A stretch of 30,734 bases of DNA, from IMG/VR virus record IMGVR_UViG_3300048590_000506, positions 1 to 30,734 of that record, one strand, 5' to 3'. The notes under the pieces were generated by a model, which searched no databases, had not been told where the DNA came from, and saw only the letters and a list, made by a program, of their open reading frames with translations. How positions within the stretch are numbered: position 1 is the stretch's first letter; each line of letters opens with the position of its first letter. This DNA is from a virus. This document shows positions 1-30,734 of the stretch, piece after piece. Position numbers and translations under genes: made by a program.

Positions 1-53
1 AATTCTTTAGGTTGAATTACTCCTCCCTCTTGTAAAAGTTTCTTCTTTTTCAT
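1..53 (-). CDS. Partial CDS, N-terminus of next tail-region gene
   Basis: Only the first 17 codons are in the window; the rest lies beyond the left edge. The reading starts MKKKKLLQEGGVIQPK. Its ATG overlaps the stop of the gene before it as TAATG, the same coupling used elsewhere in this operon, which supports the start. No function can be given from so short a piece. By position it continues the tail or virion operon. Confidence 0.6.
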   Translation of the reverse strand, partial: MKKKKLLQEGGVIQPKE

Positions 54-922
54 TATTTATATGAAATTTGTGAAGGAGCACTTACAAAAGTACTCACTAA
101 ATTAATATCTGTTCTATTATCCAATATGTGTCTTATTTTAACTTCTTTCGCTCTTAATTTTTCTTTCTTAAATACTCTTGAGGAATAATCCATATTTTCC
201 TGGTTTACTTCTTTATCGTAACTAAGTGAGTTACAAGAAGTTAAGAACAAAGGCAATTCTCTATTCTTTACTACATTCCAAAAAGTATTATATTGATAGA
301 AATTATCACTTTTTGTATAGAGTATATCTTTGCTGTCTACATTATATTTAGGATATGAAAGTTGAACTTTCATATTATTAATAGGTTTAAATATTAAATT
401 TAAAACCCCTGATGATTGTTGATCATTATATATAACAGCTTTATTAAAATAAGCATTATCTACTTGTACCTTTCTATTGTTGTCTGATACTCCTCTATTT
501 TCAGATAAGTATTTATATACTTTTGTATAATCCTTTACGTTTTGGAGTATTTCATCATTATATTGATACGCAAATGGATGTTCTAAGATATATGGATGAG
601 TGCAACCATAAAATGAATTATACAAAGAATTGTTTTTTTGATGCACCCATATAGAGGATGTGTTGAGAGGTACTGATTTGCTTGCAGCTATTTCAGGTTT
701 TGTTATCTCACCAATTGGATAATTTATAAATTTATTACAACAATTTTCTCCACCAAATCCTATTTTTATAACTTTAACATTATCAGCAATAGATAAAGAT
801 ATTCCTGAAATCAGATCACTTTTAGAAACAGAAGATAGTAACACATTCCCAATATTATCATATATCGAGAATGTGTTAATTCTATTACCTATTTTCTTTA
901 TCTTTATTAATATTGTTTTCAT
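53..922 (-). CDS. Unknown tail-region protein, 289 aa
   Basis: The protein is not recognised with certainty. It follows the threonine-rich protein and the giant tail protein in the same operon, so a virion or tail-tip role is inferred. The ATG at 922 is preferred because it overlaps the upstream stop (TAATG); a TTG two codons earlier is possible but weaker. The N-terminus is basic (KTILIKIKKIGNR). The middle segment, HPFAYQYNDEILQNVKDY, reads like the C-terminal part of crAss-like tail stabilisation proteins, where sequences of the HPFEF type recur. It may therefore be a split-off C-terminal domain of that family. There is no signal peptide or membrane segment. Asn, Tyr and Ser are abundant, as in beta-rich tail proteins. 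Confidence 0.6.
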   Translation of the reverse strand: MKTILIKIKKIGNRINTFSIYDNIGNVLLSSVSKSDLISGISLSIADNVKVIKIGFGGENCCNKFINYPIGEITKPEIAASKSVPLNTSSIWVHQKNNSLYNSFYGCTHPYILEHPFAYQYNDEILQNVKDYTKVYKYLSENRGVSDNNRKVQVDNAYFNKAVIYNDQQSSGVLNLIFKPINNMKVQLSYPKYNVDSKDILYTKSDNFYQYNTFWNVVKNRELPLFLTSCNSLSYDKEVNQENMDYSSRVFKKEKLRAKEVKIRHILDNRTDINLVSTFVSAPSQISYK

Positions 923-1452
923 TAGCAATCTGATGCTGTATCTGATCCAATTACTCCTGTTCCAGAATCTATATTGTAAATGTCACCTACACCTTCTTCT
1001 ACGATGTAATTTTGACCTGTTAATAGTACTGTTAATGAAGGATCTGTATATATAGTAGAGCCTGGAGAAATTGTTTCTCCTCCTCCAGTATATACAGGAT
1101 CTAAACCTCCAGAACATACTGTTTCTAAAGAGGCTCCATATCTAACAATAAACATAACTACTCCTTCACTTGTAGTAGTAGTTGTAGTTGGAGGTTCTTC
1201 CGAAGTTGTAGTTGTAGTTGTAGTTTCTTCTATTGTTAAATCTATATAATTTTCACATAATGCGTTCACGGACTGTACTCTTATTGAAGATGTATCATCA
1301 GGTACAGAATAAGAAACATAACCTGATTCCAGATCTAATTTAGCAACACCGCTTTCAAAAGGTACAGTATATCCATCTACATTTGAATATAAATCAAACG
1401 GACCTGTATCAGCTCCTGCGGTTGTTAAAGTTATCAATACTGTTAGTGCCAT
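922..1452 (-). CDS. Threonine-linker tail/adhesin protein, 176 aa
   Basis: This is a modular surface protein. An N-terminal module of about 75 residues (MALTVLITLTTAGADTGPFD onward) is followed by two poly-threonine runs separated by Glu/Pro (about residues 76-94). A C-terminal beta-type module of about 80 residues contains the phrases GSTIYTDPSLT and GTGVIGSDTASDC. Similar modules joined by Thr runs occur in virion proteins of Bacteroidota phages; the link to host binding is an inference from domain style and from its place directly after the giant tail protein. Thr-rich linkers may be flexible or O-glycosylated, since Bacteroidota glycosylate Thr and Ser in periplasmic and surface proteins. 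The stop overlaps the ATG of the next gene. Translation starts 10 nt after the preceding stop. Confidence 0.75.
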   Translation of the reverse strand: MALTVLITLTTAGADTGPFDLYSNVDGYTVPFESGVAKLDLESGYVSYSVPDDTSSIRVQSVNALCENYIDLTIEETTTTTTTSEEPPTTTTTTSEGVVMFIVRYGASLETVCSGGLDPVYTGGGETISPGSTIYTDPSLTVLLTGQNYIVEEGVGDIYNIDSGTGVIGSDTASDC

Positions 1453-1462
1453 AATATTTTAT

Positions 1463-4400
1463 TTATTCTAATGTTGTAGTTGTAGTTGTAGTACTTTCCT
1501 CTATTGTAGTGGTAGTAGTTGTAGTTTCTTCTAAAGTACTTGTAGTGGTAGTAGTTGAAGGAGTTATATCAAATGCATTACCTTCTAATTCACATTCTGT
1601 TAATAGAAAAGCACTACCCTCTAATTCACAATCTATTACTTGTAATTCTCCTTCTAACTCACAATCAAAAGGATTAGGAGTAAATGAAGTAGTGGTAGTT
1701 GTAGTTTCTACTATTTCAGCTACTATAAGTTCTAAATCACACCCTGTATTAAGTCCTGAATAGAAGAAATTGTTTTCGGCTATATAAAAATTAGGAATAT
1801 AACTATGGAAACTTATCCAACTACCCGTATTTAAATTAAACGATAATGTCCAGGATTTATTACAAAAATATTCACTATCACCTAATTGTATGGTATTTCG
1901 AATTATTGCAGAATTACGTGATATCTCTACATAAAATTCCTTGGTTTGTATATCATATTTTACTTCATTCGATAATGGAATATAATCTAACTTAGTAATG
2001 ATAATTCTATCAAATTTAGAATCATATACTCCATGTATACCTATTCCTTTGAAGTGGTTATCAATATTTACATCAAAGTATTTAGTAATTTCAAAGGGTA
2101 AATGATCTGTGAAGAATCTATTTAATCCAAAACCTAATTTGGATAAATCTTCAGCTTGATTACCTGAAACTAAAAATATCTGACCTCTTTTAGCATCTAT
2201 AGTTACCTGTCCTTGAGGAACTTTTAACAGGAATTTATGTTGACTCCCTACATAACCCAAATCAGTTTCTGCAAAATCTACAGGAGGTGAACTTTTAAAT
2301 AAAGTATCGTTTCCAAGATATGCTGCTTGAGGATTACTTGTATTTATTGTAAGTAATGTATTATACAGTAATGATTTATTGTGAAATCTTGCTAATACTC
2401 CTCTGTTCTGTATACTGTCTATAGATGTAAAATCTCCGTAATTTTGAGGAAAATCAAAGTAAGAAACAGGTCTGTAAATTAACCAATTATTTACTACTTT
2501 ATCTACATAATCTCCTTGAGGATCAGAATATATTGCTCTAAATGGAAAATTAGTAAAACATAACTCCTCTTCCCAATTAGAGGGTAGATTTGAGAAGAAG
2601 TTTTCTTTATTTTGTTTTGAATAACTTACATTATAATAATACGTATTATCTTGTACAATAGGTACATTACTTTCTTGTAACCAATCATCAGGAATTCCTG
2701 AGGACACATGAGGATAAAAATCACCCTCTCTATTATTAAATGCCTGTCTTAAGTCAGTATTTATACTACTTTCACAATAAAATATAGGCACCCCATAAGC
2801 AAACATGTACATCTTACCATCATAGTAGGTTCTATTAGGATTTACTACTTTTGGATTAGCTGTGCTATCTGGTGGAGGAAGTTGATTATTAGGACAATCA
2901 AAGTAATGAGCTTTTATGGATATTATATTTTTTAATATCTCAGAACCTATTCCTGAACCAGAATCTGCATAATCAAATAATATAGATCTTGCAGAATGCC
3001 AATATTCAGGGTATGCTATATTACCTATTTCATCATAAAAAATATCACTGTCATCAGGAGCATTTACTCTATTATCTATAAAAAAAGGTAACTTTGTTTT
3101 AAAAGCAAATTTAGATATAAATGTATCACCTCCAAATATATAAACTGTAGAGTTAGTATCAGAAAAAATAACTTGGGTGCCAGTATCTACCTTTTCATAT
3201 GAGTATATTTGACCCCATTGATTAAGAAACGAATTCTTTAAAGAAGCGTAATATACAACAGATTTAATATCAAATTGTTGTTCTGGTTGAGAACAATCTA
3301 TTTGAGAAGCAATGTATCTAGAACTATCTTCTATTAAACTTTCCGAACCTAGTAATAAACTATTTGTTTGAGATGGGTAAGGTAAAGCACTATTTGTTTT
3401 TACATAAACTGAGGTTTCTCTTTGGTAGTTATTTATATTCAAATCATCCGCCACAGACTGTACTCCTGGGTAGAGGTACTGTGAGTTGTCAATTTTTCGT
3501 TGTTTTATACCTTCTCCATCATTTACATCTGCATAATAATTATAATTTAATATAGAGTTATAACTATATCCGTAATTACGTCTCGTAATACCATTTAAGT
3601 ATATTTGTAGATATGCTTGATATGCTGTAAAAAGAGCAGTGCTACTAAAAGGTGATGTAATGTCGGCTATTTTTATAGCTGATTCTAAAGCATCTTCTTG
3701 AGCTTCTTTAGAAATCAGTCTATATAATGCGTTTTTCTTAACTTCTGTAAAATGAGCCTTACCTGTTCCAAATAATACATTTTCTATTTTCAAAACATCT
3801 CCTAGGAATGGTTGTCCAAAAGATGTTTCAGGAGAATTGAACACATGACGAGATTTACTATCCTCGTCCTCAAATCCTTTTAAATTCTCAGGATAACAAG
3901 TTTCGTTTTTAAGAGCATTTAGTTTAGTTATAGTATACTTTGAAGTATTTAGAAATAGAATTAGAGGTTCAGGAATACTACCTATTTCAACATTTATAAC
4001 TACAGGACTTCCTGCACTTACTTCAACCCATTCACTATTACCATTAATATCAACATATGTAAAATATACCTTTGCAGGGAAAGGGATACCGAAAACAATA
4101 GTGAATCCTTGAACGGATAATTCATATGAATCAAAACCTACTTCTGTTATAGTAGCAGCAGAGGAAGGTTCTATAGTAGGGGTGGACATTGAACATATTT
4201 GAATAGTCTCACCTGTAGTTATTTGTTCTCCTAATAGAGTATTCGTAAAACAATCTGTATATTGATAGGCTCCGTTAGCAGATGCTACTATTTCATATAC
4301 TCTACATTCTGCATTATAAGCATTACTTTTTGCAAGAAGAAACGGATCTTGCTTTAGATCATTATACGGATAATTAGGAAAATAGTATTCTGTTCCTTGT

Positions 4401-6142
4401 CTTTCATATTTACCTACATTTCTTAATATACCTTTACCAACAATGGACTTATTGTTGGTTCTATCTCCTCTTATAATTTTGAATCCTACAATACTGTCTT
4501 TCTGCTCTTGTGTTAAATCAGATTGTATAATTAATTGCTTTATTTGATTTACATCTAATCTAACTCCTATAGGGTAAATAGCCCTATTATTCATATTCAG
4601 ATTAGTATATTTACCATCAGAATCAGTATCTATAGTTGGATTTTCAAATATAGGGCATAGTTTAACATCTGGGAATTTATGATGTCTTATAGGTTGTCCC
4701 GCTAATTCTCCCCATACTTCAGTATCACAAGGATAAAGTTCAGATGATTCCCAATAAGAGAACTCCCCATATTGATGAGGACCTTTATAGGTTTCATCAG
4801 ATGTAGACTCTGTTCCTAATATAGTAGCTGTATTATTATTCCTCCAATATGGATTAGGTTCACCATCAGGTCCTATATAATCTGGATCTGAAGATACCAC
4901 ATCAGGAAACGTAAAATCTTGAGGTGCTAATTCTCTACCTGGAATATGAAAACCATCTAATTGTTTTCCATTAGTTAGTAACCAAACAATTTCAAAAGGA
5001 TACACCTCATCTCTTAAATACCCTCTTAAATTAGTAGCATTTAATTCATCCTTATAATCCTCTGTAGAAGGTATTCTCCAAGTTTGCCACTGTAGTGTTA
5101 TTTTATTTGCGATTTTCTGCAAATTCATCCTATCTACAGAGGTTAAACCTTTCCATACAAGAACATCATTAACAGCGGTTAAATCATCTGCTATTTCATA
5201 TGTTGGAAATTTCTCAAATATATCATTAATAGAGAGTCTTATTTGAGTTTGATTTTGTCCACTATATATAATTTGCTTGGAGGAAGCGTCTATAAAATAA
5301 GTACCAACTAATTCTACAGAAGGTATATTATTTATAGTTTTAATTACTGCTAAATTGAAGTACTTGTAAACCCCAGAAATATCAATATTATCTATATTTA
5401 AAACTATAGATTTTCCAACAGGGTAATTAAATTCTGGTGTTGTTAATTGAGTATTCGCTACTGGAAGAGGATTTGTTACAGAATAATAAGAAGTATAACC
5501 ACCTCCCTGTACATCACAATATTGAATAGCAAATTGTATAGTTCCCGCTGTTAAATTACCACCCGATATTACTTTTTCCACTGTAATATTTGGAATATTA
5601 AAATCAGGTTGTACATTTAATTTATTACAGTCTATCTCAGAAGTATATTGATCATCACATACTTCTGTACCGTCTTTTCTTTTATAAGGTAATTCTTCAA
5701 GATTTAAATATCTTCTTGGATTATAGGCATCTGTCCAATAAATCTCAATACCGCAATTCGTTACTTTATGTACACATTTATGAATAGGATAATCTATATG
5801 AAAGTTTAAACAATCCGCATTTATAAGAGTTTTATAAAGACAGTTGTTGCTTTCCATATATCCAATTTCAGATTTACCCTCTTGAGGGTTTACTAGAAAA
5901 AAGATATGTTTACTTTGTTCTGGAATCGAGTATCTTCCTATTACAGAATATCCTTCAGGAAATTGCAAACACTCCTCATTACCATGTTCATTTTGATAGT
6001 TTATGGAATTACCGTCAAAATTTTGAACATTAGCATTTAGAGCATAGGAGACCTTCCCTTGCTGTATTTGACCTACAGAGGAGTCGGTATCCATACCTAA
6101 TCTAGCAATCTGAGTATGATTGTTTATTCCTGAATCTGCCAT
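1463..6142 (-). CDS. Giant tail 'muzzle/stabilisation' protein, 1559 aa
   Basis: This is the largest gene in the window. Its N-terminus (NNHTQIARLGMDTDSSVGQI, QGKVSYALNANVQNFDG, then WTDAYNPRRYLNLEELPYK) matches my recollection of the crAss-like tail stabilisation or muzzle family, which forms the distal end of the short tail and plugs the DNA channel. Size and position after the two tail-ring candidates agree. The body is rich in Asn, Tyr and Ser with no membrane segment. The last 80 residues are different: Thr runs flank three tandem 12-residue repeats built on DCELEG (about residues 1492-1527), then two more Thr runs lead to the C-terminus. That tail looks like an exposed linker added to the core. 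The ATG at 6142 follows the upstream stop by 2 nt. Confidence 0.8.
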   Translation of the reverse strand: MADSGINNHTQIARLGMDTDSSVGQIQQGKVSYALNANVQNFDGNSINYQNEHGNEECLQFPEGYSVIGRYSIPEQSKHIFFLVNPQEGKSEIGYMESNNCLYKTLINADCLNFHIDYPIHKCVHKVTNCGIEIYWTDAYNPRRYLNLEELPYKRKDGTEVCDDQYTSEIDCNKLNVQPDFNIPNITVEKVISGGNLTAGTIQFAIQYCDVQGGGYTSYYSVTNPLPVANTQLTTPEFNYPVGKSIVLNIDNIDISGVYKYFNLAVIKTINNIPSVELVGTYFIDASSKQIIYSGQNQTQIRLSINDIFEKFPTYEIADDLTAVNDVLVWKGLTSVDRMNLQKIANKITLQWQTWRIPSTEDYKDELNATNLRGYLRDEVYPFEIVWLLTNGKQLDGFHIPGRELAPQDFTFPDVVSSDPDYIGPDGEPNPYWRNNNTATILGTESTSDETYKGPHQYGEFSYWESSELYPCDTEVWGELAGQPIRHHKFPDVKLCPIFENPTIDTDSDGKYTNLNMNNRAIYPIGVRLDVNQIKQLIIQSDLTQEQKDSIVGFKIIRGDRTNNKSIVGKGILRNVGKYERQGTEYYFPNYPYNDLKQDPFLLAKSNAYNAECRVYEIVASANGAYQYTDCFTNTLLGEQITTGETIQICSMSTPTIEPSSAATITEVGFDSYELSVQGFTIVFGIPFPAKVYFTYVDINGNSEWVEVSAGSPVVINVEIGSIPEPLILFLNTSKYTITKLNALKNETCYPENLKGFEDEDSKSRHVFNSPETSFGQPFLGDVLKIENVLFGTGKAHFTEVKKNALYRLISKEAQEDALESAIKIADITSPFSSTALFTAYQAYLQIYLNGITRRNYGYSYNSILNYNYYADVNDGEGIKQRKIDNSQYLYPGVQSVADDLNINNYQRETSVYVKTNSALPYPSQTNSLLLGSESLIEDSSRYIASQIDCSQPEQQFDIKSVVYYASLKNSFLNQWGQIYSYEKVDTGTQVIFSDTNSTVYIFGGDTFISKFAFKTKLPFFIDNRVNAPDDSDIFYDEIGNIAYPEYWHSARSILFDYADSGSGIGSEILKNIISIKAHYFDCPNNQLPPPDSTANPKVVNPNRTYYDGKMYMFAYGVPIFYCESSINTDLRQAFNNREGDFYPHVSSGIPDDWLQESNVPIVQDNTYYYNVSYSKQNKENFFSNLPSNWEEELCFTNFPFRAIYSDPQGDYVDKVVNNWLIYRPVSYFDFPQNYGDFTSIDSIQNRGVLARFHNKSLLYNTLLTINTSNPQAAYLGNDTLFKSSPPVDFAETDLGYVGSQHKFLLKVPQGQVTIDAKRGQIFLVSGNQAEDLSKLGFGLNRFFTDHLPFEITKYFDVNIDNHFKGIGIHGVYDSKFDRIIITKLDYIPLSNEVKYDIQTKEFYVEISRNSAIIRNTIQLGDSEYFCNKSWTLSFNLNTGSWISFHSYIPNFYIAENNFFYSGLNTGCDLELIVAEIVETTTTTTSFTPNPFDCELEGELQVIDCELEGSAFLLTECELEGNAFDITPSTTTTTSTLEETTTTTTTIEESTTTTTTTLE
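1562..1669 (-). repeat. Three tandem 36-bp repeats coding (D/E)CELEG units
   Basis: Within the C-terminal tail of the giant tail protein, three consecutive 12-residue units read FDCELEGELQVI, DCELEGSAFLLT and ECELEGNAFDIT. The core CELEG is invariant and the remainder varies, so these are diverged copies rather than a recent duplication. Triplet-rich Thr-coding DNA flanks them at about 1470-1560 and 1685-1715. Confidence 0.85.
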
Positions 6143-6144
6143 AC

Positions 6145-7074
6145 TTAATTACGTCTCCAAGTAGATCTCCATCTTCCCGTAGGAAGTTCGTATTTTTTAT
6201 TTCTATTTAAGGTAGTTTCTATACCCCTTATCTTTTCATTAACTGTTTTCTTCTTTATTTCAACTTCTGCTAATATATATGCTTCGTCAGAAAGTTGCTT
6301 ATAATATATCATCTTTTGTTGAAGCTGTTTAAATGTTTCATCATTTACCTGATTCATTAATGTTTCAAACATTTTATATTTAATATAATGTTCTATATAT
6401 TCTTTTATTCTGAAATTATCAGGTATCAACTGATTGTTAGATGTGTCATAATCATAAGCATAAAACATTAAATAAACAGTACCTTTTCTAAAATTTACTG
6501 TAAACTTATTATCCCTTATATCAAAACTATCAGGACCACTGGCTCCTACATTTTTACAATCTAATGAACAATAATCTTTTACTGAAATATTTCCAGGTTT
6601 AAGAAGATATTGTCTTTTATAAGACCTATTTATTTCGTTATTGGTTTTATAAACGGCTTGTATTAATACAGGCATACATTCAGTACCATCACATGAAGCA
6701 TTTACACAATCCAAATTAGTACAAGACTTATCTCCTGAGATAACAGGAGAAATCTGAATTGTTGATTGAGAAGCTGCTTGAGAATAAAAAGAATTTGGTG
6801 ATTGATAAGGATACGCATTTATTTTAGTACATAACCAAGCTTCTCTTACAGAATAAAAATTATCAGGAAGCCTTGCCTGAAAATCATCAATTTCTAAAAT
6901 AGTAGGCACAATATTATAAGAACTTTTACCTAGTTTATTTAAACATTTATTAGTATAGGTGGGGAACATTAAATCATCAATAGCACCAGTATCAAAATAT
7001 GATTTAAGCTCCTCTCTCACTATAGAGTAGGTGGGTTCTGGACTTACAAAATTATACTTATAGAAATATGACAT
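6145..7074 (-). CDS. Tail tube/ring structural protein candidate, 309 aa
   Basis: The protein starts MSYFYKYNFVSPEPTYSIVR and ends in a basic tail (TGRWRSTWRRN). A central cysteine-rich loop of about 20 residues carries CTNLDC and CDGTEC. The C-terminal third is helical (RIKEYIEHYIKYKMFETLMN, then EILAEVE-type heptads). This arrangement, a beta-rich middle followed by a helical segment near IEHYIKYK, resembles the tail tubular (P22 gp4-like or T7 gp11-like) ring proteins of crAss-like phages, which sit just before the muzzle gene in the order read here. The assignment rests on context plus general resemblance. The gene lies 6 nt from the preceding gene and 2 nt before the giant tail gene, so it is cotranscribed. 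The Cys-rich loop is unusual and could bind a metal. Confidence 0.65.
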   Translation of the reverse strand: MSYFYKYNFVSPEPTYSIVREELKSYFDTGAIDDLMFPTYTNKCLNKLGKSSYNIVPTILEIDDFQARLPDNFYSVREAWLCTKINAYPYQSPNSFYSQAASQSTIQISPVISGDKSCTNLDCVNASCDGTECMPVLIQAVYKTNNEINRSYKRQYLLKPGNISVKDYCSLDCKNVGASGPDSFDIRDNKFTVNFRKGTVYLMFYAYDYDTSNNQLIPDNFRIKEYIEHYIKYKMFETLMNQVNDETFKQLQQKMIYYKQLSDEAYILAEVEIKKKTVNEKIRGIETTLNRNKKYELPTGRWRSTWRRN

Positions 7075-7080
7075 CTTTAT

Positions 7081-7566
7081 TTACTTTATCCATTCTTTAT
7101 ATAAATGTTGGTACTTTTCATCAGTTTTAAGATAGTGAGCTAATGTTCTGGAGGTTACTCTTGATGGTTTAAACCACCATAAATCACCATATTTGATTCT
7201 CACTTTATCTTTAATCCACTTCCATCTAAAGTGATATCCTTCTGTGTGGTAGTTAAAAATATATATTTTTTTACCTTTTTCTTTTGTTCTTTTCCAATCT
7301 ACCGGAAGATTTATATACTCCTTACCTGTTTTAGGATTTACCTTAATTCTCTTTCTCTTTTTCTTATTTATGGCAAATTCACCAAACCCCAAAGGTAATT
7401 TTCCTTTATCTCCCGTTTCTAAAATATAATCCCTAAAGTTCTCATTGAACATATAGATTATATTTTTCCATTCATCAAAAGACACCTTTATATCAGGATG
7501 TTTCTTACAGAATTTTATATAGTTCTCTCTACTTGATGATCTCCAATCTACAGGTACTCTTGGCAT
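7081..7566 (-). CDS. Conserved basic phage protein, 161 aa
   Basis: The protein is very basic, with Lys/Arg clusters, notably NKKKRKRIKVNPKTGK at about residues 67-82. It contains many aromatic residues (FRWKWIKDKVRIKYGDLWWF near 113-132). The phrase KLPLGFGEFAI followed by a Lys-rich stretch and NLPVDWKRTKEKGK is of a type that recurs in small proteins of many tailed phages, often in virion gene clusters; the function is not known to me. Charge and aromatics suggest nucleic-acid contact, possibly a DNA-associated virion or ejection protein. It lies between two tail-ring candidates with gaps of 1 and 6 nt. GFGEF recalls the HU family signature, but the rest does not fit that fold clearly. Confidence 0.6.
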   Translation of the reverse strand: MPRVPVDWRSSSRENYIKFCKKHPDIKVSFDEWKNIIYMFNENFRDYILETGDKGKLPLGFGEFAINKKKRKRIKVNPKTGKEYINLPVDWKRTKEKGKKIYIFNYHTEGYHFRWKWIKDKVRIKYGDLWWFKPSRVTSRTLAHYLKTDEKYQHLYKEWIK

Positions 7567-7567
7567 G

Positions 7568-8293
7568 TTAATCCTTTGTTGTACTATTGGGTGATTGTCC
7601 GTCTACAGAGTTCTCGGTCTTATCTACAGGTAAATTAAAATAAGTTTGTAAAAGTTTTTGACTAACTATATCCAAAACTTGATTCTCCAGATAGCCAGGT
7701 ATGTTAGCGTTGTTATCCAGTGGATTTTTACACAATTCTTCTTTGGAATATTTTGTACCACAATCACAATCAGGAAACATTATTTCATTAGGAATATCTT
7801 CTTCAAAATTAGCGGATATTCTCACCGCTTTTACAGAGGGATTGGTTACATATAAATAATCATTCACTATAAAGAAATATTCTTCTTTCTTAATAATAGG
7901 GAGCTTTAATAGATTTAAGTATCTATTTACTGTTATTTCTTTTAGTTTTTTACCTTTACCACTTAATGCGTTTATAGAGTACACTCCTTGTATCAAGTAT
8001 TGATAATTACCTTCTCCCATCTTAGGTAATTTGTACTTACTTCTAGCAATATTACAATCGTCTACATACTCACAACATTCGGAAATAGGTACTTCTTTCA
8101 TTTCCAAACAAGGAATAGTCGTAAATAATGTATCAGTAGCCCATAGCTTTCTTAGGTTAGTTTCTCTTTTAGTTAATAGAATTCCTGTTCTTCTAATTTC
8201 TGAAGCAATTATTCTATCGTTAATAAAAGCGTCAGAGGATAACAACTTGTGAAACCCTCTAACAGCACTAACCAATGATCTACGTGTACTCAT
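7568..8293 (-). CDS. Virion ring/adaptor protein candidate, 241 aa
   Basis: The N-terminus is helical and basic (MSTRRSLVSAVRGFHKLL). A central part with paired cysteines (ECCEYVDDC) leads into a beta-rich region (EEYFFIVNDYLYVTNP; AVRISANFEEDIP), then a short Cys segment (CDCGTK). The last 20 residues are Ser/Asn-rich and probably disordered. This gene order, ahead of the basic 161-aa protein, the tube candidate and the muzzle gene, is that of crAss-like tail ring genes, so a ring or adaptor role is inferred. It lies 1 nt before the next gene and 5 nt after the phosphoesterase gene. Confidence 0.6.
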   Translation of the reverse strand: MSTRRSLVSAVRGFHKLLSSDAFINDRIIASEIRRTGILLTKRETNLRKLWATDTLFTTIPCLEMKEVPISECCEYVDDCNIARSKYKLPKMGEGNYQYLIQGVYSINALSGKGKKLKEITVNRYLNLLKLPIIKKEEYFFIVNDYLYVTNPSVKAVRISANFEEDIPNEIMFPDCDCGTKYSKEELCKNPLDNNANIPGYLENQVLDIVSQKLLQTYFNLPVDKTENSVDGQSPNSTTKD

Positions 8294-8298
8294 TTTTA

Positions 8299-9504
8299 TT
8301 ATATTCTATGTTCGAACTCACAAATTTTACCCTGTTCTGGATGATACACTAAAGCTAGTGCTGCTCGTACTTGATTAACAAAACCATTATCCTGATGCCA
8401 CCTATCAGTTCCAGACAAAGAAGGCATCTGTTGTATCCTTACTCCTTTTACTTCTTTAGCTAAATAGTGATGTTTATCTCCCGTATGAACCTCTCTATAT
8501 CTAGCTTTACCAAAAGCTTCAGAATCTTTCCCTGTAGCGAACAAGAGGGGTAAATCTTCTAATTTACAATTATTACCATGATGGTAACCAATAAAAGTAT
8601 TTCCCAATACAGTAGATTTAGTTACGGAGTGATGTCTTTGGAATTTTACTTGTTTATATTCTTTAAAAAAGACTTCTAAAGCGTGTGCTACGTAAAATCC
8701 TTTAGTGCGATCATGGTTTCCTTGTACTAGTATAACTTCTATTTCCTTGGCTTTTGTTGAAAGATATGTAATAGCTGAAACTAAAAGATTAAATCCCACT
8801 TCATATTCTTGGTCATACCAAGCAGTTACATCTTGTGGAGTTCCATTAGTTGTTGTATTTTGATAGTTATCGGAATGAAAAAAATCATTACTAATTGGAA
8901 ATACAAGTTTGTTAATATTATAATTGTTTATTATTTTACCAATCAAATCATTAATAGTAATTAAGTAATCGGATACTTTTGTAGATAAATCGTCTCCTTG
9001 TTTAGTTTTCTTGGCTAAATGAAAATCTGCTATATTAAGTTCTACATCTACAGCTTCTTTAGTTAAATTCCAATTATAAAATTTAGGTATTACTCTATGA
9101 GGAGTCCAATTTTCAAGGAATTTAGCAAAATCTGCTGCTGTATAATCTTCTGGTTTTTTAAGTGAAGCTAAAACACTACTTGAGAACTTTCCGTTTGTTT
9201 TTAACTTTGACCAATATGTAGATATTTTATATTTTGAAAGATCTATTTTATGAAGGGCTGCTAGTTCTATATCACTTTTAGGTTCGAAACTAACTTCGAC
9301 AGTACTTTTTACTGTACCTTTTTCATTATTGACTTCCTTAATCTGATTATCTAATTCTTCTTCTGAATCTTGATTTTTAAGTTCTTTTAAAAGTTTATCT
9401 ACATATTCTTCTGAAATTCCAAGTTTTTTTGCATAATAAGCTTTGGACTGCTTATGTTTAAGTAGTTGCTGAAGTCTACCTAATAAATCATTTCCTTCTA
9501 TCAT
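8299..9504 (-). CDS. Calcineurin-like metallophosphoesterase with N-terminal HTH, 401 aa
   Basis: A two-metal phosphoesterase fold is visible in the C-terminal half: DFH at residues 160-162, NDFFHSD at 206-212 where GD is usual, GNHD at 262-265, a His pair at 308-309, and HTGDKHH at 340-346 where GHxH is usual. Family members hydrolyse phosphodiesters or phosphomonoesters, including nucleic acids (Mre11/SbcD type) and proteins. The first 45 residues look like a helix-turn-helix (YYAKKLGISEEYVDKLLKEL), followed by an acidic linker. This points to a DNA-directed enzyme, but the substrate is not known. Two metal motifs are altered (Gly to Asn in the second, His to Asp in the fifth), so activity should not be assumed. 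It is the first gene of the left late unit and has its own promoter just upstream. Confidence 0.8.
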   Translation of the reverse strand: MIEGNDLLGRLQQLLKHKQSKAYYAKKLGISEEYVDKLLKELKNQDSEEELDNQIKEVNNEKGTVKSTVEVSFEPKSDIELAALHKIDLSKYKISTYWSKLKTNGKFSSSVLASLKKPEDYTAADFAKFLENWTPHRVIPKFYNWNLTKEAVDVELNIADFHLAKKTKQGDDLSTKVSDYLITINDLIGKIINNYNINKLVFPISNDFFHSDNYQNTTTNGTPQDVTAWYDQEYEVGFNLLVSAITYLSTKAKEIEVILVQGNHDRTKGFYVAHALEVFFKEYKQVKFQRHHSVTKSTVLGNTFIGYHHGNNCKLEDLPLLFATGKDSEAFGKARYREVHTGDKHHYLAKEVKGVRIQQMPSLSGTDRWHQDNGFVNQVRAALALVYHPEQGKICEFEHRI

Positions 9505-9526
9505 TATTAAAGGTTTAAAATTTATA

Positions 9527-9558
9527 CAAATATACTAAAAATTTATCCAAAATACCAA
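9527..9558 (-). promoter_or_regulatory. Bacteroidota-type promoter for left late unit
   Basis: Read on the minus strand, TTG (9558-9556) is followed after 21 nt by TATATTTG (9534-9527), matching the Bacteroidota -33/-7 pattern TTG-N19-21-TAnnTTTG. A start of transcription would fall about 18 nt before the ATG at 9504. It would drive the phosphoesterase and the tail genes to its left. Confidence 0.65.
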
Positions 9559-9610
9559 ATTATTTTAACTGTTTTTGTTAAATAATCTAATTAAATCGAT
9601 TATATTAAAA

Positions 9611-9641
9611 TAAAAAATCCCCGCAAGTATCAGTTGCAGGG
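9611..9641 (-). terminator. Rho-independent terminator after fibre operon
   Basis: On the minus strand an 8-bp stem CCCTGCAA/TTGCGGGG (one T-G pair) with a 7-nt loop is followed by ATTTTTTATTTT. A second hairpin with CCTC/GAGG arms lies between it and the stop of the 103-aa gene. It closes the transcript of the fibre genes ahead of the promoter at 9527-9558. Confidence 0.85.
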
Positions 9642-9684
9642 ACAAAACCACCTCGAAAAACCAACAAATCAAGAGGTTTTAACG

Positions 9685-9996
9685 TTAAGGACATTCATTA
9701 AATTTCTCACAGAATATAGTCTTAAGTGAAGGATTATTCTCTATAGCTACTATAAAGGCATTAAATATCTCTTCTGGAGCAAGTTTACCATCTATTTTCT
9801 CAATAGCGTCACTAATTGTATCCTCTGTCTGTATTCCTGTATATGGAAGATTGGCTCCTGCGTAATAGATTTTATCAGAAGACAATAATACATCTTGAGA
9901 ACAAGGTGAGCATCCTTGAGGATATGTTGTATAAACCACTAATCCATTTTGATAAGTAGTACTCCAACAAGGCATTCCTGGAAGGCATTTTGACAT
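9685..9996 (-). CDS. Small fibre/virion-attachment protein, 103 aa
   Basis: The protein has a cysteine-rich N-terminus (KCLPGMPCW, CSPCSQDVLL) and then a module SDKIYYAGANLPYTGIQ...TISDAIEKIDGKL at about residues 40-72. Modules of the form SDKxxYxGxNLPxTGIxxxDxLxxAIxKID recur in virion fibre proteins of Bacteroidota phages as I remember them. The upstream collar-domain protein has a diverged copy, so the two probably attach to the same site. The C-terminal 30 residues are a short helical domain. It is the last gene before the terminator and follows the collar gene after 21 nt. A head- or tail-fibre accessory role is inferred. Confidence 0.65.
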   Translation of the reverse strand: MSKCLPGMPCWSTTYQNGLVVYTTYPQGCSPCSQDVLLSSDKIYYAGANLPYTGIQTEDTISDAIEKIDGKLAPEEIFNAFIVAIENNPSLKTIFCEKFNECP

Positions 9997-10017
9997 AAAG
10001 AGTTGATTATCAGTTAA

Positions 10018-11124
10018 TTAGGGAATGTACATAATATAATAAGTCGCTAAAACAGGCTGAATATTAGCATGTGCTTGACCTCCTCCTGTATTATCTATAG
10101 AAATACCCGTAGATGAAGATTTAGTTCTTCCTACATCAGCTTCTCCTGTACCAGCAGATATTTCATAATCACTATTACCACTTATATCTCTTTCTGATGC
10201 AGCATATTGACTAGCTGCATTTATTTCATTAGCTCCAGTAACTTCATCTTTAAACATAAGATGGTAGTGCTCTGGATCAGTCACTCCATGAGAGTGGGAT
10301 GGTATTTGGTTAGTGTTCAGTGTTACGCTATTAGCTCCTGCAATAGTTCCTAATGCATAATTAGGATTAAAAGCAGAAGATGCTGGATTTACAACGGACG
10401 ACATAGCACCTCCCGGTACTCCAGATATAGCACCTACTAAAACTCTACCTCTTAGGTCTGGTGTACTGTTATTACCGTTACATAGATATATGTCTTCCCA
10501 CTCTCCTAATCCAGCTCCTGTAGAATCAAAATTAGATAGAGTACCGTAATAAGCTTGAATAGTGTAAGGTACCATTCTTGTATGATACTTATTAGAGGTT
10601 TCTAATGTGTCTAAATAATCTTGAATTAAATCATTTAACTCAGACAATTTAACATAATTAGTATCTACATCTGTGGCAAGTGCTGTTAGTTCTGTATCTA
10701 CTTCACAAAGTTTAGTTATAACGGCTTGTACAATAGCATGAGTTCCATCATCTTGAGATACACCTTCTAAACAATCAATTGTATAATTAGCCTCAATAGT
10801 AGAGATGTCTTCTACTATATCGTCTATTTGACCTTGTAAATTACAAGCTGCTTGTACGAGAGCTTTAAATAGATCTAAAGCTGTTACTTCTGAACATTCC
10901 TGTAAATAGTCTGAAATTAATTCACAGTATAATTCTTCATCAATATCTATTTTTATACCGCTACCGTTAATAGTAGAAGTTAAAAATGTTACAAGAGCTT
11001 GCTCTACATAAGAGAGAGAATCTCCGTTTTTTATATCTAATATAGGTACATCTACACCTGTATACTTTATACATTTGTCAGATACTATCTCAGAACATCC
11101 GTTGTAGCAATTACTACATGCCAT
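10018..11124 (-). CDS. Fibre protein with tail-collar domain, 368 aa
   Basis: The domain order is: a cysteine-rich N-terminal attachment module (residues 1-50, including SDKCIKYTGVDVPILDI); a helical or coiled-coil stalk (about 60-180) with regular Leu/Ile; then a C-terminal phage tail-collar domain. The collar domain shows its usual signatures: DIYLCNGNNSTPDLRGRVLVG, a Gly/Ser-rich loop, IPSHSHG and the ending HANIQPVLATYYIMYI. Such domains trimerise at fibre tips. In crAss-like virions comparable proteins are head or tail fibres; which one this is cannot be told from sequence. Neighbours are a small unknown gene (4 nt away) and the 103-aa attachment protein. Confidence 0.85.
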   Translation of the reverse strand: MACSNCYNGCSEIVSDKCIKYTGVDVPILDIKNGDSLSYVEQALVTFLTSTINGSGIKIDIDEELYCELISDYLQECSEVTALDLFKALVQAACNLQGQIDDIVEDISTIEANYTIDCLEGVSQDDGTHAIVQAVITKLCEVDTELTALATDVDTNYVKLSELNDLIQDYLDTLETSNKYHTRMVPYTIQAYYGTLSNFDSTGAGLGEWEDIYLCNGNNSTPDLRGRVLVGAISGVPGGAMSSVVNPASSAFNPNYALGTIAGANSVTLNTNQIPSHSHGVTDPEHYHLMFKDEVTGANEINAASQYAASERDISGNSDYEISAGTGEADVGRTKSSSTGISIDNTGGGQAHANIQPVLATYYIMYIP

Positions 11125-11128
11125 ATTA

Positions 11129-11398
11129 TTAGTTTTTATGAATTAAAATTTTTATTTTACTTGCTAAATCTTCTATTGTATAACAATCTAAGTATTCTGA
11201 ATTACAATATTTGTACTGTAAAATCCTCTTATAATGCAATAAATCTGAAACAATATCTAAAGGAATTCTTTTATTTAGTATAAATACAATATTGTTATAC
11301 TCTTTGTTGGCAAGTTCTGTAAGTCTACAATCTATATCTGCAATTAAAGCAGGTATCGTCAAACAAGATTTACATTCTCTGAATTTAGGAAAAAGCAT
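11129..11398 (-). CDS. Hypothetical protein, 89 aa
   Basis: A small protein with an N-terminal Cys pair (ECKSC) followed by helical segments (IDCRLTELANKEYNN; DIVSDLLHYKRILQYKYC; IEDLASKIKILI). It is not recognised. Its ATG overlaps the stop of the 34-residue gene upstream (TAATG), indicating translational coupling. It lies between virion genes, so a virion or assembly role is possible. Confidence 0.65.
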   Translation of the reverse strand: MLFPKFRECKSCLTIPALIADIDCRLTELANKEYNNIVFILNKRIPLDIVSDLLHYKRILQYKYCNSEYLDCYTIEDLASKIKILIHKN

Positions 11399-11502
11399 TA
11401 TTTCTTAGGTTTTGAAGAACAAGAAGGACATTTACCACCTCTCATTTGACAAGCTGGTAGTTTCACAGGACAAGAAATACATTTTACTGAATTACAGGCC
11501 AT
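11398..11502 (-). CDS. Cysteine-rich microprotein, 34 aa
   Basis: A 34-codon reading frame starts MACNSVKCISCPVKLPACQM and ends RGGKCPSCSSKPKK. It has six cysteines in 34 residues, including two CxxC pairs (CISC and CPSC) 14 residues apart, a plausible single zinc site, and a basic tail. The start MAC resembles the collar protein's MACSNC. The ATG lies 2 nt before the upstream stop region and the stop overlaps the next ATG as TAATG. That tight packing inside the operon supports it as a real gene despite its size. Confidence 0.65.
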   Translation of the reverse strand: MACNSVKCISCPVKLPACQMRGGKCPSCSSKPKK

Positions 11503-11504
11503 AA

Positions 11505-12053
11505 TTATAGATAATTAGTTCCAGAACAACCACAGTTATTCTTAATAAAAGTATCTAATTGTTTAGATGCTTGTATATAAAGTTTATTTGCAGCATTTAC
11601 TGCACAATTATTAGCGGCTGCAATAGCTCCCTGTATAAGGAACCATATTGTATTTAATTCTACTTTTGCTTGCTTTTTAATAACTCCATCACACTCCATC
11701 ATATCTAACTTCATAAAAGCTTGATCGAACTTTTCTTGTAGTTGATCTACTCTTAATATATTTTTAGTAACAGAGTAAAGATGAGATGGATAAATAGAAT
11801 ACGTAATTGTCCAAACTCCATCTGGTAAATTAACACTATCTTCTGTAGGCTCTGTTATTTCTAATATTCCTGAATTGAATACATTAAAGTCACTTGGTAC
11901 AAATGGAATAGAAACTAACCCTAATCCAGGTATTGTAATCTCTATTGTAGGAGACTGTATTACAAGATCATCTGCGTAAACAGAGCTATCCGCTATACCT
12001 AATGTTTTTGGATTGTAAGTTGGAATTAATATTAAATCTAGTTTTGTTTCCAT
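11505..12053 (-). CDS. Conserved virion protein candidate, 182 aa
   Basis: It starts METKLDLILIPTYNPKTLGI, followed by a beta-rich half (PTIEITIPGLGLVSIPFVPS; DGVWTITYSIYPSH) and a helical C-terminal half (KFDQAFMKLDMMECDGVIK; a Cys/Ala-rich helix; CGCSG at the end). I recall proteins of this layout as conserved neighbours of the capsid genes in crAss-like and other Bacteroidota phages, with no firm function. A head-decoration or fibre-connector role is a reasonable guess. It begins just after the terminator that follows the 379-aa virion protein, so it depends on read-through or an unrecognised promoter. Confidence 0.6.
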   Translation of the reverse strand: METKLDLILIPTYNPKTLGIADSSVYADDLVIQSPTIEITIPGLGLVSIPFVPSDFNVFNSGILEITEPTEDSVNLPDGVWTITYSIYPSHLYSVTKNILRVDQLQEKFDQAFMKLDMMECDGVIKKQAKVELNTIWFLIQGAIAAANNCAVNAANKLYIQASKQLDTFIKNNCGCSGTNYL

Positions 12054-12068
12054 GATACGAAATTAAAC

Positions 12069-12104
12069 AAAAAAAGGAAGGAAGTATAGAACTTCTCTTC
12101 CTTT
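12069..12104 (-). terminator. Terminator after 379-aa virion gene
   Basis: On the minus strand AAAGGAAG-a-GAAG pairs with CTTC-CTTCCTTT (12 bp, one bulged base) around a 7-nt loop, followed by a run of Ts. It lies 25 nt after the stop at 12130 and 15 nt before the ATG at 12053, so it should reduce expression of the genes to its left relative to the capsid genes. Confidence 0.85.
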
Positions 12105-12129
12105 AATTGTTTGTTATAGAGTTTGATTA

Positions 12130-13269
12130 TTAAGCTCCAGTAGTAGTGGTTGTTGTAGTTATACATGCATTATCTGCATCTACAGAACCAAGTGCTGCTT
12201 CAAGCACTGCTTCTACAGCAGCAGTTGTTGTACTAGGACAAGCGATAATTACCATACTATCCTGTATTACAGCATCACTCCAGTTATTTACAGATTTGTC
12301 ATAATCTTTGAATTTAATATAGAATGTGTCATAAGTAACACCATCAGATACGTAAGATTCAAAGACGTTATTGTAACCAGCTAGTTTATGCAAATGTTTA
12401 CCAAAACCTGTTTGATATGAGTGGAAATTTTTCTCAAGTTGGCGAATCTCATCAGGAGTACCTGTTGCATAATTCGATTCTTGAATAATTTCTACATCAG
12501 CTACGTTTACACATGCATCAGGAACAATAAAATCAGCAGTTGTTGCAGGACCTTCAGTTACAAATACATTGAAACGCATTTTATCATATTCGTGAGGGAA
12601 AGCTGCTACATCACATGGTTGTCCGTATACAGTAAGTGGTTTTCCGTGAATTCTTAAAATAGCATTTTCATCATCACCTACTCTTTCAAAAATAAAGAAG
12701 TCTGTAAGTTTGATATTATCTGGATTAATACCAGAAGTAGATTGTTCCAATTTTTCGATAATAGAATCAATCAAGTTAGGTACATCTACATCAGTACATG
12801 GATCAGCACCACAATCACAGCAAGGAGCGTTTACTGTTACGCTTCTTGTAAGACCGTTAAATGCAATAGTTTCTAAGTAAGAAGAGAAAGCCCTAAGGGT
12901 TACTGTAAGTACATCTCCACATTTTACAGAAAAATTATCTACATCAGTAATTTGATTTACTGGAGTAGGACATCCTGCTACCTTGTAGAATTCAAGTACA
13001 TTTGAGTTTGTAGCATTTGCTCCACCATTTTGAAGAGCACCTGCAATTTTATCAGAGCGTTTAGAACCCTGTAAATAATTACTTCCTCTACCTTGTGCAA
13101 TATAGAAGTATTTAACTCCAGCATCATCAATACTTGTTGAGGATGCTGTGGTATAGTCAGGTTTAAAGAAACCTACAACACCAGCAGCTAAATCTTGAGT
13201 AGAACCAGAGCTAGGTAGAGTGTTTCCTACTGGTACTACAAACAGGGTTGTTAACGAAAAATCAGTCAT
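12130..13269 (-). CDS. Virion protein, auxiliary capsid candidate, 379 aa
   Basis: A beta-rich protein starting MTDFSLTTLFVVPVGNTLPS, with a cysteine cluster near the middle (CCDCGADPC, about residues 150-158). The conserved-looking stretch FFIFERVGDDENAILRIHGK is followed by PHEYDKMRFNVFV (about residues 190-235). The C-terminus is a seven-threonine run (ITTTTTTTGA). I associate this layout with abundant virion proteins near the MCP in crAss-like phages; auxiliary capsid is the best guess. Its own terminator directly after the stop fits high expression. It lies 19 nt after the upstream gene. Confidence 0.65.
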   Translation of the reverse strand: MTDFSLTTLFVVPVGNTLPSSGSTQDLAAGVVGFFKPDYTTASSTSIDDAGVKYFYIAQGRGSNYLQGSKRSDKIAGALQNGGANATNSNVLEFYKVAGCPTPVNQITDVDNFSVKCGDVLTVTLRAFSSYLETIAFNGLTRSVTVNAPCCDCGADPCTDVDVPNLIDSIIEKLEQSTSGINPDNIKLTDFFIFERVGDDENAILRIHGKPLTVYGQPCDVAAFPHEYDKMRFNVFVTEGPATTADFIVPDACVNVADVEIIQESNYATGTPDEIRQLEKNFHSYQTGFGKHLHKLAGYNNVFESYVSDGVTYDTFYIKFKDYDKSVNNWSDAVIQDSMVIIACPSTTTAAVEAVLEAALGSVDADNACITTTTTTTGA

Positions 13270-13288
13270 TTTGTATTTTGTTTAAAGT

Positions 13289-14005
13289 TTATTCATTTGT
13301 TTGTATTCGTAATTGTGAGCTTTGAACGGCAGGTATATTTTCAGTGTACATTGCCAAATGTTGAACTGCTAAATCTACTAATTCATCTTCAAGATATTCT
13401 TCCAGCTCACAATCTTGATTTTTAGAATTTTCACCTTCTAAATTGATGTATCCTTCTTTATCTATATACTTAGGGTATCTTAAATAAGAGACAAACAGTT
13501 TAGTTGGAGTAAATGTTCCATCTGAATAAATATTAAATTCATCAGATGATATTGTATTGAACGTTTCTTGATATTCGAAGGAAGGTTTTAAATCTGAGTT
13601 AGTTAACAAGAATTGTATATCTCCATGTTTAACTAAATCTTTATTTACCCACAAAGGTCTATCTTTACATTCACCTTTATCTGCTAAAACATAAGCATCT
13701 ATCCAAAACATATATTGAGGATTTAGCTTACTTACAGATGCTTTATATTGGTTTATATTAGTATCTCCTTTTGAGAGATCTAGAGATTTATAATCCTCTA
13801 TGAGGTTTTCTAAATCCTCATATCTTTTCTTAAAACCATTTAAGCCAATTCCCCCTAAACCAGTTACTTTTTGCTTTATTAGCTTTATCTGAGCTTCGTT
13901 TAGCGCAAGTATCTTGTCCTCTAAAGGGACATCCTGATGTTCATTTGTTGACAGCTTATTTAGTTTTAAACTTAATTTGTATAATAAGCTATCTACAGAG
14001 ATCAT
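13289..14005 (-). CDS. Head-tail connector/ring protein candidate, 238 aa
   Basis: The N-terminus is helical (SVDSLLYKLSLKLNKL; ILALNEAQIKLIKQKV), then a beta-rich segment (FKPSFEYQETF; FNIYSDGTFTPTKLFVSYLR), then a helical end with an acidic linker (CELEEYLEDELVDLAVQHLAMYTENIPA). Helical ends around a small beta-domain are typical of connector proteins of the gp6/gp15/P22 gp4 kind. It follows the unknown 321-aa gene by an ATGA overlap, so its translation is coupled. The position between MCP and fibre genes supports a neck role. Confidence 0.6.
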   Translation of the reverse strand: MISVDSLLYKLSLKLNKLSTNEHQDVPLEDKILALNEAQIKLIKQKVTGLGGIGLNGFKKRYEDLENLIEDYKSLDLSKGDTNINQYKASVSKLNPQYMFWIDAYVLADKGECKDRPLWVNKDLVKHGDIQFLLTNSDLKPSFEYQETFNTISSDEFNIYSDGTFTPTKLFVSYLRYPKYIDKEGYINLEGENSKNQDCELEEYLEDELVDLAVQHLAMYTENIPAVQSSQLRIQTNE

Positions 14006-14967
14006 ACACTAGCTAGTTTTTTTGCTTTTAGTTCTTGTTCGAGATTAATTAAATCTTCTTGATTTTCTTCATCTAGAAGGAATTTAACATAATCGTCTTC
14101 GCTTCCTGCTAGTTCATACTCACCTTTATATAATTTCCCACCACTTCTAAATCTTAGTATTGAATGAGCAACTGCTTGTTTTACAAGATCTTTAACATGA
14201 AGGATATTTTCTTTCATATCTGCAAATTGTAAGAATACTTTTACAGGACTTATACCACTATATTTACCTGATGTAAATTCTGTTTTCTTAAGAACATCGT
14301 CTATAAGATTATAAACAATTTCTTCTTTAGTGTCTTCACTAACTGGTAATCCTAGTAATCTTGCAACTTTTCTACGTCTGTCAGGTGAAAGAGTATTCAA
14401 CTTCATAACAGCATCGTTTATTAATTTCTTTTTCTTAAATACAATTTCATTTTCGAGATTTTCATCTGAAACATAAAATTGAGTATCTGAAGGATATTCT
14501 CCTCTTTCATATGCTTGAAGAGAAGATGCTATTGTTGGATGTACTCTCAACCATGCAAATGTCAATTCTTGAAGAGGGTTTGATAGATCGAAATAATTAT
14601 CACCATCCATCAATTTATACGAAGAAACATGTTTATCGTCTGTATCAGATTTTTTTAATTTATAATTCCAGAAAGAAGAAGTTGGTCCTAAGTCAACATT
14701 AAAAATTTCTTCTAATTTTGTTTTTAGTTTCTGAACTCTCTCCCTTTCAAGCTCTTGTTCTTGAGGATCTTTAATCCTTTTAATGTAAGCGGCATCTGGA
14801 TCTAAACCAGTTCTATATTTACCAGTTATTTCCTTATAGGGATATTTGTAAATCCCTGTTCCTGGGACACGAGTTAATCCAGCGGCTGCTAAAGATTTAT
14901 CCATGCTTAGGATATTGGTGTTAGAATAATCCTTTTTAACAGACGAAATTTTTCCGTGTTTGCTCAT
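14002..14967 (-). CDS. Conserved phage protein of the head module, 321 aa
   Basis: The chosen start is the ATG at 14967 (MSKHGKISSVKKDYSN). A longer open frame reaches 15057, but its extra 30 codons run through the tRNA gene at 15000-15071, so they are not credible. The body contains NPLQELTFAWLRVHPTIASS (about residues 130-150). A helical segment DRRRKVARLLGLPVSEDTKE recalls SAP-like or small helical DNA-binding folds. The end is Lys/Glu-rich and probably coiled. The protein is hydrophilic and charged, with no membrane segment. It is not recognised beyond likely conservation next to the crAss-like MCP; an internal head or portal-associated protein is possible. It ends in TGA within ATGA, coupling it to the next gene. 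Confidence 0.6.
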   Translation of the reverse strand: MSKHGKISSVKKDYSNTNILSMDKSLAAAGLTRVPGTGIYKYPYKEITGKYRTGLDPDAAYIKRIKDPQEQELERERVQKLKTKLEEIFNVDLGPTSSFWNYKLKKSDTDDKHVSSYKLMDGDNYFDLSNPLQELTFAWLRVHPTIASSLQAYERGEYPSDTQFYVSDENLENEIVFKKKKLINDAVMKLNTLSPDRRRKVARLLGLPVSEDTKEEIVYNLIDDVLKKTEFTSGKYSGISPVKVFLQFADMKENILHVKDLVKQAVAHSILRFRSGGKLYKGEYELAGSEDDYVKFLLDEENQEDLINLEQELKAKKLASV

Positions 14968-14999
14968 ACAATATGTAGTTAAAGTGTTAGTTTTATTAG

Positions 15000-15071
<72 letters not shown>

Positions 15072-15092
15072 ATGTTGCAATTTTGGTGTATT

Positions 15093-15152
15093 AAGAGGAT
15101 AATATTGCGAACCTACCCTGCCCCCATGTTATTACGAGTTTGGGGTTCTCTT
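15093..15152 (-). other. Structured segment, possible tRNA relic
   Basis: Between the MCP terminator and the tRNA, AAGAG and CTCTT arms 60 nt apart enclose GAACC/GGTTC and a competing CCCCA/TGGGG pairing. A GGTTCGCAAT string resembles a T-loop, but no anticodon arm or T-stem can be drawn. It could be a decayed tRNA or part of the transcript end structure. Confidence 0.3.
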
Positions 15153-15163
15153 AGATTATAATG

Positions 15164-15203
15164 AAAAGCACCCCTGCAACTCAGCAATTACAAGGGTACT
15201 TTT
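15164..15203 (-). terminator. Strong terminator hairpin after MCP
   Basis: A 16-bp stem on the minus strand (AAAAGTACCCTTGTAA with TTGCAGGGGTGCTTTT, three G-T pairs) surrounds an 8-nt loop, 8 nt after the MCP stop. The Ts are within the stem arm, followed by CATTATAAT. It would protect or end the capsid mRNA before the tRNA and neck genes. Confidence 0.8.
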
Positions 15204-15211
15204 CGGAGGGA

Positions 15212-16789
15212 TTAGAATTGAGGAATTTCTTCTATAAGAACCGTACGAGACAGATCTTCGATAAAGATATCACAACGATCTTCCATCCACATAGTATATC
15301 CTGGGAACATATTGGCAGAACTCATACCTTGAGATCTTGCAAAACCTAAGTGGTGTTGACGACCATCTACATAACCCCAAGTCATTGAAGGAGAACCTTT
15401 ATGACGTACTTCACGGATGTTGTTGATCAATGAACCATCACCTTGAGGTGATACATCAAATACAAAGAATACAGGAGTAGATTTTTTATTCTGTCCAAAT
15501 TCTAGATTAGATTGAGGTAAATCAAGTTCTTTTAAGTGGAAGATATCAATTCTTCCAGTTTCTCTACTTACCATAGAGTTGAAAGCAAATCCATATGTAA
15601 GTTTATTTTGAGGAGAACCTACATTTACATTTCCAGATTCAGCACCTTTAATTTCAGTGAAGAATGTTAAACCTGAATTTAGAGCATCCTCTTTTACTGC
15701 TTGTTGGAAAGTATCCATACCTGCTTCATTAGTATAGATTTTTACATGACGATTAGGAATATCTACACGTCTGTAGTACAAATCTCCAAATACACCACGA
15801 AGTAAGTTTGCACTAAATTCACCTCTGTTATATTGTACGGTATTACCACCATTACGCATACGGTGATATACACCACCAGAACTACGTTTAACTTCTTGCT
15901 TTGATCCACCACTTTTTACAGTACCTGGCTTACTCCAGATAAAGCGTTTTACTTTATCTTCAAGCATCTTAGTACGCATCAAGTATTCAATAAATGGTTC
16001 CCAACGAACATCATTTCTTGTTAAGGGAAGTTGATTCCTACGCTGTGGAGCGTATACAAGAATATCCAGAGGTTTACCATCTGAATCACGAAGAGTACGT
16101 TCGTCAGCCCATTTAGTAATGGTGTGTTTACGACCATAAGCTCCAGATAAGGATTCGAACATTGTGATTTTCTCACCAAGACGAGGTAGTCCTGGAAGAT
16201 CTTGATCGAATTCACCAATCACACTATCGATTCCCTCAAGTTCAACGCCTATTTTAAGGAAACGAGGATCTATAAAATCAATAAGAGGATTATCACTTAC
16301 AAGAGTGAATGTATATAAAAATCCGTTATTCCAAGGAAGGGGATCTTTAGTAACATAAAGTTGAGGACCATACATACGGCTACCTAAACTTACTTTAGAG
16401 TGAATACCAAATTCATTAGTATCCAATACTAATTGGAATTCTTGACCATCAATACCTGTTTTACTCGCATCAATTAATGTTTGAGTAGATGAAGGTACAT
16501 CAATAATTTTAGGAAATTTGTAAGGTACATTGATATCCCACTTCCAGCTATCGCTGTTGGAATCAATATAGAAAGGTTTAGATTTGTTAATCATATCCAA
16601 AAAGTCATTGCTATACAATGAACTTTGAGTATAAATGGATATGACTTTCTTGTCATAGTCAGCAGGGTCAGTTGTGTGCAGACTTTCCAAGTGGTTAGTG
16701 TCCGTAAGTTTACCTACAGCACGTTTATCAAGAGATGAATATCTTGCATAGGTAAATCCGGTTAATCCTGGGATTGTTTGAATAGCCAT
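15212..16789 (-). CDS. Major capsid protein, 525 aa
   Basis: This is the major capsid protein of the crAss-like type (HK97 fold expected). The length is in the usual range of about 490-530. It begins MAIQTIPGLTGFTYARYSSL. Typical-looking elements are WKWDINVPYKFPKII (about 83-97), LGSRMYGPQLYVTKDP (about 137-152), DERTLRDSDGKPLDILVYAP (about 233-252), the Gly/Ser loop near 300 and the ending HHLGFARSQGMSSANMFPGY...MWMEDRCDIFIED. The scaffold candidate lies 32 nt upstream and a strong terminator lies just downstream, as expected for the most highly produced virion protein. There is no obvious cleavable N-terminal delta domain. The leader is A/T-rich without a Shine-Dalgarno, as usual in Bacteroidota. 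Confidence 0.9.
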   Translation of the reverse strand: MAIQTIPGLTGFTYARYSSLDKRAVGKLTDTNHLESLHTTDPADYDKKVISIYTQSSLYSNDFLDMINKSKPFYIDSNSDSWKWDINVPYKFPKIIDVPSSTQTLIDASKTGIDGQEFQLVLDTNEFGIHSKVSLGSRMYGPQLYVTKDPLPWNNGFLYTFTLVSDNPLIDFIDPRFLKIGVELEGIDSVIGEFDQDLPGLPRLGEKITMFESLSGAYGRKHTITKWADERTLRDSDGKPLDILVYAPQRRNQLPLTRNDVRWEPFIEYLMRTKMLEDKVKRFIWSKPGTVKSGGSKQEVKRSSGGVYHRMRNGGNTVQYNRGEFSANLLRGVFGDLYYRRVDIPNRHVKIYTNEAGMDTFQQAVKEDALNSGLTFFTEIKGAESGNVNVGSPQNKLTYGFAFNSMVSRETGRIDIFHLKELDLPQSNLEFGQNKKSTPVFFVFDVSPQGDGSLINNIREVRHKGSPSMTWGYVDGRQHHLGFARSQGMSSANMFPGYTMWMEDRCDIFIEDLSRTVLIEEIPQF

Positions 16790-16821
16790 TTGTTATTGAA
16801 TTTTAAAGTTATATTTAAATT

Positions 16822-18054
16822 TTATGAGAACCATGATGTAGGTTCTTCTTTTTCCTTACTTGATTTAACTGAGGATTTCTTTGTTTGTCTGGCTAATTCT
16901 TCAAAAAGAGCGTCTGATTTTTTAGACATTCCTGCTTTTTGAATTGTTGATAGAGTAGGGTCCTTTTCTAAAGTTTTTAGCAAAAGGGCTACTTTAACTT
17001 TAAGTTCGTGATTTTCAGGTCTCTTAAGATCTAAGATCTTTTTATCAAACTCTGTTAAAGTCTCTCCAGATGGTGTCTTATATTTATCCACCAAAAGAAA
17101 TTCTTGTAGTTCTTGTGCTAATTTAGTATTGACAGGGATACCGTCAAATTCTTTAGTTTTTAGCTTATTTTGTAAAACAGTATTTACATTGTTAACATAC
17201 TGTTGTTTAAAAGCTGCTTGATCTTTTAATCTTTTTTCACTATCTTGTTCTAATTGAGCGATTTTAGCAGCTTCCTTCTTAATTAGAACTTTATGGTACT
17301 TCTGAGCGACTTGCTCTAAATCTCCATAGTTTTTAAGTCTTTCAACCTCTGTAAGAACATCTTCTTGTTCAAGTCCTTGATCTAATAGAGTTTGTTTTAT
17401 TACTTGAATTTGATTATCCTCCTTAGAGAGATCTAATTCTGAGAAATTTTCAATTTTATTGTACGTTTCAAAATAGTCTTTTGGATGTACACCTTTTACA
17501 TATATGGCTTCGAACGCATGTTGATAATCTTCTCCAAACTGATTTAGAAAGGAGTTAATTTTTTGCATTGCTGTTTTTTCTCCTTCGTATTTGAACCTTT
17601 CGAGAAAATCCTCAGGAGATTCAATTTTCACATCTTCCTCATCTTCATCTAAAGAGAAAACCCCTAGTTTCAGAAGGTCTTTAGCTAAAGCTCCAAATTT
17701 GTTATTTGTAGGTTCTTCTTCTTTAGTTTTAGAAGAATCGTCTACAGTTTCTTCTTTTTTAGTTTCTTTTGAAGGATCTTCTTTCTCCTCATCTTCCTGT
17801 AGAAGATCTAAAATAGGATTAGTTTCTTCTTTAACTTCTTCTTCTTTAGTAGAAGTAGTTTTTTGTTCTTCTTTCTTAGGTTTTTCTTCCTTTTTAGGTT
17901 CTTCTTTCTTAATCTCTTCAACCTTTTCAGGGGAAGCAGAAACTGTTTCTGAACCCAATAAATCAGTAATTATAGATTGATCTCCTAATAGTGATGTCTC
18001 CTCGATACTGAAATCAGTAAATGATGTTGAGGAACCTTCTTTGTTCTCAGCCAT
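16822..18054 (-). CDS. Head scaffolding protein candidate, 410 aa
   Basis: A highly charged protein. After a Ser/Thr-rich start (MAENKEGSSTSFTDFSIEE) come about 100 residues of nearly pure Lys/Glu/Pro/Ser (from KVEEIKKEEPKKEEKPKKEE), then an acidic linker and a long helical region (about 170-380) with coiled-coil character (KEAAKIAQLEQDSEKRLKDQ). The end is Lys/Ser-rich (TKKSSVKSSKEKEEPTSW). Length, charge, helices and position directly before MCP fit a scaffold, which fills the procapsid and is lost on maturation. Capsid cargo protein is an alternative. A promoter match lies 30 nt upstream, so scaffold and MCP may form a separate high-level transcript. Confidence 0.65.
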   Translation of the reverse strand: MAENKEGSSTSFTDFSIEETSLLGDQSIITDLLGSETVSASPEKVEEIKKEEPKKEEKPKKEEQKTTSTKEEEVKEETNPILDLLQEDEEKEDPSKETKKEETVDDSSKTKEEEPTNNKFGALAKDLLKLGVFSLDEDEEDVKIESPEDFLERFKYEGEKTAMQKINSFLNQFGEDYQHAFEAIYVKGVHPKDYFETYNKIENFSELDLSKEDNQIQVIKQTLLDQGLEQEDVLTEVERLKNYGDLEQVAQKYHKVLIKKEAAKIAQLEQDSEKRLKDQAAFKQQYVNNVNTVLQNKLKTKEFDGIPVNTKLAQELQEFLLVDKYKTPSGETLTEFDKKILDLKRPENHELKVKVALLLKTLEKDPTLSTIQKAGMSKKSDALFEELARQTKKSSVKSSKEKEEPTSWFS

Positions 18055-18083
18055 ATGTAGTTATTTTAATTGGTTTTCGGGTA

Positions 18084-18114
18084 TAAAAGTAAAATTATAA
18101 TTTGGATAATACAA
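18084..18114 (-). promoter_or_regulatory. Probable promoter for scaffold-MCP transcript
   Basis: On the minus strand TTG (18114-18112) is followed after 20 nt by TACTTTTA (18091-18084), one mismatch from TAnnTTTG. It sits in the only sizeable gap of the head module (18055-18141), 29 nt before the scaffold ATG. Confidence 0.5.
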
Positions 18115-18141
18115 GAAAAAACATACATTTATAGGTTTTTT

Positions 18142-18570
18142 TCACGATAATATAGCATTAACTTTCGCTCTCTTTAAAGATTTATTATATTTATTGATTA
18201 TTCTGTGAGCTTTATCTATGATATTTTCTAAGTAATAGCACTCCATTTCATCATTACTTAGTGATAATTTATAACCATGCCAAGAAAATAATATATTTAT
18301 AAGATGTTTTACTTCATGTGCTATTTCTCCAGGTTTTGCATTATATTTAAAAAACAACATATATTTACGTCTACCTTCTTCAGTTTCATAAGCATAGGTA
18401 TAAGCTCTTATATATTTTTTCTCACTTTCTAAAACTATTGTTTCCGAAGTTTTATCCTCAGCATAATCAATACCTTCTCTTACTGTTTTTCCCACAAATA
18501 CCCATATATTTGCTTTAAACACAGGTAAGTTAAATTTATGAAAAAGTAATGTTGGTTTTACAAATTTCAT
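18142..18570 (-). CDS. HExxH metallopeptidase-like phage protein, 142 aa
   Basis: A small protein with a zincin signature, AHEVKHLIN, giving HEVKH at residues 85-89; downstream acidic residues (E108, E110, E115 in NDEMECYYLENII) could supply the third metal ligand. Small HExxH proteins of this kind occur in virion clusters of many phages; I know of no established substrate. Its position between portal and scaffold is where many phages place a prohead protease, so cleavage of scaffold or another head protein is possible. It is not the usual ClpP-like or herpes-like prohead protease. The ATG overlaps the portal stop (ATGA). No signal peptide is seen. Confidence 0.65.
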   Translation of the reverse strand: MKFVKPTLLFHKFNLPVFKANIWVFVGKTVREGIDYAEDKTSETIVLESEKKYIRAYTYAYETEEGRRKYMLFFKYNAKPGEIAHEVKHLINILFSWHGYKLSLSNDEMECYYLENIIDKAHRIINKYNKSLKRAKVNAILS

Positions 18571-21173
18571 TTTTTCTTAGGTTTAGCCTTCTGCTGTTTT
18601 GATCTGTTTTTGGCGTTAATTTTGGCGATTTGGAGGTCATTGTTCATATTCTCCCTAGCAACCTGAAGTTTCTCTCTTTCAAGTTTCATCTTATCTTCTG
18701 ATAACTTATACTTGTTTTGAATATCTAAAAGTTTAGATTGATGAGCTTTAGTCACCTTATCTTTTTCTAGGGATAGTTTATTAGCTTCATAGAGATCTGG
18801 TATTTCATTACTGTTAGAGTCCTCTCCTTCTACTTTACCAAAACCTAATGCTGAAATTATAGCAACTTCTTTCTTATTTACCCTATCCAGCTCTTTTTCA
18901 TAAGATTCGTGTGCTCTGTCTAGTTCATTCTCGTAAGCTAATTGTTCAGCTTGTTTTTGTGCTATCTGAGCTTGTTGATCTATCTTTTGTTGTTCTATTT
19001 GTTGATTTTGAGCTATAATTTCCTCTTGTTTGTCTCTTAATACTTTAAAGACCTTTTCCATTTGTCTAATAGAATCTGTAGAATAAAGAGCTATTACATC
19101 ATGGAAAGAACCTCCATTTTGAAGTAATGGATGAGCTAAACTACGAATTTCTTCAAATAACCTCTTGTCTTCTGGTCTATTAGTAGGAAATACCTTCAAA
19201 TCTCTTAATTTAAGATCTGATCCATTTACCTGCACAAAAGCAGAGGTACCTTTAGAATTTATATAGGAAAGAGTTGATAATGGTTTATGACTTTCTATAT
19301 ATAATGAAGCATCTATGATAGCTTGATATAATTGCCCTAATACATACTCATGTGCTACAAATAAGGGTTCTGTTTGAGCATAAGATTGTTGTAAATTAGA
19401 CTGTGTAGCTGTTGCTGTTGCAGATGGAGCTGATGTACCCAATCTTTCTCTATTCATACCTACAAGTTCCCAACATTGAGATTTTAACCAATCAGCCATA
19501 TTTATACGGGCTGTCATTTCATTACTTCTTGTAAGATCTATGTTTTTAGCAATTGTAGTATTGCTCATTGGAGCTTTAGTATTCTCAGGACTGTCATCAT
19601 CAAAACTGATACCTCTTTCTTTAGCTTCTAACATCCACATATCTACAGCATCTTGATCATCCCCATCTTTCAATTTAGGAATTCTCCTGATATTTATATT
19701 GGCAATGTTACCTATTTCTTTTTCAAGAAGTTGATAAAGTTGATTTAAACATATGTTATATAAAACCTGAAAAGGCTTCATCATATCAATAATAGACTTA
19801 GCCTCCGTATTCTTTATCTCAAAGTTTACTCCTATAATAGGACAGTAATTAAGAATCTTGAGTGGTTTAACATGATAAATATCTGGTCCTACTTTTATAC
19901 CTTGATACCATTGATTTATCCAACCCCACTCTATAGATATTTCAGAAGGAATAGTTCCTGATTTATAATTTTCATCTACTAGAATAGTTTGTTCATTACC
20001 TAGTTCATCTTCGTATATAACTTTACCTATTTTCTTTTTAGATATCCAGTATGCTTTTACCACTACATATTTATATCCGAAAGCTGAAACATTAGAAGAT
20101 AGACCTAAGAAATCTTGAAGACTATCATTGTTGTCCTTCATATTGGCTTCAGCCATTGCTCTTTCCTGAAGTATTAATGGATCATATGTGTCATATTTTA
20201 CACTGTCCCATCCCGGTTTTACATTTGGATCAAATAAGTTCGATTCCCTTACATTTATAAGACCAAAGTTTTCTACACCTTTTCTTAAATGATCTATTTC
20301 TTCTTTTGTGAGATCTGGTACATTTTCGATAATTTCAGAAATTTCCATTACATTTACAGTACCAGCAGCATATGCACCTCTAGCTCTCCCTGTAGGGTCT
20401 GATGTGAACTTACGATCGGGTGTTGTAAGATGCCATACATTTTTTGGATTCTCTACAACTACATTATATCCTAATTTTGAATTATCTTCGTATATATGAT
20501 AATACTCTCTTGCAGAGATGGAAAGATCTCTGAAAGCATCTTCGCTCATCTCCTTTATATTAAAATCAGCTTTTTGACAAGTGAGAATGTGATTTCCCCA
20601 TTTTTCAGCTTTTGATGTATAACTTTCAATTTCATCCTTAACTTCCTCAAGGGTTAATTGTTCTATTTCTTCATCACTTATTTCTTGTCCTTGTAAAGCT
20701 AAAGTTTCTTGTATTTTAATTCTTGCTTCCGTTAAAATATATTCATTCAGCAATTGAGTTTTATAATCTAATTCTTCAGATTTACTATCATCATCAAATG
20801 CTTTTACTTTATAATCATCAGGTCTTTTAGTAAGTTCCCCAACTAATTCATTTAATGGAGTTGTTATAATTGAATAATGTTTTACATATGCTGGTAAACC
20901 CATATCCTTCGTAAGGATTTCTGTAAAACTCTTAACTTCTTCTTCCATATAAAAGTCCTCTTGATGGAGGATTCCTTTTACAAGGTCGTAATTTTTAACA
21001 AAGGTTTCTCTATTTTTTACATATTCTGCATACCCTTTATTCGAGAAATAATCCATAGCTCCTTTAATCCAATCAGGATTTTCTTTCTCTTTTTCAGTTT
21101 TAAACTGATCGGGAAACTGTATATGAAAAGGATACTTGTTAGCATCCTCTTTAATGTGCTTAATTATAGCCAT
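18567..21173 (-). CDS. Portal protein, 868 aa
   Basis: Portal of the crAss-like type, the dodecameric ring at the capsid vertex through which DNA enters and leaves. It starts MAIIKHIKEDANKYPFHIQF. The segment VKHYSIITTPLNELVGELTK (about 97-116) and the region GWDSVKYDTYDPLILQERAM (about 317-336) lie in a body of alternating helix and strand. A motif-rich stretch SQCWELVGMNRERLGTSAPS (about 566-585) precedes a Thr/Gln-rich helix, which resembles the 'MG' region of portals of this group. The last 150 residues are a long Gln/Glu/Lys coiled coil, probably the crown or barrel inside the head. It lies directly between terL (0-nt gap) and the HExxH gene (ATGA overlap). Confidence 0.88.
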   Translation of the reverse strand: MAIIKHIKEDANKYPFHIQFPDQFKTEKEKENPDWIKGAMDYFSNKGYAEYVKNRETFVKNYDLVKGILHQEDFYMEEEVKSFTEILTKDMGLPAYVKHYSIITTPLNELVGELTKRPDDYKVKAFDDDSKSEELDYKTQLLNEYILTEARIKIQETLALQGQEISDEEIEQLTLEEVKDEIESYTSKAEKWGNHILTCQKADFNIKEMSEDAFRDLSISAREYYHIYEDNSKLGYNVVVENPKNVWHLTTPDRKFTSDPTGRARGAYAAGTVNVMEISEIIENVPDLTKEEIDHLRKGVENFGLINVRESNLFDPNVKPGWDSVKYDTYDPLILQERAMAEANMKDNNDSLQDFLGLSSNVSAFGYKYVVVKAYWISKKKIGKVIYEDELGNEQTILVDENYKSGTIPSEISIEWGWINQWYQGIKVGPDIYHVKPLKILNYCPIIGVNFEIKNTEAKSIIDMMKPFQVLYNICLNQLYQLLEKEIGNIANINIRRIPKLKDGDDQDAVDMWMLEAKERGISFDDDSPENTKAPMSNTTIAKNIDLTRSNEMTARINMADWLKSQCWELVGMNRERLGTSAPSATATATQSNLQQSYAQTEPLFVAHEYVLGQLYQAIIDASLYIESHKPLSTLSYINSKGTSAFVQVNGSDLKLRDLKVFPTNRPEDKRLFEEIRSLAHPLLQNGGSFHDVIALYSTDSIRQMEKVFKVLRDKQEEIIAQNQQIEQQKIDQQAQIAQKQAEQLAYENELDRAHESYEKELDRVNKKEVAIISALGFGKVEGEDSNSNEIPDLYEANKLSLEKDKVTKAHQSKLLDIQNKYKLSEDKMKLEREKLQVARENMNNDLQIAKINAKNRSKQQKAKPKKK

Positions 21174-23210
21174 TTATCTAAATATTTTAATTTTTTTATT
21201 TCTGAGTGTAGACGGAGTGCTTGTAAATAAAGGAGGTCTTTTATTCTTACTAGTGTATATTGATTTAACTCTTTCATCAGAATCCGAACCTACTTTTCCA
21301 TATATAGGGTCCATTTTCATAGCTAGTGCGATGGCTAATTCTGCTGCAATAACCCTATCATAATTACCCTCCTCATCATTATATTGAATAATTTCTTCTA
21401 ATAATAAAGGATCTAAAATTCTTTTAACTCCTAATATTTGATTTTTTATATTACCTTCTTCATCTCTTTCTATTACTAATTCTTCTTCTAAGTATTTTTT
21501 CAAACAAGAATGAAGAAAATCCCTTATTTTACCAGCAGATCTATGTATTCCATATTCTCTGGAAACAGTAGTATTAGGTACTATATCTTTTAACCATTGG
21601 GGTTGTTTTTCTAGATAATGAGCATCTCCTTTTGCAATCATATAATCTATAAAGGAAATTTCATCATTTTCGCATAATGTTCTTGCATTATAATATTTTA
21701 TAAGAAGTCTTGCTTGTTCTTCCCATTTTTCTTTTTTATCAGGTCTCGCACAATAAGAGGCTACAAACATATCTTGATATTTATCTCCTGTTATTTCGTG
21801 CATTCTTTTATATATAAACACACTACCTAGTGAAGAACTATATTCTGATTTACCTTGTCTATAAGGGTCAACTCCCGCAACATATAAACCATAAGGAGGA
21901 GACTCCATAGGGAATTCATATATAACTACTGGAGCATCTTTAGAATCATTTGGTTTTAAAGGAAAATTAGATATTGGTAACTTATCTGTAAATTCATGCT
22001 TAATCTCAGTATCATCAGCATATAATATTACAGGTGTACCGTTCCTACCTTCATTTAACAATCTTATTTTTTGCCTTTTAGCACTCTCTATATCAAAAAT
22101 ATTATCAGAATTAGAAAGAAAACATTCCTCTATCGTAAGAGGGTGATACATGACTTTTTTAAGGTATACTGTACCATCTGGATTTTTTCTAGCTGACTCT
22201 CTCTCTTTTTCAATTAATTTTAAAGCTTTTTCTTTGTTAGAAACTTTTATTTCTAATTTAGATAATTCAGGATAATTACCCTCAGGTAGTCTACCTTCTT
22301 TTATTAAATATTTATCTAATGTAGTGTTTTCTTTGCAGTCTTGTCTATAAACTCCTGATAGGAAGAGACAAGTCTCCTTACCAGTAGCTTCGTCTTTGAA
22401 AGGTAAGAAATCATTCGCTCTCGGATTTAAAAAGAAGTTTTCAGCATCTTTACCATTATCGAAACTTCCTCCAGTACCAACTAATATAGGAATAGCTCTC
22501 CATCCAAATTCTCCCTTCATGGCAGGAACGCCCGCTTCAAATGCTTGAGCAAAAGCATATTTCCCTACTTCGTCCATTATAAAAGACTTAGCAGTAGTAC
22601 CCGCTGATACTTCGGTATTATGACCATCTTTAGCATTTCTAATGACTATATATGACCATATTTCATCTTCCCCATCTGGTTTCTTATACCCTAATCTAAT
22701 CTGATTAGACCTCCATGTTTTATCTAATCTAGGAATATTCAAACCTGACCATACTTTTTTTAGTCCGAAATCAACTTTATCTTTTAACAAAGATAGGTCA
22801 TTATCATTACCACATACTATTACATTTTGAGTAAGTTTAAACATTATGGCATTCATACCAAAAAAAGAAGCCTCCATCTCACTTTTTCCACCTTGACGAA
22901 GACCTATCTCCATATAGCCTAATTGTTGCACTCTACATTTTTCAAGTGCTTCTGCTCGTATCCATTCATTATCTCTTAACTTAGGTCTGGATTCTTCACG
23001 TACTATATTACCATGTTTATCTTTTGAATCTATACGAATCCACCAATGATTTAAATGCCAGTATAACCATCCAGAAATATGAACACCGTTAATATTAACC
23101 CCTCCTTTAATTTTCTCTTCTTCCCAATTAATAAGTTGTTGAAACTCCTCTGTCCCTGGAGGGGGGAGTTTTTTCATATTACAAAAAAATTCTGTAGTTT
23201 TAATTTCCAT
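21174..23210 (-). CDS. terL: Terminase large subunit (TerL), 678 aa
   Basis: The packaging motor. The ATPase domain shows a full Walker A, GLRQGGKS at residues 103-110, and a Walker B, SFIMDE with D213 and E214 as metal-binding and catalytic acids. The C-terminal RNase H-like nuclease shows its acidic residues: D448 in YVAGVDPYRQG, E514 in TLCENDEISF, and D618 in NYDRVIAAELAIA. It cuts concatemers and drives DNA into the procapsid through the portal encoded immediately downstream with no gap. The length is normal for the group. The ATG at 23210 is preceded by a 32-nt leader made almost wholly of TGTCCAA repeats. Confidence 0.95.
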   Translation of the reverse strand: MEIKTTEFFCNMKKLPPPGTEEFQQLINWEEEKIKGGVNINGVHISGWLYWHLNHWWIRIDSKDKHGNIVREESRPKLRDNEWIRAEALEKCRVQQLGYMEIGLRQGGKSEMEASFFGMNAIMFKLTQNVIVCGNDNDLSLLKDKVDFGLKKVWSGLNIPRLDKTWRSNQIRLGYKKPDGEDEIWSYIVIRNAKDGHNTEVSAGTTAKSFIMDEVGKYAFAQAFEAGVPAMKGEFGWRAIPILVGTGGSFDNGKDAENFFLNPRANDFLPFKDEATGKETCLFLSGVYRQDCKENTTLDKYLIKEGRLPEGNYPELSKLEIKVSNKEKALKLIEKERESARKNPDGTVYLKKVMYHPLTIEECFLSNSDNIFDIESAKRQKIRLLNEGRNGTPVILYADDTEIKHEFTDKLPISNFPLKPNDSKDAPVVIYEFPMESPPYGLYVAGVDPYRQGKSEYSSSLGSVFIYKRMHEITGDKYQDMFVASYCARPDKKEKWEEQARLLIKYYNARTLCENDEISFIDYMIAKGDAHYLEKQPQWLKDIVPNTTVSREYGIHRSAGKIRDFLHSCLKKYLEEELVIERDEEGNIKNQILGVKRILDPLLLEEIIQYNDEEGNYDRVIAAELAIALAMKMDPIYGKVGSDSDERVKSIYTSKNKRPPLFTSTPSTLRNKKIKIFR

Positions 23211-23241
23211 AGTTGGACATTTAGTTGGACATTATGTCCAA
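23211..23241 (-). repeat. TGTCCAA repeat and palindrome in terL leader
   Basis: On the plus strand AGTTGGACATT occurs twice (23211-23221 and 23223-23233), and the second copy forms a palindrome TTGGACA-tta-TGTCCAA (23225-23241). These bases fill the space between the upstream stop and the terL ATG. It could be an operator, a translational control hairpin or a terminase recognition site; the sequence alone does not decide. Confidence 0.75.
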
Positions 23242-23242
23242 C

Positions 23243-23548
23243 CTACTGCATTCTATGAGGAACTGTTCCTGATCCTCTTGCCTCTTTTTTAACTTCTTCT
23301 TTTTCTCTCATAGCATCTACTTCTTTTAGTAAAGCTAAATAATTTTTCATTGTTTCTTGAATAAATTTACCTTGTTGTTCAATAGACGCAATCACCATAG
23401 GTAACATCCCCCCTTTTGCTGTAGATTTCCATTCTATACGGTCCTTTAGTTCATTTATAGGGTTTGCATCTACATAAGCTCTCCAGCTTTTTAATTGCTC
23501 TTCTGCCCAACTAAGTTCTATATCTATAAAAGTCTGCTTCTTAGCCAT
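23243..23548 (-). CDS. Terminase small subunit candidate, 101 aa
   Basis: A small helical protein: DIELSWAEEQLKSWRAYVDA, a short basic linker, then PMVIASIEQQGKFIQETMKN and a charged C-terminal helix ending in a flexible GSGTVPHRMQ. It is the gene directly before terL, the classic TerS position, and its length fits an oligomerising TerS core. No clear helix-turn-helix is visible, so it may be a TerS lacking a DNA-binding domain, or an unrelated packaging accessory. It overlaps the previous gene by TAATG. Confidence 0.5.
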   Translation of the reverse strand: MAKKQTFIDIELSWAEEQLKSWRAYVDANPINELKDRIEWKSTAKGGMLPMVIASIEQQGKFIQETMKNYLALLKEVDAMREKEEVKKEARGSGTVPHRMQ

Positions 23549-23844
23549 TAGTAATCATTTAGTTCATCATCATCTAGGGATGATATATCCTTCAAGTTCA
23601 TACCATCTTTTATAATTTGTTCAAGTTCTTCATCGTTTGTTTCGCGATGAACGTCCATTTCTAATGTTGCTTTATATTTAGTAAAAGCGTAAAGTACTTC
23701 TTTATCTGGTAGTCCCCATATATCTCCATAATCATCGAGAGCTGTTGATATGTGTTTTCCTATATTACAATTAGGGTATTCTTTTTTAAGTTCCATTAGA
23801 ATACCTATTATTTCAATATAATAGTTTGGTTTTATTTTTTTCAT
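23548..23844 (-). CDS. Hypothetical protein, 98 aa
   Basis: A small protein with a helical body (YYIEIIGILMELKKEYPN; HISTALDDYGDIWGLPDKEV) and a strongly acidic C-terminus (SSLDDDELNDY). The spacing recalls small phage proteins that bind a partner through an acidic tail. It is not recognised. It is coupled by TAATG overlap to the TerS candidate and follows the 61-aa gene by 1 nt, so it belongs to the packaging pre-region. Confidence 0.65.
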   Translation of the reverse strand: MKKIKPNYYIEIIGILMELKKEYPNCNIGKHISTALDDYGDIWGLPDKEVLYAFTKYKATLEMDVHRETNDEELEQIIKDGMNLKDISSLDDDELNDY

Positions 23845-23845
23845 T

Positions 23846-24031
23846 TTATACCTTAGTTAATAGTCCATTATATTGAGCACACATCTCTGTTAATGAAGGT
23901 TTTATAATGGATTTAAGAAGTTTTTCAAGTTGTTCGTTTGCTTCTTTTTTTACTTCAGGAGAAACTCCTTCAGTTCCAATAAGTGCTCCTAGTACCTGAA
24001 TAAAGGGTATGGTGAATTCTATCTGTCTCAT
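23846..24031 (-). CDS. Hypothetical protein, 61 aa
   Basis: MRQIEFTIPFIQVLGALIGT is followed by a helical, mildly amphipathic second half (VKKEANEQLEKLLKSIIKPS). The N-terminal hydrophobic run is short and broken by polar residues, so a membrane segment is doubtful. Its ATG overlaps the stop of the 80-aa gene as ATGA. No function is assigned. Confidence 0.6.
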   Translation of the reverse strand: MRQIEFTIPFIQVLGALIGTEGVSPEVKKEANEQLEKLLKSIIKPSLTEMCAQYNGLLTKV

Positions 24032-24270
24032 AGTAGGTTTTTAATATCTTTATCTGTTAATGTAGTTTTTTCTTCTGTGAAATATTCTTCAAAATCTGGT
24101 AAATATTCATCATCTATATAATCTTTAGAAAAGAATAATCCGATAGTATCACCATCTTCATCATTAGAGCCATATAGATCAATAAAATTAACACCTTTAT
24201 CATAGACATCATTTAGAATGTCAATAAATGATTTTAGATCAATCTTTCTTATTCTGAATTCCTTTTCCAT
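24028..24270 (-). CDS. Acidic hypothetical protein, 80 aa
   Basis: A basic start (MEKEFRIRKIDLK) gives way to an acidic body with many Asp/Glu (YGSNDEDGDTIGLFFSKDY; EYLPDFEEYFTEEK). The overall negative charge could suit a DNA-mimic or protein-binding role, but this is only suggestive. It overlaps the zinc-binding gene by 32 nt and the next gene by 4 nt. Confidence 0.6.
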   Translation of the reverse strand: MEKEFRIRKIDLKSFIDILNDVYDKGVNFIDLYGSNDEDGDTIGLFFSKDYIDDEYLPDFEEYFTEEKTTLTDKDIKNLL

Positions 24271-24637
24271 ATTTAGTCCATTTTAAAGGTATTTTATTAT
24301 TAGGATGATCTTTATTCCAGGTTTCTATACCACAATTAGAACCAAGTCCTGAAGTTCTCATATTTATTCCACAACCACAGAATGAACAGTGATCATCCGT
24401 CCTATGCGTTTTATATTGATATCCAGCAAGTTCTTTAAATTCTTTAGAGGAAACCGCATTCTTGCTCATAAAAGGACAAGTCTGACAAATAATTCTTCTT
24501 CTTATAATTTCATCCTTTTCATCATCAGGTAAATTGTTTAGTTTTAACTGAACATTATTTACAACTGCTTCCACAATTTTAGCTGAATTAGGTAATCCTG
24601 CCGGTATCAACTTTAAGTATTCTCCAATTGCTGACAT
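24239..24637 (-). CDS. Zinc-binding phage protein, 132 aa
   Basis: It contains CQTCPFM (C51, C54) and HCSFCGCGI (C84, C87, C89) plus C102 in GSNCGIETW, enough ligands for one or two zinc sites. The ending WNKDHPNNKIPLKW is of a kind I recall from small zinc-ribbon proteins of Bacteroidota phages; the function is unknown. I start it at the ATG at 24637 (MSAIGEYLKL). A GTG at 24670 would add 11 Lys/Arg-rich residues but would deepen the overlap with the HU-like gene from 25 to 58 nt. Binding to nucleic acid is plausible given the ribbon. Confidence 0.65.
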   Translation of the reverse strand: MSAIGEYLKLIPAGLPNSAKIVEAVVNNVQLKLNNLPDDEKDEIIRRRIICQTCPFMSKNAVSSKEFKELAGYQYKTHRTDDHCSFCGCGINMRTSGLGSNCGIETWNKDHPNNKIPLKWTKYGKGIQNKKD

Positions 24638-24981
24638 TTTTCTATTTTTGGTTTTATTCCTTCCATCCACTTTAAAGTAGATTCTAACTTCATACTAATA
24701 CTTCTTCTTCGATCTTCTGTTAATTCAGGTTTCTCAAGTATCTCTCTAAAAACTCTTTCTTTTGAAAGGTGTTTCTCCCATTTTTTCTTAGCCTTCGATT
24801 CGTTGAATATAAATTTACCAAAACCCGATATCTCAATAGTATCGTGTTTCTTAGTTGCTTCATAAGCTCCTTCCATTTGGTGAACAACAATTGCATCTAT
24901 TGTTTTTACTGGAATATTTGTTTTTAAAGACATTACTCTAACCAAATAGTCTTTAGTACTCATAGATATTGGTTTATCCAT
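24613..24981 (-). CDS. HU/IHF-like DNA-binding protein, 122 aa
   Basis: An N-terminal helical pair (MSTKDYLVRVMSLKTNIPVK...AIVVHQMEGAYEA) leads to the HU-family turn ISGFGKFIF (GFGKF at residues 53-57) and a Lys-rich arm (NESKAKKKWEKHL). A further helical extension makes it longer than bacterial HU (about 90). crAss-like phages encode an IHF subunit-like protein of this sort near the late genes. It would bend or compact phage DNA during packaging or act at promoters. A start at the second ATG (24963) is equally possible; the first overlaps the upstream gene by 8 nt. Confidence 0.8.
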   Translation of the reverse strand: MDKPISMSTKDYLVRVMSLKTNIPVKTIDAIVVHQMEGAYEATKKHDTIEISGFGKFIFNESKAKKKWEKHLSKERVFREILEKPELTEDRRRSISMKLESTLKWMEGIKPKIEKCQQLENT

Positions 24982-25336
24982 TTCTGTAAAGATTTACCTG
25001 TAGAATTATATTTTTATCGAAATCTAGTAATATCTTAGGATTTACTTTAACCTTATTACTTTCTTTGATTAAAATCCCTAATTTTTTAAGCTTACTAACC
25101 ATATTATTAATGGTAGGAGCTGAAGAGTTATATAACTTACAAAATTCTTCTTTGTAGGTAAATGATGAAATATTACCTTTTATAGCAGCAAAGGCTATCA
25201 ATTGAATTTCTCTTTCTGTCAATTTTATTCTATTAATAGATGATAAAATAGAATAATACGTATAAGCTATATCAAGAGAATTACTTTCTTTCTTTTTTAG
25301 TTTCTGATATATAGTTGGTTGTTGTTGGTCTTCCAT
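24974..25336 (-). CDS. Winged-helix DNA-binding protein, 120 aa
   Basis: After a charged N-terminus comes a helical region (LTEREIQLIAFAAIKG, about 39-54). A recognisable helix-turn-helix follows (YKEEFCKLYNSSAPTINNMV, about 61-80), with a winged end KKLGILIKESNKVKVNPKIL. The arrangement is that of MarR or Penicillinase-repressor-like winged helices. As first gene of the long leftward unit with its own promoter, it may regulate late transcription; alternatively it could be the DNA-binding terminase small subunit. A Bacteroidota promoter ends 5 nt before its ATG, so its mRNA is probably leaderless. Confidence 0.7.
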   Translation of the reverse strand: MEDQQQPTIYQKLKKKESNSLDIAYTYYSILSSINRIKLTEREIQLIAFAAIKGNISSFTYKEEFCKLYNSSAPTINNMVSKLKKLGILIKESNKVKVNPKILLDFDKNIILQVNLYRNG

Positions 25337-25341
25337 AAGTG

Positions 25342-25374
25342 CAAATATACAATAATTTCTATAATTAACAAAAA
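25342..25374 (-). promoter_or_regulatory. Promoter of late leftward operon, likely leaderless
   Basis: On the minus strand TTG (25371-25369) is followed by 19 nt and TATATTTG (25349-25342), an exact match to the Bacteroidota consensus. Only CACTT separates it from the ATG at 25336, so transcription should start at or next to the A of the start codon. Confidence 0.8.
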
Positions 25375-25395
25375 TAATTTCAAATTAATGCCATA

Positions 25396-25584
25396 TTATG
25401 TTGAAATTTTTTCTAAGTTTCTTTCTACTTCATCTATTTTATTATATAAATCGTCTATCCTGTATTGTATATCTTCACATTCATCACATCCCTTTTCAAA
25501 AAATTCACCTTCCAGTTCTTCTAGTTTTTTCTTACATCTTTGTAATTTACGCTTCAAAGAAGCTTTTTGTTGACTTTTACTCAT
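25396..25584 (-). CDS. Short coiled-coil protein with CxxxC, 62 aa
   Basis: A wholly helical, charged protein (SLKRKLQRCKKKLEELEGEF; YRIDDLYNKIDEVERNLEKI) interrupted by CDEC (residues 33-36), which together with C17 might bind a metal or form a hairpin turn. Helix-CxxC-helix hairpins of this size recall Rad50 zinc hooks in miniature; that is only a visual likeness. It is preceded by a long structured leader (25590-25760) and separated from the next gene by the promoter at 25342-25374, so it seems to be a separate transcription unit. Confidence 0.6.
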   Translation of the reverse strand: MSKSQQKASLKRKLQRCKKKLEELEGEFFEKGCDECEDIQYRIDDLYNKIDEVERNLEKIST

Positions 25585-25630
25585 ATTTAGTTATTTTAAA
25601 TTAGACACACCATCCCCATTAATTATATTA

Positions 25631-25760
25631 ACAGACTGTTAGGGTGTTGATCAATAACCCTCCGTAATCCTCTACATGGGATCTATAACCCATACCCTAT
25701 CAGATAAGCAGTCTGTATATCTAAACCCGCCCGACCACCCTTCAAAATAAGGGTAAATTT
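25631..25760 (-). ncRNA. Structured leader or small RNA with alternative stems
   Basis: The gap 25585-25832 has no gene but is richer in G and C than the DNA around it and full of inverted repeats. An 8-bp stem ACAGACTG/CAGTCTGT (25631-25638, 25709-25716) encloses ATGGG/CCCAT (25676-25680, 25689-25693), TAGGGT/ACCCTA (25640-25645, 25694-25699) and a competing AGGGT/ACCCT (25641-25645, 25657-25661). A further hairpin ACCCTT/AAGGGT lies at about 25737-25754. Two stems share one strand and exclude each other, as in regulated leaders. It could be the 5' leader of the 62-aa gene or a free RNA; no known riboswitch class was recognised. Confidence 0.45.
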
Positions 25761-25832
25761 TCGATAAATCCAATAAATTTGTTTGATTATTTTATAATGT
25801 GCTGAGAATCAGCGAGATTAATTTAAGAAAGG

Positions 25833-25904
25833 AGGTGGATATGTGATTCGAACACATGATGCTAATTTTGCAGATTAGAGCCTTACCTACTTGGCGAATC
25901 CACC
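25833..25904 (-). tRNA. tRNA-Cys(GCA)
   Basis: Seven-pair acceptor GGTGGAT/ATCCACC, anticodon arm CTAAT-CTGCAAA-ATTAG, T-arm ATGTG-TTCGAAT-CACAT. This is the leftmost gene of the array. Discriminator base is T. Confidence 0.95.
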
Positions 25905-25909
25905 TTATG

Positions 25910-25983
25910 TGCAGAATGTGAGGATCGAACTCACTCTTTTCCAGTTTGGAAGACTAGTGCACCACCATTTATGCGTATTCTGC
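25910..25983 (-). tRNA. tRNA-Gly(TCC)
   Basis: Acceptor GCAGAAT/ATTCTGC, anticodon arm CTAGT-CTTCCAA-ACTGG (one T-G pair), T-loop TTCGATC, discriminator A. It lies 5 nt from tRNA-Cys. Confidence 0.93.
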
Positions 25984-26002
25984 AAATTAATAATATATTA
26001 CG

Positions 26003-26073
26003 TACCCAATGATGGAATCGAACCACCTCTTTTTGCATGTAAAACAAAAGCACTTCCGTTATACTAATTGGGT
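26003..26073 (-). tRNA. tRNA-Val(TAC)
   Basis: Acceptor ACCCAAT/ATTGGGT, anticodon loop TTTACAT on a stem TTTGT/GCAAA, T-loop TTCGATT, discriminator A. Confidence 0.92.
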
Positions 26074-26077
26074 ATTG

Positions 26078-26150
26078 TGGAACCACTTGGTAACGATCCA
26101 AGATTTCTCGCTCTTCAGGCGAGCACATAGACCATCTATGTTATAGTTCC
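26078..26150 (-). tRNA. tRNA-Phe(GAA), unusual T-loop
   Basis: Acceptor GGAACTA/TGGTTCC (one T-G pair), anticodon arm CTCGC-CTGAAGA-GCGAG. The T-stem CTTGG/CCAAG is perfect, but its loop is ATCGTTA instead of TTCRANN: T54 and A58 are exchanged for A and T. Confidence 0.9.
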
Positions 26151-26154
26151 TTAG

Positions 26155-26228
26155 TAGCGAAGAAGAGAATCGAACTCTTGTCAATCAGGCTTATGAGACC
26201 TGTCGGAAAACCAACGTTCCAGCTCGCT
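26155..26228 (-). tRNA. tRNA-Met or tRNA-Ile2 (CAT)
   Basis: Anticodon arm CAGGT-CTCATAA-GCCTG, T-arm AAGAG-TTCGATT-CTCTT, acceptor AGCGAGC/CTTCGCT with an A1-T72 pair and a C7xC66 mismatch. Because position 1-72 is paired it is not initiator-like; elongator Met or lysidine-modified Ile are the options, and sequence alone does not separate them. Confidence 0.9.
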
Positions 26229-26231
26229 ATG

Positions 26232-26303
26232 TAGTAGTAACAGGACTCGAACCTATATCCTCCTTCGTATCAGGAAGTTGCTCCACCATTGAGCTATACT
26301 ACT
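26232..26303 (-). tRNA. tRNA-Ile(GAT)
   Basis: Acceptor AGTAGTA/TACTACT, anticodon loop CTGATAC on CTTC/GAAG (the fifth pair is mismatched), T-loop TTCGAGT, discriminator A. Confidence 0.9.
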
Positions 26304-26309
26304 ATAAAG

Positions 26310-26380
26310 TACCTCCAGATGGTACTGACCCATCTTCTCTAGATTAAAAGTCTAGAGCATCACCTTAATGCTTTGGAGGT
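26310..26380 (-). tRNA. tRNA-Lys(TTT), unusual T-loop
   Basis: Acceptor ACCTCCA/TGGAGGT, anticodon arm CTAGA-CTTTTAA-TCTAG. T-stem GATGG/CCATC with loop GTCAGTA, so T54 is G and A58 is G. The 5' leader GGAGGTTTAT can pair with the first six bases of the mature tRNA. Confidence 0.9.
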
Positions 26381-26435
26381 ATAAACCTCCTTCTTATCTG
26401 TTTCCATAATTTATAAGTTAATTAACCTACTTCAG

Positions 26436-26507
26436 TTGGCCCTAGCAGTACTGATCTGCTGACCTTCTCATTATGAGTGAGATGCTCTACCATTGAGCTA
26501 AGGGCCG
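26436..26507 (-). tRNA. tRNA-Met(CAT) with C1xA72 mismatch
   Basis: Acceptor bases 2-7 pair (GGCCCT with AGGGCC), C1 faces A72, D-arm GCTC-AATGGTA-GAGC, anticodon arm TCTCA-CTCATAA-TGAGA. The acceptor mismatch is of the initiator type, but the anticodon stem lacks the three G-C pairs. T-loop is ATCAGTA (T54 to A, A58 to G). Confidence 0.88.
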
Positions 26508-26511
26508 ATTT

Positions 26512-26585
26512 GAACTCCCACTGGGATTTGAACCCAGATCGATGCTTTAGAAGAGCATAGTTTTTCCAGTTAAACTACAGGAGTT
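26512..26585 (-). tRNA. tRNA-Arg(TCT)
   Basis: Acceptor AACTCCT/GGGAGTT, anticodon arm ATGCT-CTTCTAA-AGCAT, T-loop TTCAAAT. It reads AGA/AGG. Confidence 0.93.
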
Positions 26586-26621
26586 TAATATAGAAATTAC
26601 CTATGTCTTCTTAATACCATG

Positions 26622-26694
26622 AGCACTTTCACGGACTCGAACCGCGCCTCCTCTGTTTACAAGACAGTAGCATCGCCACCTATGCTTAAAGTGC
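26622..26694 (-). tRNA. tRNA-Thr(TGT)
   Basis: Acceptor GCACTTT/AAAGTGC, anticodon loop CTTGTAA on CTGT/ACAG, T-loop TTCGAGT. The spacer to its left carries a 7-bp inverted repeat CCAGTTT/AAACTGG (26700-26706, 26728-26734) on the side of tRNA-Trp. Confidence 0.92.
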
Positions 26695-26739
26695 ATAAAC
26701 CAGTTTTAATATTACACGCCAGACCGGAAACTGGACCTG

Positions 26740-26808
26740 CACACCTCCATTGAATCGAACAATGTCCTTCAGTTTTGGAGACTGTTTGGCTACCTTAGCC
26801 TGAGGTGT
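26740..26808 (-). tRNA. tRNA-Trp(CCA)
   Basis: Acceptor ACACCTC/GAGGTGT, anticodon loop CTCCAAA on CAGT/ACTG, T-arm CATTG-TTCGATT-CAATG, discriminator G. The anticodon is CCA, not UCA, so it gives no sign of UGA recoding. Confidence 0.93.
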
Positions 26809-26813
26809 ATATT

Positions 26814-26888
26814 GCGCTTGGTTTAGGATTCGAACCTAATATCATTCGGTTAACAGCCGATTGCTTGTCCATATAAGCTCTCCAAGCG
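26814..26888 (-). tRNA. tRNA-Asn(GTT)
   Basis: Acceptor CGCTTGG/CCAAGCG, anticodon loop CTGTTAA on TCGG/CCGA, T-loop TTCGAAT. Confidence 0.94.
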
Positions 26889-26892
26889 TATG

Positions 26893-26967
26893 CGGTCTAC
26901 CTCGGATTTGAACCGAGCTGTATCCTGCGTGACAGGTAGGTGGACACACCAAGCATCCCCGTAAACC
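26893..26967 (-). tRNA. tRNA-Asp(GTC)
   Basis: Acceptor GGTTTAC/GTAGACC (one T-G pair), D-stem GGAT/GTCC, anticodon loop CTGTCAC on CCTAC/GCAGG with one A-C mismatch, T-arm CTCGG-TTCAAAT-CCGAG, discriminator G. Confidence 0.87.
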
Positions 26968-26971
26968 AGTG

Positions 26972-27045
26972 TGGAGACAGGTGGGCTTCGAACCCACTTG
27001 ATCTTCTTTGCAAAAGAAGTGCATAGCCAATTCTGCCACAGCCCC
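26972..27045 (-). tRNA. tRNA-Ala(TGC), weak acceptor stem
   Basis: Anticodon arm CTTCT-TTTGCAA-AGAAG, T-arm GTGGG-TTCGAAG-CCCAC. The acceptor GGGGCTG with TGTCTCC gives G-C, G-C, G3-U70, G-C and then poor pairing; G3-U70 and A73 are alanine identity elements, which favours this alignment. One extra base then lies after the T-stem. Confidence 0.85.
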
Positions 27046-27051
27046 ATAAAA

Positions 27052-27081
27052 CAAAAAAGGCCCCATTTTCGGTGGAGCCTT
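27052..27081 (-). terminator. Terminator inside tRNA array
   Basis: On the minus strand AAGGC-t-CCA pairs with TGG-g-GCCTT around a 7-nt loop, followed by TTTTTTGTTTT. It lies between tRNA-Glu and tRNA-Ala, 6 nt before the Ala 5' end, so it splits the array into at least two transcripts or tunes gene dosage within it. Confidence 0.75.
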
Positions 27082-27103
27082 AATCTATTTGATTATTCTT
27101 AAA

Positions 27104-27190
27104 TTAGCTCCAATATAATATTCCCACCTTACCACAATTTCTTGTAGCAAACGCGGTATCTATAATATTAAACCAATTATTCATCATCAT
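27104..27190 (-). CDS. Possible 28-aa microprotein within tRNA array
   Basis: The largest spacer in the array (27082-27205) contains an open frame MMMNNWFNIIDTAFATRNCG ending KVGILYWS, followed after 23 nt by the terminator at 27052-27081. That order (frame, then terminator) is what a small gene would show. No promoter or ribosome site is evident and chance is a fair alternative. Confidence 0.25.
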   Translation of the reverse strand: MMMNNWFNIIDTAFATRNCGKVGILYWS

Positions 27191-27205
27191 GTTATTGTTT
27201 TAAAG

Positions 27206-27278
27206 TACTCCTGACGAGACTCGAACTCGTTCCTTAACCTTGAAAGGGTTACGCCTCAACCTGTTTGGCCTCAGGAGC
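27206..27278 (-). tRNA. tRNA-Glu(TTC)
   Basis: Acceptor GCTCCTG/CAGGAGT (G1-T72), anticodon loop CTTTCAA on AACC/GGTT, T-arm ACGAG-TTCGAGT-CTCGT, discriminator A. It is the first tRNA after the promoter at 27336-27366. The 5' leader contains AGGAG, complementary to the tRNA's own CTCCT. Confidence 0.92.
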
Positions 27279-27329
27279 ATAAATCTCCTCAGCTTCAGTT
27301 TTGTCTTCTATCAGGGTATTTGTTTTCAT
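27249..27329 (-). CDS. Possible 26-aa leaderless ORF overlapping tRNA-Glu
   Basis: The ATG at 27329 lies 6 nt after a perfect -7 element and opens MKTNTLIEDKTEAEEIYAPE, ending KQVEA inside tRNA-Glu. The Glu/Lys-rich peptide is not recognised. Overlap with a tRNA argues against a conserved protein; it may be a chance frame, or a short leader peptide on the tRNA transcript. Confidence 0.25.
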   Translation of the reverse strand: MKTNTLIEDKTEAEEIYAPEAKQVEA

Positions 27330-27335
27330 AAGTTG

Positions 27336-27366
27336 CAAATATAAATACAATATTTGAATTGTGCAA
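27336..27366 (-). promoter_or_regulatory. Promoter driving tRNA-Glu
   Basis: TTG (27366-27364), 20 nt, then TATATTTG (27343-27336) on the minus strand: a full Bacteroidota consensus in the AT-rich spacer between tRNA-Tyr and tRNA-Glu. Confidence 0.8.
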
Positions 27367-27386
27367 GTTTTTTCTCAAATATTTTT

Positions 27387-27473
27387 GTCTCTAGGGTAGG
27401 ATTCGAACCTACTGTGTTTCATAGTGCTAGTTTTACAGACTAGTGTACTTCCCCCATCAGTACAGCCTAGAGA
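27387..27473 (-). tRNA. tRNA-Tyr(GTA)
   Basis: Class II tRNA with acceptor TCTCTAG/CTAGAGA, anticodon arm CTAGT-CTGTAAA-ACTAG, a variable arm of about 15 nt and T-loop TTCGAAT, as expected for bacterial-type Tyr. Confidence 0.93.
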
Positions 27474-27477
27474 TATG

Positions 27478-27561
27478 CAGAGAGCAGTGGCCCTGATCCA
27501 CACTCAGTTTCCTGAGCCATCATCTTAGCAGGATGTGCCCACCCTAGTAGGTTTACTCTCT
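27478..27561 (-). tRNA. tRNA-Ser(GCT), unusual T-loop
   Basis: Class II. Acceptor AGAGAGT/GCTCTCT, anticodon loop CTGCTAA on CATC/GATG, variable arm CTCAG-GAAA-CTGAG, discriminator G as in serine tRNAs. T-stem GTGG/CCAC has loop ATCAGGG, lacking T54 and A58. Confidence 0.9.
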
Positions 27562-27567
27562 ATATTG

Positions 27568-27657
27568 CGGAGAACTGAGGACCCGACCCCCATCCGTTGT
27601 AAACGAAACCTTGTTTTCAAGACAAGTCGCCACTCCAATGTAGCTGCTTAATTCTCC
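27568..27657 (-). tRNA. tRNA-Ser(TGA), unusual T-loop
   Basis: Class II. Acceptor GGAGAAT/GTTCTCC, anticodon arm CTTGT-CTTGAAA-ACAAG, long variable arm, discriminator G. T-stem TGGGG/CCTCA has loop GTCGGGT, lacking T54 and A58. Confidence 0.9.
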
Positions 27658-27662
27658 TTTAT

Positions 27663-27755
27663 GTGCGCCCAATAGGAGTCGAACCTATAATGTGATCATT
27701 AATCCGTAACAGATTTTAAGTCTGTCGTGTCTCAGCCATTTTCACCATGAGCGCA
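27663..27755 (-). tRNA. tRNA-Leu(TAA)
   Basis: Class II. Acceptor TGCGCTC/GGGCGCA, anticodon loop CTTAAAA on CAGA/TCTG, a long variable region and T-loop TTCGACT. Discriminator is C rather than the usual leucine A. Confidence 0.9.
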
Positions 27756-27758
27756 AAG

Positions 27759-27838
27759 TACCCCTGAGTGGATTCGAACCACTAAAAACCCAGAGTCTAA
27801 ATCTGGTAGCTGTGCCAGTTTGCATATGTCACAGGGGC
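27759..27838 (-). tRNA. tRNA-Leu(TAG) with short variable loop
   Basis: Acceptor GCCCCTG/CAGGGGT with A73, anticodon arm CCAGA-TTTAGAC-TCTGG, T-arm AGTGG-TTCGAAT-CCACT. Only GTTTTT lies between the anticodon stem and T-stem, so the long arm of leucine tRNAs is missing; the D-region is enlarged (25 nt between acceptor and anticodon stem). The anticodon UAG reads CUA and is not an amber suppressor. Confidence 0.88.
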
Positions 27839-27843
27839 ATTAT

Positions 27844-27916
27844 GAACCAAGTACCTGATTCGAACAGGTGTCTGTGATTTCGTAGATCACTATTCTTCCG
27901 CTGAACTAACCTGGTT
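27844..27916 (-). tRNA. tRNA-Arg(ACG)
   Basis: Acceptor AACCAGG/CTTGGTT, anticodon arm GTGAT-CTACGAA-ATCAC, T-loop TTCGAAT. A34 would need host TadA editing to inosine to read CGN codons. Confidence 0.93.
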
Positions 27917-27943
27917 TATATATACTTAAGTTATTTATTTTTG

Positions 27944-28016
27944 GGTGAAAGGAAAGAATCGAACTTTCATCTCCTGATTCACAGTCAGGTATTCTAACCG
28001 TTAAAATACAATCACC
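27944..28016 (-). tRNA. tRNA-His(GTG)
   Basis: Anticodon loop CTGTGAA on CTGA/TCAG, T-arm GAAAG-TTCGATT-CTTTC. An extra G precedes base 1 and faces C73, the G-1 rule of histidine tRNAs. Two T-T mismatches weaken the lower acceptor stem. Confidence 0.9.
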
Positions 28017-28021
28017 ATATG

Positions 28022-28094
28022 ATGCAGGGGTATGATTCGAACATACATCCTACAGATTCAAAGTCTGAGGTAATAACCTTTATACTACTCTGCA
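28022..28094 (-). tRNA. tRNA-Gln(TTG)
   Basis: Acceptor TGCAGAG/CCCTGCA (one A-C mismatch), anticodon loop CTTTGAA on CAGA/TCTG, T-loop TTCGAAT. The anticodon is UUG, so it does not indicate UAG reassignment to Gln. Confidence 0.92.
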
Positions 28095-28098
28095 ATGT

Positions 28099-28193
28099 CA
28101 GGATTGAGGGATTCGAACCCCCGGAGGACACTACCTGTGTGCCCTCATATGATTCCAAGTCATATAGCTTCAACCAAACTCGCCCAAATCCTG
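28099..28193 (-). tRNA. tRNA with UGG (Pro) anticodon on a class II body
   Basis: Acceptor CAGGATT/AATCCTG, A73, T-arm GGGGG-TTCGAAT-CCCTC. A six-pair anticodon stem ATATGA/TCATAT holds the loop CTTGGAA, so bases 34-36 are UGG, a proline anticodon. Between anticodon and T-stem lies a long variable arm: GAGG-g-CAC pairs with GTG-t-CCTC around a 7-nt loop. The D-arm (GGGCGAG-TTTGGTTGAAGC) also resembles serine tRNAs. It is the only Pro-anticodon tRNA found. A37 is unusual for proline tRNAs, which have G37. Confidence 0.85.
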
Positions 28194-28195
28194 TA

Positions 28196-28234
28196 AAATA
28201 AAAAAGCCTCTTTGATACTATCTCTGAGGCTTTT
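28196..28234 (-). terminator. Terminator between 66-aa gene and tRNA array
   Basis: A perfect 9-bp stem AAAAGCCTC/GAGGCTTTT with a 15-nt loop, followed on the minus strand by TTTTTTATTTT. It ends transcripts from the 66-aa gene just before the first array tRNA. A short T-run on the other side could give weak plus-strand activity. Confidence 0.85.
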
Positions 28235-28340
28235 GTCCAATAACAAATATTATTATTACCAATCAAACATAGCCCCAGAACCCAACAACGAGAGTTGCTG
28301 ATAAGGTCGTGAACTATGTAATGATAGATTTTTCATTTAA

Positions 28341-28541
28341 TTAAATTCCTAATTTATCTTCTATTTTATCAATTCCTTCTTTTAAAAGGTTTCTTATAAT
28401 CTCCCAATTTCTGCCTAAAAATACCCCAATAGAGAGTAAAGCCAATCCAGAATTACCCTTTACAAGGAACACTAGAGATACCAAAATAAGTAAAAGGGAA
28501 GTAAATCCGTTCTCCTTAATAAATTTTATTACTTTCTTCAT
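28341..28541 (-). CDS. Small two-TM membrane protein, 66 aa
   Basis: A basic N-terminus (MKKVIKFIKENG) precedes two hydrophobic segments, about residues 13-27 (FTSLLLILVSLVFLV) and 32-43 (LALLSIGVFLGR), and a charged amphipathic C-terminus (KEGIDKIEDKLGI). It sits in the inner membrane if made. Small size and two segments would fit a holin, but no endolysin is nearby, so it may equally be an exclusion or host-takeover protein. It stands alone between its own promoter, 4 nt from the ATG, and a terminator. Confidence 0.75.
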   Translation of the reverse strand: MKKVIKFIKENGFTSLLLILVSLVFLVKGNSGLALLSIGVFLGRNWEIIRNLLKEGIDKIEDKLGI

Positions 28542-28545
28542 GACA

Positions 28546-28577
28546 CAAACATAATCAATATAATTGATATTTCCAAA
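28546..28577 (-). promoter_or_regulatory. Promoter of 66-aa membrane protein, likely leaderless
   Basis: TTTG (28577-28574), 20 nt, then TATGTTTG (28553-28546) on the minus strand, with TGTC only before the ATG at 28541. Transcription should begin at the start codon or within a base or two. Confidence 0.8.
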
Positions 28578-28737
28578 TTTTTTTAGAATTTTTTTAATTT
28601 TCCAAATTTTTTATGTGAATAATGAGGGAGGGTACTCCATCTTAGAACCCCCTCCTACAAAAAGGCGGTTGGTGGGTTACCCCGTCACTTGTTACAGACA
28701 AGTCAGTTTTTAATAAATTAAACAAAACAGCAAAATT
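28578..28737 (+). promoter_or_regulatory. Divergent control region and structured leader
   Basis: This is the point where coding switches strands. After an A/T tract (28578-28617) come GGAGGG/CCCTCC (28627-28632, 28650-28655) and ACTTGT-TACAG-ACAAGT (28687-28703) followed by five Ts, which could act as an attenuator. An A-rich stretch then leads into the ATG at 28738. No clear plus-strand TAnnTTTG promoter was found. Confidence 0.4.
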
Positions 28738-29139
28738 ATGCAAAAGTACGTTATTCAAAGCGGTAGCTTTACGGAAGCAGGTAATTATAGTGGTTACACT
28801 GCAAATCAAGGTAGAATCTTCCTTCACAAGAAGCAAATGGAAGGTCTTGGTTGGGCAAAGAACGAAGACGTTAAGTTTCCGTTCTATGTTATTGGCGGTG
28901 AAAAAACCATCAATCCATTTGATGAGAATGGTAAACCAATGACCAAAGAGGACGGAACACTCGTTGAGGTTAAGCGTTTGCAAGCCTACAATGCGTTTAA
29001 AACACGCACAGAGCTTGTTCAAGCACTTGCAGAACCTCAGTTGATTGACCTGGAAGTAGCCAAATTGGTGAAAGCAGAAGCATCAACGGCAGGTTTAACT
29101 TCGAAAGAAGTTGAGAGCTTGCTTGCAGCTTCCATTTAA
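28738..29139 (+). CDS. Unknown 133-aa protein, compositionally distinct
   Basis: The frame MQKYVIQSGSFTEAGNYSGY opens 2 nt after an A-rich leader. It continues with NQGRIFLHKKQMEGLGWAKN, a beta-rich middle (FPFYVIGGEKTINPFDENGK) and a helical, acidic end (LIDLEVAKLVKAEASTAGLT). It is not recognised. Codons are visibly less AT-biased than in the neighbouring genes (frequent GCA, CTT, GGC and GAG), which suggests high expression or a different origin. Asp-Glu-Asn-Gly (DENG) recalls a Ca-binding loop only superficially. It is the first gene of the rightward unit and has a long hairpin-bearing leader. A weak hairpin follows its stop. Confidence 0.8.
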   Translation: MQKYVIQSGSFTEAGNYSGYTANQGRIFLHKKQMEGLGWAKNEDVKFPFYVIGGEKTINPFDENGKPMTKEDGTLVEVKRLQAYNAFKTRTELVQALAEPQLIDLEVAKLVKAEASTAGLTSKEVESLLAASI

Positions 29140-29175
29140 GGGATCAAGGATCAGGGGCTTAATTGTCCCTTTTCC
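29138..29175 (+). terminator. Weak terminator or attenuator after 133-aa gene
   Basis: AAGGGA (29138-29143), overlapping the stop codon, pairs with TCCCTT (29166-29171), which runs into TTCC. The loop is long (22 nt), so efficiency is doubtful. A further 7-bp hairpin TCTTCTC/GAGAAGA follows at about 29184-29202. Confidence 0.35.
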
Positions 29176-29232
29176 TTCTATATTCTTCTCAGACGGAGAA
29201 GAGTAAATCGTTAACTAATAATCCCAATAACT

Positions 29233-29310
29233 ATGAGAACCATCAAATTATGGTCAATTATCACATTGTACTTTGTGGTAGTGACAATTGCAGCAGTAAT
29301 CACACTGTAA
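29233..29310 (+). CDS. Single-pass membrane microprotein, 25 aa
   Basis: The frame MRTIKLWSIITLYFVVVTIA ends AVITL. After two basic residues it is hydrophobic to the end, a clear transmembrane segment with the N-terminus probably inside. It is followed after 1 nt by a good terminator, so the message 28738-29336 appears to end with it. Such peptides often regulate membrane proteins or act in host takeover; no function can be assigned. Confidence 0.55.
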   Translation: MRTIKLWSIITLYFVVVTIAAVITL

Positions 29311-29311
29311 T

Positions 29312-29336
29312 AAAGGAGGGAGAAATCCCTCTTTTT
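29312..29336 (+). terminator. Rho-independent terminator
   Basis: AAAGGAGGG (29312-29320) pairs with CCCTCTTTT (29327-29335, one G-T) around a 6-nt loop, with the T-run at its end. It closes the 133-aa/microprotein unit. Confidence 0.85.
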
Positions 29337-29563
29337 ACATACTTGCGTATGTGGGTGGGGATTCATCATAGGGTGGGTTAATCAAATACTCTATATTAAC
29401 ATAGAGTTGTATTATTTTAATATTTAACATATTCTCATTAAATCTTACATGACTGTGTTGAATTAGTGAACGGTGGAGAATTAAACTTCAACCCTCAAAA
29501 TAGCTCAGAATCAAAGATGTGTATTTTCAATAATTGACATTTTAACCTTAAACCTTACATCAA
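29337..29563. other. Gene-poor spacer
   Basis: No convincing frame was found. A 7-bp inverted repeat ACTCTAT-attaac-ATAGAGT lies at 29388-29407 next to an AT-rich tract, and may mark a control site. A 24-codon GTG frame near 29468 is not supported. Confidence 0.4.
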
Positions 29564-29701
29564 ATGAAGACAATAACACTAACAGTACAAGAGTTCATTA
29601 ACTTTAAGTCTATATATAAAGGAGTTTATCTCTCCAAAGTAGAGAATGGTGATGTAAAGGTGACTGCAAATGCTACAAGTCTTAGCTATTTTGGTTATTA
29701 G
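29564..29701 (+). CDS. Small hypothetical protein, 45 aa
   Basis: The frame MKTITLTVQEFINFKSIYKG continues VYLSKVENGDVKVTANATSL and ends SYFGY. It looks like a short beta-rich protein with a possible extended strand pair (GVYLSKVENGDVKVTAN). It is preceded by an A/C-rich leader (ACCTTACATCAA) and followed by a 7-bp hairpin CACTTTG/CAAAGTG (29716-29734). It is not recognised; size and clean start make it a plausible early gene. Confidence 0.45.
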   Translation: MKTITLTVQEFINFKSIYKGVYLSKVENGDVKVTANATSLSYFGY

Positions 29702-29844
29702 TTCGTTTTTATATTCACTTTGGATTTCAAAGTGCGAAATTAGTGTGGAAATGAGGTTTTTGTGTGTTGATAAGATGGTGTATATCCCTCATAACTTAAT
29801 CAGAAGTATTGAAAATCATCAAATATTTATCGTTTATCAATAAA

Positions 29845-30119
29845 TAACATAGCATTATATGACATATATTCCAGAAAAAACACCAGATTGTGAAATAATC
29901 GTATCCTCATTATTAGTTTATAGTAGTTGTTTAGGTACTAGGAAAACTGGTAAAGATATTATGATCTCTATTTCACATGATAATGGCAGTTCTAATGAAA
30001 CTGTCAAAGGATATGAAAATAAGGGTTATTGTGATCTATTTTTAACGAAACAACAGGCTTGGATTCTTAAATTAGCCCTTCAAGAACGATTAAAGGAGTT
30101 TGACCTTTAACATAGCATT
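29845..30119. repeat. 12-bp direct repeats flanking the 83-aa gene
   Basis: TAACATAGCATT occurs at 29845-29856, just before the ATG, and at 30108-30119, starting in the stop codon. Only the end points are repeated. It may be a duplication scar of gene gain, or chance in AT-rich DNA. Confidence 0.55.
29859..30110 (+). CDS. Hypothetical protein, 83 aa
   Basis: The frame MTYIPEKTPDCEIIVSSLLV reads on with YSSCLGTRKTGKDIMISISH, DNGSSNETVKGYENKGYC and a helical end (LTKQQAWILKLALQERLKEF). A beta-rich first half with a C-terminal helix resembles small phage inhibitors in general shape only. No family was recognised. It stands alone with about 150 and 260 nt of non-coding DNA on either side and is bracketed by 12-bp direct repeats. 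Confidence 0.6.
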   Translation: MTYIPEKTPDCEIIVSSLLVYSSCLGTRKTGKDIMISISHDNGSSNETVKGYENKGYCDLFLTKQQAWILKLALQERLKEFDL

Positions 30120-30374
30120 TATCCTAAGAATATGCTAAGAAAGATTTGATGTGAATACCTACCAATACAATAGTAATATTGAGATTGATAAGGCTGTGAA
30201 AGTCAGTTAAGATAAACATTCACAAATAGTTGTTCAAATTAATCTTAGAGTTGTAGCATATAGTGTAGTGGATTAAGTTTCCAAGCACACAACTTCCACC
30301 TTCAACAAGTGGACATATTTAACTTGCAGAAATGCTCATTACAGGTAGGTTAAGCCTGTTTTAAACTTAGTATT
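30111..30374 (+). other. Spacer before HNH gene
   Basis: No frame longer than a few codons was found. Small inverted repeats occur: TCCAC/GTGGA near 30296-30314 and ACAGG/CCTGT (30341-30359) followed by four Ts. A GTGTAGTGGATTA string resembles a D-arm, but no tRNA can be folded. Group I intron sequences were not recognised. Confidence 0.35.
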
Positions 30375-30734
30375 ATGGAACAATGGAAAGATATACCAAA
30401 TTATGAAGGAATATATCAAATAAGTGATTTAGGTAATATTAAATCATTAAAATTTGGTAAAGAGAAATTATTGAAATCTCAAATTAATAACTATGGTTAT
30501 TTATATATAAATCTTTGGAAAAATGGTTCGAAAAAAGTAAAACAAATCCATGAATTATTAGCAATTGTATTTCTAGGACATGTTCCTAATCTTAATAAAT
30601 TAAGAGTTGATCATAAGGATAATAATAAACTAAATAATGCTTTGTCTAATATACAAATAGTAAAAATTAGAGAAAACAATAGTAAAGATAGGAAATTAGG
30701 ATCATCAAAATATACAGGAGTATTTTGGCATAAA
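30375..30734 (+). CDS. NUMOD4/HNH homing endonuclease, partial
   Basis: One hundred and twenty codons are open to the window edge with no stop. The start EQWKDIPNYEGIYQISDLGN is a typical NUMOD4 DNA-binding motif (residues 2-21). An HNH core follows: IHELLAIVFLGH (58-69), VDHKDNNKLNNALSNIQIV (78-96) with H80 and the Asn series N84, N88 and N92, then ENNSKD. The final SKYTGVFWHK (111-120) opens an AP2- or SPO1-type DNA-binding motif. These enzymes cut DNA and copy their own gene, either inside an intron or free-standing. It is AT-rich like its surroundings. The C-terminal part is outside the window. Confidence 0.9.
   Translation, partial: MEQWKDIPNYEGIYQISDLGNIKSLKFGKEKLLKSQINNYGYLYINLWKNGSKKVKQIHELLAIVFLGHVPNLNKLRVDHKDNNKLNNALSNIQIVKIRENNSKDRKLGSSKYTGVFWHK

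Follow-up and report, generated by a model that had tools for sequence, protein, structure and literature searches.

A long-armed tRNA gene in a phage tRNA array

The window, by which we mean the whole stretch of 30,734 nucleotides analysed here, is a 30.7-kb virus record with phage structural genes, to which we assign portal, terminase and tail roles, and is a fragment of a crAss-like phage. Its tRNA array finds its best database match in the crAss-like phage cr111_1, and relatives of its terminase occur in other IMG/VR contigs at about 44–79% identity. At the 5' end of the array lies a gene that ARAGORN calls as tRNA-Pro(TGG) at 28097–28193 on the minus strand (Table 1). It folds into a cloverleaf with a 7-bp acceptor stem, a 6-bp anticodon stem that includes a 26:44 pair, a 5-bp T stem and a single unpaired base, C48, between the variable arm and the T stem; the acceptor branch is of the ordinary 7 + 5 bp kind and the CCA end is not encoded. 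To our knowledge, long variable arms are found in bacteria only on Leu, Ser, Tyr and Sec tRNAs. The preliminary description, which placed the gene at 28099–28193, had located it correctly and left off the discriminator A73 at 28098; its reading of a class II body with a UGG anticodon and a serine-like core is borne out by ARAGORN, Rfam, the family model and the core classifier described below.

Table 1 Features of the class II tRNA-Pro(UGG) gene and of the array that contains it
Feature	Positions	Strand	Basis
Phage tRNA array, class II Pro tRNA as 5'-most gene	25831–28193	−	tRNA calls; gene order common to L004, L026 and L030
Class II tRNA-Pro(UGG), whole gene including A73	28098–28193	−	ARAGORN; Rfam RF00005, 51.5 bits (gathering cut-off 29); family model, 102 bits
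Acceptor stem, 5' side (C1 = 28193)	28187–28193	−	Sequence and fold
D arm: 3-bp stem, G15, Ser-like GAG...GG...GAAG loop	28166–28184	−	Sequence and fold
Anticodon UGG (loop CUUGGAA, CTTGGAA in the gene, 28153–28159)	28155–28157	−	Sequence, ARAGORN, conserved stem pairs
Long variable arm, 8 bp and 7-nt loop (23 nt)	28124–28146	−	Compensatory (two-sided) changes at 7/8 pairs, 23 divergent members
T arm (C48 = 28123)	28106–28122	−	Sequence and fold
Acceptor stem, 3' side (G72 = 28099, discriminator A73 = 28098)	28098–28105	−	Sequence and fold; C1:G72 and A73 in 31/33 members

That the gene is a pseudogene, or that its anticodon has been misplaced, is highly improbable. Weak-scoring genes do occur in the same array, such as a nearby Leu-UAG at 22.6 bits, but every stem of the Pro tRNA is whole, its stems covary across 23 divergent members of the family described below, and a covariance model built from that family, the window tRNA included, finds it with 102 bits at exactly 28098–28193 while giving the other window tRNAs at most 35 bits. 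Decay is ruled out by this score, the intact stems and the conservation of the family. A one-base shift of the anticodon to GGA, an outcome for which the preliminary description had allowed, is excluded because, across the 23 divergent members, 97.8% of the cells of the anticodon stem and 94.6% of those of the variable arm are paired; the family model and the conserved stem pairs keep the anticodon at UGG.

As claimed, no other Pro tRNA is present in the 30.7-kb window or in a 42-kb contig that overlaps it and comes from the same phage, each of them only a fragment. Two serine tRNAs of the array were missed by ARAGORN and Rfam and were read by eye, namely Ser-GCU (about 27489–27553) and Ser-UGA (about 27565–27650, minus strand), the latter with an unusual T loop; both are supported by an identical tRNA order in L026 and L030. 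Immediately upstream of the Ala tRNA, and on its strand, lies a terminator-like hairpin with a T run (27057–27081, minus strand); a second one, read by eye (about 28200–28240, minus strand), is placed in the same way immediately upstream of the Pro tRNA.

A phage-borne family of class II Pro(UGG) tRNAs

The preliminary description had proposed searching related phages for the same body. Four pattern scans of IMG/VR, followed by ARAGORN, recovered at least 33 distinct class II UGG tRNAs, the window tRNA included, from varied phage contigs of up to 306 kb. The scan patterns hardly constrained the acceptor stem and the variable arm, but they prescribed the anticodon loop and a portion of the T arm, and the conservation of these two regions is thus partly by design. 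Class II Pro(UGG) tRNAs form a phage-borne family. A scan of 1,191 bacterial genomes from three phyla (those of L195, L228 and L183) gave four matches, none of which reads as a class II Pro tRNA, and a reversed control pattern gave two. Among the matches listed, none on a cellular genome contig was a class II Pro tRNA, the L243 match being in our reading an intron-bearing archaeal Pro tRNA, and none was a class II family member with G37. For phage isolates, blastn of seven members against 50,697 phage records returned nothing beyond partial matches, chiefly to T arms and to segments of Ser, Leu or Met tRNAs. Among the open-access full texts searched we found no description of a class II tRNA-Pro, a negative that does not establish that none has been published; a review devoted to non-canonical tRNAs speaks of neither proline nor phages.

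Proline and serine features of the tRNA body

The published proline determinants of E. coli are G72, G35, G36, A73 and G15:C48 (PMC9976931), and the C1:G72 pair is recognised by bacterial ProRS and by its editing partner (PMC10164551). The window tRNA carries C1:G72, A73, G15 and C48 together with an NGG anticodon, and it lacks the short class I variable loop of a bacterial tRNA-Pro. Across the family, A73 is present in 33/33 members and C1:G72 in all except L356 and L397, yet positions 2–7 of the acceptor form 24 different stems. In raw counts that ignore kinship, the combination of C1:G72 and A73 is found in 31/33 family members; of the other tRNAs in the set, 100/118 ordinary Pro tRNAs have it and 0/174 Ser tRNAs do.

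A simple position classifier assigned the acceptor stem to Pro in 33/40 cases and scored it higher as Pro than as Ser in all 40, and it assigned the core to Ser in 26/40, the window tRNA among them. Since the classifier places the acceptor stem with Pro and the core with Ser, the window tRNA is, at the level of its sequence, an anatomical chimera, with proline ends on a serine-type core. A synthetase of the ProRS/SerRS class (PF00587) had no match in 36 phage contigs, which are partial, and was found in 14/14 control genomes.

Meaning of CCN codons

When window proteins were aligned to their relatives, a comparison blind to low-level misincorporation, CCN codons filled 83 of 85 proline-conserved columns and appeared in 0/83 serine-conserved columns and in one of about 177 leucine-conserved columns. 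The alignments indicate that CCN means proline in the window phage, and the column counts reject recoding to Ser or Leu for the conserved proteins. The preliminary description, which had suggested this comparison, had raised the prospect of Ser or Leu at CCN; that idea finds no support, and the description had overlooked C1:G72, a pair that Ser and Leu tRNAs hardly ever carry.

Synteny, co-occurrence and origin

The tRNA order of the window recurs in L004, L026 and L030, where the first slot is held by a class I Pro(UGG). The window tRNA comes closest to class II Pro tRNAs from other phages, at 79% at best, rather than to the syntenic class I copies, at 45–54%. The simplest account is that a horizontally moved tRNA replaced the class I Pro in the window array, and such a tRNA would therefore do the same job as class I Pro(UGG). 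It is not a mere replacement throughout the family, because an ordinary class I Pro(UGG) accompanies the class II tRNA in 20/35 loci. Minimal arrays of four tRNAs (L065, L368 and L391) consist of class I Pro-UGG, Asp-GUC, Tyr-GUA and class II Pro-UGG; two Pro(UGG) genes in an array of four tRNAs argue against simple redundancy. On descent from Ser or from Pro the signals point two ways: a body tree (FastTree), weighted heavily by acceptor positions, groups 27 of 32 members with one Ser tRNA and sets the family beside class I Pro, whereas the core looks Ser-like.

Discussion

Judged from the sequence, the window tRNA is most likely functional and departs from an anatomical rule for tRNAs while leaving the genetic code unchanged. 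The class II tRNA takes the array slot in which relatives keep a class I tRNA-Pro(UGG). In the mechanism that we propose and consider very probable, the host prolyl-tRNA synthetase would add proline by way of C1:G72, A73, G35/G36 and G15:C48, and the charged tRNA would decode CCN as proline. Charging by ProRS, one of the options in the preliminary description, is favoured by C1:G72, A73, the presence of CCN at proline columns and the class I Pro(UGG) in the slot of relatives; that no PF00587 synthetase turned up in the partial phage contigs favours the host's enzyme. Against it stands the arm geometry, which is that of tRNA-Ser, with a stem that begins at position 45, directly after position 44, and ends one base before the T stem.

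This geometry and the Ser-type core are what would commend charging by SerRS through the long arm, with Ser inserted at some CCN codons as recoding or as deliberate low-level mistranslation; SerRS ignores the anticodon, and yeast tRNA-Ser variants that carry a UGG anticodon still receive serine (PMC9976931). We nevertheless regard this as unlikely, given an acceptor end that none of the Ser tRNAs shares, the absence of G73 with a Ser-type acceptor end, the many class II members that adjoin a normal Pro(UGG), and the use of CCN for proline in conserved proteins, although low-level mistranslation would be invisible to alignment. Charging by LeuRS through A73, with Leu at CCN, is scarcely credible: A73 and a long arm would suit it, but A73, which had been taken as a leucine sign, is usual for Pro too, and it is the only feature shared, as the window tRNA has G15 and C48 whereas A15 is found in 112/117 long-arm Leu tRNAs and U48 in 224/228 Leu tRNAs; the near absence of CCN from leucine columns also speaks against it. 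A further alternative concerns A37, which makes m1G37 impossible and might promote +1 frameshifting at proline codons. The absence of m1G37 raises frameshifting (PMC9976931), and A37 is found in nearly all family members, partly as a product of the search patterns. This alternative is quite unlikely, since A37 also occurs in 31/104 ordinary class I Pro tRNAs of the same set and frameshifting leaves the variable arm unexplained; the same count removes A37 as a sign of non-proline origin, as which it had been offered.

Returning to a tRNA charged by ProRS, we infer prolylation itself, the horizontal spread of the tRNA and a benefit of its long arm. For that benefit the leading guess, which on our analysis is a tentative one, is evasion of defence, in that the long-armed body and A37 loop may let the tRNA elude a host defence that cleaves tRNAs and is directed at normal tRNA-Pro. 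It is possible, if doubtful, that the class II Pro tRNAs are a phage-only lineage kept beside normal tRNA-Pro since their changed shape escapes such a defence. Evasion of a tRNA-Pro-directed nuclease would fit the co-occurrence with class I Pro and the role proposed for phage tRNAs. The defence-evading phage tRNAs proposed earlier (PMC10264068; PMC11555353) are similarly phage-borne isoacceptors that duplicate host tRNAs and lie in arrays, but they are described with anticodon-loop changes, and the paper that proposes them mentions neither proline nor variable loops.

With bacterial class I tRNA-Pro(UGG) the window tRNA shares the UGG anticodon, C1:G72, A73, C48 and, in relatives, the array slot, and differs in having a long base-paired variable arm, a D arm like that of Ser, A37 and a 26:44 pair, a pairing frequent among class II tRNAs and seldom seen in class I Pro. 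With bacterial class II tRNA-Ser it shares the placement of the arm, the D-loop pattern and the 26:44 pairing; those tRNAs mostly have G1:C72 with G73 or U73, however, in place of its C1:G72, A73 and proline anticodon. Allo-tRNAs and selC*-tRNA-Cys (Mukai et al. 2017, via PMC7609411) also bear a long arm outside the usual isotypes, but they have a Sec-like lengthened acceptor stem, whereas the window tRNA has neither a lengthened nor an 8/4 or 9/3 acceptor branch.

The restriction of long arms to Leu, Ser, Tyr and Sec underlies isotype annotation as well as ideas on how SerRS chooses its substrates. A tRNA-Pro that is natural and widespread and bears a Ser-type arm can be used directly to test how SerRS is excluded and ProRS admitted, and it may be a pointer to a hitherto unknown defence directed at tRNAs. 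Exceptions to the arm rule are frequent in phage arrays, which makes the class II Pro tRNA less singular and widens its reach; the warning is that the class of a tRNA should not be taken as constant there.

Other phage tRNAs of unusual anatomy

The Leu-UAG tRNA of the window (27759–27829, minus strand) has a short variable loop of class I size, the mirror image of the class II Pro tRNA. Short-loop Leu-UAG tRNAs are also present in L001, L004, L026, L116 and others, and account for 35 of the 68 distinct Leu-UAG tRNAs in the phage loci examined. A long variable region, in which a recurrent AGATTA/AGATAA motif lies in a small hairpin, marks Ile-UAU tRNAs of L075, L086, L150, L321, L362, L424, L429, L443 and L463. 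Ser-like bodies or long paired arms are combined with non-Ser anticodons in L434, L452 and L076 (all Cys-GCA), in L089 (Gly-UCC) and in L357 (Glu-UUC).
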